Shown: piece after piece, positions 1 through 64,000 of the stretch | Position numbering within the stretch: position 1 is the stretch's first letter | Layout: every line of letters begins with the position of its first letter | NCBI GenBank assembly: GCA_009702755.1 | Contig: WLHL01000003.1 | Span: 1-64,000 of the forward strand | Source: Actinomycetota bacterium | Lineage (GTDB): Bacteria > Actinomycetota > Acidimicrobiia > Acidimicrobiales > Ilumatobacteraceae | Length of the DNA stretch: 64,000 nt | Reading direction: 5' to 3' | Notes under the pieces: model-generated | What the model was told of the DNA's origin: nothing | The model's database searches: none | What the model saw: only the letters and a program-made list of their open reading frames with translations | Position numbers and translations under genes: made by a program

Positions 1-20
1 CACAACCTACTGATGTCTGG

Positions 21-105
21 CGGAAGAGGTGGGATTCGAACCCACGGAAGCTTTCACTTCACACGCTTTCCAAGCGTGCCGGTTCGGCCGCTCTCGCACT
101 CTTCC
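21..105 (-). tRNA. tRNA-Ser (GGA anticodon)
   Basis: Minus strand reads GGAAGAGTGCGAGAGCGGCCGAACCGGCACGCTTGGAAAGCGTG...variable arm...GGGTTCGAATCCCACCTCTTCCG; class II tRNA with long variable arm, anticodon loop CTTGGAAAG. Confidence 0.93.
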
Positions 106-189
106 ACGCGAAGTCATTGCTGACCCCACGAGGCAGTCACGATATCTGCCTTGTACGCTGACACCCTCTTTGTTCTCGGGTTCGCCCGT

Positions 190-316
190 GGGCGGTGAGG
201 TGGCGGTCGGGTCCTGTGCGACGATCGCCCGTAAACCAGGTCAGGTCCTGACGGAAGCAGCCTCCACACGGGATAGGTCGTGCGCCGCAGGTCGCCTGGC
301 CGTCACTTCACTGCCC
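190..316 (+). ncRNA. ffs: Signal recognition particle RNA (bacterial small SRP RNA)
   Basis: Contains the helix 8 core CCAGGTCAGGTCC-TGAC-GGAAGCAGCC; ends gggcggtgaggtggcgg and ccgtcacttcactgccc pair (with G-U pairs) to close the rod. Confidence 0.85.
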
Positions 317-381
317 ATGGGCGCTCTCCGGAGGCCCGAATCGGGCTCTGATGGATGTTCAGAGACCCCTAAGATACTTAG

Positions 382-1704
382 GTGCTCAAGACTGACCGAT
401 TCCGTGCTCCCAAGGCGATTGCCTCCGTATTTCTGGCATCAGCCCTTTTCATGGTTGCCCTCGCCGTGCCTAACCCAGTGTCCAAGACACGAGTTGCGCA
501 TGCGGCCGCCCCGGTTTTTGGAAACAACAACGGCAATGTCCCTCATGATGGGATGGAAATTTTTTGGATCCAGGCAAATAACGCCACAAGGCTAGGAACA
601 CTGCCAGAGCCAAGTTCTTTTACTGTCACCGCCAATGGCCAGGTAATCCCAGTGGTCAGTCTCACTCTGACAAGTGGATATCTTCTCGATCTCAACCTCA
701 CATCTGCCATTACGCGCGGTGCCGTGGTCACTTTCAGCTACACAGCTCCTCCGGTTGAAAATCCGGTTACAACAACAAATAAGGCATTGCAAGACCTTCA
801 AGGCAATGACGCATTGTCGTTCGGGCCTCTCACCGTCTCTAATAACTCAATTGTCTCGCCGATAGCCCTTCCCGCGGCACCAACAATCGTTGCGGGGCCT
901 GAGAGCGCGACAGCAACTGTTACTGCCCCCGCATCTGGAGCGCAACCCAGTTGGCACCGCGTTTACGCCAGCCCAGGGGGTGCCGAATGCGACATCATGA
1001 CACCATCAGGATCATGCACAATTTCTGGCTTGACAGCAGGCACTGCATACACATTTACGGTCAGATCTTATGACAACACCAATTGGGGTACGGCGAAAGG
1101 TGCAGCATCTCCTGCGGTGACTGTGCTTGCAAAAACTGTTGCACCCGTTACTAATGTTTCGACCGATACCACTGCGCCGCCAGCAACTACTGCACCTCCA
1201 GTAACCACTGATAGCAATGCTCCGTCGTGGGATGTTGAGCCTGCAACTGAATCTGAAACAGATGCATTCACTGAAGGTTTCTGGCCATCTGCGATTCCGG
1301 GCAACATCATCATTACTAATGAAGTCGGCTTTACTGTCGATGCAAAGAACGGCATCAAGCCGAAGATTCGCATGAAGAACTACGCAGGAAAAATCAAGAT
1401 GACAATTTCTGCGACATACAAAGATGGCGCTAAAACAAAGAAGTACAAGTGCACCTATGCACCATTCGGTTCAACCAAAAAAATGAAGACTGCAAAGTGG
1501 AAGTGGTACACACCAAAGAAGGCATGCATCCTTCCAAAGCCTCTTGTTACTGCACTTCAAACCGGCACCACAACTCTTAGTGCTAAAGGCAAGTGGTCAC
1601 GCCAGTGGCTGACAAGTGCCAAAAAGGCACGCCCTGACAAGACAAAAATCAAGCCTCGCACGCTGAAGTACACCATGCGGGCAAAGCCTGCTGTCGCAAA
1701 ATAA
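382..1704 (+). CDS. Secreted protein with Ig-like/SwmB-like N-terminal region, fibronectin type III-like domain and Thr/Pro linker
   Basis: GTG start, signal peptide-like N-terminus, FnIII-like SGLTAGTAYTFTVRSYD, linker TTAPPATTAPPVTTD, basic C-terminal domain. Confidence 0.65.
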   Translation: MLKTDRFRAPKAIASVFLASALFMVALAVPNPVSKTRVAHAAAPVFGNNNGNVPHDGMEIFWIQANNATRLGTLPEPSSFTVTANGQVIPVVSLTLTSGYLLDLNLTSAITRGAVVTFSYTAPPVENPVTTTNKALQDLQGNDALSFGPLTVSNNSIVSPIALPAAPTIVAGPESATATVTAPASGAQPSWHRVYASPGGAECDIMTPSGSCTISGLTAGTAYTFTVRSYDNTNWGTAKGAASPAVTVLAKTVAPVTNVSTDTTAPPATTAPPVTTDSNAPSWDVEPATESETDAFTEGFWPSAIPGNIIITNEVGFTVDAKNGIKPKIRMKNYAGKIKMTISATYKDGAKTKKYKCTYAPFGSTKKMKTAKWKWYTPKKACILPKPLVTALQTGTTTLSAKGKWSRQWLTSAKKARPDKTKIKPRTLKYTMRAKPAVAK

Positions 1705-2601
1705 TTAGAACTGGCGGCCGATCATGGCGCGTTCAGCGCGTTCCACAAGGTCTGTCATTTCTAATTGCTTAGCGATTGCCGCGAGTTCCTTTGAAGGACC
1801 GCGCCATTCCCAATCGTCGACATTGCCAATCGCAACATCGTCATCAACATCAGTCACCACGGTGGCGATGACTTTGAAGAGGTCTGCCATCTCGCGTTGA
1901 TCGCGAAGAGTTGCAGCCAACTTCGCTGCGCCACGCACTGCAACACCATCAGCCGCCCACTGCGCTTCGTCGTTCGGTATGTCTGCGATATGTAGATACT
2001 TCGCCAACACAGTTGCTGCACTCTTTGCACCCCAACCAGGAAGTCCGGGGAAACCGTCAGCGGTGTCACCAACGAGACCCAACCAGTCCGCAATGCTCGC
2101 CGGACCAACGCCGAACTTCTCAATGATCTTTGCTTCATTAATGATGAGGTCATTACGTCGGTCGTATTGCACAACACGATTACCACTCACCATCTGACCA
2201 AGATCTTTATCGGGCGTCAGCATCTGCACCTGATCAACACGCGAGTCTGCCGCAGCGCGAAATGCACCAGCAGCTAATCCGTCATCGGCTTCGTACTTCA
2301 CCATCGGCCACACCGGAACGCCGAGTGCGCGCAAGGCATCTTCCATCACGGGCAATTGATAAAGAATCTCTTCTTCCATTCCGTCGGATGTTTTGTATCC
2401 GTCGTAGAGCTCGTTGCGGAAGCTTTCGATTACATGGTCAACCGCCACGGTGACGTGTGTGGCACCCCCCGCAAGCAATTGCAACGTCGAAGTGACAACG
2501 CCGCGAGTTGCGGCCAGAGGCGGAGGCGTGGAATGGCGGACGGCTTGACCAAAGTGCTGTCGATACAGCTCATAGGTGCCATCGATGAGGTGAATAATCA
2601 T
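1705..2601 (-). CDS. Stand-alone 5'-3' exonuclease (Pol I N-terminal-like / flap endonuclease family)
   Basis: 298 aa; MIIHLIDGTYELYRQHF..., YKTSDGMEEEI, YEADDGLAAGAFRAA, TPDKDLGQMV, GDTADGFPGLPGWGAKSA motifs. Confidence 0.88.
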   Translation of the reverse strand: MIIHLIDGTYELYRQHFGQAVRHSTPPPLAATRGVVTSTLQLLAGGATHVTVAVDHVIESFRNELYDGYKTSDGMEEEILYQLPVMEDALRALGVPVWPMVKYEADDGLAAGAFRAAADSRVDQVQMLTPDKDLGQMVSGNRVVQYDRRNDLIINEAKIIEKFGVGPASIADWLGLVGDTADGFPGLPGWGAKSAATVLAKYLHIADIPNDEAQWAADGVAVRGAAKLAATLRDQREMADLFKVIATVVTDVDDDVAIGNVDDWEWRGPSKELAAIAKQLEMTDLVERAERAMIGRQF

Positions 2602-2683
2602 TGTGTTTCAGTCTCGCAGACCCGTGGGGATAGACATCTGTGCAGATATGATTGCGAGCGCAACTACTTTTAGGAGCCACACA

Positions 2684-3640
2684 ATGCCTGCAGTCACCGC
2701 CGACACATTGACCCTTCCTCGTTACGACGCCCCTGGCCTCGAAGCTGTCGACCGGCCCATTCGCTCTCTCACCACTGCCCCGCAAGGTCTTGAGGGTGAA
2801 GGCTTCCCCGTTCGCCGCGCATTTGCTGGTTTGCCAAAGAACGTCATTGATCCGTTCATCATGATGGACCAGATGGGCGCCGTTGATTACGCCCCGTATG
2901 AACCACGTGGCACCGACTGGCACCCACACCGCGGTTTCGAAACTGTCACGTACATCATGGACGGCACGTTCATTCACCAGGACTCTCACGGTGGCGGTGG
3001 AGTCATCACCGATGGCGACACGCAATGGATGACGGCAGGTGGTGGAGTTCTCCACATTGAAACACCGCCAGAGAGCATGGTGATTCAGGGCGGCATGTTC
3101 CATGGCCTGCAGATCTGGGTGAATCTTCCTGCAAAAGACAAGATGATTCCACCCGCGTATCAGAACCTTGACTCACATTTGGTGAAGCTCTTCACCACAC
3201 CCGATGCTGGAACCCTTGTTCGTCTCATCGCTGGTGATCTTGGTGGAGTCACTGGGCCTGGTTCTACACACACGCCGATTGTGATTGCACACGCAACTCT
3301 CTCCCCAGGCGCACGCATGGTGTTGCCATGGAATCCACACTTCAACGCACTCGCCCACGGCCTCAAGGGTTCAGGTTTTGCGGGCACAGAGCATCTTGCA
3401 ATGGGCGTTGGTCAAACAGTTGTCTATGGCGCCGGCGACACCATCACGCTTGAAGCATCCGCACACGAAGCACTCGATGTGATTCTCTTGGGCGGTGAAG
3501 CCATTGGTGAACCCGTCGAACAATACGGACCGTTCGTCATGAATACACGTGCCGAATTGCAACAAGCATTCGACGATTATCAACGTGGACGTTTAGGTGT
3601 TGTGCCAGCGAATGGCATCACACCATTTCGTGGTCGGTAG
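2684..3640 (+). CDS. Pirin family protein
   Basis: RRAFAGLPKNVIDPFIMMDQMG...HPHRGFETVTYIMDG...GDTQWMTAGGGVLHIE; start at 2684 preceded by AGGAG. Confidence 0.9.
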   Translation: MPAVTADTLTLPRYDAPGLEAVDRPIRSLTTAPQGLEGEGFPVRRAFAGLPKNVIDPFIMMDQMGAVDYAPYEPRGTDWHPHRGFETVTYIMDGTFIHQDSHGGGGVITDGDTQWMTAGGGVLHIETPPESMVIQGGMFHGLQIWVNLPAKDKMIPPAYQNLDSHLVKLFTTPDAGTLVRLIAGDLGGVTGPGSTHTPIVIAHATLSPGARMVLPWNPHFNALAHGLKGSGFAGTEHLAMGVGQTVVYGAGDTITLEASAHEALDVILLGGEAIGEPVEQYGPFVMNTRAELQQAFDDYQRGRLGVVPANGITPFRGR

Positions 3641-3653
3641 ACCAGTTCAGCAA

Positions 3654-4391
3654 TTAGCTGACTTGAGTCAAGCCACCATCGACAACAAGAACTTGTCCGG
3701 TGATGTACTTGCCGCGCACGAGTGCGAGAGTTGCTTCTGCACAATCGTCGGGTGTTGCTGAACGCTTAATCGGATTAATTGCTGCAACACCTGCGTGCTG
3801 ATTTGCCCAATCTTTTGTCCATGGCGTTTCAACAAGACCCGGAGCCACCGCATTAAAGCGAACAGGGCCATGACTCTTCGCCAACAAGTGCGTCATCTGA
3901 TTCAGTGCAGCCTTTGACATTGAGTATGCAATCGAAGAACCCATCGGGCGCACACCCGCAACTGATGTGATGGTCACGACATGTCCATCAGTTGACTCAC
4001 GCAAATACGGCATCGCAGCCATTGTGAGATTCCATGTTCCGAACACATTGACATCAAATGTCTTACGGAAGATTTCTTCCGTCAATGAATCAAGATCACC
4101 GTGCGGCACAAGTGTTGTCCAACCAGCGTTGTTCACAAGCAAGTCAACTCCACCGAACTTCTTCACCGTTTGTGCAACCAAGTTTTCGCACTGTGCTTTG
4201 TCACTGATGTCGGCCTGCACATACATCGATTCGCCGGGAAGCGCATCGGCCACTTTCTGACCTGCTTCCACACTGCTGGCCGAGTTCACAACAACTTTCG
4301 CACCAAGTTCGGACAGGCGTTGCGCAACGCGTTCTCCGATACCGCTTGATGAACCGGTGACGATGGCAACCATGCCTGTTAGTTCGGACAT
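3654..4391 (-). CDS. SDR family NAD(P)-dependent oxidoreductase
   Basis: MVAIVTGSSSGIGERVAQRL, NNAGW, SYSMSKAAL (YxxxK); internal start MSELTG chosen. Confidence 0.9.
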   Translation of the reverse strand: MSELTGMVAIVTGSSSGIGERVAQRLSELGAKVVVNSASSVEAGQKVADALPGESMYVQADISDKAQCENLVAQTVKKFGGVDLLVNNAGWTTLVPHGDLDSLTEEIFRKTFDVNVFGTWNLTMAAMPYLRESTDGHVVTITSVAGVRPMGSSIAYSMSKAALNQMTHLLAKSHGPVRFNAVAPGLVETPWTKDWANQHAGVAAINPIKRSATPDDCAEATLALVRGKYITGQVLVVDGGLTQVS

Positions 4392-4416
4392 TTCGGACCC
4401 CCTGTTTGGTGTGCCC

Positions 4417-5067
4417 TCATCGTAGAACGGCGAAGAGTGCTCCTGCGATGAGGAACGGACCAAAGGCAATGTGTGTGCGCCGACCCGCACGACGAAGAAC
4501 TATCAATAGCAAGGCAAAGAGCCCTGCGGCTGCAAATGCCGTCACTACAGCAACTGCCAGATGCTCGAGAGAAAGCCACCCTGTGTACAGACCCAAGAGA
4601 AGACCCAAGCGCACGTCTCCACCGCCAAGATCTCCGCGGGACAACACCTCAAGTGTCTTCATCAGAAACCACATGATGACGGCACCAACAAACATCGTGA
4701 CGATGGACCCTGTGGAATCAGTGACGGCTGCAAGAGTCAGCAATGGGACTGCAATAGCAATCGCCCGATACACAATGCCGCTGGGAAGAAGATGCGTATC
4801 AATGTCAATCAACATCAATCGAATTCCCACTGAGATGAGAACACCGAAACTAAAAACAGTGAGATCTTCTGCAAATTGATTCGCAGCTATCCACCACAAG
4901 GCAGAAGATGCAGTGGCAACCAGCGGAATGATGAGTGAAAACTCAGTGACACGACCTGATCCAAAGGTTTCCCCTGTTGCTCGTAAACGAATGACATCTC
5001 GTTGGGCTTGCAGAACTGCTCGCAGTCCAAACAAGACACCGATGACTGCCCACACAAGTTCACGCAT
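4417..5067 (-). CDS. Prepilin peptidase, A24 family (membrane aspartyl protease)
   Basis: LMLIDIDTHLLPSGIVY and GGDVRLGLLLGLYTGW motifs with multiple TM segments. Confidence 0.82.
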   Translation of the reverse strand: MRELVWAVIGVLFGLRAVLQAQRDVIRLRATGETFGSGRVTEFSLIIPLVATASSALWWIAANQFAEDLTVFSFGVLISVGIRLMLIDIDTHLLPSGIVYRAIAIAVPLLTLAAVTDSTGSIVTMFVGAVIMWFLMKTLEVLSRGDLGGGDVRLGLLLGLYTGWLSLEHLAVAVVTAFAAAGLFALLLIVLRRAGRRTHIAFGPFLIAGALFAVLR

Positions 5068-5125
5068 GAACAGTGTCTAACGACATTTTCTGGAATTGTC
5101 CAAGCACCTCAGTGCTTGAGGACGT

Positions 5126-5527
5126 TTATTCCTGAACGAGTTCGATGAGGGTGCCGAAGCTGCCCTTGGGGTGCATGAATGCAACCGTTGTTCCACGAGA
5201 ACCTGGGCGAGGAGCTTTGTCAATCGGTGTTGCTCCGGCAGCAATCATTGATGCAAGCGCTTCAGCACAATTGTTCACGCGGTACCCAATGTGATGCAGA
5301 CCTTCACCGCGCTTCTCAATGGCCTTGGCCACAGGAGAATCAGGGTTCGTCGGTGTGAGCAACTGGATGTAGCTCTCAGCAACCTTCATCAGCACTTCTT
5401 CAACACCATCGGACTCCACGACTTCACGATGATCGATGGTGGCGCCGAAAGCCTTCTGGTAGTACTCAACTGCAGCTTCGAGATCGCGAACGGCAATTGC
5501 AATGTGATCGATTTCTGTCAAAAGCAT
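5126..5527 (-). CDS. mce: Methylmalonyl-CoA epimerase (glyoxalase/VOC fold)
   Basis: IDHIAIAVRDLEAAVEYYQKAFGA...GLHHIGYRV...GSRGTTVAFMHPKGSFGTLIELVQE. Confidence 0.88.
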   Translation of the reverse strand: MLLTEIDHIAIAVRDLEAAVEYYQKAFGATIDHREVVESDGVEEVLMKVAESYIQLLTPTNPDSPVAKAIEKRGEGLHHIGYRVNNCAEALASMIAAGATPIDKAPRPGSRGTTVAFMHPKGSFGTLIELVQE

Positions 5528-5567
5528 GATGACTCTTTTCTGTGAGATGAATTAGCGAGGTGATGGA

Positions 5568-6896
5568 TTAACGACGGAACCAAGTGAGCTTGTCAGCAAC
5601 CTTGGCACGAAGTTCATGGTTGTCAACACCAAGACCTTCTTCAGGTGCCAAGCACAAAACGCCAAGCTTTCCTTCATGCATGTTGTTATGCACTTGGTAT
5701 GAAGCTTCACCGGTCTCCTCGAGGCTGAACACCTGTGACATCACAGGATGAATCATTCCCTTTTCAATAAGGCGGTTTGCTTCGTATGACTCTTTATAGT
5801 TCGCAAAGTGTGAGCCGACCAGTTTCTTCAAACGCATCCAGAAGTAACGGTTGTCAAACTCCATCATGAAGCCACTGGTTGCAGCACACGTAACGATGGT
5901 GCCGCCCTTCTTCGTCACGAACATTGATGCAGCAAAGGTGCTGCGGCCTGGGTGTTCGAACACGATGTCCGGATCTTCGCCAACAAGTGCGCGAATGTCA
6001 CCACCACGACGACGCCATTCACTTTCGTTGTGCGTGTTGTCATCGTTCCAGAACTTGTAGTTCGCGGTCTTGCGGTTGATGATGTATTCACAACCCATCT
6101 CGCGAAGAATCGCAGCCTTCTCTTCTGATGAAACAACTGCAACAGGAATACCGCCGCCGTTGAGCACGTACTGCACTGCATACGAACCGATACCGCCCGA
6201 TGCGCCCCAGATGAGGACAACATCGCCTTGCTTCATGTTCGCGCCGTTCTTCGACACGAGCATGCGGTAACTCGTTGAGTTACACAATGCGCTGACTGCT
6301 GCTTCTTCCCACGTGAGGTGGCCAGGCTTTGGCATCAACTGGTTCGCCTTCACCAATGCGATGTCGGCGAGACCACCGAAGTTTGTCTCGTAGCCCCAGA
6401 TGCGCTGGTTGGAGCCCATCATCGAGTCGCTGTGCGAAGAAGGATCTTGGTCGTCGACGTGGTTGCAATGAACGGTGATCTTGTCGCCTGGCTTCCAGTT
6501 ACGAACTGCACTACCAACACGAAGCACAACACCTGAAGCATCGGACCCGAGCACGTGATAGTCGAGGTCATTGCGCTTTGCCCACTTGCTCTCGCGACCA
6601 AGACGGGCAAGAGCACCAAAAGTACTGATGGGCTCGAAAATGCTGCTCCACACAGTGTTGAAGTTGATGCTGGAGGCCATCACGGCGATCACTACTTCAT
6701 CAGGCGCCATCTCGGGCACGGGAACCTCGGCGATATGGATGCTCTTACGAGGGTCCTTGTCCGCACTGGCAATTCCCTCCCACATCTTCTCGTCTTCCTT
6801 GCGGACAATCGCCGCGCGGTAGGTGGTGGGCAGTGGAATGGCGGCGAGTTCTTCACCCGATGCACCATTCAGGATGGCTTGGAGGATCTTTTCCAT
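5568..6896 (-). CDS. ccr: Crotonyl-CoA carboxylase/reductase (ethylmalonyl-CoA pathway)
   Basis: 442 aa MDR family; long N-terminus, HVLGSDASGVVLRVG, GYETNFGGLADIALVKANQLMPKP, FEHPGRSTFAASMFVTKKGG; start at ATG 6896. Confidence 0.88.
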   Translation of the reverse strand: MEKILQAILNGASGEELAAIPLPTTYRAAIVRKEDEKMWEGIASADKDPRKSIHIAEVPVPEMAPDEVVIAVMASSINFNTVWSSIFEPISTFGALARLGRESKWAKRNDLDYHVLGSDASGVVLRVGSAVRNWKPGDKITVHCNHVDDQDPSSHSDSMMGSNQRIWGYETNFGGLADIALVKANQLMPKPGHLTWEEAAVSALCNSTSYRMLVSKNGANMKQGDVVLIWGASGGIGSYAVQYVLNGGGIPVAVVSSEEKAAILREMGCEYIINRKTANYKFWNDDNTHNESEWRRRGGDIRALVGEDPDIVFEHPGRSTFAASMFVTKKGGTIVTCAATSGFMMEFDNRYFWMRLKKLVGSHFANYKESYEANRLIEKGMIHPVMSQVFSLEETGEASYQVHNNMHEGKLGVLCLAPEEGLGVDNHELRAKVADKLTWFRR

Positions 6897-6900
6897 CCGA

Positions 6901-6972
6901 TTGACGATAGCGAGTTTGGGGGAACTGGAGATATCGGGTGTGGGGGAATTAGCGATAACGAGTTTGGGGGAA
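6901..6972. repeat. Three tandem imperfect 24-bp direct repeats in the ccr/thiolase divergent intergenic region
   Basis: ttgacgatagcgagtttgggggaa / ctggagatatcgggtgtgggggaa / ttagcgataacgagtttgggggaa; consensus GATAnCGrGTkTGGGGGAA, exact 24-bp period. Confidence 0.9.
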
Positions 6973-7033
6973 TCATCTCCTAACCTAAAAAGCCTCGCAC
7001 CCAGTTCGGGTGCCCCACATTTCGGAGGCATAT

Positions 7034-8215
7034 ATGGCCGGTTCATACATCGTCGCAGGAGCACGTACACCCATCGGCAAGATGAGTGGCGCGCTTTCCT
7101 CATTTAGTGCTGCAGACCTAGGTGGTTTCGCAATCAAGGCAGCCCTCGAGCGTGCCGGCGTGAAGCCCGAGGAAGTCGAGCACGTCATTATGGGCCAGGT
7201 GCTCATGGCTGGTCAGGGTCAAGTACCCGCGCGCCAAGCTGCGTTCAAGGGTGGCATCCCCATGAACATTCCTTCCATCAACATCAACAAGGTCTGCTTG
7301 TCCGGTCTGAACTCCATTTACATGGCAGACCAGATGATTGCTTCCGGCGAAGCCGACATCGTGATTGCAGGTGGCATGGAGTCAATGACGAATGCTCCGT
7401 ATCTCGCACAAGGTGCACGTGGTGGTTTCCGTTACGGCAACACCGAACTCAAGGACGCCATCGTCAGTGACGGTCTCTGGTGTTCATTCGACAACGTGCT
7501 CATGGGTCTTGGTACCGACAACTACTGCGCAGGCACCATCACACGTGATCAGCAAGACGAGTTGGCAATGAAGTCAAACGTTCGCGCAGCAGCAGCTATC
7601 GATGCTGGTCGTTTCAATGATGAAATCATTCCTGTTGCTGTTCCACAACGCAAGGGTGACCCAAAGATGGTCACTGTTGACGAAGGCGTTCGCGCCGACA
7701 CAACAATGGAATCACTTGGTGGCTTGAAGCCAGCGTTCGACAAGAACGGCAGCATCACTGCAGCAAACGCATCACAGATTTCTGACGGTGGTTCAGCAGT
7801 CGTCATGATGTCGAAGAAGGCAGCAGAAGCTCGCGGCGTGAAGCCATTGGGCGAAGTTCTTTCGTACGGCATGGTTGCTGGTCCAGACAACGCATCGTTG
7901 TTGCACCAGCCAAGCCGTTCCATCTTGCGCGCACTTGACCGTGCAAACATGAAGACATCAGATGTTGACTTGTTCGAATTGAATGAGGCATTCGCTGCGG
8001 TCGGCATTGCATCGATGAAGGAACTCGGCATCACCGACGAGATCGTGAACGTCAATGGTGGCGCAATTGCTTTGGGTCACCCCATCGGCATGAGCGGCAA
8101 CCGTCTTGCACTCACCATCCTTCACGAACTTCGTCGTCGTGGTGGCGGTGTTGGTGCAGCTGCACTGTGCGGTGGTGGCGGGCAAGGCGACGCCATCATC
8201 TTGCGCGCACTCTAA
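7034..8215 (+). CDS. Acetyl-CoA C-acetyltransferase (thiolase)
   Basis: VCLSGLNSIYMADQMI (active-site Cys), NVNGGAIALGHPIGMSG, CGGGGQGDA; RBS TCGGAGG. Confidence 0.93.
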   Translation: MAGSYIVAGARTPIGKMSGALSSFSAADLGGFAIKAALERAGVKPEEVEHVIMGQVLMAGQGQVPARQAAFKGGIPMNIPSININKVCLSGLNSIYMADQMIASGEADIVIAGGMESMTNAPYLAQGARGGFRYGNTELKDAIVSDGLWCSFDNVLMGLGTDNYCAGTITRDQQDELAMKSNVRAAAAIDAGRFNDEIIPVAVPQRKGDPKMVTVDEGVRADTTMESLGGLKPAFDKNGSITAANASQISDGGSAVVMMSKKAAEARGVKPLGEVLSYGMVAGPDNASLLHQPSRSILRALDRANMKTSDVDLFELNEAFAAVGIASMKELGITDEIVNVNGGAIALGHPIGMSGNRLALTILHELRRRGGGVGAAALCGGGGQGDAIILRAL

Positions 8216-8223
8216 ATCTGTAG

Positions 8224-9444
8224 ATGTTCAAAGAGCCACTCAGTCGAGCGATGCATGTCGCCCGCTGGGTGGCTCTTGCATTTCTCATCGGAGTTTTATC
8301 CGGGCTTCTTTCGGCTGCATTCATTGAGGCTCTGAACTGGGCCACTGACACGCGGGAGGGTAACAACTGGCTGGTGTTTACATTGCCACTTGCAGGACTT
8401 CTTGTTGGTTGTTCGTATCACTACCTCGGTCGCGGACTCGAACGCGGCAGTAATCTCATCATCGATCAAATCCATTCCCGCTCTGAATGGATTCCTCTCC
8501 GACTCACGCCGCTCATCTTTGGTGCAAGCGTCGTCTCTCATGTGGCTGGTGGTTCGACTGGTCGTGAAGGCGCAGCTCTGCAATTAGCCGCGGGTGTGAC
8601 TGACCCCATCAGCAAAAGGTTGGGTCTGAACCCAGCAGACCGCTCCCTCATGTTGATCGCCGCAATTGCTGGCGGATTCGGATCTGTCTTTGGAGTACCT
8701 GTTGCTGGTGCTGTCTTCGCCTTAGAAGTGCAACGTGTGGGCCGGGTTCGTTACGAAGCGCTGGTGCCAGCATTCGTTGCAAGTTTCGTGGGAGACGCAG
8801 TGGTGCGCGGACTCGGTGTGTCGCACACGCACTATCCCGTCATGCCAAAGGTTGCATGGTCAGTTTCCATGGCATGGAAGGTCGCTTTGTTCGGAGTGAT
8901 TGGTGGCCTCATCGCAATGCTCTTTGTGCATCTCACACATTTCATCAAAGACACTCTCAAGAAATACGTCGCGTGGTACCCAGCACGTCCTGTCATCGGC
9001 GGCGTTCTTCTCACCATCCTCATTCTTTCTTTCGGATGGCGCGACTACTCCGGACTTTCTATTCCACTCGCTCTTGAAGCGATGAATGGATCAGTTGCAG
9101 GACAATGGGGCAGCAAGTTGCTGTTGACCTCCATCACGATTGGTTCAGGATTCGTCGGTGGTGAGTTCATTCCGCTGTTTGTGATTGGCGCATTGGCCGG
9201 CGCAAGTTATGCACACACCATTGGAGCCAATGTTGTGGTGTTCGCAATCATCGGTTCCATCACGGTGCTAGCCGGGGCAACGAATACCCCACTTGCGTGC
9301 ACCATCATTGGCATCGAGCTGTTCGGCGGGCAGGGCCTCACATTTTTCGCGCTGGCGTGTGCTGCTGCGTATGCAACAAGTGGTCATACCGGCATCTACC
9401 ACGCGCAACCTGTGAGTGCTCACAAGTCGGGTATTGCTAATTAG
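8224..9444 (+). CDS. ClC-family channel/antiporter, CLC-F (fluoride)-like
   Basis: ERGSNLIIDQIH, GGSTGREGAALQLAAGVTD, GFVGGEFIPLFVIGA; lacks the GSGIP Cl- selectivity motif. Confidence 0.78.
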   Translation: MFKEPLSRAMHVARWVALAFLIGVLSGLLSAAFIEALNWATDTREGNNWLVFTLPLAGLLVGCSYHYLGRGLERGSNLIIDQIHSRSEWIPLRLTPLIFGASVVSHVAGGSTGREGAALQLAAGVTDPISKRLGLNPADRSLMLIAAIAGGFGSVFGVPVAGAVFALEVQRVGRVRYEALVPAFVASFVGDAVVRGLGVSHTHYPVMPKVAWSVSMAWKVALFGVIGGLIAMLFVHLTHFIKDTLKKYVAWYPARPVIGGVLLTILILSFGWRDYSGLSIPLALEAMNGSVAGQWGSKLLLTSITIGSGFVGGEFIPLFVIGALAGASYAHTIGANVVVFAIIGSITVLAGATNTPLACTIIGIELFGGQGLTFFALACAAAYATSGHTGIYHAQPVSAHKSGIAN

Positions 9445-9446
9445 CT

Positions 9447-10055
9447 CTACGGGTCAAGCCGGCGACGATTGCCGAACGCACGACCAAGTGTGACTTCATC
9501 GGCGAATTCAATGTCTCCACCCACGGGCAAACCACTTGCTAATCGACTGACGGTGACGCCCAGTGGATCAAGCAAACGTACGAGATACATCGCAGTGACA
9601 TCGCCTTCAGTGTTGTTGCTGGTGCACACAACAACTTCTGTGATGCCCTCGGGCTTGATGCGCGCGATGAGTTCTCGCACTTTTAAGTTCTCTGGGCTGA
9701 CGCCTTGTAGCGGATCAATGAGGCCGAGAAGTACGTGATAGCGACCGCGGAACTCGCCAGTACGTTCTAACGCTGCGATATCGCGCGAGTCTTCGACAAC
9801 ACACACGATGGATGTTTCACGCTTTGCATCAGTACAGATACTGCACAACTCAGCATCTGCCAAGTTGAAACAACGATCACAGAATCGCACACGTTGCTTC
9901 GCTTCGATGATTGCGCGAGCAAGACGAGCAACATCTTCATTTTCAGATTTGATGAGGTGAAGCGCTAAACGTTGTGCGCTACGTGGCCCAATGCCTGGCA
10001 AGCGTCCTAACTCGTCAATGAGCATCTGCACTGGCGGTGTGTACGGAGAAGCCAT
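9447..10055 (-). CDS. recR: Recombination mediator protein RecR
   Basis: LIDELGRLPGIGPRSAQRLALHL; C4 zinc motif CDRCFNLADAELCSIC; Toprim VCVVEDSRD. Confidence 0.97.
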   Translation of the reverse strand: MASPYTPPVQMLIDELGRLPGIGPRSAQRLALHLIKSENEDVARLARAIIEAKQRVRFCDRCFNLADAELCSICTDAKRETSIVCVVEDSRDIAALERTGEFRGRYHVLLGLIDPLQGVSPENLKVRELIARIKPEGITEVVVCTSNNTEGDVTAMYLVRLLDPLGVTVSRLASGLPVGGDIEFADEVTLGRAFGNRRRLDP

Positions 10056-10060
10056 AGTTC

Positions 10061-11968
10061 TTACTGCGCTGAGGTGTCGTCGATGACAACACCATCGGGG
10101 AAAGAGTCTTGCAACGCAGCGAGCACAGGATCAATCGCGTCATCGACAGCGGTTGTTTCCTTCATATCAATCTCTGCGTATGGGTCATCTTCAACAACCT
10201 TGTCGATTGTCTTGGTCTTCTCTTCTGCTACCGGAGCAGTTGGTCGTTCGATTCCGGATGTGGGATCAGCTTGCGTGAAGACCACGGTGCAACTCAGGCC
10301 ACATACCTTCTTCACCGCATCGACAACAGCTGCCGACTGATCTTGTGCACGCTTCAAAGGAGTATTGGCGGGCAACTTGATGGTGAGTTTCTTGCCGTCA
10401 AAAGCCTCAACGATTGCTGGCTTAAAGATTGCTTTCGGGAGGCCCTTCATTGCATCAGTCACTTGCGGCCACATCTGCGCCGGGTCTCCACCCGCAACAG
10501 ACCCTGATGAGGCTGTCTCGACGCTCGTCGACTCGCCTTGCTTCGCTTCGCTCATAATCGGCGAGCCTCCGCCGTCGCGCGCCTCATCCACATCTTTTGT
10601 AACTTCGGCTGGCGCCGCTGTGGCCTGGGTGTTCTTTGTAGAGGCCGGCGCTGTTGTGGGTGCTGTGACATCCGCGTGTGCACCGTGGGTCGGTTCATTT
10701 GCCGAAACTTGCGAGCTTGCGAGGGTTTCGGCGGGTGAAGCCGACCCTACAGGTGCACTAGGAGCTGATGCTGCGCCGACAGCAGCGCGGCCACCAATTT
10801 TTGCACGCCCTGTTGCAGGATTCAGCGGCGCTGGTGGCAATGCTGCAGCGACTCCTTGTTCCTTCAACTGCTTTACAGCTTCTTCGAGTTGCGAGATTCG
10901 TGCGAGCAAGTTTTCTGTGCTGTCGTCAAACGATGGCGCTGCAAGCTGCACGACTGCAACCTCTAACAACAAACGAGAGTCGGGCGCATGACGCATCTCC
11001 ACCATCGTGCTGCCGAGTACTTCCATGATGCGAACAATGCGTTGCACTCCGAGTTCACGTGCATATCCGTTGAGTTCGGCAAGACGAGCCTGAGGCAATT
11101 GCACGAGTTCTGGCGACATGATGGACAAGAAGCAGTTTCGCATGAGTCGCACAATGTCTTCGGCATATGTGTGTGCATCGCGGCCTTGCTGCATTGCACG
11201 AGCAACTGCTGCTAATGCCTCGCCGTGATTACGATCGACAATTGCTTTCACAATCTCTTCGGTGTGCTGAGCATCCTCTGGCTCGCCACCACCAGCAGCA
11301 ACAAGTTCAAGTGCTGACAACGTGTCGCGCGCACTTCCGCCACCTTGACGAAGAACATGAGCAATGCCTTCATCATCAACATCAAGTTCTGCTTTTTCAA
11401 TAACGAACCGGACATACTTCTCAAGCTGGTCAATAGGCAGCAAGTGGAACTGCAGATGCTGTACGCGACTGCGAATCGTTTCTGACACTTTTTGCGGATC
11501 AGTTGTTGCCAACACAAACACAACCTGTGCTGGTGGCTCTTCCAGTGTCTTCAGCAATGCAGCTTCGGCAGCACGGGTAAGCATGTGGACTTCGTCAAGA
11601 ATGAAAACACGATGACGACCAGGGCTGGTCAGTGCGGCTGCCTCGATGATGTCGCGAATCTCTTGAACACCGTTGTTGCTGGCAGCGTCCAGTTCCAGAA
11701 CGTCATAACTGGTGCCCAACTCCACTGCCTTGCAGGAATCACATTCACAGCAGGGTTCGCCCTCGACGGGGTTCTCACAGTTCAGAACCTTGGCCAAAAT
11801 TCGGGCGGTGGTGGTTTTACCGGTACCACGAGGCCCTGAAAACAAATAGGCCTGGCCTTCGCGCCCATTAATGACGGCATTACGCAAAGCCCGCACAATG
11901 TGCTCCTGGCCATACAGCTCGGAGAACTTCCGTGGACGGAAGCGACGGTAGAGGGACTGTGTTGCCAT
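10061..11968 (-). CDS. dnaX: DNA polymerase III subunit gamma/tau
   Basis: SLYRRFRPRKFSELYGQEHIVRALRNA, GPRGTGKTTTARILAK, zinc motif CENPVEGEPCCECDSC, DEVHMLT. Confidence 0.97.
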   Translation of the reverse strand: MATQSLYRRFRPRKFSELYGQEHIVRALRNAVINGREGQAYLFSGPRGTGKTTTARILAKVLNCENPVEGEPCCECDSCKAVELGTSYDVLELDAASNNGVQEIRDIIEAAALTSPGRHRVFILDEVHMLTRAAEAALLKTLEEPPAQVVFVLATTDPQKVSETIRSRVQHLQFHLLPIDQLEKYVRFVIEKAELDVDDEGIAHVLRQGGGSARDTLSALELVAAGGGEPEDAQHTEEIVKAIVDRNHGEALAAVARAMQQGRDAHTYAEDIVRLMRNCFLSIMSPELVQLPQARLAELNGYARELGVQRIVRIMEVLGSTMVEMRHAPDSRLLLEVAVVQLAAPSFDDSTENLLARISQLEEAVKQLKEQGVAAALPPAPLNPATGRAKIGGRAAVGAASAPSAPVGSASPAETLASSQVSANEPTHGAHADVTAPTTAPASTKNTQATAAPAEVTKDVDEARDGGGSPIMSEAKQGESTSVETASSGSVAGGDPAQMWPQVTDAMKGLPKAIFKPAIVEAFDGKKLTIKLPANTPLKRAQDQSAAVVDAVKKVCGLSCTVVFTQADPTSGIERPTAPVAEEKTKTIDKVVEDDPYAEIDMKETTAVDDAIDPVLAALQDSFPDGVVIDDTSAQ

Positions 11969-12064
11969 TGATGTGACCCTACCAATGAGGTGCATCGGGG
12001 GGGCTGTGTGTGCCATCGTTGAACACTTCAACGGCGTGCCGACTGGCTACCGTTTTCTCAACCC

Positions 12065-13924
12065 ATGCGTCGCTTCCTCCCCTTCCTCCTCGCCTTCTTT
12101 GGTGCCATTGTCCTCGGCATCGGAACCGCTCATGCCGCAGGGGACAATTCCATCGATACCTCCACCCCTGGAAATGGCGAGACCATCACCCTCGCGCCCA
12201 CCCAGATTCAATTGCGTTTCACCGCCCCGGTCGGTGGCGCAGAGGCCGTCGCACAAATGGGTCTGGTTCTCACATGTGATAGCCGCATCATCAACCTCAG
12301 TGCACCTCAACTCGCAGCCGATGGGCTCACTGTCTCAGCGGCACTCACGCAGCGCCTCTCAAATGGCAATTGCACTGTCACGTGGACATTGCCTGACACC
12401 AGCGCCGGCACTTACAGCTTCACATCGGCAGTTGATGTCACTACCACCGTGCCTGCCGCTAATCCCGGAAACACGACACCAACAATCCCTGGTGTTCCCG
12501 GTGAAGAAGCAGCGGTGTCGGAGCCACGCCTCGGCGGTCCCATTGGACTCGTGCGGTGGATTTCTTTCTTCTTCACATCAGCACTCTTTGGCGGATTGAT
12601 CTTCATCAAGATCGCCTGGCCTGAAGGTGTTGAGTACCCAGTGTGCGAAAAGTATTTCCGGCAGATCAGCATCCTTGCGATTGCATCACTTGTTCTGTTG
12701 ATGATGCTCATGTCAGCACGTCAAGCCGGCACTGGAATCGGTTCGACGATCTCCCCAACATCATGGGGTCCACTATTTGAAACAAACGATGGACGTGCGT
12801 TGGTGCTTCGCTTTATTGCAGTGTGTGGCCTTGCATATTTTGCGTGGATCACAGAACGCATCAACTTTGAAAACTTGGTGATGCCGAGCACCATCGCATT
12901 GCTGTTCTTTGCACTCTCTTTTGGTTTTGATCGCACAGGCGGACGGTATGCCGCACTCGGCGTCTTGCTTTCCGTATCGCACATGGCATTGGTCGCAACA
13001 TGGGTCGGCGCTATCGCGATTATCTGGCGTGTTGTTTTATACGGACCCGGTAGTAACGACCTTGTTCACGCACTTCGTGGTTGGAGCCGCATTGCAAACC
13101 TTGTGATGGTGGGCATCATCGTCACTGGCGCCATTCAGGTGTACCGCATTGACAATTTCAGCCTTATCAATAGCGGACACGGTCGTGTCATTCTCTTGAA
13201 GTCACTGATAGTTGCTGCACTCATTTTTGTTGACAACACAGTGCGTCAATTTGTGTTGCGTGGTTTACAACGTGCAAAGTCGCTGAACGAAAAAGTTGTG
13301 TACCGACTCAAGCGTCCCGTCGGTTTCCAGTTGTCAATCACCATTGTGATTCTTGCGCTTTCATCGTGGCTCCTATCGATGCGCCCGCCATATGTTTTGC
13401 AAGTTGATAAAGGTCCGCGTGTTGACTACGCCATCGTGCAAGATCTCGAAGGAGCCGACAATTTCCATGTGCGTGTCTCGATCACACCTGGCAACATCGG
13501 TGCCAACAGAGTTCTGATCGAACTCTTCGGCCCATCGCGCATTCAAAAATTCACTGTGAAGTTCACGCCCGAGAATCCGAACTACTCCGGTTTCACCATC
13601 AACGTGCCGATCACTCGGCCGGGCGCTGCCTTGGTTGCCGAAGACTCCGGCATGTTGCTACGAGCCCCGGGTAACTGGAAGATGGAAATCAACGGAGTCA
13701 CCACCATCGGCGAACTCAAGACACTCACGTCTCAGTTCGTCATCGCCGACGGGGTCACCGTCATCACCACCCCTAAGCAAGGTCTCTCCCCCGCCAGCAC
13801 CACCACGATTCCAGCAACCACCGTGCCCCCAACGCTTGCGCCTACCATCGCACCGACCATGGCTCCCACAATCGCCCCAACGGTTCCCCCTGCCGTCGCC
13901 ACCACTGTCCCCCCAGCGGGCTAA
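12065..13924 (+). CDS. CopC-CopD fusion copper resistance/uptake protein with Pro/Thr-rich C-terminal tail
   Basis: N-terminal CopC-like (STPGNGETITLAPTQIQLRFTAPVG), multi-TM CopD-like core, C-terminal TTVPPTLAPTIAPTMAPTIAPTVPP repeats. Confidence 0.8.
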   Translation: MRRFLPFLLAFFGAIVLGIGTAHAAGDNSIDTSTPGNGETITLAPTQIQLRFTAPVGGAEAVAQMGLVLTCDSRIINLSAPQLAADGLTVSAALTQRLSNGNCTVTWTLPDTSAGTYSFTSAVDVTTTVPAANPGNTTPTIPGVPGEEAAVSEPRLGGPIGLVRWISFFFTSALFGGLIFIKIAWPEGVEYPVCEKYFRQISILAIASLVLLMMLMSARQAGTGIGSTISPTSWGPLFETNDGRALVLRFIAVCGLAYFAWITERINFENLVMPSTIALLFFALSFGFDRTGGRYAALGVLLSVSHMALVATWVGAIAIIWRVVLYGPGSNDLVHALRGWSRIANLVMVGIIVTGAIQVYRIDNFSLINSGHGRVILLKSLIVAALIFVDNTVRQFVLRGLQRAKSLNEKVVYRLKRPVGFQLSITIVILALSSWLLSMRPPYVLQVDKGPRVDYAIVQDLEGADNFHVRVSITPGNIGANRVLIELFGPSRIQKFTVKFTPENPNYSGFTINVPITRPGAALVAEDSGMLLRAPGNWKMEINGVTTIGELKTLTSQFVIADGVTVITTPKQGLSPASTTTIPATTVPPTLAPTIAPTMAPTIAPTVPPAVATTVPPAG

Positions 13925-14006
13925 AACCCCTCTTCCAGCTCCCAAATCGGGGGCAGAACCCCACGGATAGAGCCGATAAGCCCCTTTCGGCACTAGCGTT
14001 TCCGAC

Positions 14007-15572
14007 GTGACTGATACCGCTGGCGCCTCAATGCAGGACAAGATCAACGACCTCCGCGACCGTCAAGAGCAGGCCCGCAATGCGGGTAGCGCTCGGTCTG
14101 TCGAACGCCATAAGGGCAAGGGCAAACTCCTCGCTCGTGAGCGCATCGAATACCTCTGCGATCCAGGCTCTTTCCATGAACTCGACATGCTTGCTCGCCA
14201 CCGTGCACAAGCAGCCGGTCTCGAAGAGCGCCCATACACCGACGGTGTCATCACCGGCTGGGGCACCATCGAAGGTCGCAAAGTGTTCCTCTTCTCTCAA
14301 GACTTCACCGTGTTCGGTGGCGCGCTTGGTGAAGTGTTCGCCGAGAAGATCCACAAGCTCATGGACCTCGCCCTCAAGGTCGGCGCTCCTGTTGTTGGTT
14401 TGAATGACGGCGCTGGTGCGCGTATTCAAGAAGGCGTTGTATCGCTTGCGTCGTACGGCGGCATCTTCCATCGCAACGTGCAGGCATCGGGTGTCATCCC
14501 GCAGATCTCTGTCATCCTCGGACCATGTGCTGGTGGCGCTGTGTATTCACCAGCGATGACCGACTTCATTTTCATGGTGCGCGAATCCAGCCACATGTTC
14601 ATCACCGGACCCGACGTTGTGAAGACAGTGACCGGCGAAGACGTGACGCTTGAAGAACTTGGTGGCGCAATGAGCCACGCTTCGAAGAGTGGTGTTGCAA
14701 CGTTCGTCTCTGCAGATGAGCAGGCATGCCTCGACGATGTTCGTTTCTTGATGTCATTCCTTCCACAGAACAACTTGGAAGAAGCACCACGTGAAGAACC
14801 CACTGATGACCCAGAGCGTTCATGCGACATGTTGCGCGACATTCTTCCTGTCTCACCAAACCAGCCATATGACATGAAGAAAGTCATTCGCGAAGTGTGT
14901 GACGACGGTGAGTACTTCGAATACTTCCAGCACTGGGCAACCAGCATCACCTGTGGTTTCGCACGTCTTGACGGAATGACAGTCGGCGTTGTGGGCAACC
15001 AGCCCATGGCATTCGCTGGTGTTCTCGACATTGAATCAAGTGAAAAAGCTGCACGTTTCGTGCGTACCTGCGATGCATTCAACATTCCGCTCATCACGTT
15101 CGTTGACGTTCCCGGATTCCTTCCTGGCGTGAACCAAGAGCACGAGGGAATCATTCGTCACGGTGCAAAGTTGTTGTACGCATTCTGCGAAGCAACAGTT
15201 CCTCGCATTCAAATCATCACGCGCAAGGCCTATGGCGGTGCGTACGTGGTGATGAACTCAAAGTCAATTGGTGCAGACCTCGCCTACGCATGGCCAACAG
15301 CAGAACTTGCTGTGATGGGACCACAAGGCGCAGTCGAGATTGTGTACAAGCGTGAATTGCAGCAAGCAGCAGATCCTGTTGCTCGTCGTGCAGAACTCGT
15401 TTCTGAATACACAGAGAAGTACGCCAACCCATACGCAGCTGCTGAGCGCGGCTATGTGGACGACGTCATCGACCCAGCCGACACACGCAAGAAGGTCATC
15501 GCCGGCTTGCGCATGTTGCAGACAAAGCGCGAAGAGTTGCCACGCCGCAAGCACGGCAACATGCCGCTGTAG
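14007..15572 (+). CDS. Acyl-CoA (propionyl/methylmalonyl-type) carboxylase beta subunit
   Basis: GTG start; KGKLLARERIEYLCDPGSFHELDMLARHRA, GDGARIQEG-like NDGAGARIQEGVVSLASYGGIF, carboxyltransferase KAYGGAYVVMNSKSIGADLAYAWP. Confidence 0.93.
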   Translation: MTDTAGASMQDKINDLRDRQEQARNAGSARSVERHKGKGKLLARERIEYLCDPGSFHELDMLARHRAQAAGLEERPYTDGVITGWGTIEGRKVFLFSQDFTVFGGALGEVFAEKIHKLMDLALKVGAPVVGLNDGAGARIQEGVVSLASYGGIFHRNVQASGVIPQISVILGPCAGGAVYSPAMTDFIFMVRESSHMFITGPDVVKTVTGEDVTLEELGGAMSHASKSGVATFVSADEQACLDDVRFLMSFLPQNNLEEAPREEPTDDPERSCDMLRDILPVSPNQPYDMKKVIREVCDDGEYFEYFQHWATSITCGFARLDGMTVGVVGNQPMAFAGVLDIESSEKAARFVRTCDAFNIPLITFVDVPGFLPGVNQEHEGIIRHGAKLLYAFCEATVPRIQIITRKAYGGAYVVMNSKSIGADLAYAWPTAELAVMGPQGAVEIVYKRELQQAADPVARRAELVSEYTEKYANPYAAAERGYVDDVIDPADTRKKVIAGLRMLQTKREELPRRKHGNMPL

Positions 15573-15581
15573 AGAATCATC

Positions 15582-16103
15582 ATGAGCGAATCAGACAACT
15601 GGCAGCCGCCAACTCCACCAACATTTGGCACCGAGTTCACAGCGCCAATTCAACAAGAACAGCGTGCAGGTTTCTGGATTCGCTTTCTCGCACACATCTG
15701 CGATGGACTGAGTTCGCTACTGGTTGCCCTACCGATTCAGTTGATCGGAGCGCTCGTTTCCGATTCCTCAAATGTTTCCAACGCTGATGGCTTCGCAGGC
15801 TTCACTAGTTTCGGCATGGGCACAACTGACATTTGGTCAGTCATCGGAACAATCGCATCGTTCTTCGTTCTTGCATATTGGATTGGGTCACGCGGTGGTT
15901 CGCCATTACGCGTTCGCCTCGGAGTTCTTGTGTTGGACCAGAACGATGGTTCGTTCATTGGAACAAGACGTGCTGTGTACCGCGGACTCATGGGTTATGT
16001 CTCACAATTGGCACTACTCCTTGGTTATCTGTGGATGCTCTGGGATCCACAGCGCCAAACGTGGCACGACAAGGTCGCACAATCAGTGGTGGTGAAGCGA
16101 TGA
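15582..16103 (+). CDS. RDD family membrane protein
   Basis: AGFWIRFLAHICDGLSSLL...GGSPLRVRLGVLVLDQNDG...MLWDPQRQTWHDKVAQSVVV. Confidence 0.85.
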   Translation: MSESDNWQPPTPPTFGTEFTAPIQQEQRAGFWIRFLAHICDGLSSLLVALPIQLIGALVSDSSNVSNADGFAGFTSFGMGTTDIWSVIGTIASFFVLAYWIGSRGGSPLRVRLGVLVLDQNDGSFIGTRRAVYRGLMGYVSQLALLLGYLWMLWDPQRQTWHDKVAQSVVVKR

Positions 16104-16297
16104 ACGTCAATGTCGGTTCCATCACCCCGAACCCATCAGATGAAGAAGCTGCAGCAATTGCAGCTGCCGTCACCATGATGTGGCCACAACCAGTGCTTGC
16201 ACAGCAGAACTCCGCGAAGACAAATGAGTCGTGGCGCTTCAGTGGACGCTGGTGGTCAGACAATTCCATCGCACGTCGCATTCGCCCTGGCTCGTAA
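16100..16297 (+). CDS. Acyl-CoA carboxylase epsilon-like small subunit
   Basis: 65 aa from ATG 16100 (4-nt overlap with the RDD gene): NPSDEEAAAIAAAVTMMW...SWRFSGRWWSDNSIARRIRPGS; follows the beta subunit. Confidence 0.6.
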   Translation: MNVNVGSITPNPSDEEAAAIAAAVTMMWPQPVLAQQNSAKTNESWRFSGRWWSDNSIARRIRPGS

Positions 16298-16299
16298 CG

Positions 16300-17316
16300 A
16301 TGAGCAGCGTCGGCGCAACTGAACTCACAACAGTCGCTGACAATCTTGCGGTCTTTCACCACGGTTCACATGTCATTCGCCATGAGAACCTTCAGCCCGA
16401 TACTTCCTACACGGAACATGGCATTGACTTTCGAACCTTGCCTCGTCCCACTGGGAAACTGCTGAGCACTTTCACCACCGTCAACGATGTTCACTTTGGC
16501 GAAACTGAATGTGGTCGCATTGACGATCGACCAGATGGTCCCATTCAGCGTCCTCTGCCGGGCGAAGGACCGTATCCCGTCACTATGAACCTTGGTGCCG
16601 TCACAGAGATGCGTGCCTTGCATCCTGATGCGGTCATCGTCAAAGGTGACATCACGAATGCTGGACTCGAAGAAGAATTCGATGCGTTTCGCGAGATGTA
16701 CTACGGAACATTTGGCGAGAAGTTATTCGTTGCACGCGGTAATCACGACGCATATCAAGGTCAAGAAGTTTTCACCGGCGACACGTGGATAGAACTTCCT
16801 GGCATTGCGATTGCTCTCATTGACACCACGATTCCTACTCAAACAACAGGACGCATTGATCCGTCTCAGTTCGAGTGGATCGATGCGCAACTGCACAAAG
16901 CAACAACGCCCGTCATCATCATGGGTCACCATCAGCAGTGGACAGATGGTGGTCGCAGCGATGACTACTTCGGTCTTCATCCAGACTGCAGTGATGAACT
17001 CGACATGCTCTGTGCTCGTCACGCAAACGTCATCGCATATACAGCGGGCCATACCCATCGTCATCGTGTGCGATTTATGAATGAATCGCGAATCCCCACT
17101 ATCGAGATTGGCTGCATTAAGGATTTTCCCGGCACCTGGGCCGAGTATCGCGTATACGAAGGCGGTGTGATGCAAATTGTTCATCGCATTTCAACACCGG
17201 ACGCACTGAGTTGGAGCGAACGCTGTCGTTTCCTCTATCAAGACTTTGGTGTGAACTATCAGGAGTACGCAATGGGTGAACTCACTGATCGTTGCCTTAT
17301 CCTTCCTATTCGATGA
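16300..17316 (+). CDS. Calcineurin-like metallophosphoesterase (CpdA/Icc-like)
   Basis: NDVHFGE, VKGDITNAG, ARGNHDAY, IIMGHHQQW, AGHTHRHRV phosphoesterase motifs. Confidence 0.88.
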   Translation: MSSVGATELTTVADNLAVFHHGSHVIRHENLQPDTSYTEHGIDFRTLPRPTGKLLSTFTTVNDVHFGETECGRIDDRPDGPIQRPLPGEGPYPVTMNLGAVTEMRALHPDAVIVKGDITNAGLEEEFDAFREMYYGTFGEKLFVARGNHDAYQGQEVFTGDTWIELPGIAIALIDTTIPTQTTGRIDPSQFEWIDAQLHKATTPVIIMGHHQQWTDGGRSDDYFGLHPDCSDELDMLCARHANVIAYTAGHTHRHRVRFMNESRIPTIEIGCIKDFPGTWAEYRVYEGGVMQIVHRISTPDALSWSERCRFLYQDFGVNYQEYAMGELTDRCLILPIR

Positions 17317-18437
17317 GTTCAGATCCCGCACTGAAAGGCCTGAAGGTCATTGACCTTTCCACCGTTCTTGCTGGACCCAATTGCGCGCGATACCTCGCCG
17401 ACTTTGGTGCCGATGTCATCAAGATTGAGCGACCCGATACCGGCGACAGTTTGCGCAACATGGCATGGCGCGACCCCGAAGATGGTGAAGGTTTGTGGTG
17501 GCGATTTGTTAACCGCAACAAACGCACAATTGATCTTGATTTGAAGAACGCCGATGATGCTGCAGTGTTTCTGCGCCTGATTGACGAAGCAGATGTTCTC
17601 GTGGAGAATCTTCGTCCAGGGATTCTTGAGCGTCTCGGTTTTGCACCCGAGGTGTTGCACGCACGCAATCCGAAACTGGTCATCACACGCATCACGGGTT
17701 TCGGGCAAACAGGACCATATGCATCGCGTCCTGGTTTTGCATCAATCGCTGAATCAATGGGTGGCGTCGCTGGCATCAGTGGTCAGCCGGGTGGCGAACC
17801 AATGCTTCCTGCATTTGCAATGACAGATGAAATCACTGGCCTTGTTGGTGCATTCGCAACGATGGTCGCACTACTCAGCGAGAAGGGTCAAGTTGTTGAT
17901 GTCTCATTGTTGGAAAGCATTTTCCACATCATGGGACCACTCATCAGTGTGTGGAAGACACGTGGTGAGATGCAAGAGCGCATGGGTTCGGGTATTCCGT
18001 ACACCGTTCCTCGTGGCGTCTACCGATGCAGCGACGACAAGTACATCGGCATCTCTGCAAGCAGTGATTCAGTTGCCGGCCGTGTTGTGAAGTTGTTGGG
18101 CTTCGAAGGTGACGTGAGATTCGCAACATTTAACTCGCGTGTCGAGAATCGTGTGGCGCTCGATGAAGCAATGCGCGGTTGGTGTGCGCAACGCACACAA
18201 GTGCAGGCACTTCAGGAGATGTCCGACGCAGATGCTGCAGCTGGCCCGATCATGTCGATGGAAGACATAGCGAACGATCCGCACTATGCCCATCGCGAGG
18301 CGATCGTGGACCTTGATGGAACCCCGATGCAAGGTCTCATCGCCAAACTGAGCGAGACACCCGGTGTCCTCAACTGGCGAGGCAAAGAACGCAATGCCGA
18401 TGGCGACGACATCCGCGCCAATGGCTGGGGTTCATAG
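17313..18437 (+). CDS. CaiB/BaiF CoA-transferase family protein
   Basis: LKGLKVIDLSTVLAGPNCARYLADFGADVIKIERPDTGD; ATGA overlap with preceding gene. Confidence 0.92.
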   Translation: MSSDPALKGLKVIDLSTVLAGPNCARYLADFGADVIKIERPDTGDSLRNMAWRDPEDGEGLWWRFVNRNKRTIDLDLKNADDAAVFLRLIDEADVLVENLRPGILERLGFAPEVLHARNPKLVITRITGFGQTGPYASRPGFASIAESMGGVAGISGQPGGEPMLPAFAMTDEITGLVGAFATMVALLSEKGQVVDVSLLESIFHIMGPLISVWKTRGEMQERMGSGIPYTVPRGVYRCSDDKYIGISASSDSVAGRVVKLLGFEGDVRFATFNSRVENRVALDEAMRGWCAQRTQVQALQEMSDADAAAGPIMSMEDIANDPHYAHREAIVDLDGTPMQGLIAKLSETPGVLNWRGKERNADGDDIRANGWGS

Positions 18438-18508
18438 GCCTCACGCCCTCTAACCCGCCTGTTCATAATGGTGGGGAGTATTGTTCACCTGTTCGTCAGG
18501 GGGCAAAC

Positions 18509-19963
18509 ATGAAGATTCCGTTTACGCAGATGACGCGTGCTTACAAGGTTCTCAGCCTCACAGCGATCGCCACATTCCTTGTCTCGCTCGACACCAGCAT
18601 TGTCGTTGTTGCACAACGCACTATTGAGCAAGACCTTGGTCACCCCACTCTGATGACATGGGTGTTCTCCGGATACAACATCGCGTATGCAGCTGGACTT
18701 CTTACTGCCGGCCGCTTTGCTGACGTCAATGGTCGCAAGCGCTCATTCATGCGCGGCCTCATCTTGTTCAGCATCGGCTCAGTCCTGTGCGGTCTTGCGC
18801 CCTCTACTCCGTTCCTTGTTGCTGCTCGCATCATTCAGGCGATTGGTGGCGCGCAACTCACTCCTGCTTCTATTGCACTTGTTCTTCCTGAATTCCCTGC
18901 AGAGAAGCGCACCGTTGCCATCGGCATCTGGGGCGCAGTGGGCGGCTTGGCCGCAGCAGCTGGCCCAACATTCGGTGGTCTTCTCGTTGACTGGCTGAAC
19001 TGGCGTGCACTGTTCTTCATCAATGTTCCGTTCTGCGTTTTCACCCTCATCGTCGGCAATCGCATTCTTCATGAGAGCAAGGATCCAAACGCTTCGAAGA
19101 GCGTCGACATGATTGGCACCGCCTTAGGTTTCCCCGGCGTTGCTCTTGTGACTCTCGCAATTACGCAAAGCAGCGAATGGGGCTGGGGCGATGATCGCAC
19201 CATGATCGCCCTCGCACTTGGTCTTGTGTTGTTGGCGCTGTTTGTTCAGCGATGCCGCACAGTGTCGAATCCGCTCCTTGATTTGTCTTTGTTCAAGTTG
19301 CCATTCGTTGTTGCATCGAACATTTCTGGTTTGTTCTTCTCAGTCGGCTTCCTCGGCATGTGGCTTCTCAACACGCAATGGATTCAAGCCATTTGGGAGT
19401 ACAGCCCTACACGCTCAGGTCTTGCTACCGCACCAGGGCCCATCATGGCGGCTGTTCTTGCAGCGCCGATGGGACGCCTCGCAGTGAAGTGGGGCCATGC
19501 ACGAGTGCTACTTCTTGGCTCAGTACTTCTGAGTTTCGGAACATTCATGTTGACCATCACTATGACGCCCACGCCGAACTATCTCGGCGATTATCTACCG
19601 TGGATGATCATCACGGGAGCAGGTGTTGGTTGCAGCATTTCAACGTTGTCGAGTTCCGCTAACGCATTCTTGCCGCCGTCACGATTCGCAATGGGTTCAG
19701 CGTTGAACACCACGGCGCGTCAAATTGGTTCGGCATTGGGTGCCGCACTCGCTGCATCATTGGCTGCACCAGCGATGGTGAACTTCGCAATGTCACAGAA
19801 GACTGGAACTGAACTCACCCAAGGAATGTTGTCATCGTTCTACAACGCATGGCGCTTCATGGCTGCGATCTACTTGTTCGCAGGCATCATCATGATCGTG
19901 TTGTTCCGCAAGCCCACTGATGAACAGATGGCCGCTGCGAACGAAGTTGAATTCGTCGACTAA
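18509..19963 (+). CDS. MFS transporter, DHA2/EmrB-QacA-like
   Basis: 14-TM-like; [39 protein letters not shown]. Confidence 0.88.
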
Positions 19964-20604
19964 AGAATTCCGATAGAGCAGGCAACGCCTGTGCCGCCAA
20001 TACCGCAGTAACCGTTGGGGTTCTTCCCTAAATACTGCTGGTGATATGGCTCTGCATAGAAGAAGTCTCCAAGCGGTGCAACTTCTGTTGTGATCTCGCC
20101 GAAGCCTGCCTTCGTCAACAAAGACTGATAGCCCTCTTGCGTTGACTCTGCATATGCACGCTGTTCATCATCTGCGAAGTAAATGGCACTGCGGTACTGC
20201 GTGCCGATGTCTCCACCCTGGCGCATGCCTTGGGTGGGGTCGTGGTTTTCCCAGAACACGCGCAACACATCGGCAAGAGAAAGCTTGAACTTGTCGTAGG
20301 CCACCAACACCACTTCGTTGTGGCCAGTGAGACCAGAACACACCTCTTCATATGAAGGGTTTGGCGTGAAACCACCGGCATATCCAACTGCTGTGGAGTA
20401 CACGCCGGGCATCTGCCAGAACTTGCGCTCGGCACCCCAGAAACAACCCATGCCAACGACCAACGTCGCCACATTCTCGGGCCATGGGCCAACAAGAGGA
20501 GTCTTCAACTCAAAGTGCTCTGCTGGCACTGGCATGGTCTGATCTGTGCGACCAGGCAAAGCCTGATCTGGCGTAATCATCACGGGGTTTTTTCGACCGA
20601 ACAT
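19960..20604 (-). CDS. msrA: Peptide-methionine (S)-S-oxide reductase
   Basis: [67 protein letters not shown]. Confidence 0.95.
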
Positions 20605-20664
20605 GTGGTCACGCTATCCACTCCATGGCCCACCTTGAACCAGCCAGTACACCCCTTCAGTACC

Positions 20665-21870
20665 ATGACCGCAATGGAAATCGTGTTTATCGCCGTCGGA
20701 ATCGTCATCATTGCCCTGCAAGTCCTTCAATTCATGGACCGCCGCAAACAACAACCCACGGTCACACCACTCGGCGACCCCACTGCCCCCGTCTATGTGG
20801 CAGACGATGTGCAAAAGATCGTGCGCGAGTCTCTTGATGTCGCCTTGAAATCCCTCGGTGAACAGGCGCGCGCCGATCGCGAAGAAGCCATCAAACTCAG
20901 TAGCCAGCAATTGGCGAAAGACAGCAGCGAACAGTTAGGCCAGAAAGCCGATTCCATCAGCCAGGCCCTCACCACCATCAAAGATGCGATGGAAAAGAAG
21001 ATCGGCGAGCTCGACAAAGAGTTGCGAGATCTACGCGAGAACAATCGCTCTCAGTTCGACAATGTCGGTAAAGCTGTCGACACACTTTCTCGCCGTACAG
21101 AGAATCTCAATGAAGTTCTCTCTAACTCACAGAAGCGTGGTCAATGGGGCGAGCGTCTTGCAGAAGACATGTTGCGCGCTGCCGGTTTTGTCGATGGTGT
21201 GAACTACACCAAGCAAGACATCAACGCTGCTGGTGGTAAGCCCGACTTCAAGTTCAACATGCCGCCGAATCGCGTTCTGTATATGGACGTGAAGTTCCCA
21301 CTCGATCAGTACTCCGCGCACTTCAACGCAGAAACTGATGCATTGCGTGCATCGTCAAAAACTGAATTCGTGAAGGCTGTCAAGGGCCACGTTGATGCAC
21401 TCGCGAAACGCGACTATGTCATGAACTCCAAAGAAGAAGCTCTCGACTATGTCCTCATGTTTGTTCCTAATGAGAGCATCAGCGGTTTCGTGCACGAAGC
21501 AGACCCCACACTTATCGACTACGCGTTGTCAAAGAAGGTGGTGCTGTGTTCACCACTTACGTTGTATGCGTTCCTGGTAGTTATTCGCCAAGCAACCGAC
21601 AGCTTCCACACAGAACAAACTGCAGCCACCATCATGCAGCAGATCAACAAGTTCTCGAAGGAATGGGTTAACTACGCCAAGGCCGTCGATCAAGTGCAAG
21701 CAACATTCACGAAACTGCAAGGCGAGATTGAATCCATTGGCAGCGAAGGAACTCGCTATAAGAAAATGAATGTTCCTGTTCGTGACATTGAGAAGCTCCG
21801 TAAGAACCAGGGCATCCCGGAGCTAACGGAAGCCGAGTCAAACGCTGTCATCGATAACGACGACGAATAG
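20665..21870 (+). CDS. rmuC: DNA recombination protein RmuC
   Basis: Coiled coil then GQWGERLAEDMLRAAGF...PDFKFNMPPNRVLYMDVKFPLDQY...SPLTLYAFLVVIRQA. Confidence 0.92.
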   Translation: MTAMEIVFIAVGIVIIALQVLQFMDRRKQQPTVTPLGDPTAPVYVADDVQKIVRESLDVALKSLGEQARADREEAIKLSSQQLAKDSSEQLGQKADSISQALTTIKDAMEKKIGELDKELRDLRENNRSQFDNVGKAVDTLSRRTENLNEVLSNSQKRGQWGERLAEDMLRAAGFVDGVNYTKQDINAAGGKPDFKFNMPPNRVLYMDVKFPLDQYSAHFNAETDALRASSKTEFVKAVKGHVDALAKRDYVMNSKEEALDYVLMFVPNESISGFVHEADPTLIDYALSKKVVLCSPLTLYAFLVVIRQATDSFHTEQTAATIMQQINKFSKEWVNYAKAVDQVQATFTKLQGEIESIGSEGTRYKKMNVPVRDIEKLRKNQGIPELTEAESNAVIDNDDE

Positions 21871-21872
21871 CC

Positions 21873-23117
21873 TCAAACCAAAGACCGAGAGGTTGCCTTC
21901 ATTGCAAGGAACTCTTCTTGAATCTGCAACAACTCTTCGCAGCCTGGCATCACTCTGAGACCAGCGGCAACAGCAGTCATCATTAACTCGGCGTCACCTT
22001 TTGACCTTGCAAACTCAGCAAGTTCTTGTGATGCCTGCATCGCTGTAATGATGAGTCGTGTCGTCGTGCCATCCAAGTCGGCCCACTCGTAAGAAGTTCC
22101 AGAAAAGGGAACATCACGAATCTCAGATAGCTGATCAGCAAGTGTCTGATGATTCAGGCAATCAGTACGAAAAGCATCCAAAGCTTCACGCAATAACTCG
22201 TAGTCAGTTGTAATGCGGTGACTCAGCAATAGCTCGTCCGAATAGGTCGTCGGTAGAAACTCTGCACGATTCAAAGAGGAATCTAATTCCGAGAGGCCTC
22301 GCCTCATATCGGAGACAACCGTGGAGAATGTCGCATCGCTCACATCGATATGCCACAGTGCTGTTCTTGCCGCAGACCTTCGAGGCCGATCGCGATTGAG
22401 CGAAAGCCAGACAAGTAGTTCCAAAGCTCGCTTCTTACGAAATGATGCTCTCGAACCTTGCCTGCTCTTGACCTCTGGATACCCATACAGGCACACAATG
22501 AACAATGGCTTTTCACTCTTACAAAGTCGTGTCTTCTCCTTTCGCTCCACTACATCTGTCAAGACTTTGACAACGGGAAGTGATTGATCAAGTTCACCCA
22601 CAACCATGGCGGGCAAGGCTTCCTTGGCCTTGCGTTGTACCTGCGACAAGAGCACAGTTTCCTCATCACACAGGACATCTGGCATCAATCCTCGCCGAAT
22701 CTGATTTCTCCTTCGTTGAAGGATGTCCCTGATCAGAAGTGCGGCCATGGATGGAGTCAACATCAGTTCAACCGGGAGCCCTGCTTCCTCAGCGACGTCT
22801 ACCCGATGCACTTCTGGGGATTGGCTGTGTCCGATGATCGCAAGTCCCCCCAAGAGCAGGGCAGAGAACCGGCGATGATGAGACGACTCAGGAGCATGTG
22901 AGATCACCCTCGCGTTCTTTAACCCGATGAGGGCCTCACACACTACCCACAATGAGATCACGCAAATCAATAGATGACACCCAGCTATCAATTCCACTGA
23001 CGTGACATCTCGGTCGAAGAGATTACGACGTTGAAAGACGTACCGCTCCCGCACAAGATGCACTGAACTGAAAACAGGAGCAAGAACAAAAACTCCGGAG
23101 AAAATATGTCGTTTCAT
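21873..23117 (-). CDS. Membrane-anchored SARP-like protein (winged-helix plus BTAD region)
   Basis: N-terminal hydrophobic segments; wHTH-like FRKKRALELLVWLSLNRDRPRRSAARTALW...FSTVVSDMRRGLSEL; BTAD-like helical C-terminus; 5 nt from Tad genes. Confidence 0.65.
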   Translation of the reverse strand: MKRHIFSGVFVLAPVFSSVHLVRERYVFQRRNLFDRDVTSVELIAGCHLLICVISLWVVCEALIGLKNARVISHAPESSHHRRFSALLLGGLAIIGHSQSPEVHRVDVAEEAGLPVELMLTPSMAALLIRDILQRRRNQIRRGLMPDVLCDEETVLLSQVQRKAKEALPAMVVGELDQSLPVVKVLTDVVERKEKTRLCKSEKPLFIVCLYGYPEVKSRQGSRASFRKKRALELLVWLSLNRDRPRRSAARTALWHIDVSDATFSTVVSDMRRGLSELDSSLNRAEFLPTTYSDELLLSHRITTDYELLREALDAFRTDCLNHQTLADQLSEIRDVPFSGTSYEWADLDGTTTRLIITAMQASQELAEFARSKGDAELMMTAVAAGLRVMPGCEELLQIQEEFLAMKATSRSLV

Positions 23118-23122
23118 TTGAT

Positions 23123-23506
23123 TTAACCGGAGACAATGTGCGCTGTGCGCACGATGTGCAAACGTTGGCTTCCGAGTCCAATAATTCCAAGTATCTGATA
23201 TCGACGTAACCCAATAACTTCCACCGATACAGAATCTTGATATACCTCGACACGACCGCTGACTCCGTGAGAATGCAAGTAGGCCTGACTCGTTGTCACT
23301 GCACTGCGACTGTCAATGCGTAGGTCGCCTGCTCGCAATCCCGTGACTTCCTGCGCACCAGCTCTTGCTGCATTTTCAGCAACATCCGAAAGTTGCGTGT
23401 ACTCATTCACGGAGGTTCCCGCGTCGAAAACAAGACCCACCAAAGTCAATGCAGACATCACAATGCACACTGTTAGTGCTGATACAGATCCACGTTGATT
23501 ACTCAT
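23123..23506 (-). CDS. TadE/TadG-like pseudopilin
   Basis: QRGSVSALTVCIVMSALTLVGLVFDAG...; in Tad operon. Confidence 0.65.
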   Translation of the reverse strand: MSNQRGSVSALTVCIVMSALTLVGLVFDAGTSVNEYTQLSDVAENAARAGAQEVTGLRAGDLRIDSRSAVTTSQAYLHSHGVSGRVEVYQDSVSVEVIGLRRYQILGIIGLGSQRLHIVRTAHIVSG

Positions 23507-23901
23507 GGTCGGCGATACACATCAATCACCTCTCGGGATTGCCCCGAGTGGACTGGTGACCGAATGCCAAGTAGTGATAAGCCAACGACATTCACACGAC
23601 ACTGGGTTACTACCTCAACTTCAGATACGCCACCAGTAGTTCGTTTCACAACACGCGCACTGAAATCACTACATGGGGCTTGATTCAGATTCATCGCTTG
23701 CTGAGCCGATTGAACTCCTCTCGTCACCATCGACCCTGAGCGAGATTGAGAAGCTGTGCGCGCGGCAACGTCAGCTGCACTGTGGAGGTCATACTGCACC
23801 GCAACAATCCGCCCGGCATATGCCACGAAGACCATAAAGAGAACGAACACCGGAGCAAGAATGACCGCCTCCACTGCGATAGAGCCACGTTCTCCTCTCA
23901 T
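23503..23901 (-). CDS. TadE family protein
   Basis: ERGSIAVEAVILAPVFVLFMVFVAYAGRIV. Confidence 0.78.
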   Translation of the reverse strand: MRGERGSIAVEAVILAPVFVLFMVFVAYAGRIVAVQYDLHSAADVAARTASQSRSGSMVTRGVQSAQQAMNLNQAPCSDFSARVVKRTTGGVSEVEVVTQCRVNVVGLSLLGIRSPVHSGQSREVIDVYRRP

Positions 23902-24302
23902 TGACGATCCTGTTCCTCAATAAACCGCTCCGCAGGAACCGTCGCTGACCGACGAACAGATGTTGGAAGAAAGGGAACAACTCCGGGAACCAGAACTCGC
24001 ACCGTCACTTGAACATTTCCTTGAAACACTGAAAGTTGAGGTTCCGATTCAAGTCTGTTCCCCATTTCTTGAACAGATCTCTGTATCTCCAACTTCATCA
24101 GAGCATTGGAATCAGATGACCCATTACTGGCAGCTGAGATTTGCGCACCTCTCATCGCCGCAAGAGAGGCAACTTGTCCCCCATGAGCCAAGGCAGCAGC
24201 GTGAACGCAAGTAAAGAACACCGAGAGGATGATCGGGACGAGAAGCACCACTTGAATACTGGTCTCGCCCCGATCATTGCTCGGAAAGGTGGCAGCCTTC
24301 AT
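23898..24302 (-). CDS. TadE-like protein
   Basis: DRGETSIQVVLLVPIILSVFFTCVHAAALAHGG. Confidence 0.7.
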   Translation of the reverse strand: MKAATFPSNDRGETSIQVVLLVPIILSVFFTCVHAAALAHGGQVASLAAMRGAQISAASNGSSDSNALMKLEIQRSVQEMGNRLESEPQLSVFQGNVQVTVRVLVPGVVPFLPTSVRRSATVPAERFIEEQDRQ

Positions 24303-24493
24303 CCGAGATTCAGGGAGTTGGCCTTATCGCGAACTCGTGAACTGATAACAGCACCAACTGAAATAGCAAGCGCGACGAGTGCAGCCGCCATCACGATTGT
24401 TGTGGCACTCACTTCACCTCGATCCCTATCTCGTTCACGAGATGCTGTAAATCGCACCCCGTAATACTCAAACATTTGCTTGATTGTTGACAT
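24299..24493 (-). CDS. Small Flp/pilin-like protein of the Tad locus
   Basis: 64 aa; DRGEVSATTIVMAAALVALAISVGAVISSRVRDKAN, one TM, located between TadC and TadE genes. Confidence 0.55.
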   Translation of the reverse strand: MSTIKQMFEYYGVRFTASRERDRDRGEVSATTIVMAAALVALAISVGAVISSRVRDKANSLNLG

Positions 24494-24507
24494 ATTTGCC
24501 TTTCTAT

Positions 24508-25203
24508 TTAGAGAGCTGCAACGGTTCCAGCAAAAGCCGGATAACCAACGAGAAGAATGAATCCAATAAACAACAGCACGACCGGAATACCCATGCGCTC
24601 AGTGCGCTGCTCAGCCTCATGTTCGATTCGTGCAAGATTTCTGATGCGCAAACTTGCAGCCTTGGCAGCAAGAGATTGACGAATTCGGGCACCATGTTCT
24701 CCCGCAAGTTGCACACTGTTTGCAACTTCCTCGAGAGATTCAATACCGAATGCCTCACCCGTCTCTCGAAGGGCTTCCCAATAAGAACGGCGCGAACTTT
24801 GCGCACGTGCCATTGCAGTTCGAAGTTGTTCAAAACCCCAACCATCACCTGCTCCAGCTGCCGCAATCATCGCTGTCTCGACTCCTGCTCCACCTGCAAG
24901 CAGCACATTGATGAGATCTAGAAAAACTGCAACCGATAGATCCATGTCTCGTTGAAGTTTTGTAGCCATCTTTCGTAGTTGGGAGATGGTCATTGTCCAT
25001 GCGGCAAGAGGTGCTCCGACAATGAAGACAACAACGAAAGAGAAAGAAAGGCTGATTCCTTGTGTTCGTAGGAATAGAACGAGCAAGAACACGCTTCCGC
25101 AGGCCACCACAGCACGAGTTGCACACCGTCTACTCAAGAGGTCTGGACTGATTCCGAGAACATGTACATGTTGCGGAGAAAGAACGAAATTCGTGTCTCT
25201 CAT
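24508..25203 (-). CDS. TadC-like type II secretion F-domain protein
   Basis: LINVLLAGGAGVETAMIAAAG...EALRETGEAFGIESLEEVANSVQLAGEHGARIRQSLAAKAASLR; start inferred at 25203. Confidence 0.82.
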   Translation of the reverse strand: MRDTNFVLSPQHVHVLGISPDLLSRRCATRAVVACGSVFLLVLFLRTQGISLSFSFVVVFIVGAPLAAWTMTISQLRKMATKLQRDMDLSVAVFLDLINVLLAGGAGVETAMIAAAGAGDGWGFEQLRTAMARAQSSRRSYWEALRETGEAFGIESLEEVANSVQLAGEHGARIRQSLAAKAASLRIRNLARIEHEAEQRTERMGIPVVLLFIGFILLVGYPAFAGTVAAL

Positions 25204-25811
25204 GATTTGGACCCCACACGATGAGCAAGAAGTCGACCAGGAACTTCCACTCGTGCAATCTGCGACATCCAATAAAGAGAACAACCAAAGGACACTGCAA
25301 TAGCTAGAAGAACAAAAACCCCTTCTTGAGAAAGGAAAGGACGCAAGTAGCTCATGTTGAAAAGGAGAAGCCCGAGCCCAAAACAAAATATGGTCCCAGA
25401 GATGATTCGCACAGATGTTCTTGTTCTTGCTCGCGACACCCAGATTCGTAAATACAACTCACACTCAGAACGTGAACATTCAGCAAGGTGTGTCAATAGC
25501 TTTGCCAAATCTCTTGAGTGATGCGTTGAAGCTGTGATAAGTGCAGCAACTACGAAGTCGCACGATGGATGTGCGATGTCATCCGCAAAACGGCGGAGTG
25601 CATCCTCCAGTGTCCCGTAACGCAATGAAGCAACGAGTCGTTGTACCGGCTCGTTAATTGCCCGTGGGCAATGATGCTCGGTTGCGATGATTGCCTGCTC
25701 GAGACCAGCAGCAGCTGAAATGGTGTCTCGCAAGCTTTCAGTCCATGACGCAATCGCCTCCACCAAGACTCTCTGGTCTTCATCTGGTTTTGAATCAGTC
25801 TTGAGTTTCAT
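25200..25811 (-). CDS. TadB-like type II secretion F-domain protein
   Basis: WTESLRDTISAAAGLEQAIIATE...DDIAHPSCDFVVAALITA...; ATGA-coupled to TadC. Confidence 0.8.
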   Translation of the reverse strand: MKLKTDSKPDEDQRVLVEAIASWTESLRDTISAAAGLEQAIIATEHHCPRAINEPVQRLVASLRYGTLEDALRRFADDIAHPSCDFVVAALITASTHHSRDLAKLLTHLAECSRSECELYLRIWVSRARTRTSVRIISGTIFCFGLGLLLFNMSYLRPFLSQEGVFVLLAIAVSFGCSLYWMSQIARVEVPGRLLAHRVGSKS

Positions 25812-25812
25812 G

Positions 25813-27102
25813 TCAGACCCAACTCAGTTCTCGTGCAGAACTGAATCCATGTGCAGAAAGAAGATCCGATGTCCCCCCTCGTAGGGACAGAAACTGATTG
25901 CCGGACTTCTGGTACGAGAAAATCTCATTGGAAACAATTGAGATGCCATCACTATCAACCACTTCGTGGATTGACAGCACGCGACGCGTGTTCTCTTCTA
26001 TCCCCACATGAATCACAAAATGTATTGCGCTACCAATCAACAAATTCACCGTGTCGCTCGGTAAACCGGAACCCGACATAGCTACGTAGGCAAGAAGTTT
26101 CGGGAAGACGGTGCGGGCACTGTCCGCGTGCAAAGTGCACATCGAGCCATTGTTACCTTGACTCATCGCCAACAACATCGGAAAGGCCTCTGCACCTCGG
26201 ACTTCACCCACCACCACTCTGTCGGGATCCATGCGAAGGGCCATGCGAGTGAGATCAACCATCGTGATCTCCCCGTTTCCTTCCATATTTGCTGTGCGAG
26301 ATTGCAAAGCATCATGGTCAGGATGTGCATCTTCAAAGTGCTCAATTCCCAATTCAAACGCATCTTCAATAGTGACGATTCGTTCATGGCGTGGAACTTC
26401 ATTCATGAGTGCGCGCAACAAGGTTGTCTTCCCTGATCCTGTTCCACCAGCAATCACGATGTTGCGTCGACTGCGCACAGCTGCTGCAAGAAACTGAGCA
26501 ACCTCTCGGCTCATTAGATTTCGCTCAACTAATTGGCCTAGATGTGAGATTTCAAAACGGTGTCGACGAATGATGAGTGTCGGATGAGAAGTCACTTCCA
26601 TAGCGGCGAACAGACGTGAACCATCAGGTAGTTGAAGGTTTAGCTCTGGATGAGATGGATCAAATCTCTGCTCGCGGTGACCCATCCGAGATGCAATTCG
26701 GCGAATCAGATCAATTAGTTCACCATCCGAGTTGACAATTGGTGCGAGCTGAACACGTTCTCCATTTCGTTTCTTGATCCACACTGGTCGATTGCCTCTG
26801 ATGTGAATATCTGAGATGTCGTCATCTTCAAGAAGCGGCTCGAGGCGTCCTAAGCCAAGTACTTGTGCGATTGCCTCTTCCACAAGAGATCGGTCGTCAA
26901 CGTCTGGAATAGCTCCAAAGCCCCATGAATCAATATTTCGTACTTGTGCGAGATGATTCGTTGCTGTGAACCTTGCGAGTTGCCGCTCTTCATCAAGCGA
27001 CGGGGCGGGAAGGTCTTGGTTATGGCGTCGAACTCTGTCATCTGCCAAAGCGCTCGCAATCTCACGTGCGACCTCAAGTACCGACAATGATGCAGTACTC
27101 AC
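25813..27102 (-). CDS. tadA: TadA/CpaF-type secretion ATPase
   Basis: Walker A IVIAGGTGSGKTTLLRALMNEVP, IEDAFELG, MDPDRVVVGEVRGAEAFPMLLAMSQGNNGSMCTLHA. Confidence 0.93.
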   Translation of the reverse strand: MSTASLSVLEVAREIASALADDRVRRHNQDLPAPSLDEERQLARFTATNHLAQVRNIDSWGFGAIPDVDDRSLVEEAIAQVLGLGRLEPLLEDDDISDIHIRGNRPVWIKKRNGERVQLAPIVNSDGELIDLIRRIASRMGHREQRFDPSHPELNLQLPDGSRLFAAMEVTSHPTLIIRRHRFEISHLGQLVERNLMSREVAQFLAAAVRSRRNIVIAGGTGSGKTTLLRALMNEVPRHERIVTIEDAFELGIEHFEDAHPDHDALQSRTANMEGNGEITMVDLTRMALRMDPDRVVVGEVRGAEAFPMLLAMSQGNNGSMCTLHADSARTVFPKLLAYVAMSGSGLPSDTVNLLIGSAIHFVIHVGIEENTRRVLSIHEVVDSDGISIVSNEIFSYQKSGNQFLSLRGGTSDLLSAHGFSSARELSWV

Positions 27103-27623
27103 TGCTGAACCTTCCTGATGACTGCAAGATGCACCGGACCAGAGGCCGCAACTTCCTCCGCAACAGATTCAATTCCGCTCACAGTGACAACGAATCGCCC
27201 ACCAACAGCTGACGTTTCACGTATCGACTGAACAATGGTCTCAGCGTCCAAGCCTCGGGCAACATCGGTTCCATCAGTGTTGGAGGTGACAATGATCCGA
27301 ACCTGATCACCTACAGAAACATCGGGCGGAAAAGCCCCTTCTTCAACGGAGATTGCAATCAAGGCATCGCCGATTTTCATCAGCCCCCCGTTCTCTTCTT
27401 GCTGCGCGACTATCGACGTTGTGGTTGTCATCTCCGGCGAAGGCGAACCAATGGCAACAAACAAGAAAGCAATAACAAGAAGAACTCCAATGGCACCAAG
27501 AAGAAGATCGATGCGAATCCTCCGCGGGGTTGACACACCCGCAAGGGCCTGAGAATTCTGACGAAGAGCTTGCAAGCGGTCATTGCCTGATGACGGACCT
27601 GGACTTACTGGGATATCTGGCAT
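27099..27623 (-). CDS. CpaB/SAF-like Tad locus membrane protein
   Basis: TM anchor then AFPPDVSVGDQVRIIV; ATGA overlap with tadA. Confidence 0.5.
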   Translation of the reverse strand: MPDIPVSPGPSSGNDRLQALRQNSQALAGVSTPRRIRIDLLLGAIGVLLVIAFLFVAIGSPSPEMTTTTSIVAQQEENGGLMKIGDALIAISVEEGAFPPDVSVGDQVRIIVTSNTDGTDVARGLDAETIVQSIRETSAVGGRFVVTVSGIESVAEEVAASGPVHLAVIRKVQQ

Positions 27624-27741
27624 GAGTAACTCCCTTTCGATTCACACCTATCCACTTATGTGTGGGCGAGGAACGTACGGAAGGAAGATGACTAATGCCA
27701 GTCGCCCAAAACCTGTCAAGTCACCCCGTAGCCTTATCTCT

Positions 27742-28719
27742 ATGAGTCAGGTACCTGAGACGCTCCCCGCTTCGAATGATCCGTGCTGGTGTGGAAGCGG
27801 TCGCAAATACAAGCGTTGCTGCAAGGGCACAGAAGGCCGTATTCAGCCCGGCATCGTCAGCCCCATGCGCTACGTACCCGACACAATCGGCAAGCCTCCG
27901 TATGCAGCAACCGGTGTTCCACCGCGCAACGAAGAGTCGCGTGTGAAGTCACCAGAGATCATCGAGCGCATGCGTATTGCTGGTGCAGCAGCTGCAGAAA
28001 TTCTTCGTCGTGCCGGCGAGATGGTGCGCCCTGGCATCACTACTGATGAAATCGACATCTTCGTGCATGACCTCACGCTTGAAATGGGTGGCTACCCCAG
28101 CCCATTGAATTATCACGGGTATCCAAAGAGCGTGTGCACAAGTGTGAATGAAGTGATCTGTCACGGTATTCCTGACAATCGCGTGTTGCTTGATGGCGAC
28201 ATCATCGACATTGACGTCACCATTTATCTCAATGGTGTTCATGGCGACACCAATGCATCATTTGCTGTCGGCACTATTTCTGAAGAAGACAAGAACCTCA
28301 TCAAGGTGACTGAAGAGTGCATGTGGCTTGGCATTGAAGCTGTGAAGCCCGGTGTCGCTCTTAACGAAATTGGTCGAGCGATTGAAGTGCACGCAAAGAA
28401 GCACAAGTACGGCGTCGTGCGAGCATTCATTGGTCATGGCATTGGCGAGAACTTCCATACCGACATTCAGGTGTTGCACTACTACGACCCACGCAACACG
28501 ATGATCTTGCGCGAAGGCATGACCTTCACGATTGAGCCGATGATTACCTCAAGTGGAGAAACACGCCACAAGATGTGGGATGACGATTGGACCGCAGTGA
28601 CTGCCGACGGCAGCCGTACTGCCCAGTTTGAGCACACTTTGGTGGTCACCGCTGATGGATACGAGATTCTCACGGGTGGAAATGGCGCAGTATCGCCCTG
28701 CGCACCGTGGAAACGCTGA
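27742..28719 (+). CDS. map: Methionine aminopeptidase type I with N-terminal SEC-C zinc motif
   Basis: SEC-C DPCWCGSGRKYKRCC; catalytic NEVICHGIPD, GDIIDIDVTIYLNGVHGDTNASF, GHGIGENFH. Confidence 0.93.
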   Translation: MSQVPETLPASNDPCWCGSGRKYKRCCKGTEGRIQPGIVSPMRYVPDTIGKPPYAATGVPPRNEESRVKSPEIIERMRIAGAAAAEILRRAGEMVRPGITTDEIDIFVHDLTLEMGGYPSPLNYHGYPKSVCTSVNEVICHGIPDNRVLLDGDIIDIDVTIYLNGVHGDTNASFAVGTISEEDKNLIKVTEECMWLGIEAVKPGVALNEIGRAIEVHAKKHKYGVVRAFIGHGIGENFHTDIQVLHYYDPRNTMILREGMTFTIEPMITSSGETRHKMWDDDWTAVTADGSRTAQFEHTLVVTADGYEILTGGNGAVSPCAPWKR

Positions 28720-28742
28720 CCTTTTGCTCGTAGCGTTCCACC

Positions 28743-29675
28743 GTGATTAATTCTCCCAACTCGTCTCGATACTTGGCGTTTGACCGAGATGAATGGGCTG
28801 ACCTGCGTGCAGCTACTCCACTCACCATTCGTGAGCGTGACCTTGAAGAGCTTCGCGGTATCAACGAAAAGATTGACCTAGATGAAGTCGCTGCGATTTA
28901 TCTGCCGCTGACACGTCTCATCAATCTGTATGTGAGTGCAACACAAAACCTGCACAAAGTCTCTGCAACGTTCCTTGGTGCAATGGCGCCAAAGGTTCCC
29001 TATGTCATTGGTATTGCAGGTTCTGTCGCAGTAGGCAAGAGCACGTTCGCTCGCATTTTGCAGGAACTTCTCACGCGTTGGCCAGATCACCCACGTGTTG
29101 ATCTCATCACAACAGACGGCTTCCTCTTTCCTAACGCAGTTTTGGAAGATCGCGGCATCATGAATCGCAAGGGCTTTCCTGAAAGCTACGACACAAAAGC
29201 ATTGCTCTCTTTCCTTCGTGATGTGAAGGGTGGATCTGCCGAAGTCACTGCGCCGGTATACAGCCACGTTGTGTACGACATTGTTGATGATGAACGCGTC
29301 ACAATCAATCAACCCGACATTTTGATTCTTGAAGGATTGAACGTGTTACAGGTGGGTTCCGAATCAAACGAGTTCGTCTCTGACTACTTCGACTTCTCCA
29401 TTTATATAGATGCCGAAGAAGCGGACATTGAACAGTGGTACATCGATCGCTTCCAGGCATTGCGTGAAACAGTGTTCCGTGACCCGGACAGTTTCTTCCA
29501 GCACTATGCACATCTCACAGATGCTGAAGCTATTGACATGGCTCGCACAATCTGGCGAGAGATCAACGGCAAGAACTTGGTGGAAAACATCGAACCCACA
29601 AAGTCACGTGCATCGTTGTTAGTGAAGAAGGGCGCGGATCACCGCGTCACAAAAGTAAACCTTCGTCGCCTTTAG
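28743..29675 (+). CDS. coaA: Type I pantothenate kinase
   Basis: [61 protein letters not shown]. Confidence 0.95.
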
Positions 29676-29746
29676 GCTCCAAACTCTCCAACAGTTGTTG
29701 GCGGTATCTGCGCTGCTTCTGGCGCCTTCACTACGTCGGTCACGGC

Positions 29747-30319
29747 TTATGCTGCCACCGAACCTTCCTCGCTGAACCGGCACAAGTTCTCAACCACGGT
29801 GGTGCGGAATCTCGTCGGCGGGTCGTAGTTGTTCACGCGGTAGGTGGCGATTTCGTCAAACAAGTGGTCGAACGCATGACGAGTTTTCACCGAATGACCA
29901 AAAGGCGAACACAAGAACATCGCACGTAAGTACGCCTCCGCTTCGTAATGATCCATGCCCTCTGCGCGCTGGATGAACCAGCGGAACATCTGACCAAGAT
30001 CATCCGCAGGACCCTCGTATAAGTCCCATACACCCATCACCTTTAAAGCGCGAATACCAGCGCAAGTCTCGCGGATGGTGGGCATGTCATCGTTGTAGCA
30101 GCGAGGGCAATCAATAGTGGCGTCGCCACCACAGATGCACATCCAAGAAGCAGCTCTACGTAATTGATCGCGCGAGATTTGACGTTCGACCTTTGCCATG
30201 TAGCGACCGTGGTTGCGGCGATGACGCGCGAAACGGTGATTACCCGTCAATACCGAGCGAGAAAGGTCAAGGACTTTCTCACGTTGAGGGCAGTAGCCCT
30301 CGGGGAAATGATTTTTCAT
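29747..30319 (-). CDS. Hypothetical protein with CxC...CPRC Cys motif
   Basis: 190 aa ORF; RBS CAGGAG upstream of ATG; WMCICGGDATIDCPRC; no family recognised. Confidence 0.5.
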   Translation of the reverse strand: MKNHFPEGYCPQREKVLDLSRSVLTGNHRFARHRRNHGRYMAKVERQISRDQLRRAASWMCICGGDATIDCPRCYNDDMPTIRETCAGIRALKVMGVWDLYEGPADDLGQMFRWFIQRAEGMDHYEAEAYLRAMFLCSPFGHSVKTRHAFDHLFDEIATYRVNNYDPPTRFRTTVVENLCRFSEEGSVAA

Positions 30320-30447
30320 TATGTCTCCTGGGAAAGAGACCGCTCTTTACGGTCAATTCCTGAGGGACATAAAAATTTCCTTTGTCATCACACTTACATT
30401 TATAGGGTTAGTAAGCGAACTTCCCAACACGCTATGCAAAATTGTCC

Positions 30448-30810
30448 TTAACGGTGCAAGGCGTTGAGGTAGTTGTACACGGTGATGCGTGAGACACCCA
30501 TCGCATCTGCAACATCTTCCACTGCACGACGCAATGTGAATGCACCACGCTGATCCAACAACTTCACAGCTAACTGCTTGTCGTTGCGTGAGAGATCGGG
30601 CAAACGTGCACCGAGTTCTTTTTCCACTTGCTCAATCAAGCGGTCGAGTGCACCATGCAAACGAGGCAAACGAACAGCGGCGATGATTTCGCCATCCCAT
30701 TCCAAAGCCATGTCACTGATGCGTGCGTCATCCACCGAAATCAGTTGTGCACCCACTGCATCAAGAATGGGCTTCACAGCTGTCAACAACGGGTGCTGAA
30801 CAAATGCCAC
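30448..30810 (-). CDS. YheO/DauR-like HTH transcriptional regulator
   Basis: C-terminal AVEDVADAMGVSRITVYNYLNALHR HTH. Confidence 0.68.
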   Translation of the reverse strand: MAFVQHPLLTAVKPILDAVGAQLISVDDARISDMALEWDGEIIAAVRLPRLHGALDRLIEQVEKELGARLPDLSRNDKQLAVKLLDQRGAFTLRRAVEDVADAMGVSRITVYNYLNALHR

Positions 30811-31043
30811 TAGCTAACGACCTGGGTATCGATCGTGACGTGAGTGGCGCCCAATGAATAGGCCGCATCGAGGAGGGCGGTTACGGCCGACCCCACTTGC
30901 GATGCGTCAGCGGTGAAGGACGAGCCAAAAACGCCGATCTCCACCGGGATGCCCAAGGCCTCAACTGCCGCCACGGCACGAGTGACCCGCTCGGGTGCCT
31001 CGCCCATTTCAAATGGCTCAATCGTGAATTCGACCTTGATCAC
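30810..31043 (-). CDS. MTH1187/YkoF-type thiamine-binding family protein
   Basis: 77 aa MIKVEFTIEPFEMGEAPERVTRAVAAVEALGIPVEIGVFGSSFTAD. Confidence 0.65.
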   Translation of the reverse strand: MIKVEFTIEPFEMGEAPERVTRAVAAVEALGIPVEIGVFGSSFTADASQVGSAVTALLDAAYSLGATHVTIDTQVVS

Positions 31044-31075
31044 GCCTAAAAGCCTAAGGGACTGATTTCAGGGCG

Positions 31076-31606
31076 CTACAGCCCGATTCGGGGCAAAATC
31101 AGCGCAATGCTGTCGGGAAGGAAGGAATTCTGGCCAATTCGCACCCGAAGGTCACCCGCCGAGACCCATTGCGTCGTAGTGATTTCCCCGTCCGAATACC
31201 TGAAGGGGCCATCACACACAGCCTCAAAGCAGGCCGCCACCAGCTTCACTTCATTGTCTCGATACGCGCCGGTGCCCAGCGGGCGTAGCTCCACCCCCGA
31301 GACCCCCAATTCTTCGGCCAGTTCCCGTTCGGCGGCTTGCTCCCACGACTCCCCCGGAGACACCACCCCGCCAACGGCAACATCCCACCAGCCAGGCCAT
31401 ACATCCTTTGTCATCGCTCGTTGATGAATAAGCAACTGTCCCGTTGAGGATCGCACCGCAATAAACACCGCTCGGTGCCACAAAGCCTCGGCGCGCATCT
31501 GGCGTCGCGTCAACAGTCGCAGCACGGTGCCCAACGAATCCACCTCTTCTACTAACTCATCGGGTGAGTTCTCCGGGTGCGCCGCCGTAGGTGTGACCAT
31601 TGCCAT
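31076..31606 (-). CDS. NUDIX hydrolase
   Basis: Nudix box GGVVSPGESWEQAAERELAEELG; start inferred. Confidence 0.88.
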   Translation of the reverse strand: MAMVTPTAAHPENSPDELVEEVDSLGTVLRLLTRRQMRAEALWHRAVFIAVRSSTGQLLIHQRAMTKDVWPGWWDVAVGGVVSPGESWEQAAERELAEELGVSGVELRPLGTGAYRDNEVKLVAACFEAVCDGPFRYSDGEITTTQWVSAGDLRVRIGQNSFLPDSIALILPRIGL

Positions 31607-31622
31607 CTGCCTACCATTAGGC

Positions 31623-32876
31623 ATGGCCAAAAACACTCTCACCACCGACGATGCACGCGAGCAGCACGGCAACCCGGCAGGCCTGCTTGAGCAGGCCAAT
31701 GACGTTTTCGACGACATGGTGGCGATGCGGCGCGACTTGCACGAATGGCCAGAAATCTCGAACCATCTTCCACGCACGCGTGATCGCGTGTTGCAGTCGC
31801 TCGAAGGATTACCACTCGACATCACACTGCATGAAACAACAAGTGGCATTGCAGCGATGCTCACTGGTGACAAGCCAGGCCCCACTGTTCTTCTTCGTGC
31901 CGACATGGATGCGCTGCCCATGCCCGAAGACACCGACGTTGCATTCAAGTCTCGTGTCGAGAATGTGATGCATGCATGTGGGCATGACACTCATACATCA
32001 ATGCTCATGGGCGCTGCCAAAATTCTCAGCGCACGCAAGGCCGACATTGCAGGTCGCGTGCTCTTCATGTTCCAGCCCGGTGAAGAGGGTTACAACGGTG
32101 CTTCGGAAATGTTGAACGAAGGCCTTCTCGATGTTGGCACTGACTCACCTGTCACTGGTGCATTCGCAATTCACGCAGCATCAAACATCCCCGGTGGCTT
32201 CCTCGGATTGAAGGGGGGCACGATGATGGCATCGAGCGACAACTTCATGATCACTATCAAGGGCAAAGGTGGACACGGCAGTGCACCACACTTCACTCTT
32301 GACCCTGTTCCTGTTGCGTGTGAAATTGTCCAGGCGTTGCAGACACTGGTGACACGCCGCATTGATGTGTTCGACCCAGGCGTCATCACCGTGACACAGA
32401 TTCACACAGGCACCACCAGCAACGTGATCCCTGAAACAGCAATGATTAACGGCACAATGCGCGCAGTCAGTGAGCGCACGCGTACGTTGATTCACGATGG
32501 CATTCGTCGCGTTGCAGAAGGCATTGTTGCCGCCCATGGCATGGATGCAGACATTGATTTGCAGTACGGATATGATGTCACCGTGAACGACCATGACTTC
32601 GCAGGTTTCGCAGCAGATGTTGCAACTGCAGTGTCGGGTGATCGCAACGTGCGAATCATGGACAATCCTGTAATGGGTGCTGAAGACTTCAGTTACGTTC
32701 TCAATCGCGTGCAAGGCTCCATGATGTTCCTTGGTCTCATGCCTGAAGGAATGGACATCATGAAGGCTGCACCCAACCACAGCAACCGTGCGATTTACGC
32801 AGAGGACTACATGCGACGTGGCACTGCGGTGTATTCGGCAATGGCATTGCGCCATTTAGGCGTTTCTCTCAGCTGA
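31623..32876 (+). CDS. M20 family amidohydrolase (hippurate/IAA-amino acid hydrolase-like)
   Basis: RADMDALPMPEDTDV, MHACGHDTHTSMLMGAAKIL, FMFQPGEEG, GGHGSAPH, MGAEDFSYV. Confidence 0.92.
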   Translation: MAKNTLTTDDAREQHGNPAGLLEQANDVFDDMVAMRRDLHEWPEISNHLPRTRDRVLQSLEGLPLDITLHETTSGIAAMLTGDKPGPTVLLRADMDALPMPEDTDVAFKSRVENVMHACGHDTHTSMLMGAAKILSARKADIAGRVLFMFQPGEEGYNGASEMLNEGLLDVGTDSPVTGAFAIHAASNIPGGFLGLKGGTMMASSDNFMITIKGKGGHGSAPHFTLDPVPVACEIVQALQTLVTRRIDVFDPGVITVTQIHTGTTSNVIPETAMINGTMRAVSERTRTLIHDGIRRVAEGIVAAHGMDADIDLQYGYDVTVNDHDFAGFAADVATAVSGDRNVRIMDNPVMGAEDFSYVLNRVQGSMMFLGLMPEGMDIMKAAPNHSNRAIYAEDYMRRGTAVYSAMALRHLGVSLS

Positions 32877-34102
32877 TGTATCAGTTCACTCTCGACTGGA
32901 TTGAGGAGAACTGGGATGACTCCTTAACACTGCGCCAGTGGTGGCAGATGATGAACGATGCACGCCTGTCGTTTCCGCGATGGCCGAGTGCATGGTTTGG
33001 TCGCGACTGTACCGAGGCGGAACAAAACGACATTGCACGCGCTTTCGCCAAGAGAGCAATCATCGGTGCACCCACAGGACTTGGCGTGCTCATGGGTGCA
33101 CCCGTCACGATGACATTTGGGACCGAAGAACAAAAGCAACGCTGGCTTCCCTCCCTTGCAAATGGAACCGAGGGGTGGTGCCAGTTGTTCAGCGAACCTG
33201 GTGCCGGGTCCGACTTGGCAAGCGTGTCGTGTCGAGCAGAACGTGATGGCGATGAATGGGTTATCAATGGTCAGAAGGTCTGGACATCGGGAGCACTTCA
33301 TTCAACTCGCGGCATGTTGGTCGCTCGCAATGATTTTGATCAGCCAAAGCACAAGGGCCTGACATATTTCATCATTGACCTTGAACAGCCAGGTGTCGAG
33401 ATCAGGCCCATTAAGCAAATGAATGGTGCTGCGCATTTCAACGAAGTCTTTTTCAATGATGCACGTGTGAGTGATGCCGACCGTGTGTCCGACATCAACA
33501 ATGGCTGGGCCATCACTGCAGCGACATTGGGATTCGAACGAAGTGGTTTATCGGAAGGTGCTGGTGGTGGAGTCCGTGTGCCTGCAGGAAAACAAGCTGG
33601 CTATCTCGACCGCGCCGTTGGAGAACTTCTTGAATATGTCAAAGCCAAGCGTTCTCATCCCGATGAATACGGTGGTCTTCTTTCCACCTTGCAGAAGATT
33701 GATCTTCCTCAAGGGCTGAACGCGATACAACGGCAAAAGATGATTGACCTGTCTATAAACGAGCGCATTGCCGAGATGACTCGTGAACGTATTGCCTCCA
33801 CCATGAAGAAAGGTCAATCCCCTGGCGCTGAAGCTTCCACGATGAAACTGCACTGGACGAATGGCCTGCGCATTTCACGCGACCTTGGAATGGAGCTTCT
33901 GGGTGCCGATGGAATGCTCACGGGCGACGACTTGCCCGTTGAAGGCAAAGTGCAACATTTCTTTCTCTCCATGCCATCAGCATCCATCGCCGGTGGCAGC
34001 GACGAAGTGCAACGCAACATCATTGGTGAGAAAACTCTCGGCTTGCCGAAAGACGCTCAGACCGATCCCAAGACTCCTTTCAAAGACATTCCAAAGAACT
34101 GA
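32876..34102 (+). CDS. Acyl-CoA dehydrogenase
   Basis: WCQLFSEPGAGSDLASVSCRAERDGDEWVINGQKVWTSGA; C-terminal GGSDEVQRNIIGEKTLGLPKD. Confidence 0.93.
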   Translation: MYQFTLDWIEENWDDSLTLRQWWQMMNDARLSFPRWPSAWFGRDCTEAEQNDIARAFAKRAIIGAPTGLGVLMGAPVTMTFGTEEQKQRWLPSLANGTEGWCQLFSEPGAGSDLASVSCRAERDGDEWVINGQKVWTSGALHSTRGMLVARNDFDQPKHKGLTYFIIDLEQPGVEIRPIKQMNGAAHFNEVFFNDARVSDADRVSDINNGWAITAATLGFERSGLSEGAGGGVRVPAGKQAGYLDRAVGELLEYVKAKRSHPDEYGGLLSTLQKIDLPQGLNAIQRQKMIDLSINERIAEMTRERIASTMKKGQSPGAEASTMKLHWTNGLRISRDLGMELLGADGMLTGDDLPVEGKVQHFFLSMPSASIAGGSDEVQRNIIGEKTLGLPKDAQTDPKTPFKDIPKN

Positions 34103-34103
34103 C

Positions 34104-34973
34104 ATGACACTGATTACAAGCGGCGTGTGCAATCCACGCAATCTTTCCATCAACTCCAAAGGCAGTATCCACGATGATGCGACCGCAACTGAGTTGGGTT
34201 TCCGCGCCGGGACAGTTGCAGGCGACATCCACTTAGAACAGTTTGGGGGAATTCTGGTTTCTGCATTCGGTCAGCAGTGGTGCGAGACTGGTTCTCTCAG
34301 CATGTATTTCATGCATGCAACTGCAGATGCGGAACCTGTTGAGGCAACACTTGACATTGGCGAGTCACAGACTCCATTGCACAACGCTCAGATTGCTGCG
34401 CGCATGCACACACCCGAAGGAATCACGGTTGCAGAAGGAAGTGCAAGCGTGGGCAACACGTCGCAGCCAACAGCTTTGTATTCACGTGACCGACGCTCCG
34501 TTGATGCATCCACTCTCAAGATGTTGCGTCATGCGAATCCTGGCCGGCCATTGGAAACCATCACACGACGCGCACCTGGCAATGATCAGATTCTTCGTCA
34601 CACGCGCGGAGTCATGACTTCACCACTTGATTGGTATGTCGGCGATTCGCCATGGGGCGGTCCCATCTGTTCTCCACTCACATCGTGTCGTGTACTCGTG
34701 GCAGGAATGACTGAAACCATCGAGAAGGAATGCGGCGAGTTCGTCGGTCTCTACGGTGCAATTGAAATCCGCCACCACAACGGCCCATTGATGCTGGACA
34801 CTGAATACACCGTGACCGGTCGTGTCTTGGATGTATCGGACACACCCAAGACAGAAGTGCTGTGGTACACCACGGAAGCACGTATCGCTGGTGAGCCAGA
34901 CAGTGCACCCATTGCGAGTCTCACAATGATGACGAGGCTGTTGAAGAACTCCTCGCCGCTCTATTCGGCGTAG
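34104..34973 (+). CDS. Hypothetical protein, possible hotdog/MaoC-like
   Basis: 289 aa directly after acyl-CoA dehydrogenase; TELGFRAGTVAGDIHLEQFGG; inferred start ATG 34104. Confidence 0.5.
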   Translation: MTLITSGVCNPRNLSINSKGSIHDDATATELGFRAGTVAGDIHLEQFGGILVSAFGQQWCETGSLSMYFMHATADAEPVEATLDIGESQTPLHNAQIAARMHTPEGITVAEGSASVGNTSQPTALYSRDRRSVDASTLKMLRHANPGRPLETITRRAPGNDQILRHTRGVMTSPLDWYVGDSPWGGPICSPLTSCRVLVAGMTETIEKECGEFVGLYGAIEIRHHNGPLMLDTEYTVTGRVLDVSDTPKTEVLWYTTEARIAGEPDSAPIASLTMMTRLLKNSSPLYSA

Positions 34974-34976
34974 TTC

Positions 34977-35060
34977 TTAGTCCGCAATCCAGTTGCCGTG
35001 GAATCCATTAGGGATTCGCACCGGAACATGAACGACTGCGATGGGGTCCTCTGTGATTGC
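34977..35060 (-). pseudogene. 3'-terminal remnant of a carotenoid oxygenase (RPE65/lignostilbene dioxygenase family) gene
   Basis: C-terminal peptide AITEDPIAVVHVPVRIPNGFHGNWIAD resembles the family C-terminus (xPVAxVHLPxRVPxGFHGNW); no room for the rest of the gene. Confidence 0.5.
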
Positions 35061-35206
35061 TTGCGCACACGGGGGCCAGATTGCCCTCAAGAAATGGGTT
35101 TGAGCGCTCGTTCTCAATCGTGGACGTGAAGGAATAGTAATCAGGTTTTCAGCTACTGATTCCCCGCATGATTTAGATCTATGGACCCGTGAATTAGGTT
35201 CAAGGG

Positions 35207-36247
35207 ATGGCAAACGGTCACGTCACACTCGGATACAACACTGGCTATTGGGGCAGCGGCCCTCCTCAAGGCGCCCTGGAAGCAATCAAGGAAGCCGACC
35301 GTCTCGGATACGACAGCGTCTGGACTGCAGAGGCATACGGAAGTGATTCACTCACACCACTTGCATGGTGGGGTGCACATACAGAAAACGTTCGCTTAGG
35401 AACATCCATTGTGCAAATGAGTGCACGTACGCCAGCAGCTACTGCCATGGCTGCGATGACAATGGATCATCTCAGCAACGGTCGATTCATTCTTGGTCTC
35501 GGTGCATCGGGGCCACAAGTAGTGGAGGGCTGGTACGGCCAGCCGTATCCGAAGCCACTGGCACGTACACGCGAGTACGTCGACATTGTTCGTCAGATCA
35601 TTAAGCGTGAGGCGCCCATTGATTTCCAAGGCGAGTTCTACAACATGCCGTATCAAGGTGGCACCGGACTTGGTAAACCACTCAAGAGCACAATTCATCC
35701 GCGTCGCACAGAGATTCCGATTTACCTCGGTGCTGAAGGACCAAAGAACGTTGCGCTGTCAGCAGAGATATGCGATGGATGGCTTCCTCTCTTCTTTAGT
35801 CCAAAAGAAGATGCGTACTATCGCGAGTGTCTTGCAAAAGGTTTTGAAAAGAGCGGCGAAGCAAACAAAGCAGATCGATTTGAAGTTGCTGCTGTTCTCA
35901 CCGTTGTTCCTGGTGACGACATCGAGAAATGCGCTGACATGGTGCGACCATTCTTGGCGCTCTACGCCGGCGGGATGGGTGCACGCGATGTCAACTTCCA
36001 CTTCGAAGTGTTTGCACGTATGGGCTACGAAGATGTTGCACTCAAAGTGCAAGATCTCTACCTTGCAGGAAAGAAAGCGGAGGCTGCTGCAGCAATTCCA
36101 CTTGCAATGGTGGAAGACGTTGCCCTCGTCGGCCCTCCTGCAAAGATCAAAGAAGAAGCTGCGAAGTGGCGTGATACCTGCATCACGTCATTCCTTGTCG
36201 GCGGTCCAGTCCACACTCTCGAACTCTACGCAGATCTCCTGCTCTAG
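35207..36247 (+). CDS. LLM class F420-dependent oxidoreductase
   Basis: AIKEADRLGYDSVWTAEAYGSDSLTPLAWWGAHTENVRLGTSIVQMSARTPAATAMAAMTMDHLSNGRFILGLGASGPQVVEGWYGQPY. Confidence 0.93.
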   Translation: MANGHVTLGYNTGYWGSGPPQGALEAIKEADRLGYDSVWTAEAYGSDSLTPLAWWGAHTENVRLGTSIVQMSARTPAATAMAAMTMDHLSNGRFILGLGASGPQVVEGWYGQPYPKPLARTREYVDIVRQIIKREAPIDFQGEFYNMPYQGGTGLGKPLKSTIHPRRTEIPIYLGAEGPKNVALSAEICDGWLPLFFSPKEDAYYRECLAKGFEKSGEANKADRFEVAAVLTVVPGDDIEKCADMVRPFLALYAGGMGARDVNFHFEVFARMGYEDVALKVQDLYLAGKKAEAAAAIPLAMVEDVALVGPPAKIKEEAAKWRDTCITSFLVGGPVHTLELYADLLL

Positions 36248-36294
36248 GACTCGCTCAATTGTCTCGCGCCCATCGCCACACCTAAGGTGTTGTT

Positions 36295-36729
36295 GTGCCT
36301 GAGATTTCAGTTCAACGTTTAGACACAGATCTCCCTTTGCCACGCCAAGCCCACGAGGGCGACGCTGGTGTGGATTTGTATGCACGTGAAGATGTTGTCC
36401 TTGCACCGAGCGGCGGACGTGCCCTCATGCCCACCGGTATCGCCATTGCGATTCCCCTTGGTTTTGCGGGCTTTGTGTTGCCCCGAAGTGGACTCGCACT
36501 CAACAACGGCATCAGCGTGGTGAATGCCCCTGGCCTCATCGATTCGCATTACCGCGGAGAGTTGAAAGTGGTGTTGATCAACACCGATGCATCACGCCCG
36601 TATCACGTCCATCGCGGTGACCGCATTGCGCAGCTGGTGATTCAGCGCGTCGAAGAAGTCACCTGGACTGAAGTTGAATCACTGGACGAAAACAATCGTG
36701 GAGGTGGCTTCGGCCATTCAGGTCGTTAG
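36295..36729 (+). CDS. dut: dUTP diphosphatase
   Basis: [54 protein letters not shown]-terminal GGGFGHSGR. Confidence 0.96.
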
Positions 36730-36742
36730 CAACCTGCGGTTA

Positions 36743-37972
36743 CTACTTCTTTGGTAACCGAATCGACAACACACCCGCAGCGGTGAGTTGTTCCACTTCT
36801 TCTGAAGATACACCTGCAAGTTGTTGCAACACTTCAGCATTGTCTTCACCACGGAACTTTGGAATTCCGCGAGTACTGACATCGGAACCTGAAAATACCC
36901 ATGGTGCATTCGGAACACGGAAAGTGGAGCCGTATCTGTCATCGGCATCGATAATGGCATTGCGATCTTTCGCCCACTCCGTGTCAGCAAGTTCACTCAT
37001 CGTGCGAACAACACCCATCGCAAGTCCTGCTTCTGCCATCACATCTTCAATCTCTTGCGCAGTTTCAATTGATCGCGCCCAGTCACGCAACTCATGTGTT
37101 AACGCGTCAAGATGCTGCAGTCGTGTTGCCACATCTGTGAATCGTGGGTCTTCCAACATGGCCGGCCGCTGCATCGCATTCACAAAGAGATCAAACGTTC
37201 CACGCTCTGCTGGATGTCCACTGACAACAACATACGTTCCGTCACCTGTTTGCAAGATGGGGTAATCACCAGGCTGAAAAGAACGAATCTGATCTGCAGG
37301 AACATCGTCTTCGAATAGTTCGTTCTGTACATGTTCGTTCACATACAACATTGTTTGTGCCATCGAGACGTCGATGTATTGACCAACATTCGTTCTCTCA
37401 CGCTGATACAGGGCAGCTAACACTGCTGCAGCGGTCTCCATGCCGGTGTACACATCGGCATGACTATGCGGATCATTTGTGGCTTGGCCGCCGCGAGCAC
37501 GTGCTTGCAAACCTGTCATGCCTGTCTCTGCATTCACCACAGTGGCATATGCACGACGATGACTCCACGGGCCCGTGTTCCCATACCCACTAATTGCCGC
37601 ATAAATCAGCCGTGGATTGACTTCTGACAGCACCGAGTACCCAAGACCCAGTTTGTCCATCACGCCACCGCGATAGTTCTCGACAAGCACATCGCACTCG
37701 GCCACCAACTTCTTGATGAGTTCAACTGCCTCAGGCTTCTTCAAGTCCATGGAGATGTTCTTCTTGCCGATGTTCTGTTGTGCGAAGTATGTCGACATCG
37801 ATCCCACGCGCGGAAATGCAAACCGAGTGAGGTCGCCTTCAGGTGGTTCTACTTTGATGACATCAGCACCTAGGTCTGACAACATCCGCGTACAATGGGG
37901 CCCCGATAAAACACGGGTGAAGTCCAAGACTCGAATGCCCTCAAGTGGGCGTGGTGCTGACGAAGAGGTCAT
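36743..37972 (-). CDS. CaiB/BaiF CoA-transferase family protein
   Basis: LEGIRVLDFTRVLSGPHCTRMLSDLGADVIKVEPPEGD. Confidence 0.92.
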   Translation of the reverse strand: MTSSSAPRPLEGIRVLDFTRVLSGPHCTRMLSDLGADVIKVEPPEGDLTRFAFPRVGSMSTYFAQQNIGKKNISMDLKKPEAVELIKKLVAECDVLVENYRGGVMDKLGLGYSVLSEVNPRLIYAAISGYGNTGPWSHRRAYATVVNAETGMTGLQARARGGQATNDPHSHADVYTGMETAAAVLAALYQRERTNVGQYIDVSMAQTMLYVNEHVQNELFEDDVPADQIRSFQPGDYPILQTGDGTYVVVSGHPAERGTFDLFVNAMQRPAMLEDPRFTDVATRLQHLDALTHELRDWARSIETAQEIEDVMAEAGLAMGVVRTMSELADTEWAKDRNAIIDADDRYGSTFRVPNAPWVFSGSDVSTRGIPKFRGEDNAEVLQQLAGVSSEEVEQLTAAGVLSIRLPKK

Positions 37973-38799
37973 TGACCAGTGAAGCGAGGAGTGCGCTTCT
38001 CCACGAAAGCCGCAGCAGCTTCGCGATGATCAGCGGTTGACATCGTACGAATCATCGCAGTTCCTTCTGCATCAAGAGCTGTTTGCAATTGCACATCACC
38101 TGCGCGGTTGATGTTTTCCTTCATATAACGAAGAGCAATCGGCGCGCGTGCTGCCAATTCCTGACACCACATGAGTGCACCTCTTGCAAAGTTGTCATCA
38201 GGTAACACTGCATTCAGTAGCCCCATTTCAAAGGCTTCTTCTGCAGAGAGACGTGGCGACATGAACATGAGTTCTTTCGCTTTTGCTTCTCCCACCAAGC
38301 GCGGCAAGAACCACGATGAACCGAAGTCGCCGCTTGCGCCAATGTTGGAAAATGCAGTGACAAGAACAGCGCGCTCTGCCGCAATACGAAGGTCAGCCGC
38401 AAGAGCAATCGACAAACCTGCACCCGCCGCTGCGCCAGGCAATGCTGCAACAACGGGCTGAGGCAATGTACGCAATGCTGCACTCACGGAGTTCTGTCGT
38501 TGACGAATGCCTTGCACTCGATCTTCGATACTGGAGCCAGCAACAACTGAACCGCCGCCAACATGTGAGGCATTCATCTGCTTCACATCGCCGCCAGCAC
38601 AAAAGGCTCCGCCTTCACCCGTCACCATCACGACATGCACATTGGGGTTCGATGCGATCTGTGGCAACGCAGCTTCAAAACCTGCGTACACACCCTCCGA
38701 CAACGCATTTCTCACCTCTGGACGGTTGAACGAGAGAATCGCAACATTGCCTTCAATGCGACCAATGAGATCGGGCTGTCCGGTGTTCAATTCAGCCAT
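37969..38799 (-). CDS. Enoyl-CoA hydratase/isomerase family protein
   Basis: ILSFNRPEVRNALSEGV, GEGGAFCAGGDVKQM, PGAAAGAGLSIALAADLRIA. Confidence 0.92.
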   Translation of the reverse strand: MAELNTGQPDLIGRIEGNVAILSFNRPEVRNALSEGVYAGFEAALPQIASNPNVHVVMVTGEGGAFCAGGDVKQMNASHVGGGSVVAGSSIEDRVQGIRQRQNSVSAALRTLPQPVVAALPGAAAGAGLSIALAADLRIAAERAVLVTAFSNIGASGDFGSSWFLPRLVGEAKAKELMFMSPRLSAEEAFEMGLLNAVLPDDNFARGALMWCQELAARAPIALRYMKENINRAGDVQLQTALDAEGTAMIRTMSTADHREAAAAFVEKRTPRFTGQ

Positions 38800-38898
38800 C
38801 ATTTCCCCCTTGAAGAACTCCCTACAGCCTGCCATGCGGGCTTTAGTGCCTCTCATTCGTGCCCTCAACACTAGATTTGACCCAATGAGGGGGCAGCC

Positions 38899-39456
38899 AT
38901 GTTGATCTGGATGGATCTAGAAATGACCGGCCTCGACGAGTCCCGCCACGTCATCGTGGAGATCGCCACCTTGGTCACCGATGATGACCTGAACATCATC
39001 GCCGAGGGCCCGAATCTCGTCATTCACCAGCCCGATGAGGTGATGGCTGAGATGGACGACTTCGTCACCAACATGCACACAGTCTCCGGCCTCTTAGAGA
39101 AGATCAAGACCTCAACAATTTCTGAAGCAGACGCGATGCAGCAGACACTTGACTTCATCAAAGAGCACAGCCCGGAGCCAAACAAGATTCCACTGTGTGG
39201 CAACTCCATTCGCACCGACCGCACGTTCCTCGCGAAGTACATGCCAGAGATTGAGAACTGGTTGCACTACCGCTGTGTTGATGTGTCCACCATCAAGGAA
39301 CTCGTGAAGCGATGGAATCCTGGTCTTGAACATGCTCGTCCCAAGAGCGAAGGCACCACACATCGCGCAATGGACGACATTCGCGACAGTGTTGCCGAGT
39401 TGAAGTTCTATCGCGACAAAGTGTTTCGCACAGCAGAAGAGACAAAGAAGAAGTGA
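38899..39456 (+). CDS. orn: Oligoribonuclease
   Basis: LIWMDLEMTGLDESRHVIVEIATLVTDDDLN; GNSIRTDRTFLAKYMPEIENWLHYRCVDVSTIKEL. Confidence 0.97.
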   Translation: MLIWMDLEMTGLDESRHVIVEIATLVTDDDLNIIAEGPNLVIHQPDEVMAEMDDFVTNMHTVSGLLEKIKTSTISEADAMQQTLDFIKEHSPEPNKIPLCGNSIRTDRTFLAKYMPEIENWLHYRCVDVSTIKELVKRWNPGLEHARPKSEGTTHRAMDDIRDSVAELKFYRDKVFRTAEETKKK

Positions 39457-40508
39457 ACGAACAGTCGCCTCGTCCCGTGAAGTCGGAGCAGTTGCAGGCG
39501 ACTGATGAAATTGTTGAAGTTGCGCCCGGTGTTCTACGGACGCAACTTCCCGCCAACATCACGGGGCTTGGTCACGTCAACATGTATGTGTTGGAAGACG
39601 AACGCGGTGTCGCCGTTGTTGACCCAGGTCTACCAACCAAAGAGTCATGGCTCGCAGTGCAAGAGCGACTCTCACGTATTGGCGTGCCTCTTCGTCGCGT
39701 TCATTCAGTGATCGTCACGCACAGTCATCCCGATCATTACGGCGGTGCAGAACGTATTCGTTCGGAGTCTGGTGCTGACATCATCACGCATCGACTCTTC
39801 CGCACTTTCTACGACCCAACAGAACCACCTGATGTCGATGCTGAAGAACTCGCACTCATGATGCGCAGTCCTTTCGATACACCACCGTGGGGTGGACCTG
39901 CAATGGACGTTCCCTGGCAACGCCGCATGCGTTTGCGCATCGGACGTACCTTTCCAAAACTCATGCGCGTTCCTCAACCATCAATTCGACTTGCCGAAAC
40001 AGACCGCATGAAGTTCGCCAAACGCGAATGGATGGCAGTCCACACACCGGGTCATACCCATGACCATTTGTGCCTTTTTGACCCAGAAACAGGGACTTTA
40101 TTGAGTGGTGACCATGTTCTTCCGAGCATCACGCCTCACATCAGTGGTCTCACCGCGCATGGCGATCCACTCACGCTTTTCTTTGAATCGCTCGACAAGA
40201 TCGGCCGCTTCGCACATGAAGTGTCCATCACACTTCCCGCACATGGAACTCCATTCCACAACGTGGGTGAACGCGTGCAACAAATCAAAGACCACCACCA
40301 AGAGCGTCTGCAGAAGCTTCGTGATGTCAGCAATGACCTCAGCAGACCTGCCAGTGTGATGGAGTTCTCCACTCATCTCTTCTCGCCACGCGCACAAGGT
40401 TCCATGGCCGACAGCGAGGCCTATGCGCACCTCGAACACTTACGGCTTCTTGGTGACTTTGATCGACACGACAACAATGGCGTGTTCGAATACGTGTTAC
40501 ACGACTAA
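39453..40508 (+). CDS. MBL fold metallo-hydrolase
   Basis: VTHSHPDHYGGAERI, HTPGHTHDHLCLFDPETGTLLSGDHVLPSITPHI. Confidence 0.93.
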   Translation: MNEQSPRPVKSEQLQATDEIVEVAPGVLRTQLPANITGLGHVNMYVLEDERGVAVVDPGLPTKESWLAVQERLSRIGVPLRRVHSVIVTHSHPDHYGGAERIRSESGADIITHRLFRTFYDPTEPPDVDAEELALMMRSPFDTPPWGGPAMDVPWQRRMRLRIGRTFPKLMRVPQPSIRLAETDRMKFAKREWMAVHTPGHTHDHLCLFDPETGTLLSGDHVLPSITPHISGLTAHGDPLTLFFESLDKIGRFAHEVSITLPAHGTPFHNVGERVQQIKDHHQERLQKLRDVSNDLSRPASVMEFSTHLFSPRAQGSMADSEAYAHLEHLRLLGDFDRHDNNGVFEYVLHD

Positions 40509-41272
40509 GACAGAACTCCGCACCACATTGCTGAATGCATTGTGTCGTTCTCTGTGAGTTGGAGATCTAACTCGTTATCAACAATCACTGATTGACGAAC
40601 AGGACTCTGACCCGGATCTACCTGCACTACATGTTCCACTACTGCGCGTAATGGTGCACGTAGCTCACGATGTTCTGCAAGATGCTCTTCCACGATCTCC
40701 CAATACGCAGCGTTGTTCATGTGACCGACCGCGTCGTAATCACTGAAACGAAGAGGCCATGGAGAACTCGTCGCACGTGCCGCATCAAACAATTTGTCGC
40801 GCAACAACAAACGCGCGCCAACAACTCGGCCACCTGAAGATTCCGTCAGCGTTTCAACAACATCATCCGGAACACGACTTGGTTGCATCGTGTCTTGATC
40901 AATGTGTACCCACAACGCTGCAGCATCAACAAGTACTCGTCCATCAAGAGCCAACAGTTGTGTGCGACGTTCTGCCCAATGCGAGCCAAGTCCACCGCAC
41001 CACGTCACAAGATCAATCTCTTCCATGTATTTCGGAAACTCATGCACGTCAACAACTGTTCTGCGCACCACCCACCAGTGCGGGTCGCTCCACTCAGAGA
41101 CGCGAGTGTCATCATTCGACACATCTTGCAGGTACCGAGCTAGAGCATCAAGACGTAATCGACCATTCGGGGTGGCGTCTCCGAGCCGAACTCGACGGCG
41201 GGCGGTGAACTCACGGCCCACCGAGGTTCGAGACACCATCTCAAAAGACAAAGCAGCGTCACGAAAGGCCAT
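40505..41272 (-). CDS. Acyl-ACP thioesterase-like hotdog protein
   Basis: GRLRLDALARYLQDVSNDD...WVVRRTVVDVHEFPKYMEEIDLVTWCGGLGSHWAERRTQL...DYDAVGHMNNAAYWEIVEE. Confidence 0.8.
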   Translation of the reverse strand: MAFRDAALSFEMVSRTSVGREFTARRRVRLGDATPNGRLRLDALARYLQDVSNDDTRVSEWSDPHWWVVRRTVVDVHEFPKYMEEIDLVTWCGGLGSHWAERRTQLLALDGRVLVDAAALWVHIDQDTMQPSRVPDDVVETLTESSGGRVVGARLLLRDKLFDAARATSSPWPLRFSDYDAVGHMNNAAYWEIVEEHLAEHRELRAPLRAVVEHVVQVDPGQSPVRQSVIVDNELDLQLTENDTMHSAMWCGVLS

Positions 41273-41357
41273 ACCGCGACCCTATCGGGAGGGCTCAAAC
41301 CCTTATGGGTATTGACTTTCATTAATTCAGTTGAAATGGCGCTCAGAAGGTGGTTTC

Positions 41358-41534
41358 ATGGGCACCGATATGCGTACCTCGTTTACCACCGCGTTTATGG
41401 GCACCACGGCGACAGCCGTGGCGTTTGCCTATGCCGCGACAGTGGTCGATCACGCAGTCTCCATGTGGTCTACCCCGGTCGTACAGCACGCAAATAAGCG
41501 TCGCTCCCGGCAGCCCCGTGGGATTCTGAACTAG
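41358..41534 (+). CDS. Small hypothetical protein, one TM-like segment
   Basis: 58 aa from ATG 41358 preceded by AGAAGG; followed by an intrinsic terminator. Confidence 0.5.
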   Translation: MGTDMRTSFTTAFMGTTATAVAFAYAATVVDHAVSMWSTPVVQHANKRRSRQPRGILN

Positions 41535-41557
41535 CTAGTTCAGTCCAATCACTCCAC

Positions 41558-41595
41558 AGGCCGCCGGGTTTCCACCCCGAGCGGCCTTTTTGTTT
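41558..41595 (+). terminator. Rho-independent terminator
   Basis: aggccgc..cgggtttccaccccga..gcggcctttttgtttt hairpin plus T-run. Confidence 0.8.
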
Positions 41596-41650
41596 TGTCC
41601 GCCCACAACCACAGATCTCCAAAAACACCCGAAAGGAAAAGAGAAAGAAC

Positions 41651-42001
41651 ATGTACACCAAGATCAATACAGACATGGGGGGCGTAGCCCTCATCGAACA
41701 GCCACTCGTGCTTTCTGCAAAGCGTTGCTCCGACGGCAACGGAACCTTGAGCTACCTCTTCTTCTCTGAAGAGTGGGTCGACATTCAGCGCGCCAAGGCA
41801 ATCTGCTCAAAGTGCTCCAACCAATCGGAATGCCTCTCGGGCGCTCTCGAGCGCGAAGAGCCTTGGGGCGTCTGGGGCGGAGAAGAACTCGACATGGGAA
41901 GAATTGTCGGAGTGCGTCGGCCAAGAGGCCGCCCACCCGTCAAGGCAAGACCTGTCACAGCCGTTCAAGAGGTACCGATCCCACGGCATCTCGTAGCCTG
42001 A
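41651..42001 (+). CDS. WhiB family Fe-S transcriptional regulator
   Basis: Cys-spaced CSDG...AICSKCSNQSECLSGALEREEPWGVWGGEEL. Confidence 0.95.
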   Translation: MYTKINTDMGGVALIEQPLVLSAKRCSDGNGTLSYLFFSEEWVDIQRAKAICSKCSNQSECLSGALEREEPWGVWGGEELDMGRIVGVRRPRGRPPVKARPVTAVQEVPIPRHLVA

Positions 42002-42005
42002 GTAC

Positions 42006-42587
42006 ATGCGGTGGAGTCGAAAAAAGGTCGTTGTGACGACTTCACTCATTGTGCTGTTTGCCAGTGTCATCGCAGGATGTTCAAGTAGTTCGTCCTCCGA
42101 CGACACTGGCGCCAATCGAACCGACCCCGGGGTCAATCTGACCCCGGGACTCGGCACCAATGCAAATAGCAACGGCAAAAAGTTTCTCTTCGTTGAAATG
42201 CAAGATGTTGCGAGCGGAGCAGATGTCACCATTGTTCCCACCGGCACACCAATGGTGATCAACTTTTGGTTTTCGGCTTGTCCACCATGCATTCGAGAAA
42301 TGCCCACTCTCTCCGAAGCTGCTGAAAAATATGGCGACAGAGTGCAGTTCGTTGGCGTGAATCCAAATGATTCTCGTGAAGTTGCTCAAGCTTTCCTAAA
42401 GAATCTTGATATCAAATTCGCCAGCTACATCGATGACGGTGATCAACTCTCAGCTGTTGAGGTTGCAACGTTTCCCACCACATTCTTCTTAGATGCAGAA
42501 GGCGTCATTGTGAAGATGCAATCGGGAGAACTCAAGAAAGAAGACATTGAATCAATTCTGAGAGATGACCTCGGAGTCGCCGGGTGA
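42006..42587 (+). CDS. TlpA-like thioredoxin family lipoprotein
   Basis: Lipobox IAGCSS; VINFWFSACPPCIREMPTLSEAAEKYGDRVQFVGVN. Confidence 0.9.
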   Translation: MRWSRKKVVVTTSLIVLFASVIAGCSSSSSSDDTGANRTDPGVNLTPGLGTNANSNGKKFLFVEMQDVASGADVTIVPTGTPMVINFWFSACPPCIREMPTLSEAAEKYGDRVQFVGVNPNDSREVAQAFLKNLDIKFASYIDDGDQLSAVEVATFPTTFFLDAEGVIVKMQSGELKKEDIESILRDDLGVAG

Positions 42588-43429
42588 TTGCACTAGAGGG
42601 TGACTTTGCCTACAGCTTCATTCTTGGAGTGTTGGCTGCTGTGAACCCTTGCGGTTTTGTCCTGCTCCCCACATACCTTTTGTATTACCTCGGTACGGAA
42701 CTGAACCGTGAACAAGAATCTCCTGCCACGACAGTGCGGCGAGGACTCACCGTGGGCGTTGCAGTCTCTAGTGGTTTTGTTGGTCTTTTCATTGTTGTCG
42801 GGATCATCTCGAGAGCATTCACCACAGTCATACGTGACAACGCTCAATATGCGGCACTGGTGATTGGTATTGCACTTGTCGCAATGGGCATTGCGATGTT
42901 TCGCGGTTGGAAACTACCTATCTCACAACCCAATGTGGCAATGCAGAAGCAACGCACATGGCGCAACATGTTTCTCTTTGGAATTGTCTATGCAGTTGCC
43001 TCCATTGGCTGCACCATCGGTCTTCTTGTATCCGTCATTCTCGGATCAGTCGGTCGACATGGTTTCGTATCAGGTGTGATCAGCATTGCTCTCTACGGAT
43101 TAGGCATGGGGCTCCTCGTCACATCACTCACCGTTGCTCTCGCCTTTGCACGATTCGGATTCGTGAGCAATCTCAAAAAGAGTTTCCCCATCTTTGACAA
43201 GGTCTCTGCGATTGCAGTGGTTCTTACAGGCCTCTATCTCACCTGGTACTGGTTCGGTGCCATCACAAACCGTGGCTCTGACGGAGTGATTGGTCGAGTG
43301 GAGAGACTGCAAACCGATGTTGCAGTTTTTCTCCAGAACACTGGTGCTTATGTGCTCGCAATTGTGTTCATCGCAATCATCGCAACTGCAGTCATCGTTA
43401 GCCGTCGATCTCCACAACGGGAGATGTAA
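42584..43429 (+). CDS. Cytochrome c biogenesis CcdA/DsbD-like transmembrane protein
   Basis: AYSFILGVLAAVNPCGFVLLPTYLLYYLG; ASIGCTIGLLVSVI; ATGA-type coupling to the TlpA-like gene. Confidence 0.9.
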   Translation: MIALEGDFAYSFILGVLAAVNPCGFVLLPTYLLYYLGTELNREQESPATTVRRGLTVGVAVSSGFVGLFIVVGIISRAFTTVIRDNAQYAALVIGIALVAMGIAMFRGWKLPISQPNVAMQKQRTWRNMFLFGIVYAVASIGCTIGLLVSVILGSVGRHGFVSGVISIALYGLGMGLLVTSLTVALAFARFGFVSNLKKSFPIFDKVSAIAVVLTGLYLTWYWFGAITNRGSDGVIGRVERLQTDVAVFLQNTGAYVLAIVFIAIIATAVIVSRRSPQREM

Positions 43430-44038
43430 GTGGAGTTATCAGATCTCCTCACGATGGATGGCGTGTCAGAACACTCCACGCTTCGTTCCACATTTGGTTT
43501 CATGGCCTTCCACGGTGGTGCCCTTGAAGAGATGACCGACATCGTTGCATCGCGAGCAGCTGAACGCGCGGGGGCTTCGTATTACGGCATTCAATTGCCC
43601 GACAATCTCGAATGGCATATTCCTTCGCACAAGGTCACCGCAGATCAGTCCCCTGCCCTCGGCGAGTTCTTGAGCCACGTGAACATCGTGATCACGGTGC
43701 ATGGCTTCGGACGCGCAGGGTTTTTCACATCACTCTTGTTAGGTGGTCGCAATCGACGCCTTGCTGCGCACTTATCGACATCGTTGCAGCATCATCTTCC
43801 GGCGTATCGCATTGTTGATGAACTCGACGACATTCCGCAGAACCTGCGTGGTCTGCACCAAGACAATCCGGTGAACTCAGTTCAACATGCGGGGGTGCAG
43901 TTAGAGCTTCCACCTCGCGTGCGTGGTTCGAGCCCGTTGTGGTGGGATTGGGAAGGCCCAGGCCTCACACCTCACACAGAATCACTGATTGATGCACTGG
44001 TGGACTGCGCCACCACCTGGCCCGACCTTCAGGACTAA
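43430..44038 (+). CDS. Poly-gamma-glutamate hydrolase family protein
   Basis: FMAFHGGALEEMTDIVA...NIVITVHGFGRAG...SLLLGGRNRRLAAHLS; PF05908-like pattern. Confidence 0.7.
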   Translation: MELSDLLTMDGVSEHSTLRSTFGFMAFHGGALEEMTDIVASRAAERAGASYYGIQLPDNLEWHIPSHKVTADQSPALGEFLSHVNIVITVHGFGRAGFFTSLLLGGRNRRLAAHLSTSLQHHLPAYRIVDELDDIPQNLRGLHQDNPVNSVQHAGVQLELPPRVRGSSPLWWDWEGPGLTPHTESLIDALVDCATTWPDLQD

Positions 44039-44680
44039 CTATTCCGGAATAGGAATTATGGGAATGCTGTACGGCAATGGGTCAATCGCCTTCTCGACGT
44101 ATTCCACATCCAGGCCAATCGCTGCAATCTGTTCACGCGAACGACGCCCACCTAAAGAGCGAAACAAGTCAAAGGTCGACACGCTTGATTCATTCACCTC
44201 TGCAATATCAATGCCGTCACGTGAATCAATAACTGTCTTGATAAAGCCAAGCCCCACCGTCACAGCAACACTGTCGCGTGCACCAGGCTGGCCTACTGCA
44301 TGTCGTACGTCATGTTCATGTGACGTCACATCAAACACAAACTGGGACAACGTCGGCTGAGGAATGTTGGGGAGAATCTGCAGGAATTGCGGACCTTGTG
44401 CCTCCCACGCATCTGCAAGATCTTTCAGTGAATCACCGCGGTGACGTTCTACCTGGCGCTGCGTCCACTCTTCACCGGCGACGCCTTCCATGTCACCCAA
44501 CATGATGGCTTCCGGCACACCCATCATGTGTGACACCGTTTCTTGCACTGTCCATTCCGGGCAATGCGGAACAATGATCTGCGCAGCATCTTCCGGCAGT
44601 CCGCGCAGCAATGCAATCATGCGTTCACGCAATTCAACGTACGCCTTGACAACTTCTTCTGCTGGTACGAGATACGACAT
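44039..44680 (-). CDS. DinB/maleylpyruvate isomerase-like (mycothiol-dependent) family protein
   Basis: PHCPEWTVQETVSHMMGVPEAIM...FVFDVTSHEHDVRHAVGQPGARDS. Confidence 0.75.
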   Translation of the reverse strand: MSYLVPAEEVVKAYVELRERMIALLRGLPEDAAQIIVPHCPEWTVQETVSHMMGVPEAIMLGDMEGVAGEEWTQRQVERHRGDSLKDLADAWEAQGPQFLQILPNIPQPTLSQFVFDVTSHEHDVRHAVGQPGARDSVAVTVGLGFIKTVIDSRDGIDIAEVNESSVSTFDLFRSLGGRRSREQIAAIGLDVEYVEKAIDPLPYSIPIIPIPE

Positions 44681-44688
44681 ATTTCTCC

Positions 44689-45324
44689 TTAAGGCGCAAG
44701 GCGCTCGACGCGCCAGACAACTCCGTGACGCGTGTAGCGAAAACGATCATGTAAACGGCTGGGGCGACCCTGCCAGAACTCTGCACTGTCAATCGACAAC
44801 ACGTAGCCACCCCAATGTGGTGGTCGTGGCACATCTATGCCGTCGAACTTTTCGGTGAACTCTTCGACTAAGTCATTGAGTTGATCACGATTGCCAATCA
44901 CTTCAGATTGCGGTGACGCCCATGCGCCAATCTGTGATGAACGTGGCCGTGATGCGAAATATGCATCACTTGCTTCTTCTGTCGCTAACGAAATAGTCCC
45001 GCGAAGGCGAGCTGAACGATGCAACTGCAGCCATGCAAATGTCGCTGATGCTTCTGGATGCTCAGCAATCTGGGTGCCCTTCGTGCTCTGGCGATTCGTA
45101 AAGAACGTGATGCCATCGGTGTTGATGGTGCGAGCCAAAACAACACGGGCATCGGGAAAACCATCAGCAGCGATGGTGGACACCACCATCGCATTGGGCT
45201 CAGCAGCACCTGCTTCTTCAGCTTGGTGATACCAAAGATTCAGTTGGTCAATGGGGTTGGCCAATAGATCATCAATCTCAAGACCAGCGGTCTCATATTG
45301 AATGCGACGATCAGCAAGACCCAT
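44689..45324 (-). CDS. pdxH: Pyridoxamine 5'-phosphate oxidase
   Basis: PNAMVVSTIAADGFPDARVVLARTINTDGITFFTNRQSTKGTQIAEHPEASATFAWLQLHRSARLRG; C-terminal RFRYTRHGVVWRVERLAP. Confidence 0.95.
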   Translation of the reverse strand: MGLADRRIQYETAGLEIDDLLANPIDQLNLWYHQAEEAGAAEPNAMVVSTIAADGFPDARVVLARTINTDGITFFTNRQSTKGTQIAEHPEASATFAWLQLHRSARLRGTISLATEEASDAYFASRPRSSQIGAWASPQSEVIGNRDQLNDLVEEFTEKFDGIDVPRPPHWGGYVLSIDSAEFWQGRPSRLHDRFRYTRHGVVWRVERLAP

Positions 45325-45327
45325 TGA

Positions 45328-46623
45328 TTACGCCTTTGGCGTGATGTGAGTGGAACCGCGCATATATGGCAATAACACGTCGGGAATCTTCACACTGCCG
45401 TCAGCCTGACGGAAGTTCTCACAGATTGCTGCCCACACACGAGGAACTGCAAGAGCAGAACCATTGAGAGTGTTCGCCACTTCTGTGCCCTTCTGACCTG
45501 TGCGCTTGAAACGAATATCACCGCGACGTGCTTGATAATCAGAGAACCACGAGACACTGCTGACTTCAAGCCAGTTATCGCAACCAGGTGCATACACTTC
45601 AATGTCGAAACTGCGGTGATGACTTCCGCCCATGTCGCCTGTGCAAATTTCAATGATGCGGTACGGCAAACCAAGACCAGCAATCAAACGCTCGGCGCGA
45701 TCACGTAATTCAATAAGCAACTCGGGTGATTGCTCAGGCGTCGCGAGAGCAAGAATTTCAACTTTGTCGAACTCATGTGCACGCAACATGCCGCGAGTAT
45801 CACGGCCAGCAGAACCTGCTTCGCGGCGGTAACAACTGCTGTACGCCATGAACCGTGCAGGCAAATCCGCTTCATCAACAACTTCACCTGCATACAACGA
45901 TGTCAACGGAACTTCGGCAGTCGGAATCGCCCACAAGTCATCGCGCTCAATGGCGTATGCATCGTCGGCAAACTTTGGCAATTGACCAGTTGCAGTCAAT
46001 GTTGCTGTCGTCACCAATGAAGGCGGACGAATCTCTTCGAATGCATCTGCGTTCATGTCAAGCGCGTACTGACACAGTGCTCGCGACAACGTTGCACCAA
46101 GCCCACGCTGCATGGTGAACATCGCACCTGAAATCTTCGTCGCACGTTCGTTATCGAGAATGCCCAATTCACGTGCGGTGTCCCAGTGTGCAACACGCTG
46201 ATGGTCTGCAAAAGTTGCAGGCATGTTGATAGGGCCCTTGATGATGGGGTTGTCCTCATCGCTCGAGCCATCAGGTGCATCCGGATGTGGCAGGTTCGGT
46301 ATCCGCAGCATCACTTGATGCAATGTGTCTTGCAGACCTTCGGTCTCACCCTGCAGAACCCGCTCACGCTCGCCCAATGCACGGCTGCGCTCCATCAGTT
46401 CTTCGGCTTCGTCGTTCTTCTTGTCCCGACGCAGCATGCCCACTTGCTTGGACAGGTCATTGACCTCGGCACGGATGGCATCGCGCTCCACTGTGATCTC
46501 ACGAACTCGGGAATCAAGGGCAACAGCCTCATCTATCTGGGCAAGCAGTTCGGGCTTGCCGCGACGAGCCAGGGCTTCTCTCACAACGTCAACGTTGGTG
46601 CGCAGTAGGCGAACATCAATCAC
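45328..46623 (-). CDS. serS: Serine--tRNA ligase
   Basis: IDVRLLRTNVDVVREALARRG; TAEVPLTSLYAGEVV; FRREAGSAGRDTRGMLRAHEFDKVE-type motif 2; GTG start inferred. Confidence 0.97.
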   Translation of the reverse strand: MIDVRLLRTNVDVVREALARRGKPELLAQIDEAVALDSRVREITVERDAIRAEVNDLSKQVGMLRRDKKNDEAEELMERSRALGERERVLQGETEGLQDTLHQVMLRIPNLPHPDAPDGSSDEDNPIIKGPINMPATFADHQRVAHWDTARELGILDNERATKISGAMFTMQRGLGATLSRALCQYALDMNADAFEEIRPPSLVTTATLTATGQLPKFADDAYAIERDDLWAIPTAEVPLTSLYAGEVVDEADLPARFMAYSSCYRREAGSAGRDTRGMLRAHEFDKVEILALATPEQSPELLIELRDRAERLIAGLGLPYRIIEICTGDMGGSHHRSFDIEVYAPGCDNWLEVSSVSWFSDYQARRGDIRFKRTGQKGTEVANTLNGSALAVPRVWAAICENFRQADGSVKIPDVLLPYMRGSTHITPKA

Positions 46624-46689
46624 AGAAATGAGGCTACCTGCCCGCCCTTTACGGGGTCGGGGTGAATACATCAGGCGTATTGTGGAGGG

Positions 46690-47586
46690 GTGTCCGTTGT
46701 CGTTGAAAATCTCACTGTCCGTTACGGCAGTCTCACGGCCGTTGACAATGTCTCCTTTGAAGCCCCCACAGGGGCAGTCACTGTGGTTCTCGGGCCCAAT
46801 GGCGCAGGAAAGACCAGCACCATTGAGGTGTGTGAAGGCTTTCGTGAGCCGGCGCAGGGAACCATCAGAGTCCTTGGATTAGACCCGCGTACTCAACACC
46901 CACAACTCACCCACCTCATGGGGGTCATGCTGCAGGGCGGGGGCGTGTACCCCAGCGCTCGTGTCGGAGATGTGATCCGCCACTTCTGTGCCCTGTACGG
47001 CAAGAAGGTTGATGCCGCTGCCCTTATCGAACAAGTGGGGCTCACAAGCCGAGTGAAGAGCACCTGGCGACGCCTCTCTGGGGGCGAACAGCAACGCGTG
47101 TCGCTCGCCCTGGCCCTCGCTGGAGACCCCCAGGTTGTCTTCCTCGACGAGCCCACTTCGGGCGTCGACATTGATGGACGCGACACCATCCGCGACATCA
47201 TCGCTGCTCTTTCGCAACGAGGAACCACTGTTGTCCTCGCCTCTCACGACATGGCAGAGGCCGAACGGGTTGCCAGTCATGCGGTCCTCTTTCAAGAAGG
47301 TCGCGTGATTGCCCAAGGTGCCATCGCCGATCTCACAGGGGTTCGCAAACGTTTCCGATTTACATCGGTTGCCACTATCGACACCACTGAGCTTGCAGGC
47401 GCAGCCGGCAGCCCCGCACACCACATGGGTGATGGTGTCTATGAGATTGCAGCAGAGTCATCACCACGTCTTGTCGGTCGCGTCACGCAGTGGCTTGCAG
47501 AACAAGGCCTCCCCCTCCTCAGTGTTGATATGGGTCAAGAGTCTTTGGAAGATGCATACCGACGGATGACAGGTGGTCGCCGATGA
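46690..47586 (+). CDS. ABC transporter ATP-binding protein
   Basis: Walker A GPNGAGKTSTIE, signature LSGGEQQRVSLALAL, Walker B QVVFLDEPTSGVD. Confidence 0.95.
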   Translation: MSVVVENLTVRYGSLTAVDNVSFEAPTGAVTVVLGPNGAGKTSTIEVCEGFREPAQGTIRVLGLDPRTQHPQLTHLMGVMLQGGGVYPSARVGDVIRHFCALYGKKVDAAALIEQVGLTSRVKSTWRRLSGGEQQRVSLALALAGDPQVVFLDEPTSGVDIDGRDTIRDIIAALSQRGTTVVLASHDMAEAERVASHAVLFQEGRVIAQGAIADLTGVRKRFRFTSVATIDTTELAGAAGSPAHHMGDGVYEIAAESSPRLVGRVTQWLAEQGLPLLSVDMGQESLEDAYRRMTGGRR

Positions 47587-48305
47587 AGCGCATTATGTTG
47601 CAATTGCGCGCCGAACTGATGTTGCTCGCCCGAAATGGTGAACAACTCCTTCTCACGCTGATCATCCCCGTCATCCTGCTGGCGTTCTTTGGATCCGTTG
47701 ATGTGTTGCCCAGTGGTGACACAGAACCATTGAACTTCCTTGTGCCCGGCGTTCTCGCTGTCGCCATCATGAGTACCTCAATGGTGAGCCTCGGAATCGC
47801 CACTGGCTTTGAGCGGTCATATCTCGTTCTCAAACGCCTCGGCGCCACGCCACTGTCGAAATCGCAATTGGTTATCGCGAAAATTCTCTCGGTGTTCGTT
47901 GTTGAACTTTTACAAGCAGCTGTTCTCTTGCCGATTGGTCTTCTCCTCGGATGGAATCCTGCGGGCAACATATGGCCACTCGCAATCGCAGCGGTCTTCC
48001 TCGGTACAGCATCATTTGCTGGAGTCGGGCTCATCCTCGCAGGTCGACTACGCGCTGAGATCAATCTGGCAGCTCAAAACGGTCTGTATTTGCTGCTTCT
48101 TTTGCTCGGTGGAATGATCATCCCACGCGATTCACTTCCCGGATTCCTCAGCTCTGCAGCATCAGTGTTGCCATCAACCGGACTGGCCGACCTCTTACGT
48201 TCCACTCTGAATGGCAGTGGTCCGCTCTTGCAACCATTCATCGTGCTTGCGGTGTGGGGCACATTGGCCCCTGCACTTGCCGCGAAACGTTTCCGCTGGA
48301 GTTAG
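47583..48305 (+). CDS. ABC-2 type transporter permease
   Basis: Multi-TM; coupled to the ATPase gene; LNFLVPGVLAVAIMSTSMVSLGIATGFERSYLVLKRLGATPLSKSQL. Confidence 0.88.
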   Translation: MKRIMLQLRAELMLLARNGEQLLLTLIIPVILLAFFGSVDVLPSGDTEPLNFLVPGVLAVAIMSTSMVSLGIATGFERSYLVLKRLGATPLSKSQLVIAKILSVFVVELLQAAVLLPIGLLLGWNPAGNIWPLAIAAVFLGTASFAGVGLILAGRLRAEINLAAQNGLYLLLLLLGGMIIPRDSLPGFLSSAASVLPSTGLADLLRSTLNGSGPLLQPFIVLAVWGTLAPALAAKRFRWS

Positions 48306-49237
48306 TTCGTCGGCTCACTCGCTGGACGAGTGCGATCAAACGCTGCTTCCACTTCTGAATACATCAGTGGCGGTTCTGTACCGACGACTTCTGCATCAGG
48401 TATCTGATCAGCATGGTCATACGACTGTTCTTGAAAGAACGAACCCATAAAGCGTTTGAAGAAGATGTAGATGATGATTCCCCACATGAGGGATGATCCA
48501 CCAAGCTTCATGATTCCACCAGCAGCTTGTTGGTCACTCAGAACGCTGATGCCACCGACGCGCACAATCGTGTCGTAGTGCTTGTACACAGCGCCTTCGG
48601 CAAAGGTCAGCCAACCTGCAGGAATCGTTGGAATTAAAGAGGTGCCGAAGAGATAAATCATCTTCGCACCATCAGACATTCGCCATTCGCGAATTGGTCC
48701 ACACACCGGAGTCCAGAACATCAACGACGTAAAGACCACTAGAACGTGCAACGAGTAATGCAACGGGCCACCGTCGGCACTTCGATTCACAATCTGGGGA
48801 ATATGCGTAATCATGAGTGTGCAGTTGTACACAACGACTCCGACCACCGGACGCGTAAGAACTCTGACCACCTTGTACGTGAGCCCCTTGCCAATGAGCA
48901 AACGGAAAAGCCATTCCGGTGTTGCCAACAAGGCCAACGGCGGAATGATGTACGTAAGAATCATGTGCTGCACCATGTGCATTGAGTACAGATACTCTTC
49001 CGCCAAGTCGTGCATGGGCCAGTCACTCGCCAACCACAACAACGCAATCATCACAATGAATGTGGTCTTTTGCCGGCGACTAATGACCTTGCCTTCAGGG
49101 GCGACCTTGGGCCCCAGAACGCGCACGGTGTACACAAAGGCAGCAATAAGCCCGATGATCAGTACCCAGACTTCTGGGTGGAACTGGTACCGCCAGGGGT
49201 CCGGGTTTGTTGTGGGTTCTATAGCGGCGAAGAACAC
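48302..49237 (-). CDS. ctaG: Cytochrome c oxidase assembly protein, caa3 CtaG family
   Basis: DWPMHDLAEEYLYSMHMVQHMILTYIIPPLALLATPEWL multi-TM. Confidence 0.88.
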   Translation of the reverse strand: MFFAAIEPTTNPDPWRYQFHPEVWVLIIGLIAAFVYTVRVLGPKVAPEGKVISRRQKTTFIVMIALLWLASDWPMHDLAEEYLYSMHMVQHMILTYIIPPLALLATPEWLFRLLIGKGLTYKVVRVLTRPVVGVVVYNCTLMITHIPQIVNRSADGGPLHYSLHVLVVFTSLMFWTPVCGPIREWRMSDGAKMIYLFGTSLIPTIPAGWLTFAEGAVYKHYDTIVRVGGISVLSDQQAAGGIMKLGGSSLMWGIIIYIFFKRFMGSFFQEQSYDHADQIPDAEVVGTEPPLMYSEVEAAFDRTRPASEPTN

Positions 49238-49255
49238 CGTCGACCCAACTCTCTA

Positions 49256-49561
49256 CTAGGAGATGAAGAACTTAAACGTTGCGAGTGCAGTGATGTACAC
49301 AAACAACGCAAGGCCCAAGCCTGTGTAAAACAAGAATGTGAAAATCTTGCTATCAAACTTCAAGTGCATGAAGTACGACACGACCATCACAAACTTGACC
49401 ACCATCATGATCATCAATGAAGGCATGAAGAGCGGCCCGAAGTCAACGTAATACGTAGAGACTTCAAGCGCAGTAATCGCCGCCAAGATGATCGCAATCT
49501 TGATGTACCCGGCATCTGTCATACCGTGTTCGTGTTCGTGCTGTTCAGTAGATGTACTCAT
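49256..49561 (-). CDS. Cytochrome c oxidase subunit IV (caa3/cyoD type)
   Basis: ITALEVSTYYVDFG...MIMMVVKFVMVVSYFMHLKFDSKIFTFLF. Confidence 0.85.
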   Translation of the reverse strand: MSTSTEQHEHEHGMTDAGYIKIAIILAAITALEVSTYYVDFGPLFMPSLMIMMVVKFVMVVSYFMHLKFDSKIFTFLFYTGLGLALFVYITALATFKFFIS

Positions 49562-49575
49562 GACGTCCCTCGCTA

Positions 49576-50217
49576 TCAGGATGGAATCAGGTAAACGAGA
49601 GTGAAGATAATGATCCACACCACGTCAACGAAGTGCCAATAAAGACCTACAAGTTCAACAACCTCAGCCTTAGTGCCAGTGATCTTGTTCTTGCGAATAA
49701 TGCCCACGGTGGAAAGCAACATGAGCACGCCAACCGACACGTGAATTCCGTGGAATCCAGTCAATGTGTAGAAGCTCGAGCCAAAGAGGCTGGTGGAGAA
49801 TCCGAGACCTTCACGAATGAAAGCGGTGAATTCGTAGACCTGGCCGCCAACAAAGGTCGCACCCAACACTGCGGTGATGGTGAGCCACAAGTTTGTACGG
49901 CTGTCATCGCCACGCTGAGCTGACGATACGGCCAACACCATTGTGAGAGAAGACATCAACAAAACAAAACTGCTGATCGACGTGAAAGGAATGTCGAAGA
50001 TTGCCATCGGATGTGGTCCGTCGGAGACACGACCTCGATACAACATGTAGGTGGAGATGAGGCCACCAAAGAGAAGGCATTCTGAGCCCAAGAACAGCCA
50101 CATCGCCAACTTGTTGTTGGTGAGGCCGGTGGACGTTTCGTGACCGTGTTCTGACGCGTGGTCAGCTGTGTGTGTTGCTGTCTCAGCCAAGGGGAGCAAT
50201 CTCCTTCGTGTTGCCAT
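49576..50217 (-). CDS. ctaE: Cytochrome c oxidase subunit III
   Basis: LAMWLFLGSECLLFGGLISTYMLYRGR...FYTLTGFHGIHVSVGV...VGLYWHFVDVVWIIIFTLVYL. Confidence 0.95.
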   Translation of the reverse strand: MATRRRLLPLAETATHTADHASEHGHETSTGLTNNKLAMWLFLGSECLLFGGLISTYMLYRGRVSDGPHPMAIFDIPFTSISSFVLLMSSLTMVLAVSSAQRGDDSRTNLWLTITAVLGATFVGGQVYEFTAFIREGLGFSTSLFGSSFYTLTGFHGIHVSVGVLMLLSTVGIIRKNKITGTKAEVVELVGLYWHFVDVVWIIIFTLVYLIPS

Positions 50218-52168
50218 CATTGTCTGATGGCTCAAAATCAATCTCTTCAGCAACGGATGGCTCGAGGACCCAACCGTATGCAGAGAACAATGTGATGGCG
50301 AAACCAATGACCATCATTGGAATGCCGTACACGACTCCTAAGCCGAGAAGACCAACGCCAATCGAGAGAAGAATTGGCCAGTACGACGGCGATGGCAAGT
50401 GGATGTGTGCATCCGCTGCATCTGCCTCTGCACGTACCAAATCTTCGCCTTCGGCAACCTTCTTCATTGTGTGTGTTGCTGTGTCTTCCTCGTACTTACG
50501 GTGGAAGAACTCATCCAAGTGATGAACAACAGGAATGCGATCGAAGTTGTGAGCCTTTGGCGGGCTGGTGGTCAACCACTCAAGGGTACGAGCGTCCCAT
50601 GGGTCAAGCGGCGCTTGCTGCTTGCTGCGAGCTGTAATCACCACGTTGATGAGGAAGAACAGAATGCCCACCGCGAGGATGAATGAACCAATCGAAGCAA
50701 TAAGGTTCCAGAATCCGAGGTTGAAGAAACCTTCACCTGCACGAGCTTCTGTCCACACGTACATACGACGTGGCTGGCCCTGAAGACCAAGAATGTGCAT
50801 GGGGCCGAATGTCATGTTCATACCAATGACCATGAACCAGAAGTTCCAAGCACCAAGTTTTTCGTTCAACATCTTGCCGAACACTTTTGGCCACCAGTAG
50901 TAGAAACCGGAGAACAGACCGAAGACCATTCCGCCGAACAACACGTAATGGAAGTGAGCAACGATGTAGTACGTATCTGTTTGCTGTGTGTCAGATGGTG
51001 CAACAGAGTGAGTAACACCTGACAAGCCACCGATGGTGAACAGCACCACGAGGCCAATCGCAAAGTTCATTGCGGTGGTGTACCAAATCTTGCCGCCCCA
51101 CATTGTGAGCAACCAGTTGAAGATTTTCACGCCGGTTGGAATCGCAATCGCCATTGTTGCGACGGAGAACACCGCCACTGATACAGGCCCGAGACCTGAG
51201 GCGAACATGTGGTGAGCCCACACGCCGAATCCGACGAGTCCGATCGAAGCCCCGGAGAACACTACGAATGGGTATCCAAAGAGAGGCTTACGAGCAAACG
51301 TTGGGAGTACTTCAGAGATGATGCCGAAGGCCGGCAGAATCAACACGTACACCTCTGGGTGTCCGAAGATCCAGAACAAGTGCTGCCACAACAGCGGGTC
51401 AGCGCCTTGGGAAACATCGAAGAACGTTGCTCCATACGATCGTTGCAGCATCAGAAGAACGAGTGCCACGGTGATCACAGGAAGTGAGAAGACCAAGAGG
51501 AACTGCACCACGAGGATCATCCACGTGAACACTGGCATCTTCATAAGGCTCATACCTGGAGCGCGCATGTTGAGAACTGTGACAATCAGGTTGATGGAGC
51601 CAAGCAAAGACGCCACACCAGCAATCTGCAAACCGATAACCCAAAAGTCGACACCATGTGATGGCGAGAAGATCGGACCGGAGTTTGGTGCATACATGAA
51701 CCAACCACCATCAGCAGCTCCGCCAAGGAACCACGAAGCGTTGAGTACAAGACCACCGATGATGAGAAGCCACAATGACAATGCGTTGATTCGTGGGAAC
51801 GCAACGTCGCGCGCACCAATCTGCAATGGCAAGAAGTAGTTCGCAAACGCACCAGCCATTGGCATGGCGAACAAGAACACCATGGTGGTGGCGTGCATGG
51901 TGAACATTTGGTTGTACTTGTCAGCACTAAGAATCTGGCCGTCTGGCATCGCAAGCTGCAAACGAATGAGCAGTGCTTCCACGCCACCAATGATGAAGAA
52001 CACCATGGCGACAACGCCGTACATGATGCCGATCTTCTTATGGTCAACGGTGAAGAGCCACTCGCGCCAGCCCTTTGTAGCAACCGGGCGCTTCACAGCA
52101 CCAAGAGTCTGTTGTGGAGTCACCACTACTGGAGTAGTGCCTGTTCCGGGTCGTTCGATGATCGCCAT
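50183..52168 (-). CDS. ctaD: Cytochrome c oxidase subunit I (canonical)
   Basis: All ligand motifs present: FTMHATTMVF, FGHPEVYVLILPAFGIISEVLP, WAHHMFASG, AHFHYVLFGG. Confidence 0.97.
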   Translation of the reverse strand: MAIIERPGTGTTPVVVTPQQTLGAVKRPVATKGWREWLFTVDHKKIGIMYGVVAMVFFIIGGVEALLIRLQLAMPDGQILSADKYNQMFTMHATTMVFLFAMPMAGAFANYFLPLQIGARDVAFPRINALSLWLLIIGGLVLNASWFLGGAADGGWFMYAPNSGPIFSPSHGVDFWVIGLQIAGVASLLGSINLIVTVLNMRAPGMSLMKMPVFTWMILVVQFLLVFSLPVITVALVLLMLQRSYGATFFDVSQGADPLLWQHLFWIFGHPEVYVLILPAFGIISEVLPTFARKPLFGYPFVVFSGASIGLVGFGVWAHHMFASGLGPVSVAVFSVATMAIAIPTGVKIFNWLLTMWGGKIWYTTAMNFAIGLVVLFTIGGLSGVTHSVAPSDTQQTDTYYIVAHFHYVLFGGMVFGLFSGFYYWWPKVFGKMLNEKLGAWNFWFMVIGMNMTFGPMHILGLQGQPRRMYVWTEARAGEGFFNLGFWNLIASIGSFILAVGILFFLINVVITARSKQQAPLDPWDARTLEWLTTSPPKAHNFDRIPVVHHLDEFFHRKYEEDTATHTMKKVAEGEDLVRAEADAADAHIHLPSPSYWPILLSIGVGLLGLGVVYGIPMMVIGFAITLFSAYGWVLEPSVAEEIDFEPSDNDGNTKEIAPLG

Positions 52169-52180
52169 GTCGTTCTCCGA

Positions 52181-53437
52181 TTACTTCAGCGTCAATAGGT
52201 AGGCAACGAGCTTGTCAATGTCGTCCTCGGTGAGGCCGAGATTCGGCATACCGCGGTACAAACCATTGGTTTTTTCAAGTTTTGCTGGGTCGGCATACAT
52301 CGGCTTCATTGCCGGTGCATTGCGCAACCACGCACGCAAGTTCTTCTCATTTAGGCAATCCTCAGAGACACCGGCGAGATACTTCGCGCCAAATTCTTCT
52401 GACTTTGCATCCCACACATCTGCACGGCACTTCTGATTCACCAGGTCGAACATGGCGCCAGCAAATGTGTTGCGAGTCATGAGTGTCGTCAAGTTCGGTG
52501 CAGCACCGGAATAAACGTTCTCGTCAGGAGCAGAGATGATTGCTTTGCCATTGGCATCTTTAATGCCGTTGACTTGGTGACAGCGTGAGCACTGGTTAAT
52601 GAAGGTTGTTTCGCCTTCCTTTGCCAATGTTCCTTCTGCAGGGGGCGTATACGCCTTCTGCTGGTTAGCCACCCACTTTGCGAAGTCTTCCTTCGACAAT
52701 GCAATGGCTTCCATGCGCATGTTTGCGTGGGAGAGACCACAGAACTCGGTGCACTGGCCGGCATAAATGCCTGGCTGATCAGCTTGCATACGAAGCAAGT
52801 GAATACGACCAGGAACTGCGTCCTTCTTACCGTTCAGTGCTGGAATCCAGAATGAGTGAATAACGTCGCGGCTTGTCTCGCGCAACAAAACATTGGTGTC
52901 TTCAGGAATGACCAACTGACCCGACGTGATAATCGGCTGCGTAATGCCCTGATCTGCTTGAGCGGGATAGTCATATTCCCACCACCACTGCTGACCAGTG
53001 ACATTGATAATCATTTCGGTGTCTTGCGTTTCTGCAAGATCCATGATTGTGCGGAAAGTGAAAACACCGACAACGGTCAAGATCAAAGCAGGAACAATCG
53101 TGAGAACGATTTCGACGATGGGCTTGCCGTGCGACTGAGCAGGAATCGCCTGACCCTTGTCGCGGAACTTCACGAAGATGTACCCAGCGAGTGCCGAGAC
53201 AAGAACACCGACGATGCCGGCGATGGGGAACACCAGTTTGTCGAGTGAGTAAATCATCTGGGCGTTATCGCCCTTTGGCTTCCAGGTGTCTTGCGGTGCG
53301 TTCTGAGCACAACCTGCCAACACGACAGCGCCAGCGACGCCTGCGACGGTGGTCGAAATTCGACGTGTCAAACTTTTCACGGGGCTCACGGTATCCATTG
53401 CCTTCTCCGTTGTCTTGGGCTTATTGGTGTGGCTCAC
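52181..53437 (-). CDS. ctaC: Cytochrome c oxidase subunit II with fused C-terminal cytochrome c domain (caa3 type)
   Basis: CuA motif YAGQCTEFCGLSHANM; heme c motif NQCSRCHQ; lipobox-like VLAGCAQ. Confidence 0.95.
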   Translation of the reverse strand: MSHTNKPKTTEKAMDTVSPVKSLTRRISTTVAGVAGAVVLAGCAQNAPQDTWKPKGDNAQMIYSLDKLVFPIAGIVGVLVSALAGYIFVKFRDKGQAIPAQSHGKPIVEIVLTIVPALILTVVGVFTFRTIMDLAETQDTEMIINVTGQQWWWEYDYPAQADQGITQPIITSGQLVIPEDTNVLLRETSRDVIHSFWIPALNGKKDAVPGRIHLLRMQADQPGIYAGQCTEFCGLSHANMRMEAIALSKEDFAKWVANQQKAYTPPAEGTLAKEGETTFINQCSRCHQVNGIKDANGKAIISAPDENVYSGAAPNLTTLMTRNTFAGAMFDLVNQKCRADVWDAKSEEFGAKYLAGVSEDCLNEKNLRAWLRNAPAMKPMYADPAKLEKTNGLYRGMPNLGLTEDDIDKLVAYLLTLK

Positions 53438-54558
53438 GGCACCACCACCTTGATCTCGCCTGTCGCACCTGGCACCGTCAACGTGTACGGAGCCTCAGGG
53501 TTCGAAGGCTTGGGAATAGTGACAGTCAAAGCTTGCTCTTCGTTCTTGCCGGTCAGCTGAGTACAGGTTCCGACCTTTTCCATCACGTCAGTGGTTCCCA
53601 CCTTGGCTTCACCCAAGTTGGCAACCAAGCGATATTCCTCTGAATCAAGATTGCGGAACAAAATCGTTGTGGAGTTCGAGCGTGGAATTGTGATGGCCTG
53701 AACGTCACGCTTCAGTCCGACTTCTTGAGCACGAATCTTGCCGTCTTCAACGAAAATTGTTGCAACGACTCCGGAACGCAACGACACGGAGCCATTGGCT
53801 TCGTGGTCGTAATGCTCGCCGGCTTCTTTGCCGCACTCACGATGGGAAATTGAGTACGGATCTTCCTTCGCATACTTCACAAGTTCTTTGCGCTCACCGT
53901 TCAGCGCGCTCGCGATGCCGGCAACAGCAAGGACGAGAACGCCCACAACCGAGATGATTGCTGTGGACTTGCCACGTAATGCTGGCTTTGCTGCGAGAAG
54001 AATTCCCGTAACGAAAATCAGCGCAGACACAATAATGAAGATGATTGATGCTTCGTCCTTAGAGACAGTGAGCATGATGCGTGAGAACAAGAACGCAACA
54101 ACACCGAGCACCACAGCAGCAATGCCTGGGTAATCAAGTGCGCCAATTGCGCGATGACGAACAAATGAGTTGAACTCGGTATCAGCAGATGCCTTTTCAG
54201 CCCAGTCGTCAATGACCCATTCCACGGCGCCACCGACAAGGACAGCAAGACCGAGAACAAAAACAATCTCGTTTGTTGCAATTCCCAAAAGTGTCAACGC
54301 ACCACCAAGTGCAAAAACGATTGGCCAAAAAGAAGGAGCCGTTGTTTCCGTGTTTGCCTCTACTGCTTCAGCAACAGAGTCTGTGTCGCCGTCAGAAGTG
54401 AAGATCGAGAAACCAGCGATGAGTGCAGCGCTAATAAACAAACCAAATAACGCATATGCACCAAGGTCTGAAGGATTAACGAGGAAGCAGTACAAGACTG
54501 CGGACACAAGACCAAGGCCTGTGAGGCCGAGGAAATATTTTGAGCCTGGAGTAATCAT
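53434..54558 (-). CDS. Membrane protein (actinobacterial cox subunit IV-like helices) with C-terminal cupredoxin-like domain lacking obvious Cu ligands
   Basis: Repeated TM blocks such as FWPIVFALGGALTLLGIATNEIVFVLGLAVLVGGAVEWVIDDWAE; C-terminal beta-rich ITIPRSNSTTILFRNLDSEEYRLVANLG...YTLTVPGATGEIKVVVP; ATGA overlap with ctaC. Confidence 0.6.
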   Translation of the reverse strand: MITPGSKYFLGLTGLGLVSAVLYCFLVNPSDLGAYALFGLFISAALIAGFSIFTSDGDTDSVAEAVEANTETTAPSFWPIVFALGGALTLLGIATNEIVFVLGLAVLVGGAVEWVIDDWAEKASADTEFNSFVRHRAIGALDYPGIAAVVLGVVAFLFSRIMLTVSKDEASIIFIIVSALIFVTGILLAAKPALRGKSTAIISVVGVLVLAVAGIASALNGERKELVKYAKEDPYSISHRECGKEAGEHYDHEANGSVSLRSGVVATIFVEDGKIRAQEVGLKRDVQAITIPRSNSTTILFRNLDSEEYRLVANLGEAKVGTTDVMEKVGTCTQLTGKNEEQALTVTIPKPSNPEAPYTLTVPGATGEIKVVVP

Positions 54559-54564
54559 CTCGAC

Positions 54565-55170
54565 CTACTTCTGCACGTACACGAAGAACCACACTGCGGT
54601 GAATGCCGCAGTGAGGAAGTACCAATACAACGCATTTGCTGAAATGACCTGCAGGTCATCATCGCGTCCGCCGACGGAACGGAAGAAAGCAACTGCAGTG
54701 AACGCCATGCCGCTCACAATCAACGCCAACATGGTGCCGGTGATTGCGTAGAACATGGCACCAAATGCGCCTTCTGCCACAACAACTTCCATCTGGGCGT
54801 AGATGGCAACTTGGGCATTCACAATTGCGATACCAATGCCAAACAAAATCACAAGCGCAAGAGAGCGGTGCTGACCATCGCGGCGCTTTGCGGCATACAC
54901 AGCCCACTGAGCCATCAATGCTGCAAATGGGAATGTTGCAAACATTGTGTTAGCAGCTACTTCAGGAACGATGATGTCCTTCGACATCCAGTCCTTGATG
55001 ATCTTCAAACCATCAGCAGATTCACGAGTCGGTGCACCCGCGCGGAACTTCATCCACATTGCGAGCATGCCGGCGATCAACATTCCTGCTGCAGCAGCGA
55101 CTAACGCTGTGCCGACAAGAACCTGACGACGTGATGTCTGTGAGGGTGCGGAAGGCAATGCCAATGTCAT
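54565..55170 (-). CDS. Divergent heme-copper oxidase subunit III-like protein
   Basis: FGAMFYAITGTMLALIVSG and ALYWYFLTAAFTAVWFFVYV align with CtaE FYTLTGFHGIHVSVG and GLYWHFVDVVWIIIFTLVYL. Confidence 0.7.
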   Translation of the reverse strand: MTLALPSAPSQTSRRQVLVGTALVAAAAGMLIAGMLAMWMKFRAGAPTRESADGLKIIKDWMSKDIIVPEVAANTMFATFPFAALMAQWAVYAAKRRDGQHRSLALVILFGIGIAIVNAQVAIYAQMEVVVAEGAFGAMFYAITGTMLALIVSGMAFTAVAFFRSVGGRDDDLQVISANALYWYFLTAAFTAVWFFVYVQK

Positions 55171-56777
55171 GCCGGTACCTCCTGAGAAGGCTTCGCGTCG
55201 AGAAGTGGTTCGCTTGAAGAAACCGTTGCGAGTGAAGCGAAGTTGTTTGCTGGTGCTGGTGAAGGAATCGACCACTCAAGTGTGTGTGCATCCCATGGGT
55301 CGTCTTTTGCTCCGGCACCTGCGCGCACTGCTGCGACAAGAAGACCAACGTACGCGAGGACGACAAGTGCAATCAGTGCAGAGCCTGCTGCGGCAAGAAC
55401 GTTCCACAGTGCAACGGGACCGTCGTAATCAAAACCAGTGACAATGTTTGCTGGCTGATCAGCAAAGCCGGCGATGTACAGCGGAAGCGATGAAAGAACA
55501 GTTCCGATCAAGCCAAGACCAGCAAGGCCAAGAACTTTTTTGTCGTCAAGAACAACGCCCCACAACTTTGGTGCCCAGTGCGTCAATGCACCAAGTGCAA
55601 CCAACACGCCGCCGTATGCGAGATACAGCGTGACGCCTTCAGCGAATGACGTTCCCTGCAAATCTGCGTCCTTGATGTTCGCGAGGAATGAACCAGTAGC
55701 GCCAGCAAGAATCATGAGCACTCCAAGAATGGAGAACGCAAAAGCTGCATTCACTGTTGGCTTGCCTTCCTTGAAGGAAAGCATTGCGACTGCAAGAGCA
55801 ACGAGCATTCCGAGAAGCGGCAGACCGTTTGTCAGAAGGAACAGCACAGTGCTGGACAACTTGTCGCCGTTTGTGCCGGAGAGATCAAGAACATGATTGG
55901 TCTGTGTGACCGCGCCGATGGTTGCAGTGGAAATCAATGCAATGCCGCCGAGCAAGACGGGGCGCAATGGCTGGCGAACACGTGCTGCCACAGGAGCAAC
56001 TTCCGCAAGAACTCCGAGCGCCATGATGACGAACACGAAGGTGTGTGGGGCTGAGTAGATCCAACCAAGCCATGTCTCCATGCCCTTGCCGCCACCGAAT
56101 GCGTTCTGTGCGTAGGTGTGGTCTACATAGAGATAGATGATGTTGCTCATTGCGACCGGCACAGTGAGCAATGTTGCGATTGATGCGATGAGGGCAGACC
56201 ACGAGAACGCAGGAATCATGTCGAGTGACATGCCTAGAGCGCGTGATGTGAGAATTGTGGTTGCAACAGAAATGCTTGCTGACAAAAGGCCCACAAGAAG
56301 AAGTCCAACACCCATCAGGAAGAGGTCGCCCATGTCGGCGTTACCACCATTAGGGCCGCCGTTAGCAATGAGTGAAATTAGGACGAGACCGGATCCGAAG
56401 AACCATGCCCAGAATCCGTATTGCGCCAAGCGCGGGAACGCGATTGCTTTTGAACCGACCTGCATGGGAACCACTGCAATTGCAATGCCAATAAAGAGAG
56501 GTGCCAGTAATCCGAGAACAAGGACGTGACGGAACAACCATGAAAGCTGAAGCGCAGCATCTCCATCAAAGATCTGCATGCTGGATGGGCTCATTCTCTC
56601 CAAGCCAAAGATGATGCCGATGACGGCAACCTCTATTGCGTGAACAAGAGACCAACCGATGAACAGTCTTCCGATCTTTTTATGATCGCTACTGGTCATC
56701 CATTGGCCAACTGAGGCGACAACGGACGAGCCAGAGCTCTTGGTCGATGCGCCGACATGAGTGTCGTTGGTGGTCAT
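55167..56777 (-). CDS. Divergent (apparently ligand-less) heme-copper oxidase subunit I-like protein
   Basis: TSSDHKKIGRLFIGWSLVHAIEVAVIG, VVPMQVGSKAIAFPRLAQYGFW, LGVLAEVAPV, DDPWDAHTLEWSIPSPAPANNF match CoxI framework, but ligand motifs are replaced. Confidence 0.82.
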   Translation of the reverse strand: MTTNDTHVGASTKSSGSSVVASVGQWMTSSDHKKIGRLFIGWSLVHAIEVAVIGIIFGLERMSPSSMQIFDGDAALQLSWLFRHVLVLGLLAPLFIGIAIAVVPMQVGSKAIAFPRLAQYGFWAWFFGSGLVLISLIANGGPNGGNADMGDLFLMGVGLLLVGLLSASISVATTILTSRALGMSLDMIPAFSWSALIASIATLLTVPVAMSNIIYLYVDHTYAQNAFGGGKGMETWLGWIYSAPHTFVFVIMALGVLAEVAPVAARVRQPLRPVLLGGIALISTATIGAVTQTNHVLDLSGTNGDKLSSTVLFLLTNGLPLLGMLVALAVAMLSFKEGKPTVNAAFAFSILGVLMILAGATGSFLANIKDADLQGTSFAEGVTLYLAYGGVLVALGALTHWAPKLWGVVLDDKKVLGLAGLGLIGTVLSSLPLYIAGFADQPANIVTGFDYDGPVALWNVLAAAGSALIALVVLAYVGLLVAAVRAGAGAKDDPWDAHTLEWSIPSPAPANNFASLATVSSSEPLLDAKPSQEVPA

Positions 56778-56922
56778 TTTCGGATGGTCTCCTGGTGACA
56801 CCCCATGGCCCTTGCGAACTTCCGGGGTGATTTCGCCTAGATGTAACGCTCTAACACTAACCACCGCCCCCACTCGGTGGGTAAATCCTTGGAAGGCTTT
56901 TAGTTAGTGCAATTGCGCATCA

Positions 56923-57861
56923 TTAACGAACAAAGACATCGACGGTCAGGGCGACGAAGAGGACCGTGATGTACGAAATCGAGAACGAAAACAGCTTCAT
57001 CGATGCCGCTGGACTATCGGATCGACCTAGTGCGATTGTGCCCCACAAGAAGCCCAGGCCAAGCACTGCGGCCGAGATGCCGTAAACCCAGCCCATGTCT
57101 CCCACCGGGATAATCACCAAGCTGGAAATAGTTAGTGCGATTGTGTACAGAACCATGGATCGGATGACCTTCTCATGGCTTTCCACCACGGGAAGCATGG
57201 GAACTCCGGCCGCCGTGTAGTCCTCGCGGTGCTTAATGGCCAATGCCCAGAAGTGTGGAGGGGTCCACAAGAAGATGAGCAAGAACAGAAGCCAAGGGGT
57301 CCAGGACAACGAATTGGTGACCGCAGCCCAGCCGACCAATACGGGAACAGCCCCAGCGGCGCCGCCGATAACGATGTTCTGCTTACTCGTGCGCTTCAGC
57401 CACAAGGAATAGACGAACACGTAGAAGAACGTGGCCGACAATGCCAAACATGCCGACAAGAAGTTGGCACCAGCCCACAAGACCGCAAAAGCGAGAATTT
57501 CAAGCGAAATAGCAAAAACAAGGGCGTTTCTTGGGGCGATCAGGCCAGTCACCAAAGGACGAGTCTTCGTGCGCTCCATCAAGGCATCAATGTCCCTATC
57601 GATGTACATGTTGATTGCATTCGCGCCGCCGGCAGCCAACGAGCCGCCAATCAACGTAATCAGAATGAGACTGAATGCGGGCCAACCGCCTTCTGCCACC
57701 ACCATCGTTGGAACCGTGGTGATAAGCAACAACTCAATGATTCGGGGCTTTGTGAGAGCAATGTAGCCACCAACAACGGATCGAGGAGCACGACCAGAAT
57801 TGTGTCCGCGGCTAGTCAGGCGCGAGGGGACGACGGGACGAACATTGAGGGGCACAGTCAT
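56923..57861 (-). CDS. ctaB: Protoheme IX farnesyltransferase
   Basis: GGYIALTKPRIIELLLITTVPTM, NMYIDRDIDALMERTKTRPLVTG, WTPPHFWALAIKHREDYTAAGVPMLP. Confidence 0.96.
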   Translation of the reverse strand: MTVPLNVRPVVPSRLTSRGHNSGRAPRSVVGGYIALTKPRIIELLLITTVPTMVVAEGGWPAFSLILITLIGGSLAAGGANAINMYIDRDIDALMERTKTRPLVTGLIAPRNALVFAISLEILAFAVLWAGANFLSACLALSATFFYVFVYSLWLKRTSKQNIVIGGAAGAVPVLVGWAAVTNSLSWTPWLLFLLIFLWTPPHFWALAIKHREDYTAAGVPMLPVVESHEKVIRSMVLYTIALTISSLVIIPVGDMGWVYGISAAVLGLGFLWGTIALGRSDSPAASMKLFSFSISYITVLFVALTVDVFVR

Positions 57862-57912
57862 TCATCGTATGGCTGGTAAGCAAAGACGACCAATCGGCAG
57901 CACAATGTTTCA

Positions 57913-58254
57913 GTGCCATTCACCACAGACCCCGTCATCAGACCATGGGATACCCATGCTTCTGACACCCAGGTGGCTGAACCCGATGTTCACGAGACGA
58001 CAGAAACTGATCTTCCGTGGATTGTTCTGGTCTGGAATGACCCCATCAACCTGATGTCGTACGTCTCTTTCGTTTTCCAGAAACTTTTCGGTTATTCAAA
58101 GGAAAAGGCTGACCTGTTGATGCTGGATGTTCATGAGAAAGGCCGCGCGGTCGTCTCTAGTGGCACACGCGAGCACGCTGAAATTGATGTCTTTCGTCTG
58201 CATGAGCACGGTTTGTGGGCAACCATGCAGAAGGACTCACAGAAGGATTCATGA
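57913..58254 (+). CDS. clpS: ATP-dependent Clp protease adaptor ClpS
   Basis: [60 protein letters not shown] start. Confidence 0.95.
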
Positions 58255-58736
58255 GAAAGCGCAAGAAAACCGGGCCTGTTGAGGCACTAGGCGATGGTGT
58301 CTTTCGCATCAACCTGACCGACTCCGAACGCGAAACGATGCTCGCTTTTGTGGATCAGTTGGAAGAAGTTCTGACCGCCGAGCACACAGACCCTCGCCTG
58401 CGCCGTCTCTTTCCCACCGCATATCACGAGAACCCCGACCTTGATGCTGAATATCAGGGCTACATGCGCGACGAACTCAGCGCATCGCGAGCCTCATCGA
58501 TCGCGACCGTGCGAGAGGTCCTCGGTACTCAGGAGCCCATTTCTGAGGCCCAGCTGTATGCGTTCATGATGGTGCTCAACAGCCTGAGATTGGTGCTGGG
58601 CACGCTCTTGGGAGTTTCTGAGGACGAAGACACTGACGATATTGAAGACGACGACCCCACTTTTGGTCAGGCTCAGCTGTATGGATATTTGGGCTGGTTA
58701 CTGGAATGGACAGTTGACACGTTGTCTAACGGCTGA
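58251..58736 (+). CDS. DUF2017 family protein
   Basis: Follows clpS with ATGA overlap as in many actinobacteria; [20 protein letters not shown]...[14 protein letters not shown]. Confidence 0.8.
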
Positions 58737-58812
58737 AAGTCCCTAGATTCAAGGGGCGCATTAGCGCACTCCTGCCGATAGTGTTTTATTGCTCTCAACC
58801 GGAGTCGTTCTA

Positions 58813-58885
58813 GCCCCCATCGTCTAGTGGCCTAGGACACCACCCTTTCAAGGTGGCGGCACGGGTTCGAATCCCGTTGGGGGTG
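58813..58885 (+). tRNA. tRNA-Glu (TTC)
   Basis: GCCCCCATCGTCTAGTGGCCTAGGACACCACCCTTTCAAGGTGG...GGGTTCGAATCCCGTTGGGGGTG. Confidence 0.96.
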
Positions 58886-58910
58886 CAAAGTGACCAAGTG
58901 GTTTCCACTA

Positions 58911-58984
58911 GGTCCCGTGGTGAAGTTGGAGTTCACGCCGGCCTGTCAAGCCGGAGGTCGCGGGTTCGAGTCCCGTCGGGACCG
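58911..58984 (+). tRNA. tRNA-Asp (GTC)
   Basis: GGTCCCGTGG...CCGGCCTGTCAAGCCGG...GGGTTCGAGTCCCGTCGGGACCG. Confidence 0.95.
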
Positions 58985-59044
58985 CCATCAATGGCGGATC
59001 GTCATTGTCTTGTTGATCAGCCGGAGCAATCCGGCGGTCTGCAC

Positions 59045-59120
59045 GGTCGAGTAGCTCAGTTGGCAGAGCACACGCCTGAAAAGCGTGGGGTCACCGGATC
59101 GACGCCGGTCTCGACCACCA
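59045..59120 (+). tRNA. tRNA-Phe (GAA), CCA encoded
   Basis: GGTCGAGTAGCTCAGTTGGCAGAGCACACGCCTGAAAAGCGTGGGGTCACCGGATCGACGCCGGTCTCGACCACCA. Confidence 0.95.
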
Positions 59121-59123
59121 TCT

Positions 59124-59150
59124 ACGACGACCTTCGGGTCGTCGTTTTTG
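59124..59150 (+). terminator. Rho-independent terminator after tRNA cluster
   Basis: acgacgacc-ttcg-ggtcgtcgttttt hairpin plus T-run. Confidence 0.85.
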
Positions 59151-59151
59151 T

Positions 59152-59970
59152 TTACTTGGAGTCGCTGAGACGAACCAGTGTTTCTTGCGCCACCGTCGCA
59201 ACATGTGTTCCATCTTCAGCGAACACGTACCCGAAGGCCAGACCGCGGCTGTTGCGATACGAATGACAGTTCATTTCGTACAAATGCCACTTGCTCGAAT
59301 CAATATCGCGATGAAACCAAATCGTGTGATCAAGGCTTGCTGAGAAGAACGCGTTCTCTACGTTCCACTTCTTGCGCAATTCCGGAACGCCACGAATGAC
59401 GGCACCCGTTGGCAAGTCGTCGGACAAATACGCCAATGCACACCGGTGCATGAGTTGATCGTCGCCAAAGTCTTCCTTTGTGCGATACCAACTCATCAGT
59501 CGTCCCGAACCATCACGAGCATCTTTCGAAATGAAGTCGAAAGGAATTTCACGCTGCTCAATGTGTGGCGACCACGTATCTGTCGGTGCGAGATCATCAG
59601 GACGAGGAATATCCGATGGCATTGACACCACTGTCACTTCTGCCGATGGTTCTGGCAGTTGATAGCTGGCTTCCAAGTTCAAGATGGCGCCATTTGATTG
59701 ACGTGCGACAACTCGACGTGTGGAGAAACTACGGCCATTGCGAATTCGATCAACTTCGTAACGCACTGTTTCGGTGTTGTCACCACGTCGAATGAAGTAC
59801 GCACGAACAGAGTGAGGAAGAAAACCTTCTTCAACAGTGTGTGATGCAGCACGTAACGATTGCGCAACGATGTGTCCGCCATACAAGCCGCCCCAGGGAT
59901 ACGCGAATCCTTCGCCCACCATGACATCCGTGCCATGGTCCGTGAGTTCAAACAGTTGTGCAATACCCAT
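59152..59970 (-). CDS. Acyl-CoA thioesterase II (TesB-like)
   Basis: GGLYGGHIVAQSLRAASHTVEEGFLPHSVRAYFIRRGD...SLDHTIWFHRDIDSSKWHLYEMNCHSYRNSRGLAFGYVFAEDGTHVATVAQETLVR. Confidence 0.93.
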   Translation of the reverse strand: MGIAQLFELTDHGTDVMVGEGFAYPWGGLYGGHIVAQSLRAASHTVEEGFLPHSVRAYFIRRGDNTETVRYEVDRIRNGRSFSTRRVVARQSNGAILNLEASYQLPEPSAEVTVVSMPSDIPRPDDLAPTDTWSPHIEQREIPFDFISKDARDGSGRLMSWYRTKEDFGDDQLMHRCALAYLSDDLPTGAVIRGVPELRKKWNVENAFFSASLDHTIWFHRDIDSSKWHLYEMNCHSYRNSRGLAFGYVFAEDGTHVATVAQETLVRLSDSK

Positions 59971-60359
59971 TATTCAGAAATTCGAATGATGGAGAGAACC
60001 TCTTCGGTGATGTGGCTCTCGATCTCAAAATCACCGGCTTCATCAGCAATAAAGCTGATAACTCCCTTTTCACCTTTTGGTAAATCTCCGGTTGTGAGGT
60101 CATACCCATGAAGATGCACTTCATCGTCTGCATTGGGGTTCACGATGGTTAGTTCAACATTGGAACCTTTTGTAAACGAAACGATGTTCTTGGCGCCAGA
60201 GTTCTCACCGACGGTCAACGTGAAAGTCTCCGTGTTCGACTCATCAGATGAATTTGTAGCGACGGTTGTTGGCGCTACTGACGTTGAGTCAGTTGTGGTT
60301 GCATCACCACAGGATGACAACGCGAATACTGCGAGAGCAGCAAAAGCAATCTTCTTCAT
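59970..60359 (-). CDS. Small cupredoxin-like lipoprotein
   Basis: Lipobox ALSSCG; Ser/Thr linker; DDEVHLHGYDLTTGDLPKGEKGVISFIADEAGDFEIESH. Confidence 0.6.
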   Translation of the reverse strand: MKKIAFAALAVFALSSCGDATTTDSTSVAPTTVATNSSDESNTETFTLTVGENSGAKNIVSFTKGSNVELTIVNPNADDEVHLHGYDLTTGDLPKGEKGVISFIADEAGDFEIESHITEEVLSIIRISE

Positions 60360-60409
60360 CTGTCCATTCTTTCAGAACTGTTCAAACGCAAAGAAAGTCA
60401 CTGCTGTGA

Positions 60410-61003
60410 CTATGAACCGAAATCGAAGCCCAAATCTTCTGCTGTGAGAAGTGGGACAAATGTAAGTCCCGCTTCTTTCGCCATGGCTCCGCATGTGCCG
60501 CCTCTGTCCACAATCACTGTGATGAGAACCGGGTCAGCACCGAATGCTCGAACAACTTCGACGGCCTCGAGTGGACTGGTTCCACGAGTCACGGTGTCTT
60601 CGGTGATGACAACTTTGTCGCCCACCTGTAATGCCCCAGCAATGCGGCCAGTGACACCATGGTCTTTTGCTTCTTTGCGCACACTGAAGCTTCGGAGATT
60701 TCTTCCCTGTGTTGCAGCTATGGCCGCAATGCCGTACGCCACCGGATCAGCACCCATTGTCAGCCCACCAATGGCAGTGACGTCACTAGGAATTACATCT
60801 AGAGCGGCCTGCGCGACCAACAACATTCCGTCGGGGCGACACATTGTTTGTTTTGTGTCGAGAAACCACGTGCTCTTGCGCCCGGATTTCAAGGTGAAGT
60901 CACCAGTTTTCACGGAGTACTGAAATACGTGATCGCGCAATTTCGCCAGTGTGGGAGACAGTTCACGAAGGCCAGTCGGTGTGTGCGGATACAAGTTCGT
61001 CAT
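60410..61003 (-). CDS. pyrE: Orotate phosphoribosyltransferase
   Basis: FTLKSGRKSTWFLDTKQTMC...AIGGLTMGADPVAYGIAA...GDKVVITEDTVTRGTSPLEAVEVVRAFGADPV. Confidence 0.92.
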   Translation of the reverse strand: MTNLYPHTPTGLRELSPTLAKLRDHVFQYSVKTGDFTLKSGRKSTWFLDTKQTMCRPDGMLLVAQAALDVIPSDVTAIGGLTMGADPVAYGIAAIAATQGRNLRSFSVRKEAKDHGVTGRIAGALQVGDKVVITEDTVTRGTSPLEAVEVVRAFGADPVLITVIVDRGGTCGAMAKEAGLTFVPLLTAEDLGFDFGS

Positions 61004-61115
61004 TGCATGCGACACTAGTAGCGACATCAAACTATTTGAGGCTTGCAACCAATAAATACATTAAAGTTGCGCAATAAAACTTACGACTAGGAATCTTCAT
61101 TAGTAAGTAGTTACT

Positions 61116-61553
61116 GTGGAGAAGAGAGTTGATATGGCTACCAAAAAGAGTTCCCCCAAAACATCCACAATGAGCGCTTCTCACAAGAACGCTCTTGCTA
61201 ATGGGCGCACCGAGGGACGTGTCATTCGCGAGTATCTCGAGATTGTGGAAGCCATCAAACCAAAGCGCGGACGTCGTCGCACTCCCGAGTCAATTACGAA
61301 GCGCCTGGCCGTTATTGCAACCGAACTGAAGACGGCCGACCCTGTCACCAAAGTGCGCCTCATTCAAGAGCGCCTCAACTTGCGGACAGAACTCGCCGGC
61401 ATGAAGACAAAGACTGAAGTCGGTACCGCAGAAGCTCGTTTCATCAAAGTGGCGCGTTCATTCAGCGTGCGTAACGAGATCACCTACGACGCATGGCGTG
61501 AGTTTGGCGTGACGCCAGCAGTGCTCAAGCGCGCTGGTATCGAGCGCGATTAA
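61116..61553 (+). CDS. Hypothetical small basic protein
   Basis: 145 aa, GTG start; Lys/Arg-rich IKPKRGRRRTPESITKRLAVI. Confidence 0.65.
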   Translation: MEKRVDMATKKSSPKTSTMSASHKNALANGRTEGRVIREYLEIVEAIKPKRGRRRTPESITKRLAVIATELKTADPVTKVRLIQERLNLRTELAGMKTKTEVGTAEARFIKVARSFSVRNEITYDAWREFGVTPAVLKRAGIERD

Positions 61554-62858
61554 CTACTGAGCCGCATTCAGGGCGTCAACTGCCCTGCCTGCATGTTGCA
61601 AGACACGATCAAGGTCAAACGCAGCATCAATGAGTGATGCATCAAGTGTGACTGCTTTGTCGGCAACCAAAACATCGCGCAATGGCGTCGACGTTTCAAT
61701 AGCTGTTCGTGCTGCACTCTGAACAATGCGATACGCATCATCACGAGTCATTCCTGATTCCACCAGTGCGAGAAGAATCGATTGCGAGAACACCACGCCG
61801 TGTAAAGAATTCAGATTCTTGACCATCTGATCGGTATCAACTTCAAGATTTCCCAGCAAGCGCGACATTCGCTTCACCATGTACAGCGCAAGCGATGCGG
61901 AATCAGGAAGCACGATTCGTTCTGCGGATGAGTGTGAGATGTCACGTTCATGCCATAGCGGCACATCTTGCAATCCCACTTGTGCATTGGCACGCAACAC
62001 ACGTGACAAGCCTGTAATTGTTTCAGCACTAATCGGGTTGCGCTTGTGTGGCATCGCACTAGAACCCTTTTGTCCGGCACTAAAGCCTTCACGTACTTCA
62101 TTAACTTCTGTGCGCTGAAGATGCCGAAGTTCTACTGCGATTGTTTCCAACGTTGTACCGATACTTGCGCAGGCATACAGGAATTCAGCATGGCGATCGC
62201 GCGAGACCACTTGTGTTGCAGGCACTGGCACAAGCCCAAGTCGCTGTGCAACAGCTGCTTCTACTGCGGGTGAAATATTGGAATACGTTCCGACTGCACC
62301 CGACAGCTTGCAAACCGAAATATTGGTTGCGGCATGACGCAAGCGATCACGATCGCGCAACAACTGCAATCCGAATAACGCAATCTTGGCACCGAATGTC
62401 GTTGGCTCTGCATGAATGCCGTGCGTACGACCGATCATTGCTGATCCACGATGATCCGTTGCCATCTTTGTCACCACACCCACAAGGTCGGTGAGTGCTG
62501 CATCAATCAATTGACATGCATCACGCAGTGCCCAGCACAATCCGGTGTCCACAACATCGGTACTGGTGAGTCCGTAGTGAATCCATGATCCGGCGGGCGA
62601 ACCAATCGCTGCCTGCACCACATCAACAAACGCAGCAACATCATGATTCGTGATTGCTTCACGCGCTTCTACTTCTGCAACAAATGCATCTGTGATCGCC
62701 GGCGCATTGGAACGACATGCTTTCGCCGCATCTGCTGGCACGACACCTGCTTCAGCCATTGCTTCAGCGACGCACAACTCAATCTCGAGCCACCGCGACA
62801 TCTTCCCCACTTCGGAGAACAGTGCATCGGTTTCAGGAGTTGAGTAACGCTGAATCAT
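61554..62858 (-). CDS. purB: Adenylosuccinate lyase
   Basis: IHYGLTSTDVVDTGLCW, MIGRTHGIHAEPTTFG, signature GSSAMPHKRNPISAE. Confidence 0.97.
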   Translation of the reverse strand: MIQRYSTPETDALFSEVGKMSRWLEIELCVAEAMAEAGVVPADAAKACRSNAPAITDAFVAEVEAREAITNHDVAAFVDVVQAAIGSPAGSWIHYGLTSTDVVDTGLCWALRDACQLIDAALTDLVGVVTKMATDHRGSAMIGRTHGIHAEPTTFGAKIALFGLQLLRDRDRLRHAATNISVCKLSGAVGTYSNISPAVEAAVAQRLGLVPVPATQVVSRDRHAEFLYACASIGTTLETIAVELRHLQRTEVNEVREGFSAGQKGSSAMPHKRNPISAETITGLSRVLRANAQVGLQDVPLWHERDISHSSAERIVLPDSASLALYMVKRMSRLLGNLEVDTDQMVKNLNSLHGVVFSQSILLALVESGMTRDDAYRIVQSAARTAIETSTPLRDVLVADKAVTLDASLIDAAFDLDRVLQHAGRAVDALNAAQ

Positions 62859-64000
62859 GAACGAACCACCATCGCATCTCGGGAAGGACCAGTGCCCACC
62901 ATCGTGACAGGAATTCCCGTCTCACGTTCCACAATGGCAACTAGGCGTTGCGCGCTCTCGGGTAATGCATCAAAAGAAGTAATTCCTTCTGTGCTGCTCT
63001 TCCAACCCGGCAGTGTTTCCCACACTGGTTCCACTTGAGCGAGGCGCTCCACAGTGTCCGGATAGTTCTTCACAATTTCGCCATTGATTTTGTAACCAAC
63101 ACACACCTTGACTTCATCAAAGGTGTCAAGAACATCCAACTTGGTGAGGGCAATTTCAGTTAAGGAATTCAGGCGCATTGCGTGACGAAGCATCACTGTG
63201 TCGAGCCATCCTGTGCGACGGCGACGACCGGTGACAGTGCCGTACTCTCGGCCGATGTCAACGAGTGCTTCGCCGAGTGCATCAGTGAGCTCGCTAGGGA
63301 AAGGTCCCATTCCCACACGTGTTGTGTACGCCTTTGCAATTCCGACAACACGATCAATGTGGCGTGGTCCGAGACCAGAACCCACTGCAGCGCCACCACT
63401 CGTGGGGTTCGAAGAAGTGACGTACGGGTATGTTCCGTGATCAACGTCAAGGAATGTTGCTTGTGCACCTTCCAACAGAATGTGTTCACCTTTTTCACGT
63501 GCATCGTGCAATAGGTTCACGGTGTCAGCAACATACGGAACAAGTCGTGCTGCATAGGCCACAAACTCTGCAACAACTTGTTCGACATCAAAAGTGTCGC
63601 CACCGATGTCGCTCACTTCACGACGAGCAGCAGTTGCTCGCTCACGCACTTTTGTTTCAAACGTTGCGGCGTTGAGAACTTCGCCCACGCGAATACCTGA
63701 ACGCTTGACCTTGTCAACGTACGCAGGTCCGATGCCCTTCAACGTTGTTCCAATCTTTCCGTCACCACGAGCAGCTTCGAGAGCAGCGTCGATGGCTTGA
63801 TGCCACGGGAAGATGAGGTGCGCCAGGCTCGACACTTTCAAACGTGCAGTGGAGATTCCACGAGATTCAAGCGAATCAATTTCTTTGAAGAGTGTGGGGA
63901 GGTCAACAACAACTCCGTTGCCAATCACTGGCGTGACGGTGTCATAGAAGACGCCACTGGGCGTCAACTGCAAAGCGTATTTTTGGTCGCCAATAACAAC
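62855..64000 (-). CDS. purA: Adenylosuccinate synthetase (5' end beyond window)
   Basis: GDQKYALQLTPSGVFYDTVTPVIGNGVVVD; GTTLKGIGPAYVDK; TTRVGMGPFPSEL; RTGWLDTVMLRHA; frame open to window end. Confidence 0.96.
   Translation of the reverse strand, partial: VVIGDQKYALQLTPSGVFYDTVTPVIGNGVVVDLPTLFKEIDSLESRGISTARLKVSSLAHLIFPWHQAIDAALEAARGDGKIGTTLKGIGPAYVDKVKRSGIRVGEVLNAATFETKVRERATAARREVSDIGGDTFDVEQVVAEFVAYAARLVPYVADTVNLLHDAREKGEHILLEGAQATFLDVDHGTYPYVTSSNPTSGGAAVGSGLGPRHIDRVVGIAKAYTTRVGMGPFPSELTDALGEALVDIGREYGTVTGRRRRTGWLDTVMLRHAMRLNSLTEIALTKLDVLDTFDEVKVCVGYKINGEIVKNYPDTVERLAQVEPVWETLPGWKSSTEGITSFDALPESAQRLVAIVERETGIPVTMVGTGPSRDAMVVRS

Follow-up and report, generated by a model that had tools for sequence, protein, structure and literature searches.

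In cytochrome bd, the cofactor-poor homolog CydB is an obligate subunit and serves as the structural partner of the catalytic CydA. Other described systems close to the locus presented here include: (i) the actinobacterial aa3 oxidase of CtaC-CtaD-CtaE-CtaF (PF00115, PF00510 and PF12270), (ii) a membrane cupredoxin encoded at the end of canonical CoxB-CtaD-CtaE-CoxIV-CtaG clusters, and (iii) a 'deranged' COX1-like protein of Acetobacter, which is reported to be without all metal-binding residues, is clustered with ctaB and is thought to be structural (PMC10715153).

The locus compared with these systems lies in a 64,000-nucleotide stretch of DNA (the window) from a freshwater actinobacterium of the Ilumatobacteraceae (contig WLHL01000003.1; source genome of 1.84 Mb, 85% complete). 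As read from the sequence alone, a degenerate module, I'-III'-IV', opens with a CoxI paralog (I') and lies directly upstream of the caa3 genes CoxB-CtaD-CtaE-CoxIV-CtaG. I' and the Acetobacter protein are both COX1 homologs without metal ligands that reside beside ctaB (PMC10715153). The Acetobacter protein is, however, alphaproteobacterial and reported as a single protein (PMC10715153), whereas the window type comprises three genes, adjoins a caa3 oxidase with its full ligand set, is order-wide and has relatives in which heme- and copper-site-bearing intermediates survive. The difference in phylum suggests that the two are convergent, an inference made without comparison of the sequences. The module shares subunits I, III and IV with the actinobacterial aa3 oxidase, but is without subunit II and the catalytic ligands, and its IV' carries a fused 2-TM cupredoxin unit. 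The membrane cupredoxin of canonical clusters and the second half of IV' are homologs; by contrast, the former is encoded by a separate gene and keeps the type-1 Cu ligands in most loci examined, while the window IV' does not. CydA and CydB resemble the arrangement proposed below for I' but have an unrelated fold. Thus, while the idea of a deranged COX1 is already published (PMC10715153), the order-wide, multi-subunit and operon-coupled form with intermediates is new. In open-licence PMC text, no description was found of the module in Acidimicrobiia or Ilumatobacter, and no paper was found on an order-wide I'-III'-IV' beside an active oxidase or on the heme/copper-site intermediates.

I' is encoded on the minus strand (55167-56777) by an intact frame of 536 residues that runs from the ATG at 56777 to the stop at 55167. 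The frame is open upstream as far as a GTG at 56873; the start at 56777 is favored because the orthologs likewise begin with MTT. I' meets the requirement for the subunit I fold of the heme-copper oxidase superfamily (PF00115) by homology over the 12-helix domain, with a Pfam COX1 match of 124 bits (E 7e-36, cut-off 34.8) that covers profile positions 1-435 of 436. The CtaD of the window scores 523 bits against the same profile, and I' falls far under every CtaD, QoxB and CyoB equivalog cut-off among the NCBIfam models. These two are the only COX1 genes of the source genome. The AlphaFold2 model of I', built with 37 sequences, has a complete 12-helix oxidase fold (pLDDT 90, pTM 0.91) with a TM-score of ~0.8 to the bo3, aa3 and mitochondrial oxidases. 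With the fold modeled confidently and the ligand positions replaced (see below), the scaffold is complete and the cofactor sites are gone.

Ligand positions were assigned in Paracoccus numbering from a MAFFT alignment of 79 sequences, redone with 134, that included 38 ligand-complete CtaD sequences. The first-pass annotation had described I' as a CoxI paralog without heme and CuB ligands, a 12-TM scaffold devoid of redox centers in an intact frame, and this description is upheld by the alignments, the predicted structure and the conservation of the protein: His is found at none of the six metal-ligand positions of the window I'. The individual replacements it had listed are confirmed at the CuB motif (His276 to Ala and the cross-linking Tyr280 to Phe, with Glu278 also changed to His), at the helix VII pair (His325 to Gln, His326 to Thr) and at helix X (His411 to Val, His413 to Leu). 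In helix II, the ligand His94 is Phe. In the closest relative (L033), one His stands at this column and a separate His two residues on, of which only the second, non-ligand His is kept in the window, in agreement with the earlier remark that the helix II His is two residues out of register. As helix X is without His, a heme held by the His residues of helices II and X is impossible. The D- and K-channel residues Asp124 and Lys354 are both Ala, and the heme-propionate Arg473/474 are Ala/Asn. A shifted register that would restore the His residues was ruled out by the His count and by both MAFFT alignments together with a phmmer alignment of I' to the Bacillus aa3-600 oxidase, which gave the same register. 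I' thus does not satisfy the criteria for a catalytic A-family oxygen reductase (six His, Tyr280 and the D/K channels). Nor does it fit the nitric oxide reductase branch, as no His occupies any heme or CuB/FeB position of I' and no NOR model is among its NCBIfam matches.

The genes of the locus are all on the minus strand. ctaB (56923-57861; over the cut-off of the NCBIfam heme o synthase model) is upstream of I', with a gap of 145 bases. Downstream of I' is III' (54565-55170), a CoxIII-like protein of 201 residues (Pfam COX3, 30 bits, cut-off 23.8), the ATG of which overlaps the I' stop as ATGA. An ortholog of III' adjoins I' in 40 of the 40 loci of the first set. After 6 bases follows IV' (53434-54558), a CoxIV/CtaF-like 7-TM protein of 374 residues with a C-terminal cupredoxin-fold domain. 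The stop of IV' is overlapped, as GTGA, by the GTG start of CoxB (52181-53437), a subunit II with a C-terminal cytochrome c domain (Pfam COX2 and Cytochrom_C). CtaD, the catalytic subunit I (50183-52168; TIGR02891 over cut-off), is 12 bases further on and has the full ligand set. It is followed by the subunit III CtaE (49576-50307; Pfam COX3, E 5e-22), CoxIV (49256-49618; COX4_pro) and the Caa3_CtaG assembly factor (48302-49237; Pfam). CoxB, CtaD, CtaE, CoxIV and CtaG are ordinary-looking, and the overlapping reading frames predict that I'-III'-IV' is translationally coupled to the genes of a working caa3 oxidase. The window CtaD is also extended at its C-terminus by a CoxIV/CtaF-like part (Cyt_c_ox_IV, E 7e-7). 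Elsewhere, the source genome encodes CtaA and, on another contig and directly adjoining nuo genes, a bc-type complex that comprises a b6-like cytochrome b in two frames (262 and 236 residues), a Rieske protein and a cytochrome c; the gene names of this complex were assigned by reading the sequences.

IV' has seven helices, an N-terminal part that resembles CoxIV/CtaF (weak Pfam match to Cyt_c_ox_IV) and a C-terminal beta-sandwich at residues ~264-374. The latter is modeled by AlphaFold2 with pLDDT mostly 80-92 and is placed in the cupredoxin fold by Foldseek matches to amicyanin, auracyanin and Cupredoxin_1 (TMt 0.56-0.66). The type-1 Cu ligand motif His-Cys-His(-Met) is absent from IV' of the window and of the other loci of its family, and the window IV' has no Pfam cupredoxin match. 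Cys242 and Cys332 are nearly invariant in the family alignment and possibly form a disulfide, by inference. The 374-residue protein was considered as a subunit II and ruled out, being instead CoxIV/CtaF-like with a cupredoxin unit. In other actinobacterial classes, the canonical caa3 cluster finishes with a separate gene for a membrane cupredoxin; the homology of this protein to the second half of IV' makes it probable that IV' arose by fusion. In those classes (L134-L145), the ORFs after CtaG encode a membrane-anchored cupredoxin with 2 TM and usually a type-1 Cu motif, with two tandem cupredoxin domains in L140, L143 and L144; this protein probably carries electrons or donates them to the oxidase.

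A class-wide search detected I' in nearly all genomes of the same family and in many families of the order. Wherever contigs reach in the loci examined, the order ctaB, I', III', IV', CoxB, CtaD, CtaE, CoxIV, CtaG is found on one strand, across ~29 families; in one locus (L090), several kilobases of inserted sequence separate IV' from CoxB. The same order is observed in ~36 further named-genome loci, mostly of Ilumatobacteraceae, Acidimicrobiaceae or unclassified actinobacterial MAGs. Matches to IV' were found in 275 of 397 genomes of the order (~8 of them borderline only), and the gene set is present in ~two thirds of the genomes examined in the order, which implies that it is probably a useful scaffold and not junk. 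Some families of the order are without the module and have a classical CtaC-CtaD-CtaF-type oxidase instead. One genome of the window's family (G161; 96% complete, 3.9 Mb) has no match to I' or CtaD and is apparently a family member without the caa3 oxidase. Two records titled as Bifidobacterium breve and Ferrithrix thermotolerans MAGs (L147, L151) carry a cluster closely similar to that of the window's family, and the organism names on these records look wrong.

The 69 I' orthologs, from ~29 families of one order, form a single clade set apart by a branch with SH-aLRT 100. None has the full CuB His triad, each protein keeps at most one of its three His residues, and Asp124 and Lys354 are absent from all. 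By contrast, both low-spin heme ligands, His94 and His413, are kept in 17 loci that are mostly early-branching (families f20, f10, f7, f60, f62, f87, f76, f16, f64 and others), and His411 is kept in nine. IV' has an intact type-1 copper motif (H..C-xx-H..M) in 15 of these 17 heme-pair loci, and all three of the IV' proteins tested from such loci match Pfam Cupredoxin_1. The heme His pair is lost in the crown, window included; in the window's family the cupredoxin domain persists without the ligand motif, while in the other crown loci examined the domain itself is gone. Stages of cofactor loss are thus preserved in living relatives. The heme and copper ligands co-occur strongly (15/2/2/49, Fisher p 4e-11); however, only about three changes of each trait are needed on the tree and independent pairs give no support, so correlated evolution of the two losses is not claimed and their coupling is suggestive, not proven. 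Seven I' proteins (L068, L073, L076, L079, L080, L081 and L084) keep His94, His411 and His413, with Arg at the CuB His276 position (Leu in L073); these proteins might hold two hemes and no copper, and an Arg opposite the high-spin heme would be unusual in the superfamily. The pseudo-oxidase subunit proposed by the first-pass annotation stands, but the degenerate CoxIII-like and CoxIV-like/cupredoxin-fold partners in its operon, its order-wide spread and the intermediate stages in relatives had been overlooked.

A clue to the origin of the module is seen in another order, where the family f28 (L106-L108) has a ligand-complete operon of ctaB/CtaG-CoxB-CtaD-CtaE-CtaF. In two module loci of family f20 (L090, L092), ctaB and I' still flank a divergent CtaG; together, these make the module look like such an operon minus CoxB, which is the origin inferred for I'-III'-IV'.

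I' has evolved much faster than CtaD, and its dN/dS is 0.08-0.26 in six of eight close pairs (0.10 for L052/L101, at dS 0.21). The other two pairs (L055/L057 and L038/L043) have values of about 0.5-0.6, and CoxB is raised in them too (0.34-0.50), which indicates a base-composition bias of the simple dN/dS method; dS between the window and L033 is near saturation. All eight values (0.08-0.56) are well below 1, as expected under purifying selection, and the frame is intact, so that the high divergence and the loss of all catalytic residues do not make I' a pseudogene or an assembly artefact, a scarcely credible reading given a confident fold and intact genes in the same order in dozens of independent genomes. 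Variability was compared per helix, not on the surface of the model structure. Relative to CtaD, it rises 8.5 fold in helix VI and ~5 fold in helices II, VII, VIII and X, the most relaxed helices, which line the cofactors and channels in oxidases. The smallest gains (1.8-2.5 fold) are in helices III, XII, XI and IV, and the loops II-III and IV-V and the C-terminal tail retain most of the CtaD consensus. This pattern would be expected for selection on the fold and outer contacts rather than on a core reaction.

The best explanation, with belief and doubt evenly balanced, is that I'-III'-IV' is what is left of a second A-type oxidase, kept as a structural, non-catalytic subcomplex that associates with the caa3 oxidase. 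A second A-type cytochrome oxidase would have lost subunit II and then its cofactors stepwise, and I'-III'-IV' would have been kept as a membrane subcomplex bound to the caa3 oxidase of the genes that follow directly. Among early-branching relatives, one low-spin heme and a type-1 copper domain would probably still be present, and the module could serve as an electron relay; in the window lineage, it would be a pseudo-protomer or scaffold that stabilizes, organizes or docks the catalytic oxidase. As no redox center is left in the window lineage, the job of the module must be structural, and the overlapping frame of CoxB, the conserved gene order and the retained outer helices favor a structural partner. 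The joint absence of I' and CtaD from G161 was counted on the same side. Physical association of the module with the oxidase and a stabilizing role are inferred, with no binding data, and go beyond what is observed (fold, ligand loss, conservation, gene order, overlapping frames and graded intermediates). Against this reading, I' evolves much faster than CtaD, and many members of the order have no module but run an ordinary aa3 oxidase, which shows that an oxidase does not in general depend on it. More tentatively, and with doubt prevailing, the order may have a heterodimeric oxidase in which a catalytic protomer is paired with an obligate dead I'-III'-IV' that was once a heme/copper relay and is now a scaffold, with extant lineages at every step of the loss of cofactors.

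Gene order and coupling fit a role in assembly as well, and this counts against the structural partner. The main rival, clearly less probable, is a biogenesis platform in which I' (with III' and IV') holds CtaB, heme/copper insertion factors or nascent CtaD while the oxidase is assembled and leaves the mature enzyme. ctaB is immediately upstream in nearly all loci, relatives with heme ligands could carry heme, and the ligand-free COX1-like protein beside the Acetobacter ctaB is proposed to stabilize CtaB (PMC10715153). The Acetobacter role is itself only a proposal, however, and ctaB beside oxidase genes is common in ordinary operons; 145 bases separate I' from ctaB, whereas the frames of IV' and CoxB overlap, and it is not obvious how a cupredoxin-fold domain would be of use to CtaB.

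It is doubtful that the emptied core of I' has acquired a new function, such as a Gln/Glu site for a metal, ligand or ion in place of the CuB ligands. In the family-level alignment of 37 sequences, Gln replaces His325 in 33 and His276 in 29, Glu380 is kept in 29, and conservation at position 325 exceeds the average (entropy 0.6 versus 1.65). By contrast, residue 276 is Ala in the window, positions 94, 411 and 413 exceed the average variability, the core helices are the most relaxed, and the Gln pairs may merely hold the cavity through hydrogen bonds. A new catalytic site was considered and has only this weak evidence of position conservation.

A redox relay from the copper of IV' through the heme of I' to the oxidase has very little to recommend it. 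Early branches (e.g., L068, L079 and L090-L093) keep the heme-a His pair and the Cu site, and the canonical caa3 clusters of other actinobacterial classes end with a gene for a membrane-anchored Cu cupredoxin; however, the association of heme and copper sites rests on only three changes per trait, and both ligand sets are missing from the window proteins, which as read could not act in this way. With no known redox ligand set predicted in I' or the IV' domain, electron transfer through the window module is unlikely in the extreme.

Homology-based annotation can label I'-type genes as cytochrome c oxidase subunit I, with the result that oxidases are overcounted. At least one curated classifier discards sequences without six His (PMC3084760); thus, I'-type genes can fall between the two. 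If the structural reading is true, one of the most thoroughly studied enzyme complexes would have, in I'-III'-IV', a pseudoenzyme counterpart that much of a bacterial order has retained, and the surviving intermediates make it testable how a redox enzyme sheds its cofactors while its scaffold stays useful.
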